Shown here one piece after another: positions 1 to 64,000 of a stretch of DNA of 64,000 nucleotides. This stretch comes from Pyrococcus horikoshii OT3. Lineage in GTDB: Archaea > Methanobacteriota_B > Thermococci > Thermococcales > Thermococcaceae. The DNA lies in the NCBI RefSeq assembly GCF_000011105.1, contig NC_000961.1:248001-312000 (forward strand), given 5' to 3'. The position numbers were made by a program, and so were the translations under genes. Every line of letters begins with the position of its first letter. Positions within the stretch are counted from its first letter, which is position 1. A model generated the notes under the pieces. It was not told where the DNA came from and did not search any database. It worked only from the letters and a program-made list of their open reading frames with translations.

Positions 1-171
1 CCAAAAAAGAAAGTTAAAAACGAATTTGAGGAGGAAGAGGAGCTTTTGGAGGAGATGGAAGAGGATTGGATAGAAGAGGAGGAGTGGGAAGAGTGGGAGG
101 AGGAAGATTGGGAAGAGGAAGATTGGCTCGAAGAGGATGAGGATTGGGAAGAGGAGGAAGATGAGTGGTGA
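1..171 (+). CDS. C-terminal end of an acidic, tryptophan-rich protein (partial)
   Basis: The reading frame is open from the first base to a TGA at 169-171, giving the last 56 residues of a protein that begins outside the window. After a short basic patch (PKKKVK) it is almost only Glu and Asp with regularly placed Trp, in repeats of the type EEDW and EEEW. Such a tail is probably disordered and strongly negative; the repeated Trp suggests it binds a basic partner, RNA-protein complex or protein groove, which is inference. The next gene starts inside the last codons (ATG at 161), so the two are translationally linked. Because that gene is a Nip7-type RNA-binding protein, a role in ribosome or RNA metabolism is plausible, but the family cannot be told from the tail. 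Confidence 0.75.
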
Positions 172-661
172 GCTAAGGGTTAGAAGAGTTTCTTCCTGGG
201 AGTTCGATCTAATTTTAAGGGAAGCTGAGAAGTACGGGGAACTTTCCCATGAATTTTTTTCCATAGTTGAGGGTGAGTATAGGGATGTTTACGCAGTCAA
301 TGAGAGCGTTTGGAAGCTCGTGGAAAAGCTTCCACTTAAGCCTTATTCTCTGGGAACTTTTGTTGGAACTATAAGAGTAGATGATAACCTCGTTGAAAAA
401 TTCTATCCAAATATAGAGTTCTTCTCCCTAGTGAAGGTTACGAAAAACTATGCTGTTCTTGGCCCAAAGGCATCTTTCCTGTTCACAACTGGAAAAGACG
501 TCCCGAAAAGGGCAGTCAAGAAGCTTAACTGGCAGGGAAGTAGAAAGATACTAATCTACAATGATCTTGGAGATATAATAGGAATTGGCATGATAAATCC
601 CAGGAATGATGAAAAGTTCATAAAAAACTTAAAAGATGTGGGAGAATTTTTAAGGCGTTAA
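161..661 (+). CDS. Nip7-like PUA-domain ribosome biogenesis protein
   Basis: A protein of 166 residues if started at ATG 161 (MSGELRVRR); a longer form from 137 would overlap the upstream frame by 35 nt. The GAGGAGG stretch just upstream and the common archaeal N-terminus favour 161. The sequence follows archaeal Nip7: an N-terminal alpha/beta domain to about residue 90, then a PUA domain ending in the [11 protein letters not shown] strand motif and the tail [12 protein letters not shown]. Eukaryotic Nip7 acts in 60S maturation and binds U-rich RNA through its PUA domain; archaeal homologues bind RNA as well. It overlaps the end of the acidic-tail gene by 11 nt, and its stop overlaps the convergent protease gene by 4 nt. 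Confidence 0.85.
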
Positions 662-1500
662 TGCTTACCTTCCTGTTTCATTGGATATGGGACAAACTCT
701 ACCGTTCCTCTTTGTCTTATAGGTTGCTTATAGAGTTCCATAAGAGCGTAAACTTCCTCTGGAACGTCAGTTGAAACGTTTAATCCTAGTTTCTTGGCTT
801 CCTCTACGGTAATTGGATAATCATGAGTCCATCTTCCCTCAGTTAACACCTGGGCTAATTCCTTTGCCTTCTCCTCACCGTACTTATCCTTAAGGAGATT
901 AAATATGAAATCCCTAACCTGCCTTATAGCCTTCTCTGCAACATCAGCTAGTATTAGGGTTTGATCATCGACTTTATCAACTCCCTTCTTTTCTACTGCT
1001 CTCACTATGCTAGGTGCTGGGTACTGGCCGAGTTGAGGATCAACAGGGCCTAGAACAGCATGAGGATCCATTATTATCTTATCAGCGGCCAGCGCTATGA
1101 GGGTTCCACCACTCATTGCATAGTGAGGGACTATAACCCTAGTTTCGGCGGGATGATCTTTTAGAGCTTTAGCTATCTGGGTTGCGGCTAAGACCAAACC
1201 TCCAGGAGTGTGAATTATCAGATCTATCGGCTTATCCTTTGGGGCCATCCTTATTGCCCTTAAAACTTCTTCACTGTCTTCGATGCTTATAAACCTGTAA
1301 ACTGGAATTCCAAAGAGGCCTATGCTTTCCTGCCTATGGATTAACGTTATAACAGTGGAGTTCCTTTTCCTGGCAAGCCTCTCTAATAACTTCTCCCTGG
1401 CCAGTTGTAGTTGTCTATACTGCATTTGAGGCCACAGCAAAAGGTACAAAAAGAGAAACCACCAAATTAAGGAACCTAGGAAACCACTAAGAGGATCCAC
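658..1500 (-). CDS. SDH-family (ClpP/crotonase-fold) membrane-anchored serine proteinase
   Basis: 280 residues from a GTG start preceded by GGGGTGA. Residues 8-24 form one hydrophobic segment ([13 protein letters not shown]), which anchors the protein, and residues 25-45 are amphipathic. The rest is a ClpP/SppA-like fold: the oxyanion-type HTPGG at 97-101 and the nucleophile in YAMSGG with Ser130, followed by [20 protein letters not shown], the hallmark of the SDH_protease (DUF114) family. Members are named after a serine-dehydratase-like activity but are regarded as serine proteases at the membrane. It is the third gene of a tight operon behind the KaiC-like ATPase and the HTH coiled-coil protein, with a 4-nt gap to the latter. 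Substrate unknown. Confidence 0.8.
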
Positions 1501-1504
1501 TCTA

Positions 1505-2329
1505 TCACCCCTCTTCGAGAAGTCTTTCTAGTGCCTCCTTTGCGCTTCTAATGCCATTCTTTAGATTTTCGATCCTATTTTCAAGGACATTTATCTTCTC
1601 CTCAAGTCCTTTCTTCTCCTCTTCAAGTTCTCTTATTTTCTCTTCATAATCTTTTATCCTACCTTCAATTTCTCTGCTCTTCTCCTCGTATTCTTTTAGC
1701 TTTTCCTCCAGTTCTTCGACTTTCTTTGCTTTGGCTTCATATTCCATTAGCTTCACTTTACTTTCCTTGAGCTCTTTCTCTAACTCTTTCTTTTCTTTCT
1801 CCAATGTTTCAATTCTTTCTTTTAGTTCTTCAATTTCCTTCTTGGCTTTCTCTAGATTTTCAAGCTCTGTAGCCTCAAGCTTGGCTTTTACCTCTTCGAA
1901 TTCCTTCTTTAGTTTTTCATACTCTTTGAGTAGCTTTTCATACTCTTCCTTTGCAACTACCTCTTTTAGTCCTCCTTTTTCTATCATCTCTATAGTCTTT
2001 ATCAGCTCATCCAGCTTACCTTGCTTGATCAAGTCGTAGGTTTCTCTAACAAGCTGACCAGCTTTGCTTTCCCCTTTCAAATGCTTCCTTATCGTCTGCT
2101 CAGTTCTACCGAGCTCTCTTGCTATCTCGCTAACAGTCATTCCTGCTTTCTCTCTTGCTATCGCACCTGCCGCTACCGCTAAGCTATCCACCCACGTGAG
2201 TCTCTCTGCTGGATCTTTTATCAACTCAATAACTTCTGGTCTGAAGAGGGTTGCGAACAGTAATAAGCTCTCTAGTTGATGGATCTCGCTCCTAGTTATT
2301 GGATTTAGTGGGATTTCAATTTCTGACAC
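1505..2329 (-). CDS. HTH protein with long coiled coil, partner of the KaiC-like ATPase
   Basis: About 274 residues. An ATG at 2344 overlaps the stop of the upstream gene (TAATG), but the strong GGAGGTGATC lies behind it, five bases ahead of a GTG at 2329, so I place the start there; the longer form adds five residues. The first part is globular; a helix-turn-helix follows at about residues 60-90 (GMTVSEIARELGRTEQTIRKHL). From about residue 125 to the end the chain is almost wholly Glu/Lys/Leu heptads, a coiled coil of some 150 residues. The HTH suggests DNA binding, the rod suggests dimerisation or a scaffold. It sits between the KaiC-like ATPase and the membrane protease in one operon, so a sensing or signalling assembly is possible. 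Function not known. Confidence 0.8.
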   Translation of the reverse strand: MSEIEIPLNPITRSEIHQLESLLLFATLFRPEVIELIKDPAERLTWVDSLAVAAGAIAREKAGMTVSEIARELGRTEQTIRKHLKGESKAGQLVRETYDLIKQGKLDELIKTIEMIEKGGLKEVVAKEEYEKLLKEYEKLKKEFEEVKAKLEATELENLEKAKKEIEELKERIETLEKEKKELEKELKESKVKLMEYEAKAKKVEELEEKLKEYEEKSREIEGRIKDYEEKIRELEEEKKGLEEKINVLENRIENLKNGIRSAKEALERLLEEG

Positions 2330-2343
2330 TTTGATCACCTCCA

Positions 2344-3087
2344 TTATAATTCTAGAACCTTTCCTCTCTTCAGAACCTTATCGGGGTACACGATTATTCC
2401 CTTATCGGTTATATCGAAGGGATGCCTTCTCATGCTATGACTAGTTCCGCGCATCTTCCAGACTATTAAGGAACGCTTAAGTTCTCCATCTATTTCGTCT
2501 AAATCTAACCTTATTATCCCATCAACTCCATGCTCAACTCCAGGACCTCCAAATCCTCTCTCCCCTACGCTTACCTGGCTTACGAATATACTGGTACATC
2601 CAGTTCCGGCTAAAACTCTCTTAAGTTGAAGTATTATGCTCCTTGCCATTGCAGGTTTGTTTATGTAAAGGGTCGTTACGGAATCAACGACAACCCTCTT
2701 TGCATTAATATCTCTTATCGCCTGCCTCAGCACCTCTATGAACTCCCTAATGTCGGTAAGGTCGTGAACTATGTACTTCTCATATTCCTTGCTCTTACCT
2801 ATTCCAGCTGTAAATGCATCCACCATCGCAAACATTCCTTTCTCTTCATATGGTTTAACATCCCAACCGAATTGGGCCATGTTCTGTCTAACTTGAACTG
2901 GATGCTCCTCTAGGGCTACGTAAATTCCTGGTTCACCCATCTTAAGTCCATTCCACAAGAATTGTTGACTGAATATTGTTTTTCCAGTTCCAGGTCCTCC
3001 ACTAAGTAGTACGACGTTCCTTTCAGGTATTCCTCCATGAAGTATCTCATCAACTCCCGGAATTCCAGTTTTGACTCTCCTAGTCAT
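2344..3087 (-). CDS. KaiC-like (UPF0273) RecA-fold ATPase
   Basis: 247 residues from ATG 3087 (MTRRVKTG), chosen because GGTGGTGA lies six bases ahead; an upstream ATG at 3102 has no such site. A single KaiC/RadA-type domain: entry motif [15 protein letters not shown], Walker A GGPGTGKT at 30-37, the acidic EEHP segment after strand 2, Walker B-like [10 protein letters not shown], and the [12 protein letters not shown] motif near the end, typical of KaiC-like proteins. It closely matches what I remember of P. horikoshii PH0284, whose structure was solved. These single-domain ATPases form hexamers and are thought to be signalling or chromosome-associated ATPases; substrate unknown. First gene of the operon with the HTH coiled-coil protein and the SDH protease. 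Confidence 0.88.
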
Positions 3088-3149
3088 AATATTCACCACC
3101 ATTTCTTATCTATGGTTTTATTAACTTCATGATACTATAACGTCGTCAA

Positions 3150-3186
3150 GATATTTAAGGGTTTCCTTATCCACAAATATAAAAAC
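3150..3186. promoter_or_regulatory. Divergent promoters between the KaiC-like operon and the MetRS-beta-like gene
   Basis: On the plus strand AATATAAAAA at 3176-3185 is placed to start a transcript near 3205-3210, just ahead of the ATG at 3220. On the minus strand CCTTAAATAT at about 3150-3160 could serve the KaiC-like operon, with initiation near 3125-3130. No other conserved structure was seen in this 130-bp spacer. Confidence 0.5.
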
Positions 3187-3219
3187 TTAAGATTTAATAA
3201 TCTTTCTAGGGTGAATTAT

Positions 3220-3549
3220 ATGGAACTATACGATGTCGATGAATTCTGGAAGTTTCAGATGAAAGTTGGACTTGTGAAGAAAGCTGAAAAGATTAAGAGG
3301 ACAAAGAAGTTAATTAAATTGATAGTTGACTTTGGAAATGAGGAGAGAACGATAGTTACAGGTATAGCAGATCAGATACCTCCTGAAGAACTTGAAGGAA
3401 AGAAGTTTATATTTGTAGTTAACTTAAAGCCGAAAAAATTTTCAGGAGTAGAAAGTCAAGGTATGCTGATCCTTGCCGAGACTGAGGATGGTAAGGTATA
3501 CCTAATTCCAGTTCCTGAAGAGGTTCCGGTTGGAGCTAGGGTGTGGTGA
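3220..3549 (+). CDS. Free-standing MetRS-beta-like tRNA-binding OB-fold protein
   Basis: 109 residues from ATG 3220; AGGGTGA six bases upstream supports this start over the GTG at 3211. The chain is an EMAPII/Trbp-type OB fold: the opening FWKFQMKVGLVKKAEKI, the core TIVTGIADQIPPEELEGK and the closing GMILAETEDGKVYLIPVPEEVPVGARVW (quoted loosely from the translation) are diagnostic of the C-terminal tRNA-binding and dimerisation domain of methionyl-tRNA synthetase (beta subunit type). It binds tRNA elbows non-specifically and may dock on a synthetase lacking this module. No synthetase is adjacent; the neighbours are an ATPase operon and a surface protein, so its partner is encoded elsewhere. 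Confidence 0.85.
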   Translation: MELYDVDEFWKFQMKVGLVKKAEKIKRTKKLIKLIVDFGNEERTIVTGIADQIPPEELEGKKFIFVVNLKPKKFSGVESQGMLILAETEDGKVYLIPVPEEVPVGARVW

Positions 3550-3583
3550 GAGAGTAATAAAAAATAAAATAGTTAGATTACAC

Positions 3584-6283
3584 TTACTTTCTCCTTTTAA
3601 GGTATGTTATTATAGTTATTAGTATCGCGAGAATTCCAGCAACTAATGCTAATATCTTAAGTCTCTTTGCACTTTCAACGTTCTCTTTTACCGGTATTTT
3701 CACTGTTTCTTCAAATATATAGACGTTATCATCTCCTTTTTCCTTGTCTCCTACAGCCCTTATCCTTATAAGGATGTTGTATACCTTTGGGAGGGCATCT
3801 TTCTCTATTGAGAGGGTTATAACTCCCTCTCCGCTCTTTCCTGGATCGAGGGTTCCTATGTAATCCGTTCTTTTTACCAATGTGAAGGGTTGTGACGATC
3901 TGACAACTCCTTCTATTGTTACGCTTTCGGCTTGCTCTCCTCCAATATTCTTAACAGTTACATATACATTCACATCCTTTCCTTGCAAGGGTTCGCTTCC
4001 AAATCTCACATTAGTTATGACAAGTTTTGGTTTCTCTGCGATTATTATTGGAAGTGTAACATTTAGAACCCTAAAGTTTCCTGAAGGATCTCTATATTCC
4101 ATCGTTATTGGGATATAGTACCTTCCAGACGTTGCATTCTCATCTACGTCAACCTTAAACGATGCTCGTGCTGAATCTCCTTTTCCTAGGCTACCTATAT
4201 TAATTATCTGATTACTGGTTTCGCTTAACTTGAATGGGAACCTTGGATTTGGTATGAGAAGTATGTAATCGGCCTTCCCATCTCCGACGTTTTCAAGGGT
4301 AAAGGAAATCTCGACATTTGAAGTTCCTGGTAATATCCTTGAAGGAGAAGTTGAGACGGAAGTTATGACGAGCTTCTCAATTCCAGTAACGTCAATTCCG
4401 ATGATTCTCTCGTCAGAGATTAACCTGTCATCTGGGGAAGATAAGTACTTTAGCTCAATTTTAAGGGGATAAATGTTGTTTTCAAGTCTTTCATTTGCTT
4501 TAAGCGTGAACTCTACTTTCATTGTTTGATTTGGAGTTATGAGCCCATCATACCTGACGTTATCTTCCCCGATAGGTAGGAATGCTGGAACTCTTTCCTG
4601 GGCTATTTGCTCGACTATTTGATTGAAGGCCGTTTGAAGATTCTTGGATAACTCTTGTCCCCCAGGAATTGGAAGATTTGAGAGTTGAGACAGATCTACC
4701 TTCTTTATTTCCCTTCTAACGAGGGTTTCCGTGGGTATTATCCTGATCTCAAGGGCCTTTGCATATCCTTCACCAACGTTCTTTAAGGTGAATACTACCC
4801 TGAATGTCATCCCAGGCTCCACTTTCTTTGGCTCTATCGTCACGTTCTCGATCTCTATGAACGCTTCCCTCCTCCTTATAATGGTAGTTGATATTGTAAA
4901 TTCCTGAGTCTTTTCTTTATTGCTATCTCCCGAGTAATACTTCAATCTAACCTTGAATACATAAGTTCCTGTCTTTGCAGATTCACTAACGTGAAGCTTA
5001 AATGTCTTGTTGAACTCTTCTCCAGGATCTACGAACTTAAGATAAAATGTACTCGGGGAAACTGGCGAGAATACTCTCCCTGTTAAGTCCTCAAGGATTA
5101 ATTCTCCTCTGACATCTTTAGCTGTATCTTCTCCTAAGTTTCTAAACTTTAACTTTATCGTAAAGTCATCTCCAGGGTGAACTATTCTGGGTACTTCTTG
5201 AGTTATGACGAAGTTGGCTTCGTGATCCCTGGAAACTGTCACGATAGCTGTGTCATAGGATACCCTCTGCTCAAGGTTTTCTCCCGTTGTGTATGAGAAA
5301 TACACTACCGTAAGATAAAGGGGATAATCTCCTGGTTTTGCATTTTCATTTACCTTATATAGGAAGGTTATAACCTTATCCTCCCCCGGCTCTATGATGT
5401 CAATGAACTTAACCGAACTTTCTACTGGATATAATGTCCCTTGAATTGTTCCAGTTTGGGTGAGAACCTGAGGGATCGTCGTTGCTATGCTTTCTTCGCC
5501 AGTATGTGACCTTGCAACATTTGGAACTACGGGAGTTGGGGATAAAATAACAGTAACAAATCTAACTTTCCTAGATCCAATGTTCTTCAAATGAACATTT
5601 ACGTTGAAGAATTGTCCTGGCTTTACGGTACCTTTTACTTCTATCCTAGAAAGTAGTAGGCCCTGAACCATGGAAGCTCTCCATTGAACTGGTCCGCTTA
5701 TACTGACCCTTGCACCATTTGGATATGTATTTAGTACTGTTATGTAAACTGTCTTCCCTCTATATTCAATCTTTATTGTTTCATTTACTCCAACCGGTCG
5801 GGCATTCGGTACGTAATAAGGTTTCGCTATATCCTGTAGCTTTATCCCTAGCTCTGGATGTTCCTCTATTGTTTTTACTATAGCATTCCAGACCTCCATC
5901 TGGGAAGCTGTGGATAGCCATCTTAGGAATTCTGCATATTCGATGGGATTATCTGGGTTGTAACCTAGAGTTTCTGCCATTGCTCTTAGGAAGGTTTGAT
6001 TTTGGAGTAGATTCTGAACCTTATTTGGATCTGGGACGTATATTAGGGTTAAATTTGGACCCACAGGTTCCATATCTTCATTAAATACTATAAAGAGTGC
6101 TTTCCATTTTCCGTCATTGATGTCATAGACGACGTCTTTTAAGAAAATGGTAAGCGGCCCCACTAACAGGTAATCCCCCTTATTCATGTACCCTTCATAT
6201 AGTAGCTCTGGGCCTTGGGCTAATGAAAGTGGAAGGGGAGCTGTAAGGATTAAAAGAATGAGAATATATGAAAGCTTTTTCAT
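3584..6283 (-). CDS. Secreted, membrane-anchored CARDB/NEW3-repeat protein (COG1361-like)
   Basis: 899 residues. The N-terminus MKKLSYILILLILTAPLPL is a signal peptide ending near AQG; a single hydrophobic helix (ILALVAGILAILITIITYL) close to the C-terminus with a KRRK stop anchors the protein outside the membrane. Between them are at least four immunoglobulin-like repeats of about 110-150 residues, each with the signature of NEW3/CARDB domains: a strand ending in KNVGEGYAKALEIRI or KNIGGEQAESVTI, then PG or DPG turns and a closing Y-I-x-V strand. Such COG1361 proteins are archaeal surface proteins, often next to RND exporters. Its ATG overlaps the stop of the RND gene (ATGA, AGGTGA upstream), so the two are coupled and probably form one envelope machine. 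Confidence 0.82.
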   Translation of the reverse strand: MKKLSYILILLILTAPLPLSLAQGPELLYEGYMNKGDYLLVGPLTIFLKDVVYDINDGKWKALFIVFNEDMEPVGPNLTLIYVPDPNKVQNLLQNQTFLRAMAETLGYNPDNPIEYAEFLRWLSTASQMEVWNAIVKTIEEHPELGIKLQDIAKPYYVPNARPVGVNETIKIEYRGKTVYITVLNTYPNGARVSISGPVQWRASMVQGLLLSRIEVKGTVKPGQFFNVNVHLKNIGSRKVRFVTVILSPTPVVPNVARSHTGEESIATTIPQVLTQTGTIQGTLYPVESSVKFIDIIEPGEDKVITFLYKVNENAKPGDYPLYLTVVYFSYTTGENLEQRVSYDTAIVTVSRDHEANFVITQEVPRIVHPGDDFTIKLKFRNLGEDTAKDVRGELILEDLTGRVFSPVSPSTFYLKFVDPGEEFNKTFKLHVSESAKTGTYVFKVRLKYYSGDSNKEKTQEFTISTTIIRRREAFIEIENVTIEPKKVEPGMTFRVVFTLKNVGEGYAKALEIRIIPTETLVRREIKKVDLSQLSNLPIPGGQELSKNLQTAFNQIVEQIAQERVPAFLPIGEDNVRYDGLITPNQTMKVEFTLKANERLENNIYPLKIELKYLSSPDDRLISDERIIGIDVTGIEKLVITSVSTSPSRILPGTSNVEISFTLENVGDGKADYILLIPNPRFPFKLSETSNQIINIGSLGKGDSARASFKVDVDENATSGRYYIPITMEYRDPSGNFRVLNVTLPIIIAEKPKLVITNVRFGSEPLQGKDVNVYVTVKNIGGEQAESVTIEGVVRSSQPFTLVKRTDYIGTLDPGKSGEGVITLSIEKDALPKVYNILIRIRAVGDKEKGDDNVYIFEETVKIPVKENVESAKRLKILALVAGILAILITIITYLKRRK

Positions 6284-8520
6284 TCTTTCACCTCCTTAAT
6301 TTTTCTCCCAAATTCAAGCTGAAGTATAGCGGGAGTTACGAGGTAAGCAGCTAACATTGATGAGAATATTCCAACAGCAAGAACCTTTCCAAAATCGTGT
6401 ATAGCCGTTAAACGACCAGTTAATAGTGCTAAAAATCCTCCAGCAGTAGTTAAAGCTCCGATAAGTATTCCTGGACCAACGCTTTCCATTGCAGTGATTA
6501 TTGGTGTTTTATTTCCTTCCTTTAACTCTTCTAGGAATCTATGGGTAATGTGCATTCCATAATCAACTCCAAGACCGACTATCATTGATACGACACCTGC
6601 TAGAGTTTGGGAGAAGGGTATCCCTGCTAATCCCATGTAGCCAATTGTCCAAAGGGCTCCCAGGAACATCGGCATTATCATTGCTACAGCTACAGTTGGC
6701 CTCCTAAATATTGCAAATACAATTAAAACGACTATAATAGTTCCTATCGTTGAGATTTTACCTAGTTCCTCGTTTACGAGGTTATCTAAAACGTAGTTGA
6801 GGTAAGACTCCCCAGCAAGTTCGGCCTTGACTCCAGGCGGGAAGTTCGCTCTCTTCAGCTCTTCCTCAAAGTACTCCATTATCTTATTGAAATCTTCCTG
6901 GGTAACTCCCATAAAGTTCCCCTTTAGCTTTACAATAGTCAATGAATAATCTGAAGATACTAGGGAAGACCCTTCTAAGGCCTTGGCAATTTTCTCCTTA
7001 TCCTCTGGTATGTAGCCGTATTTTTCAATTACAACATCAGCTATACTCTCACTTTCAAAGACGTTATTTATGTAGGAATCAGCTTTAACCTCCCTTTCAA
7101 ATCTTAAAATTGATCTAACTATCTCAGGATCTCTCACGTCATCCGCTTTTATTAATATTGTTATCTCATCCTGACCTCCAAACTCAGACCTTATATCTGT
7201 TAGGGCTTGTATCTCGGGCATATCCATTGGTATCATCTTTTCTAACCTCACCTCGGTCGTTATCTTCGTAGCTCCATAGAGAGAAACTCCTGATATCATC
7301 ACGGCTATTAGAAGAGCGAGCCATGGAGATCTTTTTATGAATAAACCCAATCTAGAAAATATGAATCCTAATTTCCCTTCCTCTCCTCCAATTGATATTA
7401 TTTCTCCCTTTTTCCCTAATATCTTAGTCCTGAACTCCTCCTCAAGTATTGCTAATGCTGGAGTTACAATGACTGCATTCACCGCTGCAAGTCCCAATCC
7501 CATTACTAAGCTAATGCTCAACCTTTTTAGGGAGGGTAATATAGAAAGTGAGAGCGCAAGAAAGCCTGCTATCGTGGTTAATGCAGCTCCTAGCAATGCT
7601 TTTCCTGTCTCTGAAATTGCTTCTTCTGCAGCTTCCTCTGGGGATCTACCTTTGTTTCTCTCCTCATAATACCTATTGGTTACGTGAACTCCATAGTCTA
7701 TTCCCATTCCTATTATCATAGCTCCAACGGTACTCGTTGCTATATCTAGTGGAATTCCAAGGAGGCCCATAAAACCCAGGGTCATAGTAACTCCAAAGAT
7801 TAGAGGGATAAGAGGAACTAGCATCCTAATTGGGGATTTGTAAAAGTACAGAAGGAGAATTATAACAATAATCCCAGCTACGGCCATGGTTCTATTCATG
7901 TCATTCTGTAGCATTTCGAGTATCTTGTACGTTATTCCAAGGTCTCCAGTTAGCACAACTTCAACTCCCTCTGGAAAGTTTGACTTTTCGATTTCATTCT
8001 TGATCTCGTTGTATACCCTTACAAGGGCTCTTTGATTCTTTTCCCTATTTAGACTAACTATTATGATTGTTGACGAGTAGTCTCTACTTACAAGTCCATT
8101 TCTGGCATCTTCTGGTAGCATGTTGAGGACGAATTTTACTTCTTCGATGTTATTTGGGAGTCTTCCTAAGATTTGAACGGCCAAATCTGCTATGCTGAAG
8201 GTATCCGTAACATATTCTTTATCCTTTAGTCTCTGTTCTAGGGAGTACATGGCCTTTATAACGGTTGGATCCCTAATGTCAGCAACCTTGTCAGGGCTTT
8301 TAATTTTAACATAGATTAAGGCCGATCCACTCCCTCCAAACTCATTTTGTAATGTAAAATAATTTTTAACAGCTTCTAAATCTTCTGGTAGCTGTTTAGA
8401 TAGATCACTTTCAAATTTAAGCTTTGTAATTCCGTAACCTGACAATATCAGTAGGAATATCGTTATTACAGCAAGACTGTGTCTGTAGACTACTATAATT
8501 CTCGCGATCTTCCTTAGCAT
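6280..8520 (-). CDS. RND-superfamily exporter (HAE3/MMPL type)
   Basis: 746 residues from ATG 8520, which has GGGTGAG upstream; longer forms run through the palindromic operator and are rejected. Two tandem halves, each with one leading transmembrane helix, a soluble loop of about 170 residues, and a five-helix block: helices begin near residues 15 and 190-370, and again near 400 and 590-735. Each block carries the RND signature GMGIDYGVHVTNRYYEE or GLGVDYGMHITHRFLEE, with the Asp used in proton relay. HAE3-type archaeal RND proteins are thought to export lipids, hopanoid- or isoprenoid-like molecules or drugs; substrate not known here. The downstream surface protein overlaps it by 4 nt. The promoter holds a perfect palindrome, so repression by the divergent regulator is likely. 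Confidence 0.9.
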   Translation of the reverse strand: MLRKIARIIVVYRHSLAVITIFLLILSGYGITKLKFESDLSKQLPEDLEAVKNYFTLQNEFGGSGSALIYVKIKSPDKVADIRDPTVIKAMYSLEQRLKDKEYVTDTFSIADLAVQILGRLPNNIEEVKFVLNMLPEDARNGLVSRDYSSTIIIVSLNREKNQRALVRVYNEIKNEIEKSNFPEGVEVVLTGDLGITYKILEMLQNDMNRTMAVAGIIVIILLLYFYKSPIRMLVPLIPLIFGVTMTLGFMGLLGIPLDIATSTVGAMIIGMGIDYGVHVTNRYYEERNKGRSPEEAAEEAISETGKALLGAALTTIAGFLALSLSILPSLKRLSISLVMGLGLAAVNAVIVTPALAILEEEFRTKILGKKGEIISIGGEEGKLGFIFSRLGLFIKRSPWLALLIAVMISGVSLYGATKITTEVRLEKMIPMDMPEIQALTDIRSEFGGQDEITILIKADDVRDPEIVRSILRFEREVKADSYINNVFESESIADVVIEKYGYIPEDKEKIAKALEGSSLVSSDYSLTIVKLKGNFMGVTQEDFNKIMEYFEEELKRANFPPGVKAELAGESYLNYVLDNLVNEELGKISTIGTIIVVLIVFAIFRRPTVAVAMIMPMFLGALWTIGYMGLAGIPFSQTLAGVVSMIVGLGVDYGMHITHRFLEELKEGNKTPIITAMESVGPGILIGALTTAGGFLALLTGRLTAIHDFGKVLAVGIFSSMLAAYLVTPAILQLEFGRKIKEVKE

Positions 8521-8530
8521 GATCTCACCC

Positions 8531-8554
8531 AACTTTCGGAAATTTCCGAAAGTT
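8531..8554. promoter_or_regulatory. Perfect 24-bp palindromic operator
   Basis: The sequence AACTTTCGGAAA followed by its exact reverse complement gives 12+12 bp with no mismatch. It lies between two divergent starts, 10 bp ahead of the RND ATG (8520) and 39 bp ahead of the regulator ATG (8594). A TATA-like TTTATAA at 8553-8559 touches its right end and fits the regulator; a T-rich TATA candidate near 8568-8577 on the minus strand would place the RND transcript start inside the palindrome. Binding of the regulator dimer here could block both promoters. Confidence 0.8.
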
Positions 8555-8593
8555 TTATAATTTTGGAATTTAAAAACATTATGGTGAACAAAG

Positions 8594-9103
8594 ATGGGTA
8601 TTAAGGAGGCCAAGAAGATTATCATGGAAACCTTCGCAAACACGGCTAGGAGGCTTGGTCAAAGTGAGCTCGTCGGATACATCTATGGGGCCTTGTTTTT
8701 ATCTGGGCGGCCTATGAGTTTAGGCGAGATAGCTGAGATAACTGGTTACTCTCTTTCTCATGTGAGCTCTGCAATGAGGGTTCTTGAAGGTGTTGGTCTA
8801 GTCCAGAGGGTTAAGAAACCAGGGGATAGGAAGGCCTACTTCATAGCGACAAAGAACTTTTCTGAATGGAGGAGTTCCGCTTTCTATGAAAAAATACTCA
8901 GGGATATAGATGAAACTAGAGAAAACCTTCTTAGAGCTCTAAAAGAGCTTGAACATGAAAAGGGGAGCGAAGTTGAAGAGATTAAGAAAAAGCTTGAGAT
9001 AGCACTAAAAAGGAATGAAGTTGCAAGGAAACTATTGACTCTAATAATGCAGTTTAGGTCTGAGGAAGAACTTCTCCACGTCCTAGAGAAATGTTCAAAA
9101 TAA
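8594..9103 (+). CDS. GbsR/MarR-like winged-helix transcriptional regulator
   Basis: 169 residues from ATG 8594, with GGTGA six bases upstream. Residues 20-85 form a winged helix: LVGYIYGALFLSGRPMSLGEIAEITGYSLSHVSSAMRVLEGVGLVQRV (in part), with recognition helix SLSHVSSAMRVLE and wing KKPGDRKAYF, as in the GbsR family (COG1510). The remainder is helical (residues 95-165) and would form the dimer interface. It is divergent from the RND exporter operon across a perfect palindrome, the usual arrangement for a local repressor that also controls itself. The inducer is unknown; a substrate of the exporter is the obvious guess. Confidence 0.85.
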   Translation: MGIKEAKKIIMETFANTARRLGQSELVGYIYGALFLSGRPMSLGEIAEITGYSLSHVSSAMRVLEGVGLVQRVKKPGDRKAYFIATKNFSEWRSSAFYEKILRDIDETRENLLRALKELEHEKGSEVEEIKKKLEIALKRNEVARKLLTLIMQFRSEEELLHVLEKCSK

Positions 9104-9164
9104 AAGAAATCAGCCAGGAATCCGGTCATCATATCTCAGTATCGATGGCGTTCATCATCACACC
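9104..9164 (-). ncRNA. C/D box sRNA (candidate 1), 3' of hisS
   Basis: Read on the minus strand: C box ATGATGA (9158-9152), 12-nt guide ACGCCATCGATA, D' box CTGA (9139-9136), GAT, C' box ATGATGA (9132-9126), 12-nt guide CCGGATTCCTGG, D box CTGA (9113-9110). All four boxes match the archaeal consensus and both guides have the preferred length. By the fifth-nucleotide rule the targets would be UAUCGAUGGCGU (methylated at its G5) and CCAGGAAUCCGG (G5). It lies directly behind the hisS stop on the same strand, so it may be cut from the hisS transcript, and fills the gap to the stop of the facing regulator gene. Target RNAs were not identified. Confidence 0.85.
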
Positions 9165-9167
9165 TTA

Positions 9168-10463
9168 TTATCTTTTAAGGAGGTTCTTAACTTTATCGAC
9201 TATCTCATTTAAAGAGACGTTATATTGCTCTCCACTTTCCATATCCCTTATTGTTACAACCCCTCTCTCAACATCTCTCTTCCCAACTATTATGACTAAC
9301 TTTGCTCCCACCCTATTTGCATAGTCTAAAGCCTTTCCTAGCTTTCTTCCTGAAAGCTCTATGTCTGTTTTTATCTTTTCCCTCCTTAACTTTACTGCTA
9401 TATTAATTGCAACTTTTTCCATGTCCTTTAGAGGTATGACGAAGACTTCTGGGCCAGTTTGAGGTTTGGGAATTAAACCTTTCCATTCCAGGATTGGTAG
9501 TAACCTTTCTATTCCAATTGCGAATCCAGTGGCCGGTGTTGGCTTTCCCCCAAAGATCTCTATAAGATTATCGTACCTCCCCCCTCCCCCTATGGATCCT
9601 ATCCCAAGTTCATTGGGGGATATTGCTTCGAAAACTATACTCGTGTAGTAGTCAAACCCCCTTGCTATTCCCAGATCTATGCGGATCCAGTCCTTTACAC
9701 CGTACCACTCAAGAAGGTCTGTTAGCTTGTATAGTTTGGATATTTCCTCTTTAGCTTTTTTGCTTTTAAATAACTCCTCCGCTAAAGGTAAAACGTTATC
9801 TGGTCTTCCCTTTATTTCAACAAGTTCAAGCACCTTTTCAATTTCGCTCTCTCCTAAGCCGAATTCTTTAAGTAAGTTGATGAACTCTTCCTGGGATAGT
9901 TTATCCCTCTTGTCTATTATTCTCATTAATCCAATGTCATCCGACACTCCAAGCATTCCTGCGAACTCATCTAGAAGAATTCTATCTCCTATGTTAACCG
10001 TAAAATCTCTGAGGCCTGTGGAGAGGTAACTCTCAACGAATAATGCTATAACCTCTGCATCGGCCTCTACTTTGTCACTTCCTATTAACTCAACTCCGGC
10101 CTGCCAAAATTCCCTGTAACGACCACTTTGAGGCTCTTCGTATCTAAACATATTAGCTATATAGTACCACTTTATAGGTTTTGGGGCCATTTGGAATGAA
10201 TTTACATATAGCCTAGCAACGCTCGACGTCATATCTGGTCTTAGAGAAACATCTCTCCCTCCTTTATCCTTAAAAGCGTATAACTGCTTTACTACCTCTT
10301 CTCCACTTCTCAGCTGGAATAGCTTTGTGTATTCCATTACGGGGGTTAAGATCTCCTTAAAGCCGTAAGCTTCAAAAACCTCCCTAATCTTTTCAAATAC
10401 CCATCTTCTTTTAGCCATATCCTCGGGCAGAAAGTCCCTAGTTCCTTTGACTCTCTCTATCAT
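9168..10463 (-). CDS. hisS: Histidyl-tRNA synthetase
   Basis: 431 residues from ATG 10463, preceded by GGAGGTATC; the 24 extra upstream codons are not protein-like. Class II synthetase core: motif 1 in the VKGTRDFLPEDM region, motif 2 FRYEEPQSGRYREFWQ at about 106-121, the histidine-specific HisA loop GIARGFDYYTS, and motif 3 around GSIGGGGRYDNLIEIFGG. The C-terminal alpha/beta anticodon-binding domain follows from about residue 335 (PEVFVIPL). It charges tRNA-His in the cytoplasm. A C/D box sRNA follows directly on the same strand. Confidence 0.97.
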   Translation of the reverse strand: MIERVKGTRDFLPEDMAKRRWVFEKIREVFEAYGFKEILTPVMEYTKLFQLRSGEEVVKQLYAFKDKGGRDVSLRPDMTSSVARLYVNSFQMAPKPIKWYYIANMFRYEEPQSGRYREFWQAGVELIGSDKVEADAEVIALFVESYLSTGLRDFTVNIGDRILLDEFAGMLGVSDDIGLMRIIDKRDKLSQEEFINLLKEFGLGESEIEKVLELVEIKGRPDNVLPLAEELFKSKKAKEEISKLYKLTDLLEWYGVKDWIRIDLGIARGFDYYTSIVFEAISPNELGIGSIGGGGRYDNLIEIFGGKPTPATGFAIGIERLLPILEWKGLIPKPQTGPEVFVIPLKDMEKVAINIAVKLRREKIKTDIELSGRKLGKALDYANRVGAKLVIIVGKRDVERGVVTIRDMESGEQYNVSLNEIVDKVKNLLKR

Positions 10464-10601
10464 GATACCTCCCTCTCCTCCATTCAGGGCCCACCATAAA
10501 AAATTTCTGCAATAAAGACGATTACCTTTATACAATGCCTGAATACTGTTGCATATATTGGACTATCTATTTCTGATGTGTCAATATGCTAACTGCAAAT
10601 C

Positions 10602-10611
10602 TTTTATACTT
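10602..10611 (+). promoter_or_regulatory. Probable TATA box of kbl
   Basis: CTTTTATACT sits 38-29 bp ahead of the ATG at 10640, giving a start site near 10630 and a short leader that carries GGTGG. Confidence 0.5.
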
Positions 10612-10639
10612 TAATGCCCAAATGTAGTCGGTGGTTCTT

Positions 10640-11827
10640 ATGGGGAAGCTTGATTGGATTAAGGAGGAGCTTGAGGAACTAAAGAAAAAAGGCCTTTACG
10701 TGACGATAAGGGTTCTCCAGAGCGCTCAGGGGCCATGGATCGTTGTGAACGGTAAGAGAGTCCTTAACATGTGTTCAAATAACTATCTCGGCTTAGCGGC
10801 CCATCCCAAGATTAAAGAAGCTGCTATAAGAGCTATACTCGACTATGGAGTTGGTGCCGGTGCAGTTAGAACGATAGCTGGAACAATGGAGCTTCACGTT
10901 GAACTTGAAGAAAAGTTAGCCAAGTTCAAGAAGAGGGAAGCTGCGATACTCTTCCAGAGCGGTTACAACGCTAACCTTGGAGCAATTAGTGCACTCTTAA
11001 GGAAGGGAGAAGATGGAGTATTCTTAAGCGAAGAACTTAATCATGCAAGCATTATAGATGGAATGAGACTTAGCGGTGCTCCCAAGGTTATCTACAAGCA
11101 CCTTGACGTGGATGACTTAAAGAAGAAGCTTGAAGAGAATAAGGATAAGAAGAAGAAAATCATTGTTACCGATGGAGTATTCTCAATGGATGGCGACTTA
11201 GCTCCACTGCCAGAGATAGTTGAGGTTGCTGAGCAGTACGATGCAATAGTTTACGTTGACGACGCTCACGGTGAGGGTGTCCTGGGAAGCCACGGAAGGG
11301 GAATCGTGGATCACTTCAACCTACATGACAAGGTTGACTTTGAGATGGGAACGTTAAGCAAGGCCTTTGGAGTTATAGGAGGTTACGTAGCTGGGCCGGA
11401 GGAAGCTATTGAATACCTCAAGCAGAGGGCTAGACCATTCCTCTTCTCAAGTGCAATGAATCCGCCAGATGTTGCTGCAGCAATAGCTGCAGTTGAAATA
11501 CTTCAGAAGAGTGATGATTTGGTCAAGAAGCTGTGGGATAACACTCACTTCCTCCAGAAGGGTCTTAGAGATCTCGGCTATGACTTAGGAAATACCAAGC
11601 ACCCGATTACCCCTGTAATGCTTTACGACGAGAAGCTTGCCCAGGAGTTCTCGAGAAGGTTGTACGAGGAGTACAACATCTTTGCCCAGGCGATAGTTTA
11701 TCCGACCGTTCCACTAGGAACTGCTAGGATAAGGCTTGAACCCTCAGCAGCTCACACAAAGGAGGATCTCAAGCTTGTTATTGATGCTTTTGAAGATCTC
11801 GGAAAGAAGACGGGATTCTTGAAGTGA
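10640..11827 (+). CDS. kbl: 2-amino-3-ketobutyrate CoA ligase (glycine C-acetyltransferase)
   Basis: 395 residues from ATG 10640 (GGTGG five bases upstream; a GTG at 10631 is less likely). A fold-type I PLP enzyme of the alpha-oxoamine synthase family: the N-terminal [17 protein letters not shown], the [12 protein letters not shown] cofactor segment, [11 protein letters not shown] with the PLP-binding Asp, and [12 protein letters not shown] with Schiff-base Lys241. KBL splits 2-amino-3-ketobutyrate with CoA to glycine and acetyl-CoA, following threonine dehydrogenase. The specificity within the family (KBL, serine palmitoyltransferase or 8-amino-7-oxononanoate synthase) cannot be decided strictly from sequence, but the length and N-terminus agree with KBL. 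No threonine dehydrogenase gene is present nearby. Confidence 0.88.
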
Positions 11828-11978
11828 TTTCCTTCTTATTTTTTAAATAGGATGATTAAACTTTGTTATATCCATCTCTTTTATGAGAGCTTATCCTGGC
11901 TTATTCTAAGAGCAAAACTAAAGTTTGAATAATTTTATACTTAAAAAAGAAATAAAATAATTTTACTCGAAAATAGAA

Positions 11979-11990
11979 AAACATATAAAG
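11979..11990 (+). promoter_or_regulatory. Promoter of the secreted-protein pair
   Basis: An A-rich stretch (BRE-like) followed by ACATATAAAG at 11981-11990 gives a clear TATA box. Initiation would fall near 12010, a short leader before GGAGGTGG and the GTG at 12026. The 150 bp upstream are AT-rich without other visible structure. Confidence 0.6.
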
Positions 11991-12025
11991 ATAGATGTTG
12001 CATGATCCTATGGGAGGTGGAGTTA

Positions 12026-12588
12026 GTGAAGTGGAAAGTATTAATAGTTTTCTTTTTGGGAGTATTAATGGTTGGATTAGTAGCTGAAAGCGTCACGGCA
12101 ACATCTCAATCAGCTATTTCAAGTTCTGCTAAGTTTTCTCCAAAACCACAACCTCAATATGTCATTTATGGAAGGAAATGGAAGGTAGATGGTGTTTATT
12201 ATCATACTACAGAGTATACATCTAAGCGGGTAGTAGCAACTATGGAGTGCTACGCCAGCTCTGGATGTTCATTATCTCGAGAAGTACAAGAATGCACCAC
12301 TGTTTCGGTTTCAGGTGATCTCAAGGTTAGCACTGTAGTCATTGAAGAAACCTTAGGGGTTACTATCGGAGAACAAATTTGTAAATCTATAACTTGTACT
12401 GGATATTGCAAATATGGGGAGAAACATGGCTTTGGGCTCGGAGTGTGATACCTGTTAAGAAAATCGTTCAGAGAGAGTACCTAATAACAAACCATGGGGA
12501 GATAGCAACGTCCAATGTTGCTTATGCTTATATAAAGATGGATGTAATACCTGAATGTTTAGCGGAAAGCCATCCAATTAACAGCTAA
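12026..12588 (+). pseudogene. Secreted Cys-containing protein, interrupted by one frameshift
   Basis: Translation from GTG 12026 (GGAGGTGG just upstream) gives a signal peptide MKWKVLIVFFLGVLMVGLVA followed by a Ser/Thr-rich stretch and a beta-rich domain with several Cys (MECYASSGCS, VQEC, ICKSITCTGYC). The frame ends soon after CKYGEK at 12448, but the frame one base earlier continues from there as TWLWARSVIPVKKIV to the stop at 12588. Adding one A in the short run at about 12420-12423 would restore a single chain of about 188 residues ending HPINS. So this is a single-base deletion, a sequencing error or, less likely, programmed frameshifting. I do not recognise the family. Together with the next gene it forms a small secreted-protein unit. 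Confidence 0.6.
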
Positions 12589-12601
12589 TGGAGGGAAGTT
12601 T

Positions 12602-13528
12602 ATGAAAAAACGACTCTTCCTTTTTATAATTTTAATTCTAGCCGGAATCGTTATTTTTGCTTTCCAAAAAAGCCCTGATAATAAGACTGTTCCCTCTAAG
12701 GAGACTCCCCCTAATGAGACAACTTACTCTCCAGTAACGATAACCCCTGAAGCACCATCTTCAGCTGAGAAGAAGTCTCTAAAGCCTATATGCCCAGATT
12801 CAATTTGGGGTTATGGATACGTTTACCCTAATGAGACCCTTATCCTGGCCGTATACCCTTCCATAAACTATATCAAGAATTCTAGCCTCGTCCAGGTTTA
12901 CATAAGTGGTACAAACTTTACTACTACATATCACACATCAGTATTGCTCGAAATGGGAGAAATAATAAAAGGGAGAGTTTCACTTCCGTTTCATTTAGAG
13001 TTTTCATCTCCAGGAAAACTGATAGGTATCACCGGAGATGCACTTTTGCTTCAGCTCTGGAGAGGACGAGCAATAATAAAAGAGAAGAGTGTTCCCGTGT
13101 GGCTTTACTTCCATGTAGCCTCCATAAAACCTGATGAAGTTCACCTAAAATTCGGTAACTACACCTCTCGTTACATCTCTTTTAAAGAAGGTCCAGACGC
13201 GTTTATATATGAAGTAACAATTACAAACCTTTATTCCAAGCCAATCGTTATTGAGAACGTTTCATTTCCACTGAGTGAGATTCAAGTGTATCCTAAACCG
13301 CCTGACATTGAAGTACGGAAATTTAGACTTGTAGATAGCATGTCCAAAAAAGAGATTCACAAGCTTCTACCTAATTCTACTGGTATATTGGAGGTATCTG
13401 TTGAAGTACCCGCTAACGTCAGTGGCATTTACTTTAAGCCGAAGCTTATAATTCGGGTAGGAACAGAAAGAATAGCAGTTCCTGGGCCACCTATGGAGTA
13501 TATCAGGTTTGCCGAATGCGATGAATAG
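12602..13528 (+). CDS. Hypothetical membrane-anchored extracellular protein
   Basis: 308 residues with GGAGGGAAG upstream. The N-terminus MKKRLFLFIILILAGIVIF is one hydrophobic helix, either an uncleaved anchor or signal peptide; there is no lipobox Cys. Residues 22-60 are a Pro/Thr/Ser-rich linker (ETPPNETTYSPVTITPEAP). The rest is a beta-rich extracellular domain with N-glycosylation sequons (NSS, NFT, NYT, NVS) and two Cys that could pair (KPICPD near 62 and FAECDE at the end). It follows the frameshifted secreted protein by 13 nt and is probably cotranscribed. Family unknown; the arrangement could be that of an exported effector with a membrane partner, but nothing proves this. Confidence 0.7.
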   Translation: MKKRLFLFIILILAGIVIFAFQKSPDNKTVPSKETPPNETTYSPVTITPEAPSSAEKKSLKPICPDSIWGYGYVYPNETLILAVYPSINYIKNSSLVQVYISGTNFTTTYHTSVLLEMGEIIKGRVSLPFHLEFSSPGKLIGITGDALLLQLWRGRAIIKEKSVPVWLYFHVASIKPDEVHLKFGNYTSRYISFKEGPDAFIYEVTITNLYSKPIVIENVSFPLSEIQVYPKPPDIEVRKFRLVDSMSKKEIHKLLPNSTGILEVSVEVPANVSGIYFKPKLIIRVGTERIAVPGPPMEYIRFAECDE

Positions 13529-13556
13529 CTCCATTAAGCGTTTCTTTTTTCTTTTA

Positions 13557-14069
13557 TTAGAACTTGATCCACTCAACCTTATAGTAAACAACATCACCGT
13601 CTTCATCAACTATTGCCAGCACCATGTTCTTCCTAACGCCATGGGCTACCCTTGCTCTTGCCGTGATGTCATTAGGTGAGAGTCTTTGATTTTCCCTTAG
13701 AACCCAGATAAGCCAGTCAGAATGCTCCGCATCCTTCCTGTAAACCCTGTAGTGAGAACCGAACTTTAGGGCCGATTTAACTATATATCCCCTATCCCTG
13801 AGATCCTTGTAAACGATGTATTTTATGTCAAAATCTTCATCCCTGCTCTTACCCAACTTCATTAGGTCGTCAAATTTAAGCTCTTTGTCCTTATCAACAA
13901 CTTTTATCCAACCTTTTTCTGTTAGATATGCCGCTTCAATTAAAGATAAGAACAGTTTATCTCCCTTAAGCTCTCCATACCCCCTATTGTTGTATAGCTG
14001 ATTTATGGCCTTCTCCCTTGTGCTGTAAACTCTGTCCCCACTTAAATAAAACTCTATAGGCTTCTTCAT
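13557..14069 (-). CDS. endA: tRNA-splicing endonuclease
   Basis: 170 residues from ATG 14069, preceded by GGGTGA and overlapping the rimI stop as ATGA. N-terminal domain to about residue 80 and the C-terminal catalytic domain with the archaeal triad: Tyr110 in HYRVYRKD, His116 in AEHSD and Lys147 in GVRKNM. The enzyme cuts the bulge-helix-bulge at introns of tRNA and rRNA precursors and acts also in rRNA circularisation. The length is that of the homotetrameric (short) class. It shares its operon with the N-acetyltransferase RimI. Confidence 0.95.
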   Translation of the reverse strand: MKKPIEFYLSGDRVYSTREKAINQLYNNRGYGELKGDKLFLSLIEAAYLTEKGWIKVVDKDKELKFDDLMKLGKSRDEDFDIKYIVYKDLRDRGYIVKSALKFGSHYRVYRKDAEHSDWLIWVLRENQRLSPNDITARARVAHGVRKNMVLAIVDEDGDVVYYKVEWIKF

Positions 14070-14584
14070 TCTAAGTTCACCCTTTTCCAATCTTCTGGCG
14101 TTAGAATCATGTAGAATGCATCCTCTCCATCGGAGTAATAACTGTATATCCTCTTCGTTATCTTGAACCCTAATTTTTTGTAGAGATTTATCGCTATCAC
14201 GTTGCTTACCCTAACCTCAAGCCCAATCCATCTAGCCCCTTTCTTAAACAGCTTATTTATCACCGCTATCATAAGGGCCTTTCCGATCCCATTTCCCCTA
14301 TAATTCGGATCAACGGCTATACTCATTATATGTCCTTCCATGTCGGGCCTTAGATACCCCATGACATAACCTATGACCTTTCCATTATACTCGGCCACTA
14401 GAAATGTGTCTGGATTAGACTCTAAGAATGTTAAGAATAATCCTCTTGGATACTTTTCCCTAAAAGATGCCTGCTCTATCCTCATTATGAAGGGTATGTC
14501 AAATAACTTTGCGGATCTTATCGTTACTAGGGATATGGGGATCTTTTTCTTGACTCCTCCTTCACTTTCAGCGAAGTCTTCCAT
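14066..14584 (-). CDS. rimI: GNAT N-terminal acetyltransferase (RimI/Ard1-like)
   Basis: 172 residues. Full GNAT fold: motif A IMSIAVDPNYRGNGIGKALM with the acetyl-CoA loop YRGNGIG, preceded by EYNGKVIGYVMGY and followed by LEVRVSNVIAINLYKKLGFK. Archaeal members of this group acetylate N-termini of proteins (Nat), often Ser/Ala/Met after processing. About 20 N-terminal residues before the core (EDFAESEGGVKKK) are poorly conserved, so a shorter start is possible, but no better ribosome site was seen. The gene overlaps endA downstream by 4 nt. Confidence 0.88.
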   Translation of the reverse strand: MEDFAESEGGVKKKIPISLVTIRSAKLFDIPFIMRIEQASFREKYPRGLFLTFLESNPDTFLVAEYNGKVIGYVMGYLRPDMEGHIMSIAVDPNYRGNGIGKALMIAVINKLFKKGARWIGLEVRVSNVIAINLYKKLGFKITKRIYSYYSDGEDAFYMILTPEDWKRVNLE

Positions 14585-14664
14585 GTGTTTAACTATGTTC
14601 CTTGATTTTTAAATTCATTCTTGGGGCATAGGGCATAATTTAAAAGTGAATAAGCGTATCCTAT

Positions 14665-14720
14665 TAAGATGATGAATCTGGAGCCCCCTGATCGGTGATG
14701 ATCAGTCTGCGGAGCTGATA
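14665..14720 (+). ncRNA. C/D box sRNA (candidate 2), 5' of a coiled-coil gene
   Basis: C box ATGATGA (14669-14675), 12-nt guide ATCTGGAGCCCC, D' box CTGA (14688-14691), TCG, C' box GTGATGA (14695-14701), 13-nt guide TCAGTCTGCGGAG, D box CTGA (14715-14718). A TATA box (ATAATTTAAAAG, 14636-14646) is correctly spaced to start the RNA at about 14665, four bases before the C box. The D' guide would pair with GGGGCUCCAGAU, methylating C5; this looks like a tRNA-Trp anticodon stem-loop (CUCCAGA), which would make it C32. The D guide target is CUCCGCAGACUGA at G5. Its last bases also form the ribosome site of the next gene. Confidence 0.86.
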
Positions 14721-14722
14721 AC

Positions 14723-15001
14723 ATGATTAAAAAGTACCTTTGCAAGGAGTTCATTGAGGAAATTGATAGGCTTGAGCGCTCGGTAGTTGAGTTAGAAGAG
14801 CAGATAATAGAACTAAAGACTCAGCTAAAGATGAAAAACGAAGAGATCACGACTTTAGCACTAGAAAATGCTAACCTTAAATATAAACTTGAAAGGCTTG
14901 AGAGGCGGTATAATCAATTGGTTAACCTTTTGAAGGAGATGAAGGTACCTTTCGTGATAATCGATGAAGAAAATTTCGAAGAAGATCAAGAAAACATTTA
15001 A
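14723..15001 (+). CDS. Small coiled-coil protein of unknown function
   Basis: 92 residues: a short start (MIKKYLCKEFIEEI), then a coiled coil over about residues 12-70 with regular Leu/Ile heptads (LERSVVELEEQIIELKTQL and further), and a short acidic tail ending FEEDQENI after the strand VPFVIIDEENF. The ribosome site GGAG lies in the D guide and D box of the sRNA immediately upstream, so the mRNA either contains the sRNA as its leader or is made from the same promoter. Function unknown. The gene is followed by alaS after 36 nt and probably cotranscribed. Confidence 0.7.
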   Translation: MIKKYLCKEFIEEIDRLERSVVELEEQIIELKTQLKMKNEEITTLALENANLKYKLERLERRYNQLVNLLKEMKVPFVIIDEENFEEDQENI

Positions 15002-15037
15002 TTATGTTACTCACACTTGGAGCTTTAGGGGTGGAAA

Positions 15038-17785
15038 ATGGAGTTCATAATGAAGACAAGAATGTTCGAGGAAGAGGGGTGGATAAGGAAGAAGTGTAAG
15101 GTCTGCGGTAAGCCCTTCTGGACTCTTGATCCTGATAGGGAAACCTGTGGAGACCCTCCATGTGACGAGTATCAGTTCATCGGAAAGCCAGGAATACCCA
15201 GGAAATACACCTTAGATGAGATGCGTGAGAAGTTCCTTAGATTCTTTGAGAAGCATGAGATTTATCCTCATGGTAGGGTGAAGAGGTATCCAGTCCTTCC
15301 CAGGTGGAGAGATGACGTTCTTTTAGTGGGAGCTTCTATAATGGATTTCCAGCCCTGGGTAATAAGTGGTGAAGCCGATCCCCCAGCTAATCCACTAGTG
15401 ATATCCCAGCCTTCTATAAGGTTCACGGATATAGACAACGTAGGAATAACTGGAAGACATTTCACTATTTTCGAGATGATGGCTCATCATGCCTTCAACT
15501 ATCCAGGAAAGCCGATATACTGGATGGATGAAACCGTTGAGCTAGCCTTTGAGTTCTTCACAAAGGAGTTGAAGATGAAGCCTGAGGATATAACCTTCAA
15601 GGAGAACCCCTGGGCTGGTGGAGGAAATGCTGGGCCCGCATTCGAAGTACTCTATAGAGGTTTAGAGGTTGCAACCTTGGTATTCATGCAGTACAAGAAG
15701 GCCCCGGAGAACGCTCCCCAGGATCAGGTGGTTGTTATAAAGGGGGAGAAGTATATTCCTATGGAAACGAAGGTTGTAGATACGGGATATGGCCTTGAAA
15801 GACTCGTTTGGATGAGCCAAGGAACCCCAACTGCGTACGATGCAGTCTTAGGTTATGTAGTTGAGCCGTTGAAGAAGATGGCCGGTATTGAGAAGATAGA
15901 TGAAAAGATCCTCATGGAGAACTCACGCTTAGCTGGAATGTTCGATATAGAAGATCTGGGAGACTTACGCTACTTAAGGGAGCAAGTTGCTAAGAGGGTT
16001 GGAATAACTGTCGAGGAACTTGAGAAGGCCATAAGGCCCTATGAGCTTATATATGCAATAGCGGATCACACGAAAGCATTAACCTTCATGTTAGCTGATG
16101 GTGTTGTTCCCTCTAACGTAAAGGCTGGGTACTTAGCAAGACTCCTTATAAGGAAGAGTATAAGGCATTTAAGAGAGTTAGGGCTTGAAGTTCCTTTAAG
16201 TGAGATAGTCGCTTTGCATATTAAAGAACTTCACAAGACGTTCCCCGAGTTTAAGGAGATGGAGGATATTATTCTTGAGATGATCGAACTTGAAGAGAAG
16301 AAGTATGCGGAGACGCTTAGAAGGGGTAGTGACCTTGTAAGGAGGGAGATTGCGAAGCTGAAGAAGAAGGGTATAAAGGAGATACCCGTGGAAAAGCTTG
16401 TAACCTTCTATGAGAGTCATGGCCTAACGCCTGAGATAGTCAAGGAGATCGCTGAAAAAGAGGGGGTTAAGGTAAACATCCCCGACAATTTCTACAGCAT
16501 GGTGGCTAAAGAAGCTGAAAGAACTAAGGAAGAGAAGGGAGAAGAACTAGTTGATTTTGAGCTACTTAAGGATCTACCAGACACGAGGAGACTTTATTAT
16601 GAGGATCCCTTTATGAAAGAGTTTGATGCCAAGGTTCTTAGGGTAATTAAGGATTGGGTTATCCTAGATGCCACGGCATTCTATCCGGAGGGTGGAGGGC
16701 AACCCTACGATACGGGTGTCTTAATCGTTAATGGAAGGGAAGTCAAGGTCACGAACGTTCAGAAGGTTGGGAAGGTTATAATCCACAAGGTTGAGGATCC
16801 AGGGGCGTTTAAGGAGGGAATGATAGTTCACGGGAAGATAGATTGGAAGAGAAGGATTCAGCACATGAGGCACCATACTGGAACTCACGTTCTCATGGGG
16901 GCCTTGGTCAGAGTTCTGGGGAGGCACGTGTGGCAAGCAGGTTCACAACTCACTACCGATTGGGCGAGATTGGATATAAGCCATTACAAGAGAATTAGTG
17001 AAGAGGAACTTAAGGAAATTGAGATGCTGGCTAATAGGATAGTCATGGAGGACAGAAAGGTGACGTGGGAGTGGTTGCCAAGAACTACAGCAGAGCAGAA
17101 GTATGGCTTTAGACTTTACCAGGGTGGAGTAGTTCCTGGGAGGGAGATTAGGGTTGTAAAAATAGAGGATTGGGATGTCCAAGCTTGCGGTGGAACTCAC
17201 CTACCGAGCACAGGCTTGGTTGGTCCGATTAAAATACTTAGGACTGAGAGAATACAGGATGGAGTTGAGAGGATAATATTCGCTTGCGGTGAAGCTGCGA
17301 TAAGAGAGTGGCAGAAGGAAAGGGATCTGTTAAAGAAAGCTAGTAACGTTTTAAGGGTTCCCCCAGAGAAGCTTCCAGAAACAGCTGAGAGATTTTTCAA
17401 TGAATGGAAAGAGGCAAGAAAGGAAGTAGATAAGCTTAAGAAGGAGCTAGCTAGGCTCTTAGTTTACGAGCTTGAGTCTAAAATGCAAAAGATCGGGAGT
17501 ATAGAATTCATAGGGGAAGTAGTTGAGGGAAGCATGGAAGATTTGAGGGAACTCGTTGAGAAGCTTAAGAAACCGAAAAGGGTTGTTGTTTTAATATCGA
17601 GGGATGGCTACTTCGCGGTTTCCGTGGGGAGCGAGGTTGGTGTTGAAGCCAACGAGTTAGCCAAGAAGATAACATTAATAGCCGGCGGAGGAGGTGGAGG
17701 AAGAAGGGATATTGCCCAGGGTAAAGTAAAGGATATCAGCAAGGCAAAAGATGTTATTGAGAGCATTAAATCTATGTTCTCTTAG
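15038..17785 (+). CDS. alaS: Alanyl-tRNA synthetase, archaeal type
   Basis: 915 residues, ATG at 15038 behind GGGGTGG. The archaeal N-terminal extension with a zinc-like cluster (CKVCGKPFW and CGDPPCDEY) precedes the class II aminoacylation core ([20 protein letters not shown] region, [14 protein letters not shown], and [16 protein letters not shown]). The editing domain carries HxxxH at His613/His617 ([10 protein letters not shown]) and Cys717/His721 (CGGTH), the metal site that hydrolyses Ser- and Gly-tRNA-Ala. The C-terminal DHHA1/C-Ala domain ends with the glycine-rich GGGGGGRRD stretch. It charges tRNA-Ala through the G3:U70 pair. Its stop overlaps the next gene on the other strand by 4 nt. 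Confidence 0.97.
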
Positions 17786-18237
17786 CTTTTCTCTTTTCTT
17801 GGAATCAGGTAAATCGTATATTCAGCATTCCAAAATGGTAGCTTTGTCGTTTTTATTTTTATATAATATTCACCTTCTTCCCTGTACAATCTTTCTGTTT
17901 TATCCTTTGGAAGCTGGAAGTTAACTATAAGTTCCGTATTCCCAGATATTTTTGTGGAGAACGTATTCTCCCCTCTAAGTTCTTTTCCATTTTTCTTGAT
18001 GAGATATTTTGTACCTTCTGGAAATTCTATCTCAAGTGTAAAGTCGGAGATCTTTGGCTTTATTGTTAGGGTAAATAATCCCCATCCATCCTTTTCGACT
18101 ATTGTTACTGTCTTATTGTTCATTAGAAATATCTCGGCCGAACCTTCAACGTACGCTGGCGGGATACTGGCCGTTTTCATAGCGTAAACTAAGACGGCAA
18201 CTAGTATTACTGCAAGGGTTACGATCTTTTTGTCCAT
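17782..18237 (-). CDS. Hypothetical protein with N-terminal membrane anchor
   Basis: 151 residues from ATG 18237 with GGAGGTG upstream; the GTG at 18246 overlaps that site and is less likely. [19 protein letters not shown] is a signal anchor. The remaining 130 residues look like a beta-sandwich outside the cell ([38 protein letters not shown]), with one sequon and no Cys. I do not recognise a family. It converges on alaS and lies between alaS and ttuA, with no operon partner. Confidence 0.65.
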
Positions 18238-18293
18238 CTTCACCACCTCCCTGAAATAGAGTGGATTATGTTATTTTATAAATTAAGTTTATC

Positions 18294-18354
18294 CCCCTCA
18301 GATAGGGGGGCTTTCATCATCTCTCAGGGCCCAAAAGGCTCTTCATCGGTTGAA
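18294..18354 (-). ncRNA. C/D box sRNA (candidate 3), overlapping the 3' end of ttuA
   Basis: On the minus strand: a weak C box CCGATGA (18349-18343), a 15-nt spacer, D' box CTGA (18327-18324), GAG, a perfect C' box ATGATGA (18320-18314), a 12-nt guide AAGCCCCCCTAT and D box CTGA (18301-18298). The D'-C' gap of three bases and the 12-nt guide agree with the two clear sRNAs in this window. The D' box contains the TGA stop of ttuA, so the 5' half is coding. Against it: the first C box is degenerate, and CCCCC/GGGGG around the D box can form a hairpin that might instead end the ttuA message. Confidence 0.5.
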
Positions 18355-19256
18355 CTTACCTTGAAGTTTATCTCCTTTTTTAGCCCCCAGAATTTACAAA
18401 ACGCACAGATATCTCCACTCGATGGCATTCTACAAATTTTGCATTCTTTAATCTCCTTTTCCTTGATTTCAGGTTCAAAGAGCTTCTTCTTTTTTAAGTA
18501 TCCCCTCACGAAGTTGAACTTCGTTCCTGGCCTTTTCTCTTCAAGTTCATTAAGTACTCCCTTCATATCCAGGGTTGTTGCCCCTCTTGCGTAGGGGCAC
18601 TCTTCTACTATATACTCTAACCCTACGGCCAAAGCATAGGCTACAACTTCCCTTTCTGTGACTTCATATAGGGGTTTTACCTTTTTAATGAACTTTCCCT
18701 GTTGTGGGAGTATGGGACCACCCTTAGCCAGGTACTCTGTATTCCAGTGGAGTATATTGTTCAAAAGGAAGCTCGCTTCATCGTCAAGGTTATGCCCAGT
18801 CGCTATAGCATCGAACCCATTGTCATATGCGAACTTATTCATTATATACCTCTTCGTTAGCCCACAATACGAGCATGGTGGTCTTCTTGTTTTCACTTCC
18901 CCTATTCCATATCCAAGTATTTCCTTTATCCTAACTATATGGAGAGGGGCTCCAATAAGTTTACATTGCTTCTTCGCGTACTCTTCACTCTTCTCCGAGT
19001 ACCCACTAATTCCAAGGTTTATGTGGAGGCACTCTATATTGTAACCCAGTTTTTTCAGCACGTATGCTGTAACTGCTGAATCTTTTCCTCCACTTACCGC
19101 AACGAGGATCCTCTCATCTTTTGTGAGTAGCTTATATCTCTCTATTGTTCTCGACACCTTTCTCTCAAAATATTCCTTAAAATGCTCTTCACATAGGTAC
19201 ATCTTTGGGTAATGAATCTTGATATACGCTTCCCTTGAGCAGAATTTACATTTCAT
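18324..19256 (-). CDS. ttuA: tRNA 2-thiouridine synthetase TtuA (position 54)
   Basis: 310 residues. Zinc finger at the N-terminus (CKFC at 3-6, C22 and H25), the PP-loop SGGKDSA at 55-61, and the Fe-S ligand set Cys128/Cys131 (PPCSYC) and Cys220 (EECPYA), then a C-terminal zinc finger (CKIC at 272-275, CAFC at 284-287). These are the features of TtuA, which adenylates U54 of tRNA and inserts sulphur to give s2T/m5s2U54, stabilising tRNA at high temperature; the [4Fe-4S] cluster is used in the sulphur step. It matches my memory of P. horikoshii PH0300, studied structurally. The sulphur carrier TtuB is not in this window. A candidate C/D sRNA overlaps its stop. Confidence 0.93.
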   Translation of the reverse strand: MKCKFCSREAYIKIHYPKMYLCEEHFKEYFERKVSRTIERYKLLTKDERILVAVSGGKDSAVTAYVLKKLGYNIECLHINLGISGYSEKSEEYAKKQCKLIGAPLHIVRIKEILGYGIGEVKTRRPPCSYCGLTKRYIMNKFAYDNGFDAIATGHNLDDEASFLLNNILHWNTEYLAKGGPILPQQGKFIKKVKPLYEVTEREVVAYALAVGLEYIVEECPYARGATTLDMKGVLNELEEKRPGTKFNFVRGYLKKKKLFEPEIKEKEIKECKICRMPSSGDICAFCKFWGLKKEINFKVSSTDEEPFGP

Positions 19257-19331
19257 AACTCTTCCCTCCGAGTTCTAATAAAGGGTAATCTTTAAATTTT
19301 CCTTACTTAAAATTGTGGGTAGGTGAAATAA

Positions 19332-20474
19332 ATGAATGTGCTCCTTGAGCTTGCAATAATTTTAGTAGTCGCTAAACTTTTTGGGTATTTAATGGTTAAG
19401 CTTGGGTTTCCGGCGGCATTAGGTCAACTCATCGGTGGGATAATAATTGGACCTTCCCTTTTAAACATTGTAGAGTACAGCCAGGAAGTAAGGTTCCTTG
19501 CTGAGCTTGGCGTCATTATATTACTATTCCTGGCCGGCCTTGAAACAGATGTTGAGGAATTTAAGCACGTGGGTTTATCAGCATTTATAGTGGCTACGAT
19601 GGGAGTTTTTGTCCCATTCCTTCTCGGGTATTTGATTGCAATTGTTTATGGGTATAGGAGCTTGGCGGCCCTTTTTCTTGGTGGTATCCTAACCGCGACG
19701 AGCGTTGGGCTTACAACTAGCATTTTGATGGAGATGAAGAAGTTAAGGACTAAGGTTGGGACGACCATTTTAGCTGCGGCCATAGTGGATGACGTTCTTG
19801 GGATAATAATCCTTACAATACTTGTTGCAATGAGCAGTAGGGGCAGGGTAGAAATATTTGATATAGAGATAATTCTCGCGGAGGTTATAATATTCTTCCT
19901 GCTTGGGATTTTTATTGGTCATCCCATAGTGAAGGAAGTTCTAATGCTGTCCGAAAAAATTACCCTCCCTGAAACGGTAACTACCTTCGCAATAGTGATA
20001 ATGCTTCTCTTTGCCTATCTAGCAGAGAAATTCCAGCTTGCTGGAATTACCGGGGCCTATCTAGCAGGTCTCCTAGTTTCAATGAGTGAAGGTTCAAAGA
20101 AGGTAACCGACAAGATGATGACCATTGGATACTCGCTTTTCATTCCCATCTTCTTGGTTAGTATAGGAATAGAGACTGATATAAAGGTTTTAGCTACTGC
20201 TGGGGTATTTGCTATCGTTTACTCATTAATTGCCATAATAGGAAAAATCCAGGGGTGTGGGTTTGGAGCTTTGGTAACTAAGTTCAAACCAGCTGAAGCT
20301 CTGCAGGTTGGAATAGGCATGATACCCAGGATGGAGGTTGCCCTAATAATTGCGAATGTTGGATTAAAAGAAGGGATACTAACAAGGGGAACCCTAGCAA
20401 TTCCCGTAACTATGGTTGTTGTTACCACCTTGGTGACTCCATTCCTACTTAAATTAGCCTTTTCGCGAGGTTAA
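19332..20474 (+). CDS. Na+/H+ antiporter of the CPA2 (NapA/KefB-like) family
   Basis: 380 residues, nearly all membrane-spanning with about 12 helices. The family hallmarks are GQLIGGIIIGPSLL near residue 31, the unwound-helix segment FLAGLETDVEEF near 66, and the ion-binding Asp pair in AAAIVDDVLGIII (Asp153 and Asp154), characteristic of electrogenic Na+/H+ exchange. No C-terminal TrkA-N domain is present, so it is the short transporter type rather than a Kef channel. AGGTGAAATA precedes the ATG. It converges with the flavoprotein gene, their ends overlapping by 4 nt. Likely role: sodium and pH homeostasis. Confidence 0.88.
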   Translation: MNVLLELAIILVVAKLFGYLMVKLGFPAALGQLIGGIIIGPSLLNIVEYSQEVRFLAELGVIILLFLAGLETDVEEFKHVGLSAFIVATMGVFVPFLLGYLIAIVYGYRSLAALFLGGILTATSVGLTTSILMEMKKLRTKVGTTILAAAIVDDVLGIIILTILVAMSSRGRVEIFDIEIILAEVIIFFLLGIFIGHPIVKEVLMLSEKITLPETVTTFAIVIMLLFAYLAEKFQLAGITGAYLAGLLVSMSEGSKKVTDKMMTIGYSLFIPIFLVSIGIETDIKVLATAGVFAIVYSLIAIIGKIQGCGFGALVTKFKPAEALQVGIGMIPRMEVALIIANVGLKEGILTRGTLAIPVTMVVVTTLVTPFLLKLAFSRG

Positions 20475-21925
20475 TATTCTGGCTCTAGGTTTTCTATTTT
20501 CTCCTTCCAATTTCCTGGCTTTTTGAAGTCTTTTAGGTTGTAGAGTCCCTCCTTAACTAGAATACCCCTAGCGGCCATTATTCCCGTTGCAGCTGCATTT
20601 ACGATATCTCTACTCAATCCGGCCCCATCGCCAGCTGCGAACACATTCTCTATGTTCGTTTCTAGAAGCTCGTTAACTTCAACTCTCATAGCATAGTATT
20701 TAATTTCGGGAGCGTAAAGCAATGTATGGTCGCTTGCAACTCCAGGAATTACCTTATCTAACCTCTCCAATCCCTCGATTATATTGGTAACAACTCTATG
20801 AGGAAGGGCCATTGCTATGTCTCCCGGTGTAACGTGCTTTAAAGTTGGTTCAACATCACTCTTCCTAATCCTGGACCAGGTACTTCTCCTCCCCCTTCTT
20901 AAATCTCCAAGTCTCTGAATTATGGGTTTTCCTCCTCCAATGGTAGTGGCTAACTGAGCTATGCTCTTTCCATATGCTGTTGTATCTTCAACGGGTTCAG
21001 TAAGTTCAATTCTCGTAAGTAAGGCAAAATTGGTATTATTGCTCTTCTTTTCTCTCATTGAATGCCCGTTGACCCCAACGTAGTTATCGTATCTCTCTTC
21101 TACTACGAACCCGTAGGGGTTAGTGCAGAAAGTCCTCACGAAGTCATCATAAGTATCCGTGTAAATGTGGAACTTAGGATCATGGTTTATGCTCGTGATG
21201 GGTTCCATGACTATAGCTGGAACTTCAACTCTAACGCCAACGTCTATTGGCCCATGTCTCGCTTTAAGACCTATCTTTTTAGCAACTTCGTGGAACCAAT
21301 CTGCTCCTCCCCTCCCTGGGGCGACTATTATGTACCTTGCATTTATCGTGAAGGTATCCTTGCCCCTTCTAACCTTTACCCAGCCTTTATTAAATTCGAG
21401 GGCCTTAGTCCATAGAAGAAACTTTACCCCCTTTTTTTCGAGGTAATTCTTTATGCTCTTTATAACCTTAGGCGTATTATCACTTCCTATGTGCCTTTGA
21501 ATTATTGGAATAAATTTAACACCAGCTTGGGCTGCTTTCCTTTCCCAGTACTTTATCTGTTCAGGATCGCCTTTGTAAAGGTTTCTGGGTGCTTCATGCC
21601 TCAGTAAAATCTGATCTACTTCCCACACGAGTTGCCAAGAATAGTTTTCATCGTTCGTAAGCTCGGTTAAGTCTCCACCAATGTCGGGTCTCAAGTTAAC
21701 GGTTCCATCGCTTAATCCACCCGCTCCTCCAACTCCACTCATTATGTGACAAGGTTTGCATCCAATACAGTAGCCAAGCTCATACATAGGGCAGACTCTC
21801 TGATCAACATCCCCACCTTCCTCGATAATGAGAACTTTAAGGTTACTTTTTTCAACGAGTTCGTAAGCGGCAAAAAGACCTGCAGGACCTGCTCCAATAA
21901 TAACGACATCAAACTTTTCTTCCAT
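20471..21925 (-). CDS. FAD-dependent dehydrogenase (COG2509-like)
   Basis: 484 residues. N-terminal Rossmann FAD site VVIIGAGPAGLFAAYEL with GAGPAG at 11-16, then EEGGDVDQRVCPMYELGYCIGCKPCHIMSGVGGAGGLSDG in part: this Cys-rich segment and the GGAGGLSDG motif mark the COG2509 type of uncharacterised FAD dehydrogenases. A second dinucleotide contact appears as YIIVAPGRGGADW and a C-terminal FAD motif as NVFAAGDGAGLSRDIVNAAATG. Substrate unknown; the CIGCKPC cluster could be redox-active or hold a metal. Single gene, its promoter lies in the AT-rich gap to the phosphoesterase gene. Confidence 0.85.
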   Translation of the reverse strand: MEEKFDVVIIGAGPAGLFAAYELVEKSNLKVLIIEEGGDVDQRVCPMYELGYCIGCKPCHIMSGVGGAGGLSDGTVNLRPDIGGDLTELTNDENYSWQLVWEVDQILLRHEAPRNLYKGDPEQIKYWERKAAQAGVKFIPIIQRHIGSDNTPKVIKSIKNYLEKKGVKFLLWTKALEFNKGWVKVRRGKDTFTINARYIIVAPGRGGADWFHEVAKKIGLKARHGPIDVGVRVEVPAIVMEPITSINHDPKFHIYTDTYDDFVRTFCTNPYGFVVEERYDNYVGVNGHSMREKKSNNTNFALLTRIELTEPVEDTTAYGKSIAQLATTIGGGKPIIQRLGDLRRGRRSTWSRIRKSDVEPTLKHVTPGDIAMALPHRVVTNIIEGLERLDKVIPGVASDHTLLYAPEIKYYAMRVEVNELLETNIENVFAAGDGAGLSRDIVNAAATGIMAARGILVKEGLYNLKDFKKPGNWKEKIENLEPEY

Positions 21926-22084
21926 ATTTCCCTACCCTATCCCCTCCTCGTATGTTTATAAAATTTTTGGCAAAATTTTTCTATCTATTTTCCTGCTTAT
22001 ACACAAATTTGCACATTAAATCTCTCATGTTTATATTTAGAACCTTTATCTTTAGTTACCTAATGGGAACTCTGGGGTGAGCAT

Positions 22085-22726
22085 ATGAGGATCGTGGCCG
22101 TCACCGATATCCATGGTAATATGGCTTCAACTGTAGCACTAGCCAATATACTAAAAAAGATAGAGGCCGAGCTGTTGTTAATAGCTGGAGATATAACTCA
22201 CTTCAGTGGGGGAGAAATTGCTAAACAAATCCTGGAGCCTCTTCTGAAGCTTGGAGTTAGGGTTCTAGCTGTAATGGGAAACTGTGATGGGAAGGATGTT
22301 CCAAAAGTTTTAGATGAGCTGGGAATAAATGTGCATAACGCCAGGGTAGAGGTAAAAAAGGTTGGAGTTGTGGGGTTTGGAGGATCTAGTGTGACCCCCT
22401 TCTCTACAATATGGGAATTCTCAGAGGAGGAGATATACTCTTCGCTGAAGAGGAACTATAGGAGTGGTGATATAGTCCTCACCCATGCACCCCCATACAG
22501 AACTAGGATAGATAAAACATTTTCTGGCATACATGCCGGAAGTAAGGGGTTAAGAAAGTTCATAGAGGAAGAACAGCCTCCAATTTGTATTTGTGGACAT
22601 ATTCATGAGGCCAGGGGAATTGATAAAATTGGAGAAACTTTAGTCGTAAATCCTGGTCCCTTATCAAGGAGATATTATGCTGTAATAGATTCCGAAACTT
22701 GGGAGGTGAAGCTGGAGAGGTTATAA
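22085..22726 (+). CDS. Calcineurin-like metallophosphoesterase
   Basis: 213 residues, start at ATG 22085 after GGGGTGAGCAT. All five metallophosphatase blocks are visible: DIHGN (8-12), GDITHF, GNCDG, THAPPY and CGHIHEARG, supplying the Asp, His and Asn ligands of a two-metal centre. The small, single-domain form is typical of archaeal YfcE/MJ0936-like phosphodiesterases that act on small phosphodiesters or nucleotides; the physiological substrate is unknown. A TATA-like TTTATATT lies near 22030. Acylphosphatase follows after 31 nt, likely in the same transcript. Confidence 0.9.
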   Translation: MRIVAVTDIHGNMASTVALANILKKIEAELLLIAGDITHFSGGEIAKQILEPLLKLGVRVLAVMGNCDGKDVPKVLDELGINVHNARVEVKKVGVVGFGGSSVTPFSTIWEFSEEEIYSSLKRNYRSGDIVLTHAPPYRTRIDKTFSGIHAGSKGLRKFIEEEQPPICICGHIHEARGIDKIGETLVVNPGPLSRRYYAVIDSETWEVKLERL

Positions 22727-22757
22727 ACGGTAAAGTAAATCTTAGGTGGGGAGTGGT

Positions 22758-23033
22758 ATGGCCATAGTTAGGGCTCACCTTAAGATATATGGAAGGGTTC
22801 AGGGAGTTGGATTTAGGTGGAGCATGCAGAGGGAGGCAAGAAAGCTTGGCGTTAACGGTTGGGTAAGAAACCTTCCAGATGGTAGTGTTGAAGCCGTTCT
22901 AGAGGGTGATGAGGAAAGGGTTGAAGCCCTAATAGGATGGGCCCATCAAGGGCCTCCACTGGCAAGGGTTACAAGGGTTGAAGTTAAATGGGAGCAACCA
23001 AAAGGAGAAAAGGGCTTCAGGATCGTTGGGTGA
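22758..23033 (+). CDS. acyP: Acylphosphatase
   Basis: 91 residues from ATG 22758. The complete small alpha/beta sandwich: substrate loop GRVQGVGFR with catalytic Arg20 and the YVRN-like [11 protein letters not shown] with catalytic Asn38, ending GFRIVG. It hydrolyses carboxyl-phosphate bonds such as acetyl phosphate, 1,3-bisphosphoglycerate and carbamoyl phosphate. The sequence agrees with my memory of the crystallised P. horikoshii enzyme. Its last 17 bases overlap the 3' end of the facing regulator gene. Confidence 0.97.
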
Positions 23034-23601
23034 GCGAAATTTTCCTGGGACAGTACTTGACTTCACACTTCGGGCATATCATTTTCTCTTTATCCTTTTC
23101 TGACGTTCTTATGACTATCTTCTCAATAGTGTTGGTCTTCTTTAGCTCGGCTATCATATCAAAGGGTAGCACACCTTCAATTACAATGTACACCTTAGCT
23201 TTTCCCTCATAAGTATTCGTTCCAAATATCTCAATCACCCTGATCCTTCTTTTGGCCAGCCCATTAAGGACCATAGCTACAGTACTCTCGTAAGCCTTCT
23301 TGCTAATCGTGAGCTCAAGAACTTCCCATCCCATCAGGGGAGCTATGGAAATCAAGCTCTGCCTCGGGGCTAAATTTTCAAAGAGTATCTTCAAGGCCGG
23401 TTTAGACTCTATGTATTCTATCGTATGATAAACAATCTTCCTGTTTACCCCAGTTACCTCGGCTATTCCTGTTATTGGAACCTCAACATCTTTCACATAA
23501 ATTTTCCCATTCTTAACTGAGAGCCCCGCCTCCCATAGGAACTTAACAACCTTCTTTCTCGCTGGATACCCCCTGAAGTATTCCTCGAGTATATGTATCA
23601 T
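23017..23601 (-). CDS. Regulator with HTH and ACT-like domain (COG2150-like)
   Basis: 194 residues from ATG 23601 (AGAGGTGA five bases upstream). Residues 1-60 contain a helix-turn-helix ([25 protein letters not shown]); residues 75-160 form an ACT-like fold ([40 protein letters not shown]), which binds amino acids or other small ligands in many regulators. The C-terminus carries a small Cys cluster, CPKCEVKYC, probably a zinc site. COG2150 proteins are predicted regulators of amino-acid metabolism in archaea. It faces acyP with a 17-nt antiparallel overlap and is divergent from guaB, whose promoter is adjacent, so control of guaB is possible but unproven. Confidence 0.78.
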
Positions 23602-23670
23602 TTCTGTCACCTCTTACTCATGATTGTGTAAAAATGTATATTTAAATTTTACCTTCCCATAGGTCGACAA

Positions 23671-23681
23671 GTTTTTTATAC
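23671..23681 (+). promoter_or_regulatory. Probable TATA box of guaB
   Basis: TTTTTTATACC lies about 45 bp ahead of the guaB ATG (23723), leaving a leader of about 20 nt that holds GAGGAGGAGAGG. On the other strand the spacer serves the ACT regulator. Confidence 0.5.
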
Positions 23682-23692
23682 CCCTCAATTAG

Positions 23693-25183
<1,491 letters not shown>

Positions 25184-25231
25184 ATTTTATTTTTAATCTT
25201 TTTGAAGTTTAATATTCTATTGATGTGATTT

Positions 25232-25264
25232 ATGATAATTACAAAAAGATTTAAAAATTATCAT
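25232..25264. repeat. Inverted repeat across the endonuclease promoter
   Basis: ATGATAATT (25232-25240) and AATTATCAT (25256-25264) are exact 9-bp inverted arms with a 15-bp centre that contains the TATA element TTTAAAAA. The centre of the TATA box lies about 25 bp ahead of the ATG at 25279, so the mRNA would be leaderless. A protein bound to the arms would occlude the TATA box. Confidence 0.5.
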
Positions 25265-25278
25265 GATTAGTTGTAAGT

Positions 25279-26112
25279 ATGCTCACGCTAAAGGATCTTG
25301 GACAGGAGGAGCTTTTAGAACTTCTGGAGTACGTTAAAGAGCTTAGAAGTACGGGGTTGAGCTATTCTAAAATAGCAAAAAGAATCGCTGAAGAAAGAGG
25401 TGTGAAAGTATCCAAGACAACCGTGTTGAGATGGTGTAAAGGGAAGCATAACCCTTTTGGGAAGATTAAAGTTGTTAATTTGAAACCATCTCCTCCCTTA
25501 GCTTATATCGTTGGAGTATACTTTGGTGATGGTAGCATTAGTTTGAACGATTATAAATACCGGATTCGCTTGAAAGTCGTAGATAAGGAGTTCGCTGAGG
25601 CATTTGCTGAGGCTTTGAGAGAAATAGGGACTAATCCTCAATTTTATGAGGAAAGCGATGGACGTAGAAAACGATTCGTTGCTGAAGCTACGAGTAAATC
25701 CCTTTATAAATTTTTAGAAAAGCCTAAGGAAGAGCTATTTGAAGTTGCAAAAGCTTATCCGAGGGAGTTTTTGAAAGGGTTCTTTGATAGCGAGGGTTAC
25801 GTTTATTTGGATCCAAAAACTAAGAAAATTTCATATGTTTCAGTTTGGAACTATGAGTTGGAACTCTTAGAGTTTTCTCAAGGGCTCTTATCATGTTTAG
25901 GAATACACTCAAAGATACGAGCATCAAAGAAAGCTGGAAGTAGAGTCCTAATTAGAGGGGAACAGTATTCATATAAGAAGAACCTCTATGAGCTTAGAAT
26001 ATATAGGGTGGAGAGTGTGAGACGTTTTGCCAAAGAGGTTGGATTCACGATTTCAAGGAAACAGAATAAGCTAAGAGAATGGTTACTAATCAAATTTAAC
26101 GAACATTTATGA
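25279..26112 (+). CDS. Free-standing LAGLIDADG homing endonuclease with N-terminal HTH
   Basis: 277 residues. Residues 20-55 are a resolvase-like HTH (TGLSYSKIAKRIAEERGVKVSKTTVLRW). Two LAGLIDADG helices follow: LAYIVGVYFGDG (74-85) and FLKGFFDSEG (164-173), each ending in the acidic metal ligand, so a monomeric pseudo-dimeric endonuclease with both active-site acids intact. It is not in an intron or intein: guaB upstream and tRNA-Met downstream are both complete. Promoter in the inverted repeat above, probably leaderless. It could be a free-standing mobile endonuclease or a domesticated DNA-binding protein. The gene sits 23 nt from the tRNA on the facing strand, a typical integration neighbourhood. 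Confidence 0.85.
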   Translation: MLTLKDLGQEELLELLEYVKELRSTGLSYSKIAKRIAEERGVKVSKTTVLRWCKGKHNPFGKIKVVNLKPSPPLAYIVGVYFGDGSISLNDYKYRIRLKVVDKEFAEAFAEALREIGTNPQFYEESDGRRKRFVAEATSKSLYKFLEKPKEELFEVAKAYPREFLKGFFDSEGYVYLDPKTKKISYVSVWNYELELLEFSQGLLSCLGIHSKIRASKKAGSRVLIRGEQYSYKKNLYELRIYRVESVRRFAKEVGFTISRKQNKLREWLLIKFNEHL

Positions 26113-26135
26113 ACCCCAATGTACAAAAATGAGCA

Positions 26136-26213
26136 TGGTAGCGGGGCGAGGATTTGAACCTCGGACCTCCGGGTTATGAGCCCGGCGGGCACTCCTAGCT
26201 GCCCCACCCCGCT
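26136..26213 (-). tRNA. Initiator tRNA-Met (CAT)
   Basis: On the minus strand the RNA folds to a full cloverleaf: acceptor AGCGGGG with CCCCGCT, D arm around GGGCAGCTAGGAGTGCCC, anticodon stem CCGGG/CCCGG with loop CTCATAA (anticodon CAT at 26178-26176), and T arm with GGTTCAAATCC. The A1:U72 pair and the three G:C pairs next to the anticodon loop mark the initiator rather than an elongator. A73 is followed by a genome-encoded CCA (26138-26136). No intron. Confidence 0.95.
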
Positions 26214-26219
26214 GCTCAA

Positions 26220-26496
26220 CCCGTTATTAACTTTTATTAGTGGGCTTATAAAGTTTACGTTGAGTTTACTGTTTTACATGTTCGAGGCTTCTCTTTCTTT
26301 GTTCAGAGATCAACAAGCTCATTCAGGTTAGAAAATTCCTGTGCCTCAATAATTAAGTCATTTTCATTAAAGATTTTAGAGAATAAGGCTAACAAACTAT
26401 TTCTATGATGTAATTTAAGAAAGAGCAACGCTTATAAATTGCACATTAGTATACAAAATATGGCATGACCTCTAGCACCAATTGGGGTGGTAGTTC
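26220..26496 (+). promoter_or_regulatory. Spacer with protease promoter
   Basis: 277 bp without a gene. It holds upstream sequence of the tRNA (minus strand) and, on the plus strand, the TATA box CTTATAAATT at 26431-26440 preceded by an A-rich BRE-like stretch. Initiation would fall near 26462, leaving a leader of about 35 nt with GGGGTGG ahead of the ATG at 26497. Confidence 0.6.
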
Positions 26497-29400
26497 ATGA
26501 AGAAGCTGGTAAGCTTGGCAATTGCTCTCTTTTTGGTATTATCAGTGATGCCAATATTCAAACCAGCTTCAGCAACTCCTACGTCTAAATCCTTAGCTGA
26601 CGATCTGATACCTTCAAGGAAGACGGGATTGAAATGGATCCCTCCAGAGGAATACTTAAGGCTAACAGGCCATATATACCCTGTAATGGATGAAAGGGCA
26701 TTCAGAGAGGCCCTAAAGTACGCTCCATTTTATCTTGGTAGAACATTACCTCTTTCCGCTGGAAACTCTGGGAATCAACTACCTTCCAGGGTTGAAAATA
26801 CAGAGTATCTACCCCCTGTAGGAAATCAGGGTCACGTTGGCTCTTGTGTAGGCTGGAGCTCGACATATTACGTATGGACTTACATGCTTAACTGGTGGAG
26901 AAATAATCCTCACCCCACAAGTCCAGAGGATATCATGAACCCAACATTTACCTATAACCTGATAAACGGTGGTGCTGACGAAGGATCTAACATGTGGGAT
27001 GCTATGAACGTCATTTCTACCATTGGAGCAGTTCCTCTAAATGCATTTCCGCTCTATGTGCTGGGTCCTCGTGGCGATCCAGAGAACTATGCTTGGGTCT
27101 GGCCTAACTTAACCCAGTGGATGATGGCTCCATACAACAGCGGAACATATGATATGTACGTGTGGCAATATTGGGATCCTTATAACTATTACACTCCAGA
27201 AGGAATGTGGTATCTCCTTTACTTGGACAATGGCACTCAGTGGAACTACCTTAAAGGATTACTGGCAAGTGGATATGTTGTTCAGACAGCATTATTAGTT
27301 CTTCCAAGCTTTGAATTCCTGAATAGACCTGAAGATTTCATAAATTGGCTTAATTTCTATGTTGAATACAGTAAGTATTATTCAGATCTCTACTGGACTA
27401 GTGACGGATATAAGTACTGGACGGTAGAAGGATTGTTAGATTGGGTTAGTTCGGCTTATAATGAGACTTTTGAGAGAGATCCTAGCATTTACATAGAACT
27501 AATGAAAGAGGTCTTAGTGAATGACTTTGGGGTTTCACTTACTGATACAATTCCAGTGGCCGTTGAGAAGATTAATGCAACATTCTATGAGCGCTTCGTA
27601 AACAACCAAACATGGTGGGATGAAGCGAAGTTTTATCTATCAGCTTACTCTCTAAAGGGTGAAGAGTGGTTCGTGAACAATGCCTTTGTAGATCTGTATG
27701 CACTGGCCAACTTTGAGTGGATGCTGCACTACATTCCTGAAGGAACTTATGTTAGCTCAGGTAGAATCGCTTACGTAAACTTCAATAACTACTATTGGGC
27801 ATGGGCCGGAGGACATGCCGTAACTATAATAGGATATGATGACAATGTTACAACACCAGATGGACAAGGAGCACTATTGATGGTTAACTCCTGGGGAACT
27901 GACTGGGGAGATAATGGGTTCTGGAAGTATTCATATGAAGCGGCAAGGACTTATACTTGGTATGACTATCCGTATATAATCTCGGTAAGAGGACTAATTC
28001 AATTACCAATTTTCATATCTTACGATGAAGCTTTCGTCTATGTCCCCAAAGCAGCAAAATACAAGCCAAGACTAATGACAGTTATTGGAATTAACCATCC
28101 ATATAGAGGGGAAGTAGTTGATGGCATTTATAATTCTACGACATATGAAATTATAGCCTCATCAGGAATTCTGGCTGGTGTTAAGGTCAACAACACTATT
28201 GTATGGTTCCACAATTATCTTGACTTCTGGATTGATTACATCTCAGATAAGGAGTACAATGCAATACTCTCAAACCTCTCATTGTTGGAATCGTACTTAC
28301 CGCAAGCCCATCCATTCCCGGAGAGTCCAATGGCCTTCGATGTTAGCCAGTTATCCGATTACTTAGTTTATTATATGGAAGATAAGAATAGCACACCAAC
28401 AGAGGTAACCTTCTATGTCCAGCCAAAAGACATACTACCCGACAACTTTACTGGAGAGCTCTACAACTTTACTCTGCTTATTAGCATTGGAGGAGAATAC
28501 AAAGTTCTTGGAAGCTTAGAGGGCAACGTATCAATTCCGGATGGAGGTTACGTTACAGTTCCACTGGAAATCCCAGTTGTCTCGTATGATGTAGCACCAA
28601 ACAACGTTACCGTGCAGTATGGCAACTTTAACGTCAGCATCTATAGCATAATTCCACTGGAGGATGCTAGAATAGTAATTGGAAATGAGAGCTATCCTCT
28701 TACCGCTGAAGAGGGAGGTTATTACTTCTACGCTAATAGTATAGCTGAGAAATTAAAACTACATGCAGGTACTTATAATTACACCGTCATAGTCACGTAC
28801 CCGAACGGAAAAGAAGTTGCTCTTCCAGAGAGGACTGTAACGATAAGCGCTCCCACTGTTAGCATAATCTCTCCAGAGGAAACCATATACAACGAAACCG
28901 TAATACCAGTGAAAGTTGCCGTAAAGGATGCTGTAGAAATAGTGAACGTTACAGCGAAAGTTGGGGAGGAAGTCTTAGAGCTCACATACAATGAGAGCTC
29001 AGGTTATTACACTGGAACGCTCAACCTAAGTGACGGTGCTTATACGTTGGTTGTAACTGCAGTAGATACTTGGAACAATACTGGAGTTGCAAAAGTTCAC
29101 TTTATAGTAAAAGCCGGAGCTAATGTTACCACGGTAACTGTTGAGAATGCAACGGTAAATGTCGGCGTAACCGGAAATGTCACAGTAACAGTCGAAAATA
29201 AGACTGTAGTTGCGAACGTTACCACATCTGAAGGAACTTATGAGGTCAAAGTTCCAGTGGTCAACAACGTTCCTTCGATATTCGTTAATTCCTCAGCAAT
29301 TGAATCCGTAGCTACTGGAGAAGCTAATGCAACCCTAGTTGCTGGATGGAATGCTAGTGTTGAAGCAACAACAAGTGTTGGAGAGCCAGAGAAAGAAGAT

Positions 29401-29964
29401 GGTAAATTGCTTTACCCAGTAACGATAACAGCTGACGTTGAGCTAGGAGAAAATGGAGTAGCCGTCATAGCCCTTAGGGATGTTAATATCAGTAAGATCT
29501 ACCTAATTAAGAACGGTCAGAAGATTCAGCTAACTACGAATGAAAGCGATCCAATAGCGTACTACTATGTCCAGAACGGGATTGTCTTCGTTGTGATTAA
29601 GCAAGATCCGAAGATCGTTGCCTATGGTTCATATGCGAAGCCTGCACCAAGGAGGAAGGTTTCGATACCAACGTTAAACTTCCTGGGATACTCATGGTAC
29701 AAGCTGTATTCTGAGAAGTTCAGCAAGCTCTACGAGGAAGCAGTCGAGCTTGGAGTGGATAATGAAACACTAGCTCTAGCCCTTGAGTACCACCAGAAGG
29801 CTGGAGAGTACTATTCAAAGGTTCTTGAGCTCAGTGAAGGTAACGTAATCTATCATCTATATGACATAAGGCTACTAGCTCCACTAAGGCAAGCATACGT
29901 TAATGAGATGAAGGCCGTGAGAATACTAGAAAAGGCCATAAAAGAGCTGAAGGGCGAGGAATGA
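26497..29964 (+). CDS. Large secreted papain-like (C1A) cysteine protease with Ig-like repeats
   Basis: 1155 residues. Signal peptide MKKLVSLAIALFLVLSVMP, cleaved near ASA. The peptidase C1A domain uses Cys117 (NQGHVGSCVGWS), His440 (GGHAVTIIGYDDN) and Asn464 (NSWGTDWGDNGFW); it is longer than papain because a helical insertion of some 200 residues lies between Cys and His. A region from about residue 660 to 950 contains repeated extracellular beta-domains with many sequons (YNETVIPVKVAVKDAVEIVNVT), and a helical C-terminus follows (LALEYHQKAGEYYSKVLEL). No CGP-CTERM or terminal anchor is seen, so it is likely secreted or held by the surface layer. It probably degrades protein outside the cell. 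A leading propeptide with LPSRVENTEYLPPVGNQG resembles C1A processing sites. Confidence 0.88.
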   Translation: MKKLVSLAIALFLVLSVMPIFKPASATPTSKSLADDLIPSRKTGLKWIPPEEYLRLTGHIYPVMDERAFREALKYAPFYLGRTLPLSAGNSGNQLPSRVENTEYLPPVGNQGHVGSCVGWSSTYYVWTYMLNWWRNNPHPTSPEDIMNPTFTYNLINGGADEGSNMWDAMNVISTIGAVPLNAFPLYVLGPRGDPENYAWVWPNLTQWMMAPYNSGTYDMYVWQYWDPYNYYTPEGMWYLLYLDNGTQWNYLKGLLASGYVVQTALLVLPSFEFLNRPEDFINWLNFYVEYSKYYSDLYWTSDGYKYWTVEGLLDWVSSAYNETFERDPSIYIELMKEVLVNDFGVSLTDTIPVAVEKINATFYERFVNNQTWWDEAKFYLSAYSLKGEEWFVNNAFVDLYALANFEWMLHYIPEGTYVSSGRIAYVNFNNYYWAWAGGHAVTIIGYDDNVTTPDGQGALLMVNSWGTDWGDNGFWKYSYEAARTYTWYDYPYIISVRGLIQLPIFISYDEAFVYVPKAAKYKPRLMTVIGINHPYRGEVVDGIYNSTTYEIIASSGILAGVKVNNTIVWFHNYLDFWIDYISDKEYNAILSNLSLLESYLPQAHPFPESPMAFDVSQLSDYLVYYMEDKNSTPTEVTFYVQPKDILPDNFTGELYNFTLLISIGGEYKVLGSLEGNVSIPDGGYVTVPLEIPVVSYDVAPNNVTVQYGNFNVSIYSIIPLEDARIVIGNESYPLTAEEGGYYFYANSIAEKLKLHAGTYNYTVIVTYPNGKEVALPERTVTISAPTVSIISPEETIYNETVIPVKVAVKDAVEIVNVTAKVGEEVLELTYNESSGYYTGTLNLSDGAYTLVVTAVDTWNNTGVAKVHFIVKAGANVTTVTVENATVNVGVTGNVTVTVENKTVVANVTTSEGTYEVKVPVVNNVPSIFVNSSAIESVATGEANATLVAGWNASVEATTSVGEPEKEDGKLLYPVTITADVELGENGVAVIALRDVNISKIYLIKNGQKIQLTTNESDPIAYYYVQNGIVFVVIKQDPKIVAYGSYAKPAPRRKVSIPTLNFLGYSWYKLYSEKFSKLYEEAVELGVDNETLALALEYHQKAGEYYSKVLELSEGNVIYHLYDIRLLAPLRQAYVNEMKAVRILEKAIKELKGEE

Positions 29965-29985
29965 TTTTTCCTTTTTTCTTTTTGT

Positions 29986-30516
29986 TTAAAGCATTCCAAG
30001 CTTTCTTTTAGCTTCTTCGCTCATTCTGTCTGGAGTCCAAGGCGGATCGAATGTCAACTCAACCTCCACATCTTTAACTCCTGGGATTTCAAGTACCTTC
30101 TCCTCGACAGCTCTAAGTATCCAGAGAGTCAGTGGGCACCCCGGAGTGGTCATCGTCATCTTTATGTAAACTGTATTATCAGGATTTACCTTGAGCTCGT
30201 AAATTAAACCTAGGTTCACGACGTCCACTCCAACTTCTGGGTCTATCACTTCTTTCAGCTTTTCAAGTATCTCATCTTCCGTTAACTTTACTTTCTCCCC
30301 CTCCTTAACTTCCCTCTTAAATCCAATTTCTACCTGTTTAACTCCCTCTAGTTCCCTAATCCTGTTGTAAGCCTTAAGTAAAGTTGCATCGTCAATCTTC
30401 TCCTTGAATACAATTTTTACAATCCCATTATCAATTGAAAGCTCATCAACGATCTCCTCAAAATCCTTACCCGTTACGTCTTTTATTATCGTTGCAATAT
30501 CCTCTTTCATTACCAT
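29986..30516 (-). CDS. MIP18/DUF59 family protein, probable Fe-S maturation factor
   Basis: About 176 residues. The start is uncertain: ATG 30516 and ATG 30510 are both 25-30 bp after a TATA-like TTATTTAAAC, so the message may be leaderless. The C-terminal half (from LTEDEILEKLKEVIDPEVG) is a canonical MIP18/PaaD domain with the signature DPEVGVDVVNLGLIYEL and the conserved Cys in TTPGCPL, ending in LTFDPPWTPDRMSEEAKRKLG. The N-terminal half (DITGKDFEEI-like, KVEIGFKREV) resembles a second, degenerate copy. Related proteins (SufT, CIA2) assist assembly of Fe-S clusters. It converges on the protease gene across a 21-bp T-rich spacer that can end both transcripts. Confidence 0.82.
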   Translation of the reverse strand: MVMKEDIATIIKDVTGKDFEEIVDELSIDNGIVKIVFKEKIDDATLLKAYNRIRELEGVKQVEIGFKREVKEGEKVKLTEDEILEKLKEVIDPEVGVDVVNLGLIYELKVNPDNTVYIKMTMTTPGCPLTLWILRAVEEKVLEIPGVKDVEVELTFDPPWTPDRMSEEAKRKLGML

Positions 30517-30715
30517 TTTCCTTAACCCCAAGGGTAGTTTAAATAACCAGATTTAAACCTTTTGGAACATATCTGACCCATACCTGATTTTGAATAAATT
30601 TCTTGAAAATTCCGAATGGGCTGAATATATATCAAATTATTTAGGGTAAAATAAGGATCATTTTTGTAAAAAGTTTAATAGTCTAACTATCGCTTTAAAA
30701 TAAGGTGACCTCAAA

Positions 30716-32581
30716 ATGGAAAAGCTAAGGGAGCTACTTCCAAAGGATCAATATGAGAAGATCGCTGCAATAAACAATCCCTACCTCCATGAATTTCTCG
30801 CTGAATGGATAGAATGGCTAGAGCCTAGCAAAGTTTTCGTTTGTACGGATTCCCCAGAGGATGAAGAGTACGTAAGGTGGAAGGCCCTTTACTATGGTGA
30901 AGAAAAGATGCTAGAGATTCCTAAACACACCGTTCATTACGATAACTACTATGATCAAGCTAGAGATAAAACTAATACAAAGCTACTGGTTCCCAAAGGC
31001 GTTGAACTTCCGTTTTTAAACACTATGAACAGGGAAGAAGGGCTTAAGGAGATCAGAGAAATCATGAAAGGTATAATGCGTGGAAAGGAGCTTTTCATAT
31101 GCTTCTTTGTTCTTGGTCCCACAAATTCGATATTTACAATTCCCGCGGTTCAGCTTACAGATTCAGCTTACGTAGCTCACTCCGAGTTTCTACTCTACAG
31201 AAAGGGATACGAGGAGTTTAAGAGACTTGGCCCAACTAAGAACTTCTTTAAGTTCGTTCATTCAGCTGGCGAGTTGGATGAGAGGAAGACAAGTAAGAAT
31301 CTGGACAAAAGGAGGATATACATAGATTTGCTAGATGAAACCGTTTATTCAGCGAACACCCAGTACGGTGGAAACACAATTGGATTGAAAAAGCTAGCCT
31401 TTAGGCTGACCATCCAGAGGGCCGTGAAGGAAGGTTGGCTAAGCGAGCACATGTTCCTAATGAGGGTTAACGGTCCGAACGGAAGGAAAACTTACTTCAC
31501 AGGAGCTTACCCAAGCATGTGTGGAAAGACTTCTACTGCTATGATTCCCTGGGAGAACATAGTTGGCGATGACCTTGTTTTCATAAAGAACGTGGATGGA
31601 ATTGCGAGAGCTGTAAACGTTGAAATAGGGGTCTTTGGAATAATAGAGGGGGTAAACCAAAAGGATGACCCAATAATATGGAAGGTTCTCCACTCTCCGG
31701 TCGAGATCATATTCTCAAACGTTCTAGTTAAGGATGGTAAGCCCTATTGGAACGGAATGGGGATAGAAATTCCAGATGAAGGGGAGAACCACAGCGGAAA
31801 GTGGTGGAGAGGTAAGAGGGATGCTGAAGGGAAAGAAATTCCACCGAGCCATAAGAACGCTCGCTTTACCGTTAGGCTCGAAGCCTTCCCGAACCTTGAT
31901 AGGGAGGCCCTTAACAATCCATGTGGGGTTGAAGTTGGAGGGATGATATTCGGTGGAAGGGATCCCGACACTTGGCCACCGGTTAGGGAAGCCTTTGACT
32001 GGGAGCATGGGGTTATAACTATGGGAGCATCCCTCGAAAGTGAAACGACTGCTGCAACCCTGGGAAAGGAGGGTGTCAGGGCTTTTAACCCAATGTCGAT
32101 CCTCGACTTCTTGAGCGTTCACATAGGGGATTACATAAGGAACTACTTGGAGTTTGGAAGGAAGCTAAAGAAAACTCCCAAAATATTCGCTGTAAACTAC
32201 TTCCTCAGGGAGAACGGCCGGTGGCTTAATGAAAAGCTTGATAAAGCAGTTTGGCTCAAGTGGATGGAGCTAAGGGTTCACAATGATGTCGATGCTATAG
32301 AAACTCCAATAGGATACATTCCAAGATATGAGGATCTCAAGGTTTTGTTTAAGCAGGTTCTCAACAAGGATTATTCGAGGGAGGATTACGAGAAGCAGTT
32401 CAAGATAAGGGTTCCAGAGCTTTTAGCGAAAATAGAGAGGATATGGAAGATATACGAGCCAATTGACAACATCCCGGAGGAGCTATTTAAACAACTCAAG
32501 GATGAGAGGGAGAGATTGCTAAAAGCAAAAGCGGAGTTCGGTGATTATATAAGCCCATTTACACTTGAAAAAAGGATCTGA
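30716..32581 (+). CDS. pckG: Phosphoenolpyruvate carboxykinase (GTP)
   Basis: 621 residues, ATG 30716 with AGGTGA upstream. The P-loop GAYPSMCGKTSTAM carries Cys269 and Lys271, the kinase-1a site and hyper-reactive Cys of the GTP-dependent class; FGGRDPDTWPPVREAFDW and the metal/substrate segment ARFTVRLEAFPNLD region confirm it. The enzyme interconverts oxaloacetate and PEP with GTP/GDP and Mn2+; in Thermococcales it links C4 acids with gluconeogenesis. Unlinked to other carbon genes here. A TATA-like GTTTAATAG lies near 30668. Confidence 0.97.
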   Translation: MEKLRELLPKDQYEKIAAINNPYLHEFLAEWIEWLEPSKVFVCTDSPEDEEYVRWKALYYGEEKMLEIPKHTVHYDNYYDQARDKTNTKLLVPKGVELPFLNTMNREEGLKEIREIMKGIMRGKELFICFFVLGPTNSIFTIPAVQLTDSAYVAHSEFLLYRKGYEEFKRLGPTKNFFKFVHSAGELDERKTSKNLDKRRIYIDLLDETVYSANTQYGGNTIGLKKLAFRLTIQRAVKEGWLSEHMFLMRVNGPNGRKTYFTGAYPSMCGKTSTAMIPWENIVGDDLVFIKNVDGIARAVNVEIGVFGIIEGVNQKDDPIIWKVLHSPVEIIFSNVLVKDGKPYWNGMGIEIPDEGENHSGKWWRGKRDAEGKEIPPSHKNARFTVRLEAFPNLDREALNNPCGVEVGGMIFGGRDPDTWPPVREAFDWEHGVITMGASLESETTAATLGKEGVRAFNPMSILDFLSVHIGDYIRNYLEFGRKLKKTPKIFAVNYFLRENGRWLNEKLDKAVWLKWMELRVHNDVDAIETPIGYIPRYEDLKVLFKQVLNKDYSREDYEKQFKIRVPELLAKIERIWKIYEPIDNIPEELFKQLKDERERLLKAKAEFGDYISPFTLEKRI

Positions 32582-32589
32582 TTTCCCTC

Positions 32590-32729
32590 TTCCTTATTTT
32601 ACATAAAGCTTTTAAGACGGGAATAAGTTCTAATGTTTTGGTGGTGCATATCGTCCTTCGCTTCACATAGAAAGGACTTAAATTACACCCTTCTTTTCTT
32701 GGCTAGTTTAGATTATGGGAGGGATGTCT
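32590..32729 (+). promoter_or_regulatory. valS leader and promoter region
   Basis: 148 bp between pckG and valS. Two TATA-like elements are visible, CTTTTAAGA near 32609-32617 and GACTTAAATTA near 32677-32687; the second would give a leader of about 20 nt. No T-box or other structured leader was recognised. Confidence 0.4.
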
Positions 32730-35405
32730 ATGCTTCCAAAGAATTACGACCCAAACGAGATTGAGCCTAAGTGGCAGAAATATTGGCTCGAGGAGAAGAT
32801 ATACAAATACAGGCTAGATGAAAACAAGCCTAGCTATGCTATAGATACGCCACCACCCTTCACGAGCGGTACCCTGCACCTCGGTCACGTGCTTAGTCAT
32901 ACCTGGATTGATATTATAGCTAGATACAAAAGGATGAGGGGATACAACGTCCTCTTTCCCCAGGGATTCGATAATCATGGATTGCCTACCGAACTTAAAG
33001 TCGAGAAGGAGTTTGGAATAACGAAGGATCAGCCCGAAGAATTCCTAAAGAAGTGTGTAGAATGGACTTGGCAGGCTATAGAAGCAATGAGAAAGCAGTT
33101 TATAAGGATAGGATACTCAGCGGACTGGGATCTTGAATATCACACGATGGATGACTGGTATAAAGCTGCGGTTCAGAGATCTCTTCTCGAGTTCTATAAG
33201 AAAGGCTTAATCTACAGGGAGGAGCATCCGGTTTACTGGTGCCCCAAGTGCAGAACGAGCCTAGCTAAAGCTGAAGTGGGTTACGTCGAGGAGGAGGGTT
33301 ACCTCTACTACATAAAGCTACCTCTGGCTGATGGTTCCGGTTACATTCCGATAGCCACCACTAGGCCTGAGCTAATGCCCGCGTGTGTGGCCGTTTTTGT
33401 TCACCCAGACGATGAAAGGTACAAGCACCTAGTCGGTAAAAAGGTTAAACTCCCAATATTTGAGAGAGAAGTTCCAATACTAGCGGATGAAGACGTTGAT
33501 CCGAACTTCGGAACGGGAGCTGTCTACAATTGTACCTATGGTGATGAGCAGGATATAGTCTGGCAGAAGCGCTACAATCTCCCCGTGATAATAGTAATAA
33601 ACGAAGATGGAACAATGAACGAGAACGCTGGACCTTACGCTGGACTCAAAATAGAGGAAGCCAGGAAGAAGATAGCGGAAGATCTTGAGAAGATGGGGCT
33701 ACTTTACAAGAAGGAGAAGATAAAGCACAGAGTTCTAAGGCACACTGAGAGAAGCTCCTGTATGGCTCCGATAGAGCTTTTACCCAAGAAGCAGTGGTTC
33801 ATTAAGGTGAAGGATCTCATCGATGAGATAATTAAAGTAGCTAAGGAGATAAACTGGTATCCGGAGGATATGTTCCTAAGGCTCAAGGATTGGGCCGAGA
33901 GCATGGATTGGGATTGGGTAATAAGTAGGCAGAGGGTCTTTGGGACTCCCTTCCCATTCTGGGTGTGTAAGAATGGCCATATAATTCCTGCTAGAGAGGA
34001 GGATCTACCTGTTGATCCTAGATTCGATAAGCCTCCAGTTGACAAATGCCCCGTATGTGGGGCCGAAATTGAGCCTGTAACTGATGTGCTCGATTGCTGG
34101 GTTGATTCCAGTATAACTCCACTCATAATAACGAAATGGCATGAAGCGATAAAGGGCGATGAAGAGGCCAAGAAGTGGTTCGAGCATAACTTCCCCACAG
34201 CCCTTAGACCCCAGGGAACAGATATAATAAGGACTTGGGCCTTCTACACGATACTCAGAACTTACGTCTTAACCGGAAAGAAGCCCTGGAAGGATATAGT
34301 GATAAACGGAATGGTCGCCGGCCCTGACGGGAGGAAGATGAGCAAAAGCTATGGAAACGTCGTATCCCCTGAGGAGGTAATACCTAAGTACGGTGCTGAT
34401 GCACTTAGGCTATGGACTGCATTAGCTCCCCCAGGAGAGGATCATCCCTTCAAGTGGGAGACTGTTGATTACAACTACAGGTTCTTGCAAAAGGTCTGGA
34501 ACATTTACCGCTTTGCGGAGAGGCACATAAAGGACTTTGACTATGAAAAGTACAGGGATGTGGAGCTTGAACCCCTTGACAAGTGGATACTCTCAAGGCT
34601 CCACAGGATCATTAAGTTCGCAACTGAGGAACTCGAGAGGTACAGGTTCAACTTAATAACCAGGGAACTCATAACGTTCATCTGGCACGAGGTTGCCGAT
34701 GACTACATCGAGATGATAAAGTACAGGCTCTATGGAGAAGATGAAGAGAGTAAGCTGAAGGCTAAAGTTGCACTTTATGAGTTGCTCTACAATGTGATGT
34801 TGCTCCTTGCCCCGTTCGTCCCCCACATAACCGAAGAGATATATCATGCAATATTCAAGGAAAAGATCGGGGAGAAGAGCGTTCATCTTCTTAGCTGGCC
34901 GGAATACAGAGAAGACAGAATTGACGAGGAAGCCGAGAAGATAGGAGAATTAGCCAGGAAGATAGTGAGTGAGATGAGGAAGTACAAGAATTCTCATGGT
35001 CTTCCATTAAACGCAAAGCTCAAGCACGTTGCAATATATGCTCTGGATAGCTATGAGAGGCTTAAGCTAATAGAGAGGGATATAGCTGGAACCATGAACA
35101 TTGAAAGGCTTGAGATAGTTAAGGGGGAGCCACACCTTGAGGAGAGAATAGTCGAGGTAAAGCCTAACTATAAGAACATTGGTCCTAAGTATGGAAAACT
35201 AGTTCCCAGGATAGTCCAATACCTTAGGGAGAATGCTGAGAGCATTGTAAGGGAAATCAAGGAGAAAGGGAAAGCCGAGTTTGAGGTTGAGGGTAAGAAG
35301 GTTGAGCTGACTAAGGAAGACATAACGGTAAGGAAGGAAGTGTTCAGCGAAGGGGAGAAAGTGGAAACATCCGTTGTCGATGACGTAGTTATAGTCTTCT
35401 TCTAA
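32730..35405 (+). CDS. valS: Valyl-tRNA synthetase
   Basis: 891 residues from ATG 32730; GGGAGGG seven bases upstream supports it over the ATG at 32715. Class Ia core with HLGH at 50-53 ([13 protein letters not shown]) and KMSKS at 536-540 ([11 protein letters not shown]). The CP1 editing domain ([20 protein letters not shown]) removes Thr and aminobutyrate. Two CxxC pairs, CPKC near 172 and CPVC near 440, probably bind zinc. The ALP anticodon-binding helices follow, but the long C-terminal coiled coil of bacterial ValRS is short. Its end overlaps purM by 4 nt on the other strand. Confidence 0.97.
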
Positions 35406-36406
35406 AGCGTTATTCCATAGTTCTTTACCTTTATCTTTTCGGGTTCTTTTATGACCTTTCCAAGTTCAAAGCTCTCATAGTACTTATTTAATATCTGTAG
35501 CGCATTCTCTTTTTCCTCCTGGGGAACTATAACCATGAAGCCGACCCCCATGTTGAAAACCCTAAACATCTCTTCAAGTGGGACACCGTTCTCGTAGATA
35601 AGCTTGAATATCCCATCAATGGGTGGCATCTCCAGCTCAAAGCCATACTTTGTTAATCTCTTTAAGTTAAGCAAACCGCCACCGGTTATGTGAGCGAGCC
35701 CATGAACTTCAACCTCATTTATAAGCTTAAGGATTGGCTTAACGTAGATCCTCGTAGGTTCCAGGAGCCATTCCCATAGCTTTTTTCCATTGTATTCATA
35801 ATCAAGCCCGTATTTTGGAATTAAAAGTTTTCTTGCGAGAGTTAAACCATTGGAGTGTATTCCAGAGCTCGATATTCCGATCACAATATCATCAGGTTTT
35901 ATCTTTTCTCCAGTGACTACCTTATCCTTTTCAACGATTCCTACGGCGGTTCCAGCTAGGTCGTATCCGTTAATTAAGTCGGGCATAACGGCAGTTTCCC
36001 CTCCTACTATGGCTATTCCAGCTTCCTTCGCTCCTTCGTATAATCCCTTGGCTATCTGTTGGAATACATCTTCATTCGGTTCTTTTACGGCGAGGTAATC
36101 TACCAGGGCTACCGGTTCGGCACCTACGCATATTAAATCGTTAACGTTCATTGCTATCATATCAATTCCTATCGTGTCAAACTTATTAACGGCCTCGGCT
36201 ACTAGGATTTTAGTTCCAACTCCATCCGTTGTTATTGCAAGGTAGAAGTCCTTGAAATCCAGGAGTGCTGAATAATGTCCTATATCTCCTGGTTCCCCAA
36301 TCTTATTCATTCTAAATTTGAAAGTCCTCCTTGCGGCATCTATTATCGCTCTAAGGGCCTTTGCCGTCTTTTCTTCATCGACACCAGCTTGTGCATATGT
36401 TAGCAT
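35402..36406 (-). CDS. purM: Phosphoribosylformylglycinamidine cyclo-ligase (AIR synthetase)
   Basis: 334 residues, AGGTGAGATA ahead of the ATG at 36406. PurM/HypE/SelD fold: the ATP-binding [15 protein letters not shown], the Mg2+ segment [47 protein letters not shown] and [18 protein letters not shown]. It closes the imidazole ring of AIR from FGAM with ATP. The TATA box is probably TTTTTAAGT near 36440. It is separated from purT by the decayed island at 36.7-40.3 kb. A half-site TTTATGT shared with the purT and purD upstream motifs lies in its promoter. Confidence 0.96.
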
Positions 36407-36720
36407 TATCTCACCTAGAATTGATAAATTTATGTGTACTTAAAAACGTTGGTTTTACGGTGTGGAATTCTCCATAACTAATAGCCACAATCATAGAAGG
36501 CTGGACTATATTCTACACTACATAATATAAAAATGATTGTTTGTGTTCTTTTGTTCACTCTTTTACTTTGGCTTTTTTCGTTTGAATCGCCTCGGATTTT
36601 AATAATTATAAATAAAAAATCCTACGAAAAGAAAAAGATTTATTAACTCAATTTATAAGTAGTAATATTTATATATTCCCATATTTTATTTTAAGTGACT
36701 AATTGGCCAGATGATGCATT
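36407..36720. other. AT-rich spacer at the island border
   Basis: 314 bp with no gene. The left end is the purM promoter (minus strand). The right end holds a plus-strand TATA box TTTATATATT (36668-36677) for the Cys-rich precursor at 36721. No tRNA, repeat arms or attachment site was recognised, although the sequence is richer in A+T than its neighbours. Confidence 0.5.
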
Positions 36721-37686
36721 ATGGAATGGAGGAAGGCTATCTTTACCCTCTTTCTCGTGGTAATGATGTTAAGTCCCCAGTTGAGTGCTGTCCCTCAAGC
36801 CATGGCCATGAGCACGAGCAATTCAAGCATAACCTTCAAGAGGGTTGTTGTTGCCTGGTATGAGGATAAAGGCAAACTCTATATGAACGTCACTTGGGTA
36901 AATAAGGTAGTCAACTTGACAAACCTAACTAGAGGCTGTCCTATTCACAATTCCAACGTTACTCCGAAGATTAACGTTTCCGTAGTTACTCTCTACAACA
37001 TGACAGAAAGGCACGAGTAGCTGCTTTTCTTCAGGCTGAACTTCTACAATGAAACTTTCAATTACACCATGTATGCACTCGTTTACCATGCTGAAAGAAG
37101 TCAGTACAACTTCACTCTGGTTACGAGGATATTCACTGACCCAAAGACGGGCGAGTATAAAGCTTACCTGACTGGAATGAACATTGCTCCAAACAAGGAG
37201 AAGAGGGTCGTTCCAGTTGGGGATGTAATACTTACTGCTAACAACCTGACTCTATCGGAGTACTATTGGACTCTTAACAGAGTTCTAATGAACCTCAGGA
37301 AGCATGATGAGAGTGCCTGGATTTGGGGCAGGAGCGCCTTCGAGCTAAGACACCTATCACACTTAGTAAAGTTAAAACTACCAGAATACAACCAACAGAA
37401 AGCAATAGGACTAAGCATTCCAGTTGATGTTATTGGAATAACTTTAACTTGTATTACTTATCCTAAACATATAGACTGGTGGTGTGCAATAACATCGTGC
37501 GCAACATCAGTAATATTGGGAGTACTTGAATGTGGGGAATGTGCAGCAAGCCTGTTAATTAAGAAACCAAATATCAAAGCATGTACTGCATGCGTAGCCG
37601 CAGTTGGTAGTATAAGCGGGGCCTGTGAGAAGTGCTTTAGTGACTGGACAACTGAGTGCATGCCTGGATATGGGCCCGTGGTGTAG
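36721..37686 (+). pseudogene. Halocin-C8-like secreted Cys-rich precursor interrupted by an in-frame TAG
   Basis: Two reading segments lie in the same frame, 36721-37020 and 37021-37686, parted only by TAG at 37018-37020 (GAG TAG CTG). Read through, the product has about 321 residues: a signal peptide (MEWRKAIFTLFLVVMMLSP to AMA), a glycosylation-rich middle (NSS, NVT, NLT, NET, NFT), and a C-terminal region of about 80 residues (from ITLTCITYP) with ten Cys and hydrophobic/Gly-rich spacers (CAITSC, CGEC, CTAC, CEKC). A ten-Cys C-terminal peptide of 76 residues behind a long secreted N-terminal domain is the layout of the halocin C8 precursor, whose N-terminal part gives immunity. So this may be a peptide antibiotic (archaeocin) gene, now broken or expressed by readthrough. 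The family link is by pattern only. Confidence 0.6.
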
Positions 37687-37699
37687 AGGGTGATGTTAC

Positions 37700-37984
37700 A
37701 TGGAAGCAGAAGTCGTTGGTTATGCTGTTTCAGCTTTAGTGCTTCCTTTTCTTATTTATTACATGGCATTGTCTTTGAAATCTCGGCAGATCAAGAGCTA
37801 TCAAACCTGGGCTGTTATAGCAGCACTCTTCTTATCAATCAGAGGGACGTATAACTTGTTAATTTATCTAAAAGTTGTTAATCCTTGTCTTCTCCTCGAT
37901 AAGCTTTTTTCTGCGTTTGTTTTGGGATCTACAGTGTTAACGCTAATTAATTATTTTAAGGGGAAAAGGGTAAACAAAAAATAA
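37700..37984 (+). CDS. Small membrane protein behind the Cys-rich precursor
   Basis: 94 residues, three predicted transmembrane helices (VVGYAVSALVLPFLIYYMAL; TWAVIAALFLSI; LLDKLFSAFVLGSTVLTLI) and a basic C-terminus KGKRVNKK. GGGTGATGTTAC gives a good ribosome site. It starts 14 nt after the end of the Cys-rich precursor and is most likely in the same transcript. By position it could be an immunity, export or processing partner of that peptide, but the sequence shows no known domain. Confidence 0.65.
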   Translation: MEAEVVGYAVSALVLPFLIYYMALSLKSRQIKSYQTWAVIAALFLSIRGTYNLLIYLKVVNPCLLLDKLFSAFVLGSTVLTLINYFKGKRVNKK

Positions 37985-38107
37985 TATGAACAATTCCACC
38001 AGTAATTTACAGAATGATAATCACTTAAACGAAAATAAAAGGGCAAAGGAAAAATATTTTTAAGATAATTTTAAAAAGAAAAAGAAGCTCGTGGGATAAG
38101 AGTGGTG

Positions 38108-38548
38108 ATGGATCCCTCAGTGGTCTTTGCCTCCCTGCTGGGTTTATCTCTAGTTTTGCTCACTAAGGGAATTATACAATTATCACTCGGAACCGAGAAT
38201 TCGCAGAACCGAGGGAGTGGTTGTTTTAAACCCTGACAACGTGAGTGCTGGCGAGATCTCCTTCAGGCCTTCAGAAAAACTTAAGCAGATTACTAATACC
38301 TTGGAACAGGAGCTAATGGTAAAACTCAAAAAGATAGGCAAAGAAAAGCAGTTTCACTGATTAAATTGGCCACTATTGGCGTTATTGCATCAATTTCGGG
38401 GCTACTAATAGTCGGATAACGTGAATATTATGCGCTATCCCTCAGTTCAAGAGCTATTAACTTAGCCGGAGGAAGAATAAATGAAGCCAAAGTACTTTAT
38501 CCCCTTGTTCCGCTTGAAGATTTTTCTGGCTTTAACCTCCCCAATTAA
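38108..38548 (+). pseudogene. Decayed gene for a small membrane protein
   Basis: Starts ATG DPSVVFASLLGLSLVLLTKG with a hydrophobic helix, in frame to 38236. The meaning then moves to another frame at about 38205-38211 (REGVVVLNPDNVSAGEISFR, then EKLKQITNTLEQELMVKLKK, then KLATIGVIASISG) and again near 38399 (GLLIVG, stop, REYYALSLSSRAINLAGGR to FNLPN and TAA at 38546). Two frame changes and one stop are needed, so the gene is dead or the sequence is faulty. The ancestral product would have had about 145 residues with two membrane segments. No family recognised. Confidence 0.45.
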
Positions 38549-38599
38549 CCGCCACCCCCATGACCAGAACTAACCCTTAATTAAACTATTATGAGGTGA

Positions 38600-38767
38600 T
38601 GCCACAATTATCCTAATAAATAGTATTATAACTTTAGAGCTCTTACTTCAAGCAGTAGGGGTGATTGCCAAGAAGAACACTAGATTGAGATTATTAGCAA
38701 AGTTTTAGTATTTTTGTTAATATTATTTCTTTTGATGATCATGTGGAAAAGAAATACATCCTTCTAG
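38600..38767 (+). pseudogene. Remnant of a second small membrane protein
   Basis: After GAGGTGATGCC the frame TIILINSIITLELLLQAVG continues to NTRLRLLAKF and a stop, while the shifted frame goes on as LVFLLILFLLMIMWKRNTSF to TAG. Together they would make a protein of about 55 residues with two hydrophobic helices. The layout resembles the small membrane protein at 37700, but I could not align them. Confidence 0.3.
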
Positions 38768-38909
38768 ACGAAAGGGTTCTCACGTTGTCCTCACAGGTTC
38801 TGGTGAAAATGGTTTACATAGGAAGTTGAAGACCGCCTCTTCGGGGGGCATTATCAGAGAAGTTGGGATTACCGTGGAGGACTTCATAGAGGTTCTTGAG
38901 GATCCATAA
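38767..38909 (+). pseudogene. Remnant of a small antitoxin-like ORF
   Basis: Segments in different frames read DERVLTLSSQVLVKMVYIG and GIIREVGITVEDFIEVLEDP followed by TAA (38907-38909). The second looks like the C-terminal helix-turn-helix of UPF0175-type antitoxins, where a helix of the form ITVEDFIEVLE is common. One or more frameshifts separate the two. Identification is weak. Confidence 0.3.
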
Positions 38910-39051
38910 TGAGGGCCAATTATAAGTGGGATTGATCTTTAGAATTTATCCCTTTAAATTTTCAGCAAAAAATATTAAGAAAGAGAACTTTTTAACTTGT
39001 TACTATCACGGAATCTTTTCAACAATTTGCGTTGCTTTGCTTTGAGAATCA

Positions 39052-39063
39052 AAATATTTAAAT
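39052..39063 (+). promoter_or_regulatory. Probable TATA box of vapB
   Basis: AAATATTTAAAT, about 50 bp ahead of the vapB ATG (39112), is the only good TATA element in the gap after 38910. The preceding 140 bp show nothing else. Confidence 0.45.
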
Positions 39064-39111
39064 TCTGTGTATTCACATAATGTATCGCACATAATTTATG
39101 TGGTGATTGGA

Positions 39112-39333
39112 ATGCCAAATATGACTATTTCGGTTCCTGATGATCTGTATGAGATAATGAAAAAGCACAGGGAGATTAAGTGGAGCGAGATTGCAAGACG
39201 AGCAATGTGGGAGTATGCGAGGAAGCTTGAGCTCTTGGACAAGCTCTTGGAGAATTCGGAACTTACAGATGATGACGTTAGTGAACTGGCTGAAAAAATA
39301 AAGAGAGAGATCGCGAAGAGGCATGAAGTATGA
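39112..39333 (+). CDS. vapB: VapB-like antitoxin
   Basis: 73 residues from ATG 39112 (GGTGATTGG upstream; an upstream start at 39067 is not supported). MTISVPDDLYEIMKKHREIKW begins as a ribbon-helix-helix, with the short strand and two helices typical of RHH antitoxins, and an acidic/basic helical C-terminus (ELTDDDVSELAEKIKREIAKR) that would wrap the toxin. Its end overlaps the PIN-domain gene by 4 nt (ATGA), the standard vapBC layout. The antitoxin frame is intact although the toxin frame is broken. It may still act on other VapC toxins or simply be in decay. Confidence 0.78.
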   Translation: MPNMTISVPDDLYEIMKKHREIKWSEIARRAMWEYARKLELLDKLLENSELTDDDVSELAEKIKREIAKRHEV

Positions 39334-39753
39334 AAGTTGTCGTTGATGCTAACGTGATTATTTCTGCATTCAAAAGGGATTCTGTAACCCGGAAGATTCT
39401 CCTTTTTCCGTTCATAAATTTCTACTCACCAGCGTATCTTCTAGATGAACTTGAAGAGCACAAGGGAGAAATCATGAAAAAGCTAAGGTCAATGAAGAAG
39501 AATTTAAGGTCATTTTAAACCTCCTGCTTGGGAATGTGAAGGTTCTTCCAAAAGAAGCTTATATATTGATAAGATGGAAGAAGCCTTGAAAATTGTGGGG
39601 GAGATTGATAGAGATGATGCTCCTTACTTTGCACTTGCCTTGAAAATTAACGCCGGAATCTGGAGCTATGATAAAAAGCTTTACAATCAGAAAAAGGTTA
39701 AAATCTTCACGACGGGAGAGCTTTTTGAAATCATAAGAAAAGGGAAGTTTTAA
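39330..39753 (+). pseudogene. vapC: vapC PIN-domain ribonuclease, broken by two frameshifts
   Basis: Begins MKVVVDANVIISAFKRDS with the first PIN Asp and continues to LLDELEEHKGEI with the next acid, but the frame stops at 39518. The next frame goes on as EEFKVILNLLLGNVKVLPKEAY, and after another shift near 39560 as YIDKMEEALKIVGEIDRDDAPYFALAL with the third acidic group, then WSYDKKLYN to the stop at 39751-39753. Restored, the protein would have about 140 residues and all PIN catalytic acids. Two small indels, one early, silence the toxin. Overlaps vapB by 4 nt. Confidence 0.75.
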
Positions 39754-39914
39754 AAATGGGGGTTATATCTAATCCTTCGCGAGCTTAAAAAAATAAGAGT
39801 TGGCCTTTCACTTCTCTTAGAGTCTTATTAGAACTCTGTCAAGTCGTCCGAGGTAGAATTTAAACCTTACCTACTGCACCAAAGGGAACAGCACAAAGTT
39901 GGTGAGGGAGGATC
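39754..39914 (+). other. Gene-less stretch, possible antitoxin debris
   Basis: About 160 bp between the two broken vapC genes. A broken reading KIRVGLSLLLESY, stop, NSVKSSEVEFKPYLLHQREQ could be the remains of an antitoxin that belonged to the following vapC. Nothing else was recognised. Confidence 0.25.
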
Positions 39915-40250
39915 GTGATAGTCATTGATTCCTCGTTTTAATATAAGGAAGAAAGCTGGGAAAAAGTCCACGCTTGGAACCACATGCAGTTGACATGTTA
40001 ATCATTGAAACCACAAATGTAAGGTAATAATGAGGCTCTAGAACTTTACAAGCAGATGGAGAAGCTCATGGAAGTGATAATATTAAAGCCGGGGTCAGAA
40101 ATACCTGCAGGAAGCTCTGGAAATTGCTATAGATTATAATATCTCCATTTATAACAGCCTGTTCTTAACACAAGCAAGAGAATTAGAAGCTAAATCTCTT
40201 TGTCAGATAAAATGCTGGGGATATTTTTCCATCCCTATTCACTTGAAAAG
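39915..40250 (+). pseudogene. Second vapC-like PIN gene, heavily decayed
   Basis: GGGAGG precedes a GTG at 39915 that opens VIVIDSSF, the first PIN strand with its Asp, followed at once by a stop. Further pieces in changing frames read KEESWEKV, VDMLIIETTNV (second acid), NEALELYKQMEKLMEVIILKP and EALEIAIDYNISIYNSLFLTQ then ARELEAKSL, which is the C-terminal PIN motif (Y-[DN]-S-L-F-L-x-x-A). At least four indels or stops are needed. The right end is approximate. Confidence 0.55.
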
Positions 40251-40294
40251 AAGAAAATTGAGAAATTTTCTTGACAAGAATGGATAGTCCATCA

Positions 40295-40316
40295 TTTAAA
40301 CATATTTATGTTAAAA
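40295..40316 (+). promoter_or_regulatory. Imperfect palindrome ahead of purT, shared with purD
   Basis: TTTAAACATA followed by TTTATGTTAAAA lies directly upstream of the purT TATA element (CTTAAATATA, 40320-40329). It shares 16 of 22 positions with the motif upstream of purD, including AACA at the left and TTTATGT at the right. A common purine regulator site is inferred. Confidence 0.5.
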
Positions 40317-40371
40317 AGGCTTAAATATAATTTAAATTTTAACATTTATACGTCAATTAGGGGTGGTGGTT

Positions 40372-41664
40372 ATGATAAAGCTTAGAGATGAACTTGGAAC
40401 TGCAACTACGGATTCAGCCCAAAAGATCCTCCTTTTAGGGAGTGGTGAGCTTGGAAAGGAGATAGCGATTGAAGCCCAAAGACTAGGCGTTGAGGTTGTA
40501 GCCGTTGACCGCTACGCTAACGCTCCAGCTATGCAAGTTGCCCACAGGAGTTACGTCGGGAACATGATGGATAAGGATTTCCTTTGGAGCGTCGTTGAAA
40601 GGGAAAAGCCCGATGCAATTATCCCCGAGATAGAGGCGATAAATCTAGATGCCCTCTTCGAATTCGAGAAGGATGGTTATTTTGTAGTTCCAAATGCAAG
40701 AGCTACCTGGATAGCTATGCACAGGGAGAGGCTTAGGGAAACCCTTGTGAAGGAAGCAAAGGTTCCTACTTCCAGGTATATGTACGCTACAACCCTTGAT
40801 GAACTCTATGAGGCCTGTGAAAAGATCGGTTATCCATGCCACACAAAGGCTATAATGAGCTCCTCGGGAAAGGGATCGTACTTCGTCAAGGGGCCCGAGG
40901 ACATTCCGAAAGCCTGGGAAGAAGCAAAGACTAAAGCGAGAGGTAGTGCAGAGAAGATAATAGTTGAGGAACATATAGACTTTGACGTGGAGGTTACGGA
41001 ATTAGCCGTTAGACATTTTGATGAGAATGGGGAGATCGTGACTACTTTCCCAAAGCCCGTTGGCCATTACCAGATAGATGGTGATTACCACGCAAGCTGG
41101 CAACCGGCCGAGATTAGTGAGAAAGCTGAAAGGGAGGTCTACAGGATAGCGAAGAGGATTACAGATGTTCTTGGAGGCTTAGGGATTTTCGGTGTTGAGA
41201 TGTTTGTTAAGGGGGATAAAGTCTGGGCGAATGAAGTTTCTCCAAGGCCTCATGATACTGGAATGGTAACTTTGGCTTCTCATCCTCCAGGATTCTCTGA
41301 GTTTGCCCTTCACTTAAGGGCAGTTCTTGGGCTTCCAATCCCAGGGGAGTGGGTAGATGGCTATAGGCTTTTCCCGATGCTTATACCTGCTGCAACTCAC
41401 GTTATAAAGGCAAAGGTTTCAGGGTATTCACCTAGATTCAGAGGATTAGTCAAAGCTCTAAGCGTTCCAAACGCAACGGTGAGGCTTTTCGGTAAGCCTG
41501 AAGCTTACGTTGGAAGAAGACTGGGTATCGCTCTAGCCTGGGATAAGGATGTTGAGGTTGCGAAAAGGAAAGCTGAAATGGTAGCTCACATGATTGAGCT
41601 GAGAACGAGGAGTAGCGACTGGCACGATCAAAATTATGAAAAAAGGAAGCACTTACTCCGATAG
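40372..41664 (+). CDS. purT: Formate-dependent GAR transformylase (ATP-grasp)
   Basis: 430 residues from ATG 40372 behind GGGGTGGTGG; a GTG start at 40363 would add three residues. ATP-grasp protein: N-terminal PreATP domain ([28 protein letters not shown]), the Gly/Ser-rich nucleotide loop SSSGKGSYF, and the metal site [27 protein letters not shown]. PurT makes formyl-GAR from GAR, formate and ATP through formyl phosphate, replacing the folate-using PurN in Thermococcales. It matches my memory of P. horikoshii PH0318. Its end overlaps purE by 12 nt on the other strand. Confidence 0.96.
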
Positions 41665-42174
41665 ATACCTTTCCCATCCCATCTCTTCTAATCTTTTTGC
41701 CTTTTCTTCGACTTTCCTTTTCATATCTTTCATGTACCTTCTAAGCTTTTCTTTGATCTCGGGGTATTTTATTCCCAGGATCCTCAGGGCTAAAAGTGCA
41801 GCGTTCTTCGCGTTATCTATAGCTACGGTAGCAACCGGGATCCCACTTGGCATTTGAACTATCGATAACAAGGAGTCGAGACCATTCAAGGCTTTACTCT
41901 TTATTGGCACTCCAATAACGGGTAGAACCGTTAGTGATGCAATAATCCCTGGGAGGTGGGCCGCTCCTCCAGCTCCAGCTATTATTACTTCTATTCCCCT
42001 TTCCTCCGCTTTCTTTGCGTATTCATAAGCTCTCTCTGGAGTCCTATGGGCCGATATTATCGTTATCTCATACGGAACCCCAAACTCTTCCAAAATCCTT
42101 GCGGCCTCTTTCATTACTGGTAAATCAGAGTCACTACCCATTATAATTCCAACGAGTGGCTTTTCACTTTTCAT
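41653..42174 (-). CDS. purE: AIR carboxylase / N5-CAIR mutase catalytic subunit
   Basis: 173 residues from ATG 42174 (GGTGATAAGC upstream). PurE signature: [14 protein letters not shown] at the N-terminus, [14 protein letters not shown] with the catalytic His, and [25 protein letters not shown]. It carboxylates AIR to CAIR. No purK is present in the window, so either PurE uses CO2 directly (class II) or purK is elsewhere. The C-terminal coil ([18 protein letters not shown]) is longer than in bacterial PurE. Its message starts in the gap to the DUF257 gene, where a T-rich TATA element is seen near 42250. Confidence 0.95.
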
Positions 42175-42274
42175 GCTTATCACCACATTTGAGATTTCTA
42201 GCTATCCCTGGGATACCCTAGCAATTTAATGTCAATATTTAAAAAGTTTCTTCGAATATTTCTACATATATGTG

Positions 42275-43036
42275 CTAATCGACTCTCCTCAACTTGGGCT
42301 CATTTCCCTTGAATTCATATTCAAACCTAACGAGCTCCTCTATAGGCTTGGGTGTCTTTATGACAAGTAGCTCTCTCTTTATTCCGTTTTCTCCCAGAGA
42401 GCTTCTCGTTTTCAGCACGTAATCTGCTCTCCTATATACGGAGAGGAGAACTCTTTTATCTTTTACTCCCTCCCACAGCCAGAAGTTGGTTCCCCTTGGA
42501 TACTTCTTATAAGCTGGATGACCGTACCTAACCTCGGCCGAGGTCTCTAGATACCTAAGGGTTTCTTCAGGCGTAAAGACTTCAAGGTATCCAGACATTG
42601 ATATTGCAAATCCGTAAAGTTCCCTTCCTTCGAAGAGATTTAAATCCATCCATACCTTTTTGTGATCCTCAACGGCCTTTGCGTATTTTATGGGGAGCGT
42701 TTCTGAAGATAGCATCCCTTCCAAGTACCAAACTCCTGGCATGGTTGCTTTAATTCCATGGAAGCTACCAAAAGTGTCCACTATTGCCAGTCTGTGGTTC
42801 TCTAAATATTTAATTACATCTACTCCAAATCTTGATAGGATCCTTATTATCAATTGTAGTGGATACGAAATGCTAAACATGCCAACTAAATTATCACTTT
42901 TGAGCTTCCTTGAAAGTATGTAAAATAGAATATCCTTCCCGCGAGAGGATGCATCTTCCTCATGTATCAATATTAGTGAATGCTTCTTTATTTTTCCAAT
43001 TTCCCTATCAAGTTCCTCTATCTCCCAGGATATCAT
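42275..43036 (-). CDS. DUF257 protein, second of a paralogous pair
   Basis: 253 residues from ATG 43036 with AGGAGG seven bases upstream. It has the outline of a RecA/KaiC-like fold (SLILIHEEDASSRGKDILFYIL, RLAIVDTFGSFHG) but no Walker A glycine loop; where a P-loop would be stands HEEDASSRGKD. The domain is known as a Pyrococcus family of unknown function (DUF257). It is two bases behind the paralogue at 43039-43698, so the pair is cotranscribed. The extra 35 residues at the C-terminus include a basic and Glu-rich tail (VRFEYEFKGNEPKLRRVD). Binding a ligand rather than hydrolysing ATP seems more likely. Confidence 0.72.
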   Translation of the reverse strand: MISWEIEELDREIGKIKKHSLILIHEEDASSRGKDILFYILSRKLKSDNLVGMFSISYPLQLIIRILSRFGVDVIKYLENHRLAIVDTFGSFHGIKATMPGVWYLEGMLSSETLPIKYAKAVEDHKKVWMDLNLFEGRELYGFAISMSGYLEVFTPEETLRYLETSAEVRYGHPAYKKYPRGTNFWLWEGVKDKRVLLSVYRRADYVLKTRSSLGENGIKRELLVIKTPKPIEELVRFEYEFKGNEPKLRRVD

Positions 43037-43038
43037 TT

Positions 43039-43698
43039 TCAAACCTCCTTAAATAGTTCAAAAATTAAATTCTCATTGGGCCCCTTAGTTATAATTCCAA
43101 CCTTCTTCCCATTAATTATCCTGGTTTCAAGAACTATATCGGAGGCTAAATATACCGTCTCCTCAAGTATCGGACACTCAAGCTGGGAGTACGTTATTAT
43201 CGTTTTTGGTCTGTATCCTTTTAGGATCTCTTCCCTTAAGGCCCATATAAGTTTGTAAGTCAATAAGGGATTTGAAAAGAGCTTGCATATCCCTGAGCTT
43301 AGGTATGTGAAAAACCAGAAATTGGCAATGTTGGTTGTTTTTAGAGTTTTAATGGCCCACTCTTTTAGTTTACTCACGAATACCACGTCATCTAAGTAGC
43401 CCGAGAGCTTATAAACTCCCTTAATTTTCCTTTCTATCTTATTCATGCTTCCAAAGACGTCAAATATCATGAGATTTTCCCCTAAGTATTCGTCAACGTT
43501 GATCCCGAGATTCTCCATATTTGTCATGAATGTCCTTAGTGGTTCATAAAGGAATAAGAAAACATTATTCTCATTTTCTAGTAAGTGCTTTAATACTAGA
43601 AGGCCAAACCTATCTCCTTCTGACTCTAATTCTTTTTGAATTATTGCAAGAATGCCCCCCTCGGGAATAGAACTCACCAACTCCTCTATTATGCCCAT
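43039..43698 (-). CDS. DUF257 protein, first of a paralogous pair
   Basis: 219 residues from ATG 43698, AGGTGA seven bases upstream. Same fold outline as the downstream gene: opening GGILAIIQKELESEGDRFGLLVLKHLL, the strand LMIFDVFGSMNKIERKIKGVY aligned with the paralogue's LAIVDTFGSFHGIKATMPGVW, then LDDVVFVSKLKEWAIKTL and a closing segment PKTIITYSQLE and VLETRIINGKKVGIITKGP. No Walker A. It reads away from purD, sharing the 157-bp intergenic region. Function unknown; genes of this kind were described from Pyrococcus. Confidence 0.72.
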   Translation of the reverse strand: MGIIEELVSSIPEGGILAIIQKELESEGDRFGLLVLKHLLENENNVFLFLYEPLRTFMTNMENLGINVDEYLGENLMIFDVFGSMNKIERKIKGVYKLSGYLDDVVFVSKLKEWAIKTLKTTNIANFWFFTYLSSGICKLFSNPLLTYKLIWALREEILKGYRPKTIITYSQLECPILEETVYLASDIVLETRIINGKKVGIITKGPNENLIFELFKEV

Positions 43699-43782
43699 AG
43701 GAGAGTCACCTGGTTAAAGATACATTTTGAAAATATAAATCAGTTTTGTGTAGGTGGACACTACTTTATTTAGTAATTAACT

Positions 43783-43812
43783 TTTTTGTTAACACGTTTA
43801 TGTAAACAAAAA
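43783..43812 (+). promoter_or_regulatory. Imperfect 30-bp palindrome ahead of purD
   Basis: TTTTTGTTAAC and GTAAACAAAAA form two arms of 11 bp (10 matched) around ACGTTTAT-type centre sequence. It lies directly ahead of the purD TATA (ACCTTATAAT, 43821-43830) and resembles the purT motif over AACA and TTTATGT. A shared regulator is inferred; the divergent DUF257 gene could be affected too. Confidence 0.55.
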
Positions 43813-43855
43813 CCATTAATACCTTATAATTTTGACTTAAATATGGTGATATAAA

Positions 43856-45172
43856 GTGAAGGTTCTTCTTGTAGGAGGGGGCGGAAGGGAGCACGCAATA
43901 GGGGAAGCGCTAGTTAAGGGAGGGGCCGAGCTCTACGTAGTTTCCAACCATAGAAATCCCGGCTTGATGAGACTTGCAAAAGATTATGGACTGGCTAAGG
44001 AGACCAATGTTGAGGATGTAATAAAGTTTGCAAGGAAGTGGGGAATTGAGTTAGCCTTCATAGGTCCTGAAGCTCCTTTGGAAGCTGGTATAGTTAATGC
44101 CTTGGAAGAGGAGGGTATTCCAGCGGTTGGACCTACTAGAGAAGCTGCAAGATTAGAAACCAATAAGGCCTGGGCTAGGGAATTCATGGAGAGGAACAAT
44201 ATCCCAGGGAGGAAAATGTTTAGGATATTCGACGACGTCCAGGAGATGAGGAAATGGATAGATGAATATGGAAAGCCTGTAGTTGTTAAACCACTTGGCT
44301 TAACTGGAGGAAAGGGGGTCAAGGTAGTTGGTTATCAGCTTAAAGATAATGAGGAGGCAAAAGAGTATGCCGAGCATATAATAAGGAAAGATGGTAAAGT
44401 CTTGATAGAGGAAAGGACGGATGGTGTTGAGTTCACGCTTCAAGTCTTTACGGATGGTAAAAAGGTAATCCCCATGCCCCTAGTCCAGGACTATCCTCAT
44501 GCATATGAGGGGGATGTGGGGCCGATAACTGGGGGTATGGGTTCTTATTCCTGCTCAAATCATCTATTACCGTTTATAACTGAAGGAGATTTTGAAAGGG
44601 CCCTTAAGACCCTTGAAGAAACAATTGAGGCAATGAGAAAAGAGGGTTATCCATACAAGGGAATACTCTATGGACAGTTTATGCTAAGTGGGGAAGGACC
44701 CGTTCTGATAGAGTACAACGCTCGCTTTGGCGATCCAGAGGCAATAAACGTTCTTGCAGTCTTGGATGATAACCTCCTTGAGATAGCCAAGGGAATAGTT
44801 GAGGGTAGCTTGAGGAAAGCTAAGTTCCTTAACAAGGCCACCGTGGTGAAGTACATAGCCCCTCAAGGTTATCCCCAGGATCCCATTAAGGGAATTAGGA
44901 TAGAAGTTGATGAGGAGGGGATAAAAAATGAAGGTGCTAAAATCATATACGCAGCAGTCGATGAGAATTTAACCCTTCTCGGTTCGAGGGCTTTAGCCAT
45001 AGTCGGTGTAGCGGATTCTTTGGAGGAGGCTGAGAGGATCGCCGAAAATGGCGTTAGCTACGTCAAAGGGCCAATATTCTACAGGAAGGATGTTGGAACT
45101 AGGGAAAGCGTTGAGAAGAGGATTGAGATAATGAAAAAGTTGGGAAAGGAATTTGAGCCGAATTTATGTTGA
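43856..45172 (+). CDS. purD: Phosphoribosylamine-glycine ligase (GAR synthetase)
   Basis: 438 residues from GTG 43856 behind GGTGATATAAA. ATP-grasp protein: VLLVGGGGREHAIGEAL at the N-terminus, the PurD insertion FIGPEAPLEAGIVNALEEEGIPAVGPT, the nucleotide loop KPLGLTGGKGVKVVG, VLIEERTDGVEFTLQ and the closing FGDPEAINVLAVLDDNLLEIA. It joins glycine to phosphoribosylamine with ATP. purP follows after 10 nt and is cotranscribed. The promoter palindrome is described separately. Confidence 0.96.
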   Translation: MKVLLVGGGGREHAIGEALVKGGAELYVVSNHRNPGLMRLAKDYGLAKETNVEDVIKFARKWGIELAFIGPEAPLEAGIVNALEEEGIPAVGPTREAARLETNKAWAREFMERNNIPGRKMFRIFDDVQEMRKWIDEYGKPVVVKPLGLTGGKGVKVVGYQLKDNEEAKEYAEHIIRKDGKVLIEERTDGVEFTLQVFTDGKKVIPMPLVQDYPHAYEGDVGPITGGMGSYSCSNHLLPFITEGDFERALKTLEETIEAMRKEGYPYKGILYGQFMLSGEGPVLIEYNARFGDPEAINVLAVLDDNLLEIAKGIVEGSLRKAKFLNKATVVKYIAPQGYPQDPIKGIRIEVDEEGIKNEGAKIIYAAVDENLTLLGSRALAIVGVADSLEEAERIAENGVSYVKGPIFYRKDVGTRESVEKRIEIMKKLGKEFEPNLC

Positions 45173-45182
45173 GGTGATTTAT

Positions 45183-46325
45183 ATGATTGATAGGGAAGAG
45201 ATACTTTCCATATTGGAGAAGTACGACAAGGATAAGATTACAATCGGTGTAATTGGGAGTCACTCAGCTTTGGATATAGCGGATGGAGCTAAGGAAGAGG
45301 GATTTCCCGTTTTAGTCGTGGCTCAAAGGGGGAGGCATAGGACTTACGCTAAATACTTCAAGCTAAGGAAAACCAAAGATAACCTCACAAAAGGTTTCAT
45401 AGATGAAGTTATTATCCTGGATAAATTCGCCCAAATAATAGAGATCCAGGAGGAACTAATAAAGAGGAACGTTATCTTCATTCCGAACAGATCTTTTGTT
45501 GTTTATACGGGAATAGATAAGGTCGAAAATGAGTTCAAAGTTCCGATGTTTGGCACTAGATCTCTGCTAAGAACCGAGGAGAGGAGGGAAGAAAAGAGTT
45601 ACTACTGGCTACTTGAGAAAGCAGGACTTCCTTATCCAGAGGAAGTTAAACCGGAGGAGATAGATGATGTTGGCCTAGTTATGGTGAAGCTTCCTCATGC
45701 AAAGAAGAGGCTCGAGAGAGGATTCTTCACCGCTGCAAGCTACAAAGAATTTAAGGAGAAATCCGAGAGGTTAATAAGACTTGGTGTTATAACGAGGGAA
45801 GACCTTGATAAGGCTAGGATAGAGCGCTACATAATCGGGCCAGTCTTCAACTTTGACTTCTTCTATTCGCCAATAGATGAGGAGATTGAACTCTTAGGGG
45901 TTGATTGGCGCTTTGAAACGAGCTTGGATGGACACGTTAGACTTCCAGCTGCCCAACAACTAACGTTGCCTGAGCATCAATTCGAGCCTGAATATACCGT
46001 ATGCGGCCATGCATCCGCAACGTTAAGAGAGAGCCTTCTTGAAAAGGTCTTCGACATGGCCGAGAAATACGTAGAGGCTACTAAGAAGTACTATCCCCCG
46101 GGGATTATAGGGCCATTCACCCTTCAAACGGTAGTTGACAAGGATTTGAACTTTTACATTTTCGACGTAGCCCCAAGGACGGGGGGAGGAACTAATATTC
46201 ACATGTCGATGGGTCACCCCTACGGGAATTCACTGTGGAGGAGTCCGATGAGCACTGGGAGGAGGATCGCTTTAGAGATCAAGAGGGGCATTGAGCTGGA
46301 TGAGCTTGAAAAGCTTGTAACCTAA
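45183..46325 (+). CDS. purP: PurP-family ligase (FAICAR synthetase-like), divergent paralogue
   Basis: 380 residues from ATG 45183 with GAGGTGATTTAT upstream. The DUF1246 (IGVIGSHSALDIADGAKEEGFPVL) and DUF1297 (FAICAR ligase) halves are both present, including PMFGTRSLLRTE, HPGPNF-like IIGPVFNFDFFYSP, YTVCGHASATLRESLL and the RTGGGTNIHMSMGHPYGN end. PurP makes FAICAR from AICAR, formate and ATP. However, the Gly-rich ATP-grasp loop that I remember as GARGGRGYF in canonical PurP is here HAKKRLERGFF, so this may be the diverged PurP group whose activity is uncertain. It follows purD after 10 nt. Confidence 0.85.
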   Translation: MIDREEILSILEKYDKDKITIGVIGSHSALDIADGAKEEGFPVLVVAQRGRHRTYAKYFKLRKTKDNLTKGFIDEVIILDKFAQIIEIQEELIKRNVIFIPNRSFVVYTGIDKVENEFKVPMFGTRSLLRTEERREEKSYYWLLEKAGLPYPEEVKPEEIDDVGLVMVKLPHAKKRLERGFFTAASYKEFKEKSERLIRLGVITREDLDKARIERYIIGPVFNFDFFYSPIDEEIELLGVDWRFETSLDGHVRLPAAQQLTLPEHQFEPEYTVCGHASATLRESLLEKVFDMAEKYVEATKKYYPPGIIGPFTLQTVVDKDLNFYIFDVAPRTGGGTNIHMSMGHPYGNSLWRSPMSTGRRIALEIKRGIELDELEKLVT

Positions 46326-46391
46326 CCTTTAATTTTTCATTAGGGAAGGAGTTTTTAATTACATGCTACTATTGTTATTAGGGGTAAAGAT

Positions 46392-47486
46392 ATGAGTAGT
46401 GCAATAAAGATAGCCGAGGAATTTTACAATGATGAGTACTCTGACTCAGTCCTTTATGCTGAGCTTGCTAAATATGAAAAAAATAAGGAGATTAAAGAAG
46501 AGTTTTTGAGATTGTCTAGAATGGAAGCTAAACATGCCAAATTCTGGCACGATTTCCTGGTGAGGAGAGGTGTAAAGCCGAAAAAGCCAAGGATCAAAAA
46601 ATTAACGTTTTTTACTGTAAAACTATTGCGCAAACTCTTTGGACCTGCAATGGTCGTTTCAATGCTTGAAATGGGAGAAAATAGTGCAATTCAGAAGTAC
46701 TTTAAATTCTTTGGAGAGTTCTCGGACGAGATAACTGAAGAGGAATTTGAAGGGCTCAGAGGTATAATAATCGATGAGCTTGAGCATGAAAAGTTCTTTT
46801 CTGAGAGCAAAAAGTTATTCCACGTGGAAAATATCAGGGACTTCGTCCTAGGGATGAACGATGGTCTCGTTGAAATTCTGGGTGCAGTTACAGGTCTGTC
46901 AGCGGTTTACCCTAACTCTCCAAGGCTCGTGGGAATTAGCGGCCTAATCGTGGGAGTCGCAGGCGCTCTATCCATGGGAATTGGGGCTTTGATTTCAGTT
47001 AGGAGTCAGAGGCAAGTTAGTGAAGCGATTAGAGAGAGAACGAAGATATTGTTTAAAGTTTCCCCCGAGAAAGCTAAGGAGGAGCTGTATGAGAAATTGG
47101 TTGAGGGAGGTCTTCCCGAGGAGATAGCAAGGGAAGTTAGTGAAAAACTCCTGGAAAAAGAGGAAGCCATAATAAAGTTACTAGTCCCCGAGGAAGAAGA
47201 AAACGAGTTTAGGGCCGCCCTTTATACGGGTATTGCATATCTTTTTGGAGTTGCATTTCCAGTAACTCCTTATTTCTTTGCATCAACGTCTCTTAGGGCT
47301 TTACCTATATCGGTAACCTTAGCGGGATTGGCCCTTGCGATAGTCGCTACTTCGATCTCTTTAATCTCAGGAATTTCTATTAGGAAGAAGGTCATCGAAA
47401 TGGTTACTACCGGGCTGGGGGCGGCATTTTTAAGCTATATATTTGGACATATCATGGAATCACTGTTCAACGTGTCAGCATTATGA
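46392..47486 (+). CDS. VIT1/CCC1-family transporter fused to an N-terminal ferritin-like domain
   Basis: 364 residues. Residues 1-140 are a rubrerythrin-like four-helix bundle whose helices carry EEFYNDEYSDSVLYAELAKYE, SRMEAKHAKFWHDF, LEMGENSAIQKYF and IIIDELEHEKFF, with the Glu/His residues expected for a di-iron site. From about residue 155 the VIT1/CCC1 transporter begins with its motif FVLGMNDGLVEILGAVTGLSAV and contains about five helices, with a Glu-rich cytosolic insert (EELYEKLVEGGLPEEIAREVSEKLLEKEE). Similar fusions (MbfA-like) export Fe2+ or Mn2+. The next gene overlaps it by 4 nt, so it leads the envelope operon 46.4-55.6 kb. Confidence 0.88.
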   Translation: MSSAIKIAEEFYNDEYSDSVLYAELAKYEKNKEIKEEFLRLSRMEAKHAKFWHDFLVRRGVKPKKPRIKKLTFFTVKLLRKLFGPAMVVSMLEMGENSAIQKYFKFFGEFSDEITEEEFEGLRGIIIDELEHEKFFSESKKLFHVENIRDFVLGMNDGLVEILGAVTGLSAVYPNSPRLVGISGLIVGVAGALSMGIGALISVRSQRQVSEAIRERTKILFKVSPEKAKEELYEKLVEGGLPEEIAREVSEKLLEKEEAIIKLLVPEEEENEFRAALYTGIAYLFGVAFPVTPYFFASTSLRALPISVTLAGLALAIVATSISLISGISIRKKVIEMVTTGLGAAFLSYIFGHIMESLFNVSAL

Positions 47487-50400
47487 AGAGGAAAATAATT
47501 TCGATAATAATCCTGGCAATCGTCGGCCTTTCACTCACGTTTTCTTCTTATCAGCCTATTTTATCATTTAAAGGGCTTGAGTCCAGAGCTAAAAGTATCA
47601 ATGAGCTCGATGTAAGTGAGAACATATACTCAGCTTTACTCCTCAACAACACTCCAATTATGAAAGTTAGGCAAAGAGTTGGAGTCGTGGAGTATTTGAG
47701 ACAGAACGTTTACGTTACCTATGAAGGGGGGAGATGGAAGGGTAAGGAGTCGAATGTCTCCCGAAGAATTTTAATCGAAAAACCATCAGTTCCACATAGG
47801 GAAGTTAGGGATCATGTAACAATAGAGCTGGAGTATCCTCTTATCTCCGGAAATCTGTACACAACCTTGTATACGACGTCCATTTCGATTCCATACTATT
47901 ACTATCTAGAATTCTCACTCTTTAGGCCCGTTAATTATCCTGTTAGGAGCTATTCCTTCGACGTTGTTAAATATGATTTCCCTCAGGATGTCCTTAAAAA
48001 GCTACCCACAGATGAAAATCTTAGGGATTACCTTCAAGTTCCAAAATTGAGTAATAGGGTTTATGAGCTTGCCTTTAATATTACTAGGAATGCTAAGACA
48101 CCTTACGAAAAGGCCCTCGCTATAAGGAACTATTTGCTGGAGAACTACATATACGATGAGAATCCAATTCCTCCTATACCTGGGATAGATCCAGTTGAAT
48201 GGTTCCTATTCTATACTAAGAGGGGAGTCTGCTTGGACTTTAACACCGCTTTCGTTATTCTTGCGAGGATCGCTGGCATTCCCGCTAGACTGGTAACTGG
48301 ATATAAGATCGATCCTATTCCTGGGGAACAAATTGTTAGGGCCAAGCAAGCCCATGCATGGGCCGAGATCTACCTAAAGGGTGTTGGATGGATTCCTATA
48401 GATGCAACTGGTTATAGGCGTAGTGAAAAGCCAAAGACTAAAAAGGAGGAGCCTTTGGAGGCCAATTTGACGATTCTTCCAAATGGAACCCTCTCCATAA
48501 CATTTTCCAGGGCGTTAAATGACACCATAGAGATTACAACGTATTCAAAGAATATGAGGATCAAGGTTAATGGAACGCAGGTATTGGTTCCTTTAAATAT
48601 ATCTAGTCCAGAAAAGATCACGGTTAGGGTTGGGAATAATATCTTTGAGAAAATAATCAATTGGGTACCTTCTGTTGTTATAGTTCCTAAAAATCTAACC
48701 ATAACCAAAGGAGGGTACGGGAGCATAAAGGTTATAACCCAGGAAAAGGTTTCGGTAAGATCTGAGCTTCCCTATATCTTAATGAAGAGGGATTTTGGAT
48801 ATGAGGTTAAAGTGTATGGGGAGGATGTTGGCGATTATCCTGTGGAAATAGCTGTTGGAAGTACAATTTATACCGTTCACGTTAAGGTGGGGATAAAAAC
48901 CTACGTGAGGATTCTAAAATGGCCAAGTAGAGTTGAAGAGGGTGAGAAGTTCCTGATTGAGGGAGTAGTTACTTCAGAAAATGGAGAGAAAGTTGATGGG
49001 GGAAAAGTTATTGTAGAAGCGAGAACGGATAAGAGAAAACCTGGGATAAAGATAGGGGAGGGAAAGGTTAGGAATGGAAAGTTTACTGTTAGATGCGTTC
49101 TTAATAAGACGGGTGAGTATGAACTTGTTGCAGTTTATGCGGGATATTCCTTCTTCCTTCCTTCCGTTAGTGATCCTAAAATTAAGGTAATCGCAAGATC
49201 AAAGATCCTCGCCAACAAGTTTAACGTAACATCTGTAGGTTTGGTGAAGATCAGGGGAATTTTAGTCACAAACTCTGGGAAAGCCCTTGGAAATAGGAAA
49301 GTCTACGTTTACTTGGATGGTAATATAGCTAGGGTTCTCCTAACGGAAGCCAATGGAATGTTTCAAGGGTATATTAAGGTTTTAACACCTGGATTTCATG
49401 AGATGAAAGTTATATATCCTGGAGATGAGCTTTCTGAACCTTCAAATGTTACCTGGAGGTTTCTAGCACTAAAATTGAAACTTGACTATCCAGTTTCCGT
49501 GAAAGGTGGGGAGGATATCAAAATTTTTGGAAAAGTTTATGGGATTACCTCAGGAACATTAGTTGTCGAGAGCAAACTTGGGAAGAGGATTGTGGAAATT
49601 AGAAATGGGGAATTTAGAATTAGCTTTCCAACTAGGAGGGATAGCGAGGGTTTGTACAGATTCAGCTTCTTTTATAATGGGACCGAGATTAAAAGGATCG
49701 CTGTGTTCGTTAAACCCAGGATCATAATTAGAGTAAGTGGGACAATTTTAGTTTCCAATAAAAGTAAAACAATACGGGTTAAAGTGCTCTCTCCAGTGGA
49801 AGAACCTATTCCTGGGGCCAAGGTAATTTTCCAAGTTGGAAATGTAAGTAAAAGTAACGTGACAAATGAAAGGGGAGTAGCTGAATTCACAATTTCATTT
49901 AAGAAGCCCGGGAAGTATCCGGCCAATCTTCTCATTATAATGCAGAACGGATTCGTATCTTACCCCTTCTACATAAGAGTCCTTAGATTTCCGCTTTATA
50001 TTTACGCTTTACTAGTATTGACAATTCTCCTCGGCACATATTTCGGAATTAAGGGCTTAAAATTACTGATGGCTGTGGATATTAATCTCGATAGGGATCC
50101 TCCAGTTTATACATCCCAGGATGAGATTAGAATTATTTTAAGTAAGCCTGCTAGTCTGTTTATAAATGGGAAGTTCGTTGGAAAGGGAAGAGAATTTAGG
50201 GTTAAGCTCTCACCGGGAGTTTATAGGGTTCAAACGATGAAATGGGGGATAAAAGGTTCTGAAAAGAAAATTCTCGTTGTAGATAGTTTAAATGATGCCG
50301 TGGTGAAGATATTCCTCGAAAAATATGATGGAGCTCCAGGAAAGACCGTTCGGGAAATTCTTGGAAAGAGCGTTCTAACGGAAATTTTTGAGAAGGCTAG

Positions 50401-50494
50401 GTATGGGAATGTAAGTTTATCTTTTAACGATTTTAAGACCTTCATAAAACTCGTGGGAGGTAAGCGCACAAATGCAGGCAAAACTAAGGAATAA
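47483..50494 (+). CDS. Membrane-anchored transglutaminase-like protein
   Basis: 1003 residues. Signal anchor MKRKIISIIILAIVGLSLTFSS; the transglutaminase core has the triad Cys250 (KRGVCLDFNTAF), His291 (AKQAHAWAEIY) and Asp307 (IPIDATGY). Beyond it come several extracellular Ig-like domains (DGGKVIVEARTDKRKPG, LGNRKVYVYLDGN) and a membrane helix near residue 845 (FPLYIYALLVLTILLGTYFG), then a cytosolic tail of about 140 residues containing an RNase-like PEGA-type hairpin (PASLFINGKFVGKG). Archaeal and bacterial proteins of this type occur next to MoxR and DUF58 genes. Substrate unknown; it may be a protease or cross-linking enzyme for surface proteins. Confidence 0.85.
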   Translation: MKRKIISIIILAIVGLSLTFSSYQPILSFKGLESRAKSINELDVSENIYSALLLNNTPIMKVRQRVGVVEYLRQNVYVTYEGGRWKGKESNVSRRILIEKPSVPHREVRDHVTIELEYPLISGNLYTTLYTTSISIPYYYYLEFSLFRPVNYPVRSYSFDVVKYDFPQDVLKKLPTDENLRDYLQVPKLSNRVYELAFNITRNAKTPYEKALAIRNYLLENYIYDENPIPPIPGIDPVEWFLFYTKRGVCLDFNTAFVILARIAGIPARLVTGYKIDPIPGEQIVRAKQAHAWAEIYLKGVGWIPIDATGYRRSEKPKTKKEEPLEANLTILPNGTLSITFSRALNDTIEITTYSKNMRIKVNGTQVLVPLNISSPEKITVRVGNNIFEKIINWVPSVVIVPKNLTITKGGYGSIKVITQEKVSVRSELPYILMKRDFGYEVKVYGEDVGDYPVEIAVGSTIYTVHVKVGIKTYVRILKWPSRVEEGEKFLIEGVVTSENGEKVDGGKVIVEARTDKRKPGIKIGEGKVRNGKFTVRCVLNKTGEYELVAVYAGYSFFLPSVSDPKIKVIARSKILANKFNVTSVGLVKIRGILVTNSGKALGNRKVYVYLDGNIARVLLTEANGMFQGYIKVLTPGFHEMKVIYPGDELSEPSNVTWRFLALKLKLDYPVSVKGGEDIKIFGKVYGITSGTLVVESKLGKRIVEIRNGEFRISFPTRRDSEGLYRFSFFYNGTEIKRIAVFVKPRIIIRVSGTILVSNKSKTIRVKVLSPVEEPIPGAKVIFQVGNVSKSNVTNERGVAEFTISFKKPGKYPANLLIIMQNGFVSYPFYIRVLRFPLYIYALLVLTILLGTYFGIKGLKLLMAVDINLDRDPPVYTSQDEIRIILSKPASLFINGKFVGKGREFRVKLSPGVYRVQTMKWGIKGSEKKILVVDSLNDAVVKIFLEKYDGAPGKTVREILGKSVLTEIFEKARYGNVSLSFNDFKTFIKLVGGKRTNAGKTKE

Positions 50495-51434
50495 AATAAT
50501 CTCCGTAGCATTTTACCTAATCTCAATTGTTCTAGTTAAGTACATCCTCGTAAACGTTCCATGGCTAGATGTAATATCTGACAGTATCATTGCCCTACTG
50601 GTATTTCTAGCCTTCGGGGAAATAATTTCGCTCATTAAAATGGAGTTTAAATATCTTGCAATCTCTCTGGCAGTATTCTTTTTCCTTTATTACTTCCCCT
50701 ATGACTTTTCTAGGATCGATGTAGGAATCATAGGAGCAGGCTTAACTTTGTTTTTGAGCTCCTATAAATTTGGTGAGCCCTTAATTCAGGTAGTTCAAGG
50801 TGTTGGGATTATTATGGTGTTCCTGGCCCTCTCAAATCTGGTATATCCACTTTCCCCCATCTTCAAGTACCTTGCGATATTCTCGGGGTTAGGCTATGGA
50901 TTTGCAAGCCTTGAGGGATTTAGAATTTTACATGGTAGGTATTTCACAGAGAACTTGAAGGGGATGATCATCATTGGAGGTTTACTGGGAATCATAAAAG
51001 TTAATCCATTTAAAGGGTACCTAGGTTTTGCGATAAACTCAATCTCACTGCTTTTAATCCTGGGAATTACTGGCTTAATTGTAACTTCCATTCCATCTAA
51101 GAAAGCTAAAGAGGAAGTTATTGTTGGGAGGTTGAAACATGAAGTTCGACTTAATGTATCGGTGGATGAAATATACAGGGAAGCAAAATTGGCCCTTGAC
51201 GACTTTATCCTCCATGGAAAGAAAGAGAAGATCGTTGCATTCCTAACTTACTACGGGATAAAGTCCGGTTTAAGCTTAAATAAGATCGAGGAAATTATAG
51301 CCCCCATAGTTAATTATGAAGGAAGGAAGTATTCAGTTTTATCTCCATCCTGGTTCATTAGACTCATGGAAAAGAAAGAAATTGAAAGGCGAAAGAAAAT
51401 AGTTGAGGAAGTTTTTAGGAGGATGAATGGATGA
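50472..51434 (+). CDS. Polytopic membrane protein with DUF4129-like C-terminus
   Basis: 320 residues, ATG 50472 within the end of the previous gene (23-nt overlap), GGGAGGT ten bases upstream. About seven membrane helices fill residues 8-215 (VAFYLISIVLVKYILVNV, YLAISLAVFFFLYYFP, ISLLLILGITGLIVTS among them). The cytosolic part from about 220 (VRLNVSVDEIYREAKLALDDFI, YYGIKSGLSLNKIEEII) resembles the DUF4129 region found with transglutaminase/MoxR/DUF58 clusters; the match is loose. Probable assembly partner of the transglutaminase-like protein. Stop overlaps moxR by 4 nt. Confidence 0.68.
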   Translation: MQAKLRNKIISVAFYLISIVLVKYILVNVPWLDVISDSIIALLVFLAFGEIISLIKMEFKYLAISLAVFFFLYYFPYDFSRIDVGIIGAGLTLFLSSYKFGEPLIQVVQGVGIIMVFLALSNLVYPLSPIFKYLAIFSGLGYGFASLEGFRILHGRYFTENLKGMIIIGGLLGIIKVNPFKGYLGFAINSISLLLILGITGLIVTSIPSKKAKEEVIVGRLKHEVRLNVSVDEIYREAKLALDDFILHGKKEKIVAFLTYYGIKSGLSLNKIEEIIAPIVNYEGRKYSVLSPSWFIRLMEKKEIERRKKIVEEVFRRMNG

Positions 51435-52384
51435 GAGGGGAAGTTAAAAAGATAATTGAGGCTATCGGAGATATATTCATTGGGCATGAGGATGTTATAA
51501 GGAAGGTTTTGGCGGTTGCCCTGGTTAATGGGAATATCCTCTTTGAAGACTATCCTGGACTGGGAAAGACCTTATTGGCTAAGGCCTTCGCTAAGATCCT
51601 GGGATTAAAATTCAAGAGAATTCAGTTTACCCCAGACCTTTTACCCGCGGATATTATAGGGACAAAGGTCTGGAAACCGGAAAAAGGAGCATTCGAGGTT
51701 GTAAAGGGGCCGATATTTACGAACATACTCTTAGCTGATGAGATAAACAGGGCTCCTCCAAAGACTCAGTCTGCTTTACTTGAGGCCATGGAGGAAAGGC
51801 AGGTCACAATAGAGGGAGAAACATTTAAGCTTGAGAGGCCTTTCTTTATAATAGCAACTCAAAATCCTCTGGAACTTGAGGGGACGTACCCCTTACCAGA
51901 GGCCCAGCTCGATAGGTTCTTGGTAAGGCTTAACATTGGCTATCCGAGGAATGAAGAGGATGAGCTTGAGATTCTAAAGGCAAGGCTTAGATGGGGAAAA
52001 GATGACCCGACGAGTGATATATCCCCAATAATATCTAGAGAGGACTTCATTAGGATGCAGGAGGAGGTTGAGAGGGGTGTTATTATTCATGATGACATCT
52101 TGAGGTATATAGTCAGGCTTGTTAGAAGGATAAGGGAGGATGAAAGGATTGAGGCCGGCCCTAGCCCGAGGGGAGGACTCGCCCTAATGAAGTTAGCAAA
52201 GGCTAATGCATTTATCGAAGGAAGAAGTTATGTTATCCCTGATGATGTAAAATACTTTGCAGTGGAAGCCCTTGCTCATAGAATAGTCCTAAAACCAGAG
52301 TACTCGCTGGAAAGAGGAATAGCGGAGGAAATCATAAGGGAAGTCCTTGAAGAAGTTCCCGTACCTAAGGATATAAGGTATTGA
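51431..52384 (+). CDS. moxR: MoxR-type AAA+ ATPase
   Basis: 317 residues, start ATG overlapping the previous stop. MoxR family: GHEDVIRKVLAVALVNGNILFEDYPGLGKT in part, with Walker A at about 40-47 (DYPGLGKT), Walker B ILLADEINRAPPKTQSALLEAMEERQV, sensor 1 ATQNPLELEGTYPLPEAQLDRFL and the lid PSPRGGLALMKLAKA with sensor 2 Arg. These AAA+ proteins work as chaperones that mature or remodel partner complexes, usually with the neighbouring DUF58 or VWA protein. In this operon it lies between the transglutaminase pair and DUF58. Confidence 0.95.
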   Translation: MRGEVKKIIEAIGDIFIGHEDVIRKVLAVALVNGNILFEDYPGLGKTLLAKAFAKILGLKFKRIQFTPDLLPADIIGTKVWKPEKGAFEVVKGPIFTNILLADEINRAPPKTQSALLEAMEERQVTIEGETFKLERPFFIIATQNPLELEGTYPLPEAQLDRFLVRLNIGYPRNEEDELEILKARLRWGKDDPTSDISPIISREDFIRMQEEVERGVIIHDDILRYIVRLVRRIREDERIEAGPSPRGGLALMKLAKANAFIEGRSYVIPDDVKYFAVEALAHRIVLKPEYSLERGIAEEIIREVLEEVPVPKDIRY

Positions 52385-52387
52385 GGG

Positions 52388-53608
52388 ATGGAGGATATGA
52401 AGGGTGCTAGTTTTTTCGTGACCCTGTTCCTTTGGTTCATCGTGATGTCCCTCATATTTGGAGTTCCAGGCAAGCTAGCTGTCTTTCCCCTTCTCCTTCT
52501 AATCATGGGGCTATTGTTTGATGCCCCTGGTGATTTTGAGGTTGAGAGGGAAATTGAAAAAGCCCAAACCTTCGTAGGAAATGAAATAGAGGTCTTAGTG
52601 AGAGTGAGGGTGGGTAGAGGGATAGGATTGGTGATGGTGAGGGAAAACATTCCAAAGGCTTTTATGACAAGTTCTGGCAGTAACGTTGGTTACTTCTTTA
52701 CGTACCCAGGAAGGAGAAGTTTTCAGCTTTCTTACAAGCTTCTCCCCTTAAAAAGAGGTGTTTATGAGATTCCGAAGACGGAAATAATATCACTCCACTT
52801 TCTAAGGATCCATCCAATGAAGTGGGGCCTTTACGGAGGAGTCAATGAAATTGTAGTTCTTCCCAAGATTGGCATTACTAGGTGGGTAAGATCCTGGAGG
52901 GCTCTTGAAAGTCAACGCTCGCAGATTTCTAAATCATTAAGTGGGGTTACTACGTTAGAGTTTAAGGAGATACGGGAGTACAAGCCCGGGGATCCTTTTA
53001 AGGTAATAAACTGGAAGGCTACCGCGAGAACCGGGAAGTTGTTGGTAAACGAATATGAGAAGGAAGGGCAGGATACGATAATACTATTCCTGGATGCAAG
53101 AATGGGGGAGGAAGTGGGCTCTATAGTGGAGAATCCACTTGAGTATGGAATAGAACTCGCTTACGCCCTTTCGATATACCTCCTGGGAAGGGGAAGCAAT
53201 GTTGGTCTCTACATAATTGGCCAAGGTAAGATGGTAACTCCCTCATCCTCCCTTTCCCATAGGGATACGATACTCAAGGCCCTCATCGCCTCAGAGTATA
53301 GAAAGGAAGAGACATTTGAAGAAGCTTTCAAGAAATCGGCAATACTCCTGAGGAAATTTAATCCCAAGGTAGTGATAATAACTAATGTAATCCCTGAGGT
53401 AGTGGAAGAAATCAAGAAAATTGGTAAGAACAGAAATACCCTAATAGTAGATGTTTCCGTCTACTGCAAGCTTTCAGAAGACATCTGTCCCCTTATTAAC
53501 CTAAAAAAGTTAGCCCTCTATCGAAAGTTAGGAGCTAGAGTTATTCCCTGGGATGTCTCTAAATATAGCACTATGGAAATAATTGGAAAGATCGTGGGGG
53601 TTCTGTAA
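52388..53608 (+). CDS. DUF58 protein, MoxR partner
   Basis: 406 residues. Two membrane helices near the N-terminus (ASFFVTLFLWFIVMSLIF and KLAVFPLLLLIMGLLF), then a long cytosolic part. The DUF58 motif is clear: EFKEIREYKPGDPFKVINWKATARTGKLLVNEYEKEGQ in part, with R-x-Y-x-x-G-D-x-x-x-x-I-x-W. The C-terminal half resembles a VWA fold (DTIILFLDARMGEE and KVVIITNVIPEVVEEI) but lacks a full MIDAS. It acts with MoxR ATPases. Start uncertain between ATG 52388 and 52397; neither has a good spacing. Overlaps the next gene by one base. Confidence 0.9.
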   Translation: MEDMKGASFFVTLFLWFIVMSLIFGVPGKLAVFPLLLLIMGLLFDAPGDFEVEREIEKAQTFVGNEIEVLVRVRVGRGIGLVMVRENIPKAFMTSSGSNVGYFFTYPGRRSFQLSYKLLPLKRGVYEIPKTEIISLHFLRIHPMKWGLYGGVNEIVVLPKIGITRWVRSWRALESQRSQISKSLSGVTTLEFKEIREYKPGDPFKVINWKATARTGKLLVNEYEKEGQDTIILFLDARMGEEVGSIVENPLEYGIELAYALSIYLLGRGSNVGLYIIGQGKMVTPSSSLSHRDTILKALIASEYRKEETFEEAFKKSAILLRKFNPKVVIITNVIPEVVEEIKKIGKNRNTLIVDVSVYCKLSEDICPLINLKKLALYRKLGARVIPWDVSKYSTMEIIGKIVGVL

Positions 53609-54432
53609 TGATAAAGATCCTGAGGGGCCTTATAGTTACATTAGTTACATATGGGATGCTAAAGTTTACGTTCTCCATAACCCCATTATTGGATCTTGTT
53701 AAGCTTGGCTTAATTATCTTAAAGATAAAAATGCCTCCAGAAACGTTTATATTTCTAATATTTGCCATGATAGGAATAAACTTTCTTCTTTCTGATTCTT
53801 CACTTGTTGCAATCTCCTCAGTTCCGTTTATCCTCTACTTCCTCGTTTGGATATTCCAGAATTCTAATATCTTTGGAGACTTGAGCATCCTATTTACGAG
53901 TATATTCAGTGGTAAGGTTTCAGATCTCAGTATCTTGGCACTTCTACTTCTTTTGGCTTTCTCTTTTGTCGTTGATACGTACTCACGTTATGTTAAGATA
54001 GGTGTTGATTGGAGGGAGCTAAATTTGGGCATCCTATTTTCCTCCTTTGTAATACTAATTTCCTTTTTTGCCTCCCTTTTAATGATCCGTTTAAAAGAAT
54101 TTCATGAAGGTTCAATATTCTTAGGGGTTCTCTTACTCTTGCTCTTATCATTTACCTTCTCAATGCTTGAAGAAGAGGAGGAAAAGGAAACCTCTACAAT
54201 TATAAGGGTTATAACAAAGGAGAGAAGTGAAGTTAGGGTCAAGGAGGATATCGTGGAGATAATACCGGAAGGGGGAGATGAAGATTTGAAGATAATTGAG
54301 ATCAAAGGTAAACCTAGGGAAGTGTACATCCTGGAAGGGGATAAGAGAATTAAGGTTCCCAAGGTACTAGAAGTCCTTGACTCTGGAAAAAGGGTTGTAT
54401 TGTACTCGAATGAAGAAAGAATAGAGGTATAA
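53608..54432 (+). CDS. Hypothetical membrane protein of the MoxR operon
   Basis: 274 residues, TAATG overlap with DUF58. About six membrane helices (LRGLIVTLVTYGMLKFTF; VKLGLIILKIKMP; FIFLIFAMIGINFLL; LSILALLLLLAFSFVV; LGILFSSFVILISFFASLLMI; SIFLGVLLLLLLSFTF), then from about residue 190 a Glu-rich, charged cytosolic tail of 85 residues (LEEEEEKETSTIIRVITKERS, EIIPEGGDEDLKIIEI). No known domain. It has the position of the accessory membrane subunits that accompany MoxR-DUF58 pairs. Confidence 0.65.
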   Translation: MIKILRGLIVTLVTYGMLKFTFSITPLLDLVKLGLIILKIKMPPETFIFLIFAMIGINFLLSDSSLVAISSVPFILYFLVWIFQNSNIFGDLSILFTSIFSGKVSDLSILALLLLLAFSFVVDTYSRYVKIGVDWRELNLGILFSSFVILISFFASLLMIRLKEFHEGSIFLGVLLLLLLSFTFSMLEEEEEKETSTIIRVITKERSEVRVKEDIVEIIPEGGDEDLKIIEIKGKPREVYILEGDKRIKVPKVLEVLDSGKRVVLYSNEERIEV

Positions 54433-54446
54433 GGAGGTGAGTTGCG

Positions 54447-55646
54447 ATGAAGAACTTGTCCTTGTTAATTTTTATCTTCCTAATTGCTTTGACACCAGCA
54501 GTTTCAGCATGGAACGGTCAACTGTGTAGTGATGTGAAGTACCAGAAGAGCATAGAAGCTATCATAGCTGAGAATTCGACGGTATATGCATCATGCTCCT
54601 ACAGGATGGTGGCCAACTCAACGGGAGGTTTGATTGGAATTTATTACCTAGGAACTACAGGGGCCTTTACAAAAAATGGTACAAAACTCTGGGAAATAGA
54701 CTCCGGATTCGTAACTAAGCTTTCCCTTTGGAATGACAAACTTCTGATAGGGAGTATGGGAGGCCTACTAGAGGTAGACAAGAATGGAAGCTATATATCC
54801 AGGTATCTAACAAGGTACAAGTTATATGACTTCGACCTTAAAGGAAACTACGCGTATTTAGCCTCCGGTGATGTCTTCACGGGAAGTGAAATGAAGGGTA
54901 GTGTAGTTAAGGTTTACCTCCCAAATATGAGTAAAGTTTGGTCCGTTAACTTAACCCAAATGCCGGGAAGAATTAGGGTTGGGAACGGAATAGTATACGT
55001 AGGTACAGGCTACCCTTCAGGCTACGTTGGTAAGCTTAAATTCGGTGAGTTAATTGGAATATCTAAGGATGGTAAGATCCTTTGGAAGGTAAACCTGGGA
55101 GAATGGGTTAGGGATCTAGAGGTATGGGAGAATAATGCCGTCGTTGGTACCGGTTATAATAGCACGGGTAATCTTCTGGTGATAAATCCTAAAGGTAAAG
55201 TCCTGCTTAACATGTCCATGTTTTACGTGGAAGATATATTAATAAATGGAAACATTGCTTACATCTCTGGTTTAAAAAAGGTAACCGCTGTAGACTTAAG
55301 AAATGGAAAAAAACTCTGGGAGACTAATTTTCCCTATAGAATAAAAGTTCTTAAGCTTTACAAAGGGAAACTACTAGCAGGGGGAGGAAAATTCGTTGAA
55401 AAGAACGGCACGATATACAGCGTTGGTGACCTTTACGTTATTAACCCCAGGAATGGAAAGATCATCAATAGGATCTCAACGGGATACGTGAGGAGCTTAG
55501 CAACTGGAGATGATATGATATTCGTAGGAACTGGGAGTAACATATTAATGGCCTTAAATGAAGATAATGTAATTCCGAAAAAGGTATGTGGTCCGGGATT
55601 TTTACTGCTCTTGCTCCTCTTGGGTAAGAAAATTAAGAAGCTCTAA
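54447..55646 (+). CDS. Secreted beta-propeller protein with CGP-CTERM anchor
   Basis: 399 residues, GGAGGTGAG upstream. Signal peptide MKNLSLLIFIFLIALTPAVSA. The body holds repeated PQQ-like blades (NGTKLWEIDSGFVTKLSLWNDKL, DGKILWKVNLGEWVRDLEV, NGKKLWETNFPYRIKVLKLY), so an outward-facing beta-propeller. The last residues CGPGFLLLLLLLGKKIKKL are a CGP-CTERM sorting signal, known from Thermococcales: Cys-Gly-Pro, a hydrophobic run and a basic end. It is probably processed and lipid-linked at Cys. Last gene of the operon from 46.4 kb, and a likely client or surface component of it. Confidence 0.88.
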   Translation: MKNLSLLIFIFLIALTPAVSAWNGQLCSDVKYQKSIEAIIAENSTVYASCSYRMVANSTGGLIGIYYLGTTGAFTKNGTKLWEIDSGFVTKLSLWNDKLLIGSMGGLLEVDKNGSYISRYLTRYKLYDFDLKGNYAYLASGDVFTGSEMKGSVVKVYLPNMSKVWSVNLTQMPGRIRVGNGIVYVGTGYPSGYVGKLKFGELIGISKDGKILWKVNLGEWVRDLEVWENNAVVGTGYNSTGNLLVINPKGKVLLNMSMFYVEDILINGNIAYISGLKKVTAVDLRNGKKLWETNFPYRIKVLKLYKGKLLAGGGKFVEKNGTIYSVGDLYVINPRNGKIINRISTGYVRSLATGDDMIFVGTGSNILMALNEDNVIPKKVCGPGFLLLLLLLGKKIKKL

Positions 55647-56120
55647 AAATTCCCTAACCCTGGTCTTTATTTCTGGATTTTCAACTTTTTTCCAATCTTT
55701 AACTGGAATTATCTTCTTCTCTGTAATTAAGGCTAATTCATAACCGTTATCAACTTTCTTGATAACCTTTAATGTTCCATATTGTCTTTCATACTCTATG
55801 AATGCTCCATTCAATAGGGTGGAGTATAAGGTTGCGAGAAAGTTAAGTAGTGTCTCCTTGCTATAGGCTAGAGGATTATCTCCTATAGTTATTAGAATCC
55901 TTATGTTAGTAAGCTCTATTTCGATTCCCTTCCTAGGAGGATCGAAGAAGTCCAAGATCTTACCCTCTATCTTTCTTATATCCCTTATGTTAATCGAGAT
56001 CTCTCCCATGGGCTTAATTTGGAAGACTAAAGTGTTTCTGTCTATTTTAAATTTTGCCATTTTAAATTTTGGAAACTTTGGGGGATCTAGAGGGGAGTAC
56101 GTTGCGACTTCAAGTAGCAT
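55602..56120 (-). CDS. Hypothetical protein, partner of the DUF432 promoter
   Basis: 172 residues if started at ATG 56120 (MLLEVATYSPL). There is no ribosome site; TATATATT lies about 25 bp ahead, so the mRNA is probably leaderless. The earlier ATG at 56165 would lie upstream of the TATA box. The protein is soluble, alpha/beta, with FVFQIKPMGEISINIRDIRKIEG and a helical C-terminus (EFLELLNFLTQEEQEQ). No family recognised. Its 3' end overlaps 45 nt of the coding end of the propeller gene on the other strand, under the CGP-CTERM codons. Confidence 0.65.
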   Translation of the reverse strand: MLLEVATYSPLDPPKFPKFKMAKFKIDRNTLVFQIKPMGEISINIRDIRKIEGKILDFFDPPRKGIEIELTNIRILITIGDNPLAYSKETLLNFLATLYSTLLNGAFIEYERQYGTLKVIKKVDNGYELALITEKKIIPVKDWKKVENPEIKTRVREFLELLNFLTQEEQEQ

Positions 56121-56140
56121 CGGGAAATTGTATAAGGGAG

Positions 56141-56153
56141 AGAATATATAAGG
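56141..56153. promoter_or_regulatory. Shared two-way TATA element
   Basis: AGAATATATAAGG reads as a TATA box on both strands (TATATAAGG on plus, CCTTATATATTC on minus). The ATG codons at 56175 (plus) and 56120 (minus) are each 27-28 nt from its centre, so both messages would be leaderless and start from one element. Confidence 0.6.
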
Positions 56154-56174
56154 TTGATGATCCATTATATACCC

Positions 56175-56795
56175 ATGTTTGGAAAAATTAAGTTGACCAA
56201 TTTGGAAATTAAGATGGGTAACGAGCTCATCTCAATAAAAGAGGAGGGAGATTACTTCTTATATCTTAGACGAGATGTCGAGAGGGTTATCGTTGGTGAT
56301 TACCTTCAGATTCTTCCAGCCCCGGCCAGGGGATATGGAGTTAAATTAATGATGGTAAAGTTGAAGAGACCAATAGCTCTTGCCCCTGGAAAGAGCATTG
56401 AAGGGTTCATTCAGGTACCAGTCGAAGTCAGCGTTAAAGTTGGAGACTCCGAAATAGATCGTTTTGGTATTGGAAGGGAAAAATACGCGCTTTATGGAAC
56501 CCTTGAGAACGGGGTAATAGTCAGGTATTGCACGGGCTACATAGGTAACGAACCAAATGGCCTTGGCAACTTAAAAGTGAAAATCGTTAATAAGGGAGAA
56601 GATTGGGGCTTTATCGACAGGATAGTCTTTCCAATGTTGGATCTTATGTACTATTCGAAGGATAAAGCCTTTTATCCATTGATAAGGGTTGAAATTCAGG
56701 AAGATATAAACGTTATAAATACCGGAGAAGCTCCGCTTCCAAACTTAGTGTCTACTGGAGAAGAAAAGAGCTTAAGATTTAGGATGAGGTGGTGA
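56175..56795 (+). CDS. DUF432 protein
   Basis: 206 residues from ATG 56175 (MFGKIKLTN), a leaderless start about 28 bp after the shared TATA box; codons 56154 and 56157 lie too near that box. The DUF432 family (COG2430) is an all-beta soluble protein: IVGDYLQILPAPARGYGVKLM, LAPGKSIEGFIQVPVEV and YALYGTLENGVIVRYC are typical. In archaea it commonly precedes an MscS channel, as here; the channel follows after 2 nt. A role in osmotic or mechanosensitive response is suggested by that context only. Confidence 0.8.
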   Translation: MFGKIKLTNLEIKMGNELISIKEEGDYFLYLRRDVERVIVGDYLQILPAPARGYGVKLMMVKLKRPIALAPGKSIEGFIQVPVEVSVKVGDSEIDRFGIGREKYALYGTLENGVIVRYCTGYIGNEPNGLGNLKVKIVNKGEDWGFIDRIVFPMLDLMYYSKDKAFYPLIRVEIQEDINVINTGEAPLPNLVSTGEEKSLRFRMRW

Positions 56796-56797
56796 CT

Positions 56798-57796
56798 ATG
56801 CAATTTACAACACAGGAAATCTTAAAGGCCATTGCAACCCTAATAGGAGGTATCGTGATAGCTGGTCTCGTGAGAGTTTGGATACTCAAGCTCTCGAGAA
56901 GTACCAAGTATGTGTGGGTTTTTAACGAGGATACCGCAAAGCTGTTCTGGAGATTCATCGTTATAGTTTCCATACTAGCCGCTCTTGACACCTTGGGAAT
57001 TTTAGAATTCACGATATATGGGGCAAAGGTAAGTTCCTTAATAGCTGGGATTTTGCTATTCTACATATCTTATTTACTGGGTAAAAAAGTTCAGAATTAT
57101 TGGGTAGTAAAGGGAGGGGCCGAAGCTCAAATTAAGGCTAAGCTGTTCTATTACACATTGATAACTCTAGCTTTTTTCTTGGCATTGAACGTTGCTGGAT
57201 TTACTGGTAAATTAACAACGATAGTTGCCGCTGCAGGTATTACAGGTATTGTTCTAGGTTTTTCCGCCCAAACCGTTATCTCAAATCTGATCTCGGGAAT
57301 ATTTATGTACTTTGACAAACCTTTGGAGATAGGGGATCCCATCGAGGTAGCTGGATACTCGGGAGTCGTGCATGACATAAGGATATTCTCGACTAGGATA
57401 AGGACCTGGGATGGCCTCCTTGTAAGGATACCTAATGAGAAGCTCTTTAATAGCGAGATAAAGAACCTCGCTAAATATCCAGCTAGAAGGGTGGATGTCG
57501 TCGTTGGTATATCATACAAGGATGACGTTGACAAGGCCGTTGAGATTATAAGGAAGACGTTGGATGAGATTCCATACGTACTAGCGGAACCTGAGCCTAC
57601 TATCTTCGTTGAAGAACTTGGCGATAGTAGCGTTAACCTTGCGATTAGGGCCTGGGCCCCCAGCGAAAAGTGGTTTGATGTTAGAATTGAAATTCTAAAG
57701 AAGGTTAAGAAAGCTCTTGATGAAGCAGGGATTGAGATACCATTCCCACAGCATGTTAATTGGTTTGCCGAAGAACTTAAAGTTAAAATTGAATGA
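56798..57796 (+). CDS. mscS: MscS-family mechanosensitive channel
   Basis: 332 residues from ATG 56798, with GAGGTGGTGACT upstream. Five or so helices to about residue 175 (IATLIGGIVIAGLVRVWIL, FIVIVSILAALDTLG, LIAGILLFYISYLLGK, TLITLAFFLALNVAG, and the pore helix VAAAGITGIVLGFSAQTVISNL), then the MscS beta domain (DKPLEIGDPIEVAGYSGVV, IRTWDGLLVRIPNEKLFN) and the C-terminal alpha/beta domain. It opens under membrane tension and releases solutes after hypo-osmotic shock. Coupled to DUF432. Confidence 0.93.
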   Translation: MQFTTQEILKAIATLIGGIVIAGLVRVWILKLSRSTKYVWVFNEDTAKLFWRFIVIVSILAALDTLGILEFTIYGAKVSSLIAGILLFYISYLLGKKVQNYWVVKGGAEAQIKAKLFYYTLITLAFFLALNVAGFTGKLTTIVAAAGITGIVLGFSAQTVISNLISGIFMYFDKPLEIGDPIEVAGYSGVVHDIRIFSTRIRTWDGLLVRIPNEKLFNSEIKNLAKYPARRVDVVVGISYKDDVDKAVEIIRKTLDEIPYVLAEPEPTIFVEELGDSSVNLAIRAWAPSEKWFDVRIEILKKVKKALDEAGIEIPFPQHVNWFAEELKVKIE

Positions 57797-57830
57797 TTCT
57801 ATATTTTATTATATTTCAACTTTATTGTAG

Positions 57831-57840
57831 TAATGTTTAT
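57831..57840 (+). promoter_or_regulatory. TATA box of the TasA-like gene
   Basis: TGTTTATAAG, 50 bp ahead of the ATG at 57890. The leader of about 28 nt holds GAGGTGC. The longer reading frame from 57833 overlaps this promoter and is rejected. Confidence 0.5.
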
Positions 57841-57889
57841 AAGGATTGATTTTGTTACTTTACATGATAATTATTTGAGGTGCTCTACT

Positions 57890-58465
57890 ATGAAGAAAAG
57901 AGTTGCATATATAATATTGGCATTGCTTATCTTATTCAGTTTAAAAATTGGGGCAAGTAACTTCATCGATGTTGCAAAGTCAAAGGGAAACATACTTTCG
58001 AGTGGAGAGTTTAATATAAAGATAAGCAAAGATGGACAGAGGTTCTATGATGATACAAAGGTTTTTGAGCTCAAGGAATTAGTCCCAGGGGATGTTAAAG
58101 AGTTCAACATGTACGTTAAGAACTATGGTAACGTTCCGGTATCGAACATCTCAATATTTATCTTTGTCAGGGATTATGAGGAAGATCTATCTCCAGCCGA
58201 AGAACCCTATGATCTAACTCCGGAAGAGGGAGAACTCAGTAAATGTCTCTACGTCGATGGGATCTACGTGAATGGGACTAACGTTCTTTCAAAAAGTATG
58301 AGACTTTCGGAGTTAGCTGGAAAGGAAATAAAGCTCTTTTCAGGAAAGCTTAAGGAGAAGGAGATTATTCCAGTGAAGTTCGTGGTTAGATTCTCCAAGG
58401 ATGCGGGAAACGAGTGCATGACTGACAGAACAGAGGTTCTTATAAAGGTTGTTGCAACACAATAA
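57890..58465 (+). CDS. TasA/CalY-like secreted fibre or surface protein
   Basis: 191 residues from ATG 57890 (GAGGTGC eight bases upstream). The signal-like helix MKKRVAYIILALLILFSLKIG is followed by FIDVAKSKGNILSSGEFNIKISKDG, as in TasA/camelysin proteins, whose first mature strand takes part in donor-strand pairing. The remainder is a jelly-roll with ELVPGDVKEFNMYVKNYGNVPVSNI. In archaea TasA-like proteins form bundling fibres. SipW-like signal peptidase was not found nearby. Single-gene unit between mscS and Trm-G10. The assignment rests on fold-level resemblance. Confidence 0.62.
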   Translation: MKKRVAYIILALLILFSLKIGASNFIDVAKSKGNILSSGEFNIKISKDGQRFYDDTKVFELKELVPGDVKEFNMYVKNYGNVPVSNISIFIFVRDYEEDLSPAEEPYDLTPEEGELSKCLYVDGIYVNGTNVLSKSMRLSELAGKEIKLFSGKLKEKEIIPVKFVVRFSKDAGNECMTDRTEVLIKVVATQ

Positions 58466-58497
58466 CCTTTATATTCTTATTCTTTTTCTAAACCCTG

Positions 58498-59487
58498 ATG
58501 TTCTACTATGTTGAAATCCTGGGAACCCTACCTGAGATGGGAAAAGCAGAAGTTGAAGCCCTGGCAGAATTGGGAGTTGGTAATGTTGAGAAGGTTGATT
58601 ACTTGTTAGTATCGGGATCGGTAAAACATATAGGAGTATTTGAGAGATTGGGGCTAGCCCACGAATATGGCCTCTTACTCTATGAGGGGGATGATATCAA
58701 AGATATTCTCGACTTTGCAAAGGGTTTGGAGTGGAGGAACATCATTAATGGAACTTTTGCAGTTAGGAGGGAAAGGATGAGGAATTGTATGCATGAAGTT
58801 AATGATCTAGATAAGAAAATAGGGGGTATAATACACTCACAGGGATTAAGGGTTAACCTGTCAAGGCCGGATACAGTAGTTAGGGTTTACTGTGGGAATA
58901 AAATTTGGTTAGGGATCAGGATTAGAGAATTTAAGGGGAAGGAGTTTGAGGATAGAAAGGCGGATAGAAGACCATTTTCCAGGCCAATAGCCCTTCCTCC
59001 CAGGATAGCTAGGGCCATGGTTAACTTAACGAAGGCAACTAGAGAGGTACTAGATCCCTTTATGGGAACAGGTGGGATGCTCATAGAAGCCGGTTTGATT
59101 GGCTTAAAGGTTTACGGGCTTGACATAAGGGAAGATATGGTTGAGGGAGCTAAAATAAATTTGGAATATTATGGAATTAGGGATTACGTAGTAAAGGTCG
59201 GTGACGCAACTAAAATAGAGGAAGTCTTTCCTGGGAAGACCTTTGAGGCCGTAGCTACGGATCCTCCTTATGGAAACTCTACAACTCTCCCGATGGATAG
59301 AAATGAGCTCTATAAGAGATCTCTTGAAAGTATTCACTCCGTGCTTGAAGGACGTTTGGCCATAGCTTTTCCGGCCGATTTTGATGCGAGAGATGTTGCT
59401 GAATCGATAGGATTTAAAGTCCTGGGGAGATTTTATCAACGAGTTCACTCTTCCCTCTCAAGGTATTTTTATGTAATGGAGGTATGA
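58498..59487 (+). CDS. trmG10: tRNA (guanine10-N2)-methyltransferase Trm-G10
   Basis: 329 residues; TATA-like CTTTATATTC is about 27 bp before the ATG, so the message is probably leaderless. N-terminal THUMP domain to about residue 150 ([20 protein letters not shown] marks its end), then a Rossmann methyltransferase with [19 protein letters not shown] (SAM motif I), [19 protein letters not shown] and the amino-methylase motif [10 protein letters not shown]. The P. abyssi enzyme makes m2G/m2,2G at position 10 of tRNA. Followed by the DHH gene after 12 nt, so likely cotranscribed. Confidence 0.93.
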
Positions 59488-59499
59488 GGAGGTGAGAAG

Positions 59500-61722
59500 A
59501 TGGCAGTTAGGGATTGCCCTGAATGTCATGGGACTGGTAAAATTAAGGTTGGTGAGAAGGAGTGTCCTGTTTGCCACGGGTGGGGATACGTTCCAGCTGA
59601 TTTTAAGTTAGGAGAGCATCTTAAGGGTTACAGGAATCTTAAGAACCTGGGAGTTGAGGAAGAAGTCGATGAAATACCATGCCCAGAGTGCCACGGGAAG
59701 GGAACGGTTCCAGTTTACGATACTTGTCCAACCTGCGGTGGAACAGGAAAGGTCTTAGTATGTGACATATGCGGTAGGATAAAAGGCCCCTGGGAACCGG
59801 GTATGGAAACCACCTGGGTCTGTCCTGAGTGCGAGAGAAAGTTTAAGGTTGTTTACGTCTTGGATAATGCATGTGATTATGAGGATGTCGAAGTTGGAAA
59901 GTACTACAAGGGTATAATAGATAGGGTTGAGAGGTTCGGCGTATTCGTTAGGCTTAATAAGCATGTTCTCGGCTTGATAAAGAAGAAGGATCTCCTTGGT
60001 AAGAGACAATACATTCCTGGGGAGGAGATAATAGTCCAGGTCCTTGACGTTAGGCCAGATAGGAAGGAGATAGACTTTCTAGAAGCGCCGTTAACAAGGT
60101 ATAGGGAAGTTCAAGTAAAGAAGGAACTTCCAGTCACGCTAATAGGAGATTTAAGGGAAGAACTTGCTGGAAAGACTGTGAAAGTTAGGGGAAAGGTGAC
60201 CCAAGTCCAAGTTACTGGAGGACCTACGGTGTTCACGCTAACCGATGGGACGGGAATTACATGGGCGGCCGCTTTTGAAGCCCCTGGAGTAAGGGCTTAT
60301 CCCAACGTGAACATTGGAGATGTAGTTGAGGTTATAGGGAAGGTATCCTTCCACGCTGGAAGGATTCAGATAGAAATAGTTGACATGCACAGGATCTGGG
60401 GCCCCGAAGCCCTGGAGGTTAAGAAAAGGATTGAGGAGGAGCTTGATAAAAAAGCTCAGCCAAAAGATGTTGGTTTCCTGGTCAAAAGCGAAGTTTTGGA
60501 AGCACTTAAACCCAAGATAATGAAGGCTGCCTTTATGATAAGGAGGGCTATCTTTGAGGGTAGGCCAATAATACTGAGGCACCATGCAGATACCGATGGT
60601 TATACCGCTGGTGTCGCATTGGAAACTGCAATAGTTCCGTTAATAGAGGAGGTTGCCCCAGATCCAGATGCAAGATGGCATTTATTCAAGAGAAGGCCTT
60701 CAAGGGCTCCCTTTTACGAGCTTGAAGACGTCCTAAAGGATATAATATTCATGATGGAAGATCATATGCGCTTTGGTGATGAACTTCCCCTCGTGGTTAT
60801 AGTTGATAATGGAGGAACAACTGAGGATATCCCGGCTTATAAAAGGCTGAAAGCTTATGGGGTTAAGATAGTGGTAATTGATCATCATGACCCCAGGGAT
60901 TGGATAAGCGAGGATAAAGCGAAAGTCGATGAGTACGTTGACGTTCATGTAAATCCACACCACGTTAAGAGGGGCTACTATGAGCTCACCGCTGGAATGC
61001 TTGCAACTGAGGTTGCTAGGTATGTAAACCCAGCCGTTGAGGATAAAATAAAGCATTTACCGGCGATAGCTGGAACCGGTGATAGGAGTAAAGCTCCAGA
61101 ATTCTATCAATACCTGGAGTACGCCAAGGAGAAGGGCCTTACCGAGGAGGATTTGAAAAAGATAGCTGAGGTCATAGACCACGAAGCATTCTATTGGAAG
61201 TTCATGGATGGGAGAGGAATAATAGAGGATATCCTCCTAGTTACAGGGAACCTCCAGAGGCACAGAATGCTTGTTGACTCAATATACTCAGAGGTCAAAG
61301 AGAAGCAGGAAAAAGTTCTCAGGGCAGTTCTTCCTCACGTCAAGAGCGTTGTGCTACCGAATGGTATTAGGTTTAACACAATTGACGTTGAGCTTTACGC
61401 TCCAAAGTTCGACTATCCAAGCCCAGGAAAGCTTTCTGGATTGATACATGATCACTTCAAAGAGAAATACGGAGAAGAATCTCCAATTTTAACACTTGCT
61501 TACGGCCCTGACTTTGCCGTCGTAAGGGCCAGTGATGGTATGGCTAAGTACAACTTCGACTTGAATAAAATAGTAAAGATCCTCGCTGAAAAACTTCCAG
61601 ATGCTGGGGTTGAGGGAGGAGGCCATAGCTACGCTGGTTCAATAAAGTTCTTCGAGGGGAAGAGAAAGGAAGTCTTGGAGGCATTTGCCAAGGAAATATT
61701 CAAGCTCAAGGCTGGTGAGTGA
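59500..61722 (+). CDS. DHH-family phosphoesterase with DnaJ-type zinc finger, S1 and OB domains
   Basis: 740 residues. Four CxxCxGxG repeats at 6, 22, 61 and 76 (CPECHGTG, CPVCHGWG, CPECHGKG, CPTCGGTG) plus CxxC pairs at 88-91 and 108-111, then an S1 domain (130-195, VGKYYKGIIDRVERFGVFVRL), an OB-fold (KTVKVRGKVTQVQVTGG, TDGTGITW) and the DHH core: RHHADTDGYTAG, VVIVDNGGTTED, VVIDHHDPRDW and IAGTGDRSK. DHHA1 ends with VEGGGHSYAGSIKF. All metal ligands look present. Such archaeal RecJ-like proteins are exonucleases acting on DNA or RNA; this zinc-S1 form is specific to archaea and its substrate is not certain. carS overlaps at its end. Confidence 0.9.
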   Translation: MAVRDCPECHGTGKIKVGEKECPVCHGWGYVPADFKLGEHLKGYRNLKNLGVEEEVDEIPCPECHGKGTVPVYDTCPTCGGTGKVLVCDICGRIKGPWEPGMETTWVCPECERKFKVVYVLDNACDYEDVEVGKYYKGIIDRVERFGVFVRLNKHVLGLIKKKDLLGKRQYIPGEEIIVQVLDVRPDRKEIDFLEAPLTRYREVQVKKELPVTLIGDLREELAGKTVKVRGKVTQVQVTGGPTVFTLTDGTGITWAAAFEAPGVRAYPNVNIGDVVEVIGKVSFHAGRIQIEIVDMHRIWGPEALEVKKRIEEELDKKAQPKDVGFLVKSEVLEALKPKIMKAAFMIRRAIFEGRPIILRHHADTDGYTAGVALETAIVPLIEEVAPDPDARWHLFKRRPSRAPFYELEDVLKDIIFMMEDHMRFGDELPLVVIVDNGGTTEDIPAYKRLKAYGVKIVVIDHHDPRDWISEDKAKVDEYVDVHVNPHHVKRGYYELTAGMLATEVARYVNPAVEDKIKHLPAIAGTGDRSKAPEFYQYLEYAKEKGLTEEDLKKIAEVIDHEAFYWKFMDGRGIIEDILLVTGNLQRHRMLVDSIYSEVKEKQEKVLRAVLPHVKSVVLPNGIRFNTIDVELYAPKFDYPSPGKLSGLIHDHFKEKYGEESPILTLAYGPDFAVVRASDGMAKYNFDLNKIVKILAEKLPDAGVEGGGHSYAGSIKFFEGKRKEVLEAFAKEIFKLKAGE

Positions 61723-61724
61723 AA

Positions 61725-62231
61725 ATGAACCAGCTCCTTGAGGCATTTTGGTATATCCTCCCAGCTTACTTTGCAAATTCTTCTCCAGTTGTACTAGGTG
61801 GGGGAACTCCAATAGACTTCGGAAAAAAGTGGAGGGATGGAAGAAGAATACTAGGTGATGGAAAAACTTGGAGGGGATTCTTTGGAGGATTAATCGTTGG
61901 GACGATTATTGGAATTGTCCAGTATTTCCTGTTGCCAGAATATTATGGGAGTCTTGGAATAGCGATTGAACTGGCTTTTTTGCTATCTCTTGGAACGTTA
62001 GTGGGAGATTTAATTGGTAGCTTTATAAAGAGGAGGCTGAATATGCCCAGAGGCTATCCAGCCGTTGGACTTGACCAGTGGGGGTTCTTAATAGCTGCTC
62101 TGTGCTTTGCTTATCCTGTGAAAACTATACCTACGGGGGAGGTTCTCTTTCTATTGGTAATAACCCCACTCATACACTGGGGGGCTAATATCTTCGCATA
62201 TAAAATGGGTTGGAAAAAAGTTCCGTGGTAA
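61725..62231 (+). CDS. carS: CDP-archaeol synthase
   Basis: 168 residues from ATG 61725 (GGTGA upstream, spacing six; the GTG at 61719 is less likely). DUF46/CarS family with five membrane helices: AYFANSSPVVLGGGTPIDFGKKWRDGRRILGDGKTWRGFFGG in part, with the catalytic DGKTWRG and metal-binding D-x-x-x-SFxKRRxxxxRG (LVGDLIGSFIKRRLNMPRG). It transfers CTP to unsaturated archaetidic acid to give CDP-archaeol, a step of ether-lipid synthesis. ATGA-type coupling to the DHH gene. Confidence 0.94.
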   Translation: MNQLLEAFWYILPAYFANSSPVVLGGGTPIDFGKKWRDGRRILGDGKTWRGFFGGLIVGTIIGIVQYFLLPEYYGSLGIAIELAFLLSLGTLVGDLIGSFIKRRLNMPRGYPAVGLDQWGFLIAALCFAYPVKTIPTGEVLFLLVITPLIHWGANIFAYKMGWKKVPW

Positions 62232-62240
62232 AATAGGTAG

Positions 62241-62801
62241 TCACTCAACGTACTGGGCATAATATGTTAGGGCTTTTAATAACTCATTGAATCCCTCGTA
62301 AGTTACCAGGGAGAGTAAAATGGGCTCCTGCTCAAGCCTTTTTTTGACGAGTTCCCTTAGCCTTTCAAGCTCTTCCCTTGAAACAAGGTCTATCTTATTT
62401 ATGACGACTATTATCGGCTTTTCATACCTAAACTTTAGCATATAATGTAGTTTTTCCATTCCCCTGTGAAGGCCCTTTGTGGCATCTATCATGTGGATTA
62501 TGACATCGGCATTAACTATCTCCTTAATTAGCTCTTTGAACTTCTCCTCGCTTAGCACCTTTCCCCTGATTTCCTTCTCGGGGTCGAAGAGGCCGGCCGT
62601 GTCAATTAGAACTAGCTCATCGGCCCCTCCAAACGGGTTTTTCATTGTTTTTGGTAGCTTTATTTTGCCGAAAGCCCTTTTTATAATTCCTTTAGTCGTT
62701 CCTGGGGTTTCAGATACTTCAGAAAATTTCCCTCCAAGGAGTGCATTCATAAGTGTTGACTTACCAACGTTTTCGGCCCCGATAATCGCAACCTTTATCA
62801 T
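62241..62801 (-). CDS. Small Era-like GTPase
   Basis: 186 residues: one G domain. G1 IGAENVGKST (7-16), G2 within PGTTKG, G3 DTAG (LIDTAGLFDP), G4 NKID (VVINKIDLVSRE), G5 near SLVTYEG. There is an insertion of about 15 residues before G3 (GKIKLPKTMKNPFGGADE). No KH or membrane domain, so its RNA, ribosome or other partner is unknown. It is divergent from the OB-fold protein at 62854. Confidence 0.85.
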   Translation of the reverse strand: MIKVAIIGAENVGKSTLMNALLGGKFSEVSETPGTTKGIIKRAFGKIKLPKTMKNPFGGADELVLIDTAGLFDPEKEIRGKVLSEEKFKELIKEIVNADVIIHMIDATKGLHRGMEKLHYMLKFRYEKPIIVVINKIDLVSREELERLRELVKKRLEQEPILLSLVTYEGFNELLKALTYYAQYVE

Positions 62802-62853
62802 AATCTCACCTACCTCTATTTAGAGGAATTACGTATTTAGGGGTTGAGGGGAT

Positions 62854-63165
62854 ATGAGTCGGGTTAAGCTTGGTCATCACTACTATTACATTGTTACTCC
62901 TCAGGATCTCAGAGATGGCAAATATAAAGGAAAGAACATTGTTATTGAGGGTGAAATAAAGGATAAGCCAATAATAGAGTTTCTCCCCATGGAACTTCCA
63001 AGTTACAGGACGATATTCAGAGTTTCAGGATTCAAGGTAGAATTCTCTGGAACCCCAAACGTGAGGATGGGTGAGAAGGTTAAAGTATACGGAGTCTTCG
63101 TTGGGGATGGGATAATAGCAAGGGCCATAGAGACGGAGGGGGCCATCTATATCACGGAGGAGTGA
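62854..63165 (+). CDS. Hypothetical OB-fold protein
   Basis: 103 residues, ATG 62854 with GGGGTTGAGGGG upstream. Five-strand barrel pattern: YYIVTPQDLRDGKYKGKNIVIEGEI, then YRTIFRVSGFKVEFSG and GEKVKVYGVFVGDGIIARAIE. This is the layout of single OB-fold proteins binding nucleic acids or ligands. No catalytic motif. It overlaps or abuts the HD hydrolase gene (5-nt gap with the start I prefer), so the pair is an operon. Confidence 0.7.
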   Translation: MSRVKLGHHYYYIVTPQDLRDGKYKGKNIVIEGEIKDKPIIEFLPMELPSYRTIFRVSGFKVEFSGTPNVRMGEKVKVYGVFVGDGIIARAIETEGAIYITEE

Positions 63166-63170
63166 AGGTC

Positions 63171-63695
63171 ATGATCGAAAAGATATTGCTCGTTCAAACC
63201 CTCAAAAGATTGCCCAGAATGGGTTGGCTCATCAAGGGTGTCCAGGAGCCTGAAAGTATTGCTGATCACTCCTTTGGTGTTGCTTTTATAACCCTTGTTC
63301 TTGCCGATGTTTTGGAAAAGAGGGGAAAGAGGATAGATGTCGAGAAGGCCCTAAAGATGGCAATAGTTCACGACTTAGCTGAGGCAATAATAACGGATAT
63401 ACCCCTCTCTGCCCAGGAATTTGTGGACAAAGATAAAGCTGAAGCACTAGTCTTTAAAAAAGTGTTTCCAGAATTTTACGAGTTATACAGAGAATACCAA
63501 GAATGCTCGTCTCCCGAAGCTCAGCTTGTGAGAATAGCAGATAAACTTGACATGATCCTTCAGGCTTATCAATATGAACTCTCTGGGAATAAAAATTTGG
63601 ATGAATTTTGGGAAGCCATAGAGGAGATCAAGAGACTGGAGCTGTCCAAATATCTGGAGGATATTTTGAACTCAGTTGGGAGGTTAAAAGCTTGA
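63171..63695 (+). CDS. HD-domain phosphohydrolase (YfbR/HDDC2-like)
   Basis: 174 residues from ATG 63171 (GGAGTG upstream). HD signature: His33 (ADHSFG), His67-Asp68 (IVHDLAEAI) and Asp124 (RIADKLDMIL). The HDDC2/YfbR type hydrolyses deoxyribonucleoside 5'-monophosphates with a divalent metal. EPESIADHSFGVAFI matches the family's substrate-side His. It is followed by the GlcNAc-1-P transferase, whose TTG start lies in its last codon. Confidence 0.88.
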   Translation: MIEKILLVQTLKRLPRMGWLIKGVQEPESIADHSFGVAFITLVLADVLEKRGKRIDVEKALKMAIVHDLAEAIITDIPLSAQEFVDKDKAEALVFKKVFPEFYELYREYQECSSPEAQLVRIADKLDMILQAYQYELSGNKNLDEFWEAIEEIKRLELSKYLEDILNSVGRLKA

Positions 63696-64000
63696 TTGAA
63701 GCTCTGACTTTTGTTCTTGCTTTTATATTAACTCCCTATTTTGGCAAGTTAATGAAGAAAGCTGGAATAGTTGGGATAGACGTTCATAAGTTAGACAAAC
63801 GTGAAGTTCCCGAGATGGGGGGATTGGCCCTACTTCTGTCTATCTCTTTAGTTGCTCTAGCCCTCGTTAGAGCTGATTGGGTTGTTTCTATCTTCCTGCT
63901 CGTAGGTCTCGTTGGAATTTTGGACGATCTCGTGAACCTCAGACAGAGTCATAAAGTTATACTAACTTTCTTTTCCACTTCCCCGTTGTTGTTTTACATT
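63692..64000 (+). CDS. GlcNAc-1-phosphate transferase family, N-terminal part (AglH/GPT-like)
   Basis: Partial: 103 codons to the window end, beginning at TTG 63692, which has GGAGGT seven bases upstream and overlaps the HD gene's stop by 3 nt. Three or four membrane helices are present. The motifs of the MraY/GPT family are clear: HKLDKREVPEMGGLALLLS, in which P-E-M-G-G corresponds to the conserved loop, and LVGLVGILDDLVNLRQ with the Asp pair that binds Mg2+. It would transfer GlcNAc-1-P to dolichyl phosphate, the first step of the lipid-linked oligosaccharide for N-glycosylation. The rest of the gene is outside the window. Confidence 0.85.
   Translation, partial: MIEALTFVLAFILTPYFGKLMKKAGIVGIDVHKLDKREVPEMGGLALLLSISLVALALVRADWVVSIFLLVGLVGILDDLVNLRQSHKVILTFFSTSPLLFYI

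Follow-up and report, generated by a model that had tools for sequence, protein, structure and literature searches.

An interrupted secreted-precursor gene of Pyrococcus horikoshii belongs to a Thermococcaceae family with exchangeable Cys-rich C-termini and predicted immunity partners

INTRODUCTION

A stretch of 64,000 nucleotides of the Pyrococcus horikoshii OT3 chromosome (positions 248001 to 312000 of the 1,738,505-bp single-contig genome), here called the window, contains a gene for a Cys-rich protein whose reading frame is split by one TAG codon. What does this gene encode, and is it still functional? A preliminary description, based on the letters of the window, had compared it to the secreted precursor of halocin C8, a peptide of haloarchaea. 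Here, we have analyzed the locus against other Thermococcaceae genomes. The gene is likely to be an inactivated member of a polymorphic archaeocin/immunity family that extends across the Thermococcaceae, with the immunity retained; the killing, the immunity itself, the processing site, and the glycosylation are the predicted parts of this proposal. Coordinates given without a genome handle are positions in the window.

RESULTS

The precursor gene and its internal stop codon

The frame (36721 to 37686, plus strand) consists of 99 codons, the in-frame TAG, 221 further codons, and a terminal TAG at 37684 to 37686 (Table 1), that is, two open segments separated by a single stop, as first described. 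The product starts with MEWRKAIFTLFLVVMMLSPQLSAVPQAMA, judged by eye to be a Sec-type signal peptide that is probably cleaved after AMA, and its last 85 codons contain ten Cys, among them those of the motifs CAITSC, CGEC, CTAC, and CEKC, which bears out the reading as a secreted precursor that ends in a module with ten Cys. The 14-bp dyad TGACCANNTGGTCA, degenerate at this locus, is also found at L005, L007, L010, L014, L027, and others, and the exact sequence TGACCAACTGGTCA has seven occurrences in the 94 genomes, all of them just upstream of a precursor start. The dyad is a possible operator or leader element, with shared ancestry as the alternative.

TABLE 1 Features of the precursor locus (positions in the window)
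Feature	Position	Strand	Basis
Candidate archaeal TATA box, TTTATATA	36668..36675	+	Ca. 50 nt upstream of the start in most of the homologues inspected; by eye
TGACTAATTGGCCA, degenerate (10 of 12) copy of the leader dyad TGACCANNTGGTCA	36696..36709	+	10 to 11 nt upstream of the start in many copies
Signal peptide, Sec type, without twin arginine	36721..36807	+	Sequence inspection; conserved stretch LSLQLIAAPQAMA in homologues
Conserved N-domain (carrier), beta-rich, about 11 N-glycosylation sequons, ending at the junction Asp	36808..37428	+	Profile A1, AlphaFold model
In-frame TAG	37018..37020	+	Reading frame; Gln at this column in homologues
C-terminal ten-Cys module, 85 residues, predicted effector peptide	37429..37683	+	Five genomes; Cys invariant
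Candidate ribosome-binding sequence of the partner gene, abutting the precursor stop	37687..37694	+	Sequence inspection
94-aa membrane protein, predicted cognate immunity protein	37700..37984	+	Family A3; type-specific association
Homologue of the membrane gene of the L007 halocin-C8-type cassette, decayed by two frameshifts	38108..38413	+	tblastn E 1.8e-12, two pieces; three-frame reading

The comparison with intact homologues that had been proposed for this gene gave an alignment that continues across the TAG column, at which all homologous copies compared encode Gln. Two genomes keep intact genes with the window's own type of C-terminus (ORFs of 328 aa in G011, L002/L049, and of 333 aa in G005, L004/L050), and the lesion is confined to the P. 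horikoshii genome of the window. Values of dN/dS against the clade mates were low on either side of the TAG (0.05 to 0.14 where computable), and that of the window C-terminus against L002 was 0.036, indicating that the stop is either recent or a sequencing error. In the N-domain tree, the terminal branch of the window copy measures 0.22, longer than most of its clade, a length that is not decisive.

If the TAG were an error in an old genome sequence, or were read through, the gene would be functional. We regard this as unlikely, although the TAG is the sole lesion, with all 221 codons beyond it open and with low dN/dS before and after it, and both the TATA box and the partner gene are intact. 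A recent, real nonsense mutation would look identical, however, and inactivation is common among the copies of the family (see below). Read-through was rejected as well, since TAG serves as an ordinary stop in the window, where it ends 7 of the 38 long ORFs and also the precursor itself; Thermococcales are not known to have pyrrolysine systems. Thus, the reading that we favor is a real inactivation, with a sequencing error as the lesser possibility.

A common N-domain with exchangeable Cys-rich C-termini

Profile A1 detected homologues of the N-domain in 29 of the 94 Thermococcaceae genomes; a search with the part of the protein after the TAG retrieved the same 29, with one to five matches per genome. 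The intact homologues are single ORFs of ca. 300 to 380 residues with a signal peptide, and all share a secreted N-domain of ca. 240 residues. The precursor belongs to a previously unannotated family with a shared carrier. The N-domain profile had no match outside Thermococcaceae in a sample of 115 genomes of the phylum, and Rfam gave none for the locus. An origin from viruses or plasmids was rejected, since neither the plasmids nor the viral contigs searched contained a copy and PHROGs gave no match.

Homology between copies ends sharply at a junction, LPEYNQxKAxGxxxxxD, whose Asp (residue 236) is invariant in the eleven rows of alignment A1. The two sides of this junction differ in composition. 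There are ca. 12 N-x-S/T sequons per N-domain against 2.9 expected from shuffles and only 2 among 3,994 residues of C-termini, while 43 of the 44 C-termini contain an even number of Cys. This pattern points to two functionally different modules, an N-domain that is probably extracellular and glycosylated and a C-terminal module that would be a disulfide-bonded peptide. Of five AlphaFold models of the N-domain of the intact relative L002 (39 relatives), the best reached a pLDDT of 84 (48 to 66 in the other four) and shows a beta-rich domain that includes two long helices. Fold searches with two models (the first a poor one; the best one against the PDB and viral models) returned no significant match, and neither did a sequence search of the PDB, so that the fold is without assignment rather than proven new.

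The Cys-rich C-termini, ca. 59 to 120 residues long, form ten clusters at an E value of 1e-4 and fourteen at 1e-10. The window type is present in five genomes, and its ten Cys are invariant across the four distinct C-termini aligned. The Cys conservation, whose absence the preliminary description had named as a refutation, held within the type, but other intact homologues have unrelated C-termini and the profile search did not lead to halocin C8. Neither Pfam nor NCBIfam has a domain that matches the window C-terminus, which belongs to a type without a characterized relative; the only types with a match are those of halocin C8. Indeed, TIGR04449 (halocin_C8_dom) was recognized on the same N-domain in three of the ten C-termini tested (33, 44, and 24 bits, with a cut-off of 24).

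In scans of whole genomes, six exceeded the TIGR04449 cut-off, with some of the matches in a different precursor family. This second Thermococcus family with halocin C8 domains (L099, L100, and L101; 264 to 267 aa) has an unrelated N-domain, which gave a probability of 1.7% in a profile comparison with that of the family described here.

A type-specific membrane gene downstream

The membrane protein ORF, which is conserved, begins 13 nt past the precursor stop. It belongs to family A3, whose members have one to three hydrophobic segments by our count, and an open A3 gene lies beside the window-type C-terminus in all five genomes. A further A3 copy, in G009, was considered as an orphan partner and rejected, because it borders the end of a contig and occupies the site used in G005. 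Throughout the family, a codirected ORF with a hydrophobic segment starts within 130 nt downstream in 42 of 45 cassettes. Cassettes of the same type shared the partner family in 87 of 109 pairs and those of different types in none of 752; when the labels were shuffled, none of 10,000 trials reached 87 (mean 11), although this test overstates independence because same-type copies share ancestry. With the finer types, the figures were 84 of 87 and 3 of 774. The downstream gene, which the preliminary description had tentatively attached to the precursor, does belong with it.

That description had also noted that, in halocin C8, the N-terminal part of the precursor gives immunity. This is unlikely here, given that one N-domain is common to 10 to 14 peptide types, whereas the membrane gene differs from type to type.

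Partner genes are also found apart from their own peptide. The halocin-type partner family is represented behind unrelated types in G019, G054, G070, and G025, and its decayed relative in the window follows the A3 gene (Table 1). An open solo homologue of the halocin-C8-type membrane gene, with no precursor beside it, is located at G000:C1:966418-966711 (L109). Further downstream in the window (39067 to 39753), a predicted antitoxin-like ORF precedes a PIN-domain gene that is split by a frameshift (PF10130 matches in two pieces).

Chromosomal sites and movement of the cassettes

In the window, the precursor is inserted between purM, which is upstream on the opposite strand, and purT (site genes were named by inspecting translations). 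The same type occupies the cbf5-rsmC site in G011, hydA-hypD in G005, and radA-nucS in G038 and G069, and it is spread over four separate, well-supported clades of the N-domain tree. The cbf5-rsmC site, in turn, harbors at least eight C-terminal types. With one type at four sites and in four clades, the C-terminus and the membrane gene travel together, and sequence comparison indicates that the two are exchanged as one cassette among carriers and sites. Tandem arrays of cassettes of different types, some of them truncated, were observed in G070 (C1:1345000-1350500 and 1421500-1427500) and in G047 (C5), which suggests local cassette exchange.

Broken precursors beside open partners

Three of the five window-type precursors were broken independently, by the TAG in the window, a 4-bp duplication in G038, and a 2-bp deletion in G069 (the last two being otherwise nearly identical in sequence), and the partner gene is open in all three. 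Across the family, ca. 14 of ca. 45 copies are disrupted away from contig ends by our own count. The partner was open in every disrupted copy that could be checked except that of G071, where it is frameshifted; G049 presents the reverse situation, an intact precursor with a frameshifted partner. In L030 (G059) and L042 (G072), whose sequence backgrounds differ clearly, an in-frame TAG occupies an identical position close to where the signal peptide ends. Taken with the many frameshifted copies, TAG codons in these two signal-peptide regions indicate that inactivation is common in the family.

DISCUSSION

A proposed weapon and antidote, and the alternatives

The findings fit a short sequence of events, in which the steps of cleavage, killing, and immunity are proposals modeled on halocin C8 (PMC11509114) and on polymorphic toxin systems. 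The intact precursor would be exported by Sec, with the glycosylated N-domain acting as a common carrier or shield that keeps the peptide inert. Proteolysis at the conserved junction (Asp 236) would free the disulfide-rich peptide, which would inhibit related archaea, probably at the membrane, while the co-transcribed, matched membrane protein would protect the producer. In P. horikoshii, the TAG would stop production and the membrane gene is open, making the strain a likely immune nonproducer. The reading as a weapon is supported by the halocin C8 domains, an established family of antimicrobial peptides, which other members carry in this position behind the shared N-domain. Against it stands that neither a processing protease nor a dedicated exporter was recognized.

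The extreme diversity of types and the cognate partner genes would also fit allorecognition, with the C-terminal modules as surface or signaling ligands (kin recognition, pheromone, or adhesion) and the membrane partner as their receptor, all the more as killing is an activity that we infer. Three observations make this improbable: the presence of halocin C8 domains on this carrier, the loss of precursors whose partners are kept, and the stacking of partner genes behind unrelated types in the manner of immunity banks. Less probable still is a role of the membrane protein in type-specific export or maturation instead of immunity. Type specificity and tight coupling would be expected of such a factor too, but it would hardly be kept beside broken precursors or in solo and stacked copies without a cognate precursor; the accumulation of partner genes without their own peptide is what would be expected of immunity genes and is hard to explain for export factors.

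Finally, membership of the window peptide in the halocin C8 family, which its ten Cys, its length, its precursor layout, and the TIGR04449 domains of its family mates would favor, is very improbable and was rejected on the profile tests, since the C-terminal 85 residues had no TIGR04449 match and profile comparisons with halocin C8 gave probabilities of 1.1% and 0.3%, whereas the halocin-C8-type alignment of the family, as a positive control, reached 95.9% with a haloarchaeal halocin-C8-domain protein. The Cys spacing is different as well, and the N-domain is unrelated to that of an alignment of haloarchaeal halocin-C8-domain precursors (hhalign 1.1% with L122/L123, an alignment that leaves out the classical ProC8). 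The twin-arginine (Tat) motif is absent by eye from MEWRKAIFTLFLVV. The analogy first drawn with halocin C8 was thus right in the layout (a secreted precursor with ten Cys, and relatives with TIGR04449) and in the likely function, and it failed in family membership.

Going beyond the window, we lean slightly toward a modular archaeocin platform of the Thermococcales, in which a single glycosylated carrier, whose fold has no known match, would present ten or more unrelated disulfide-rich peptides, including halocin C8, swapped between fixed sites as cassettes with their own membrane immunity gene, the weapon being often lost and the immunity kept. Almost nothing has been described of chemical conflict between hyperthermophilic archaea, and the matched pairs of peptide and partner are found in culturable, partly tractable organisms, so that killing and immunity are directly testable. 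The family also offers disulfide peptides that are presumably very heat-stable, as well as a natural experiment on the change of producers into likely immune nonproducers.

Comparison with known systems

Makarova et al. reportedly expanded the halocin C8 family in 2019, and their archaeal toxin survey of that year may already list part of the family described here. In the literature searched, no paper connects genes of this kind in Pyrococcus or Thermococcus with halocin C8 or other archaeocins, and none describes a small carrier with at least ten unrelated disulfide peptides and cognate membrane genes in hyperthermophiles. Both parent ideas, the halocin C8-type precursor and the polymorphic toxins, were already known, and their combination is new in that literature.

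The haloarchaeal protease-activated precursors HalH4 and HFX_0892 (PMC12893001) are likewise secreted and yield a fragment that is active after proteolysis, but they are single precursors and not a carrier with exchangeable peptides. The VARTIG modules of Thermococcales (PMC8416519) share a hypervariable locus and type-linked membrane proteins, although a large Ig-domain protein is at their center, while the family precursor has ca. 330 aa and nothing Ig-like was found in it. Polymorphic toxin systems of bacteria and archaea (see PMC8416519) resemble the family in the constant N-terminus, the exchangeable C-terminal effector, the type-specific cognate gene downstream (predicted to give immunity here), the orphan or stacked copies of such genes, and the cassette swapping; unlike them, the family has a small precursor, no recognizable toxin domain, Cys-rich peptides without an enzymatic domain, and no large delivery scaffold.

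As for halocin C8 itself, PMC11509114 (citing Sun et al. 2005) describes ProC8 as a Tat-exported protein of 283 aa from which the immunity peptide HalI and a peptide of 76 aa are matured. The secreted precursor and the disulfide-rich C-terminal peptide are common to both, and some family members carry TIGR04449. However, the window peptide is not of that type and its signal is of the Sec type, and the family N-domain is unrelated and common to many types, with a separate, type-specific membrane gene in place of the N-terminal immunity.
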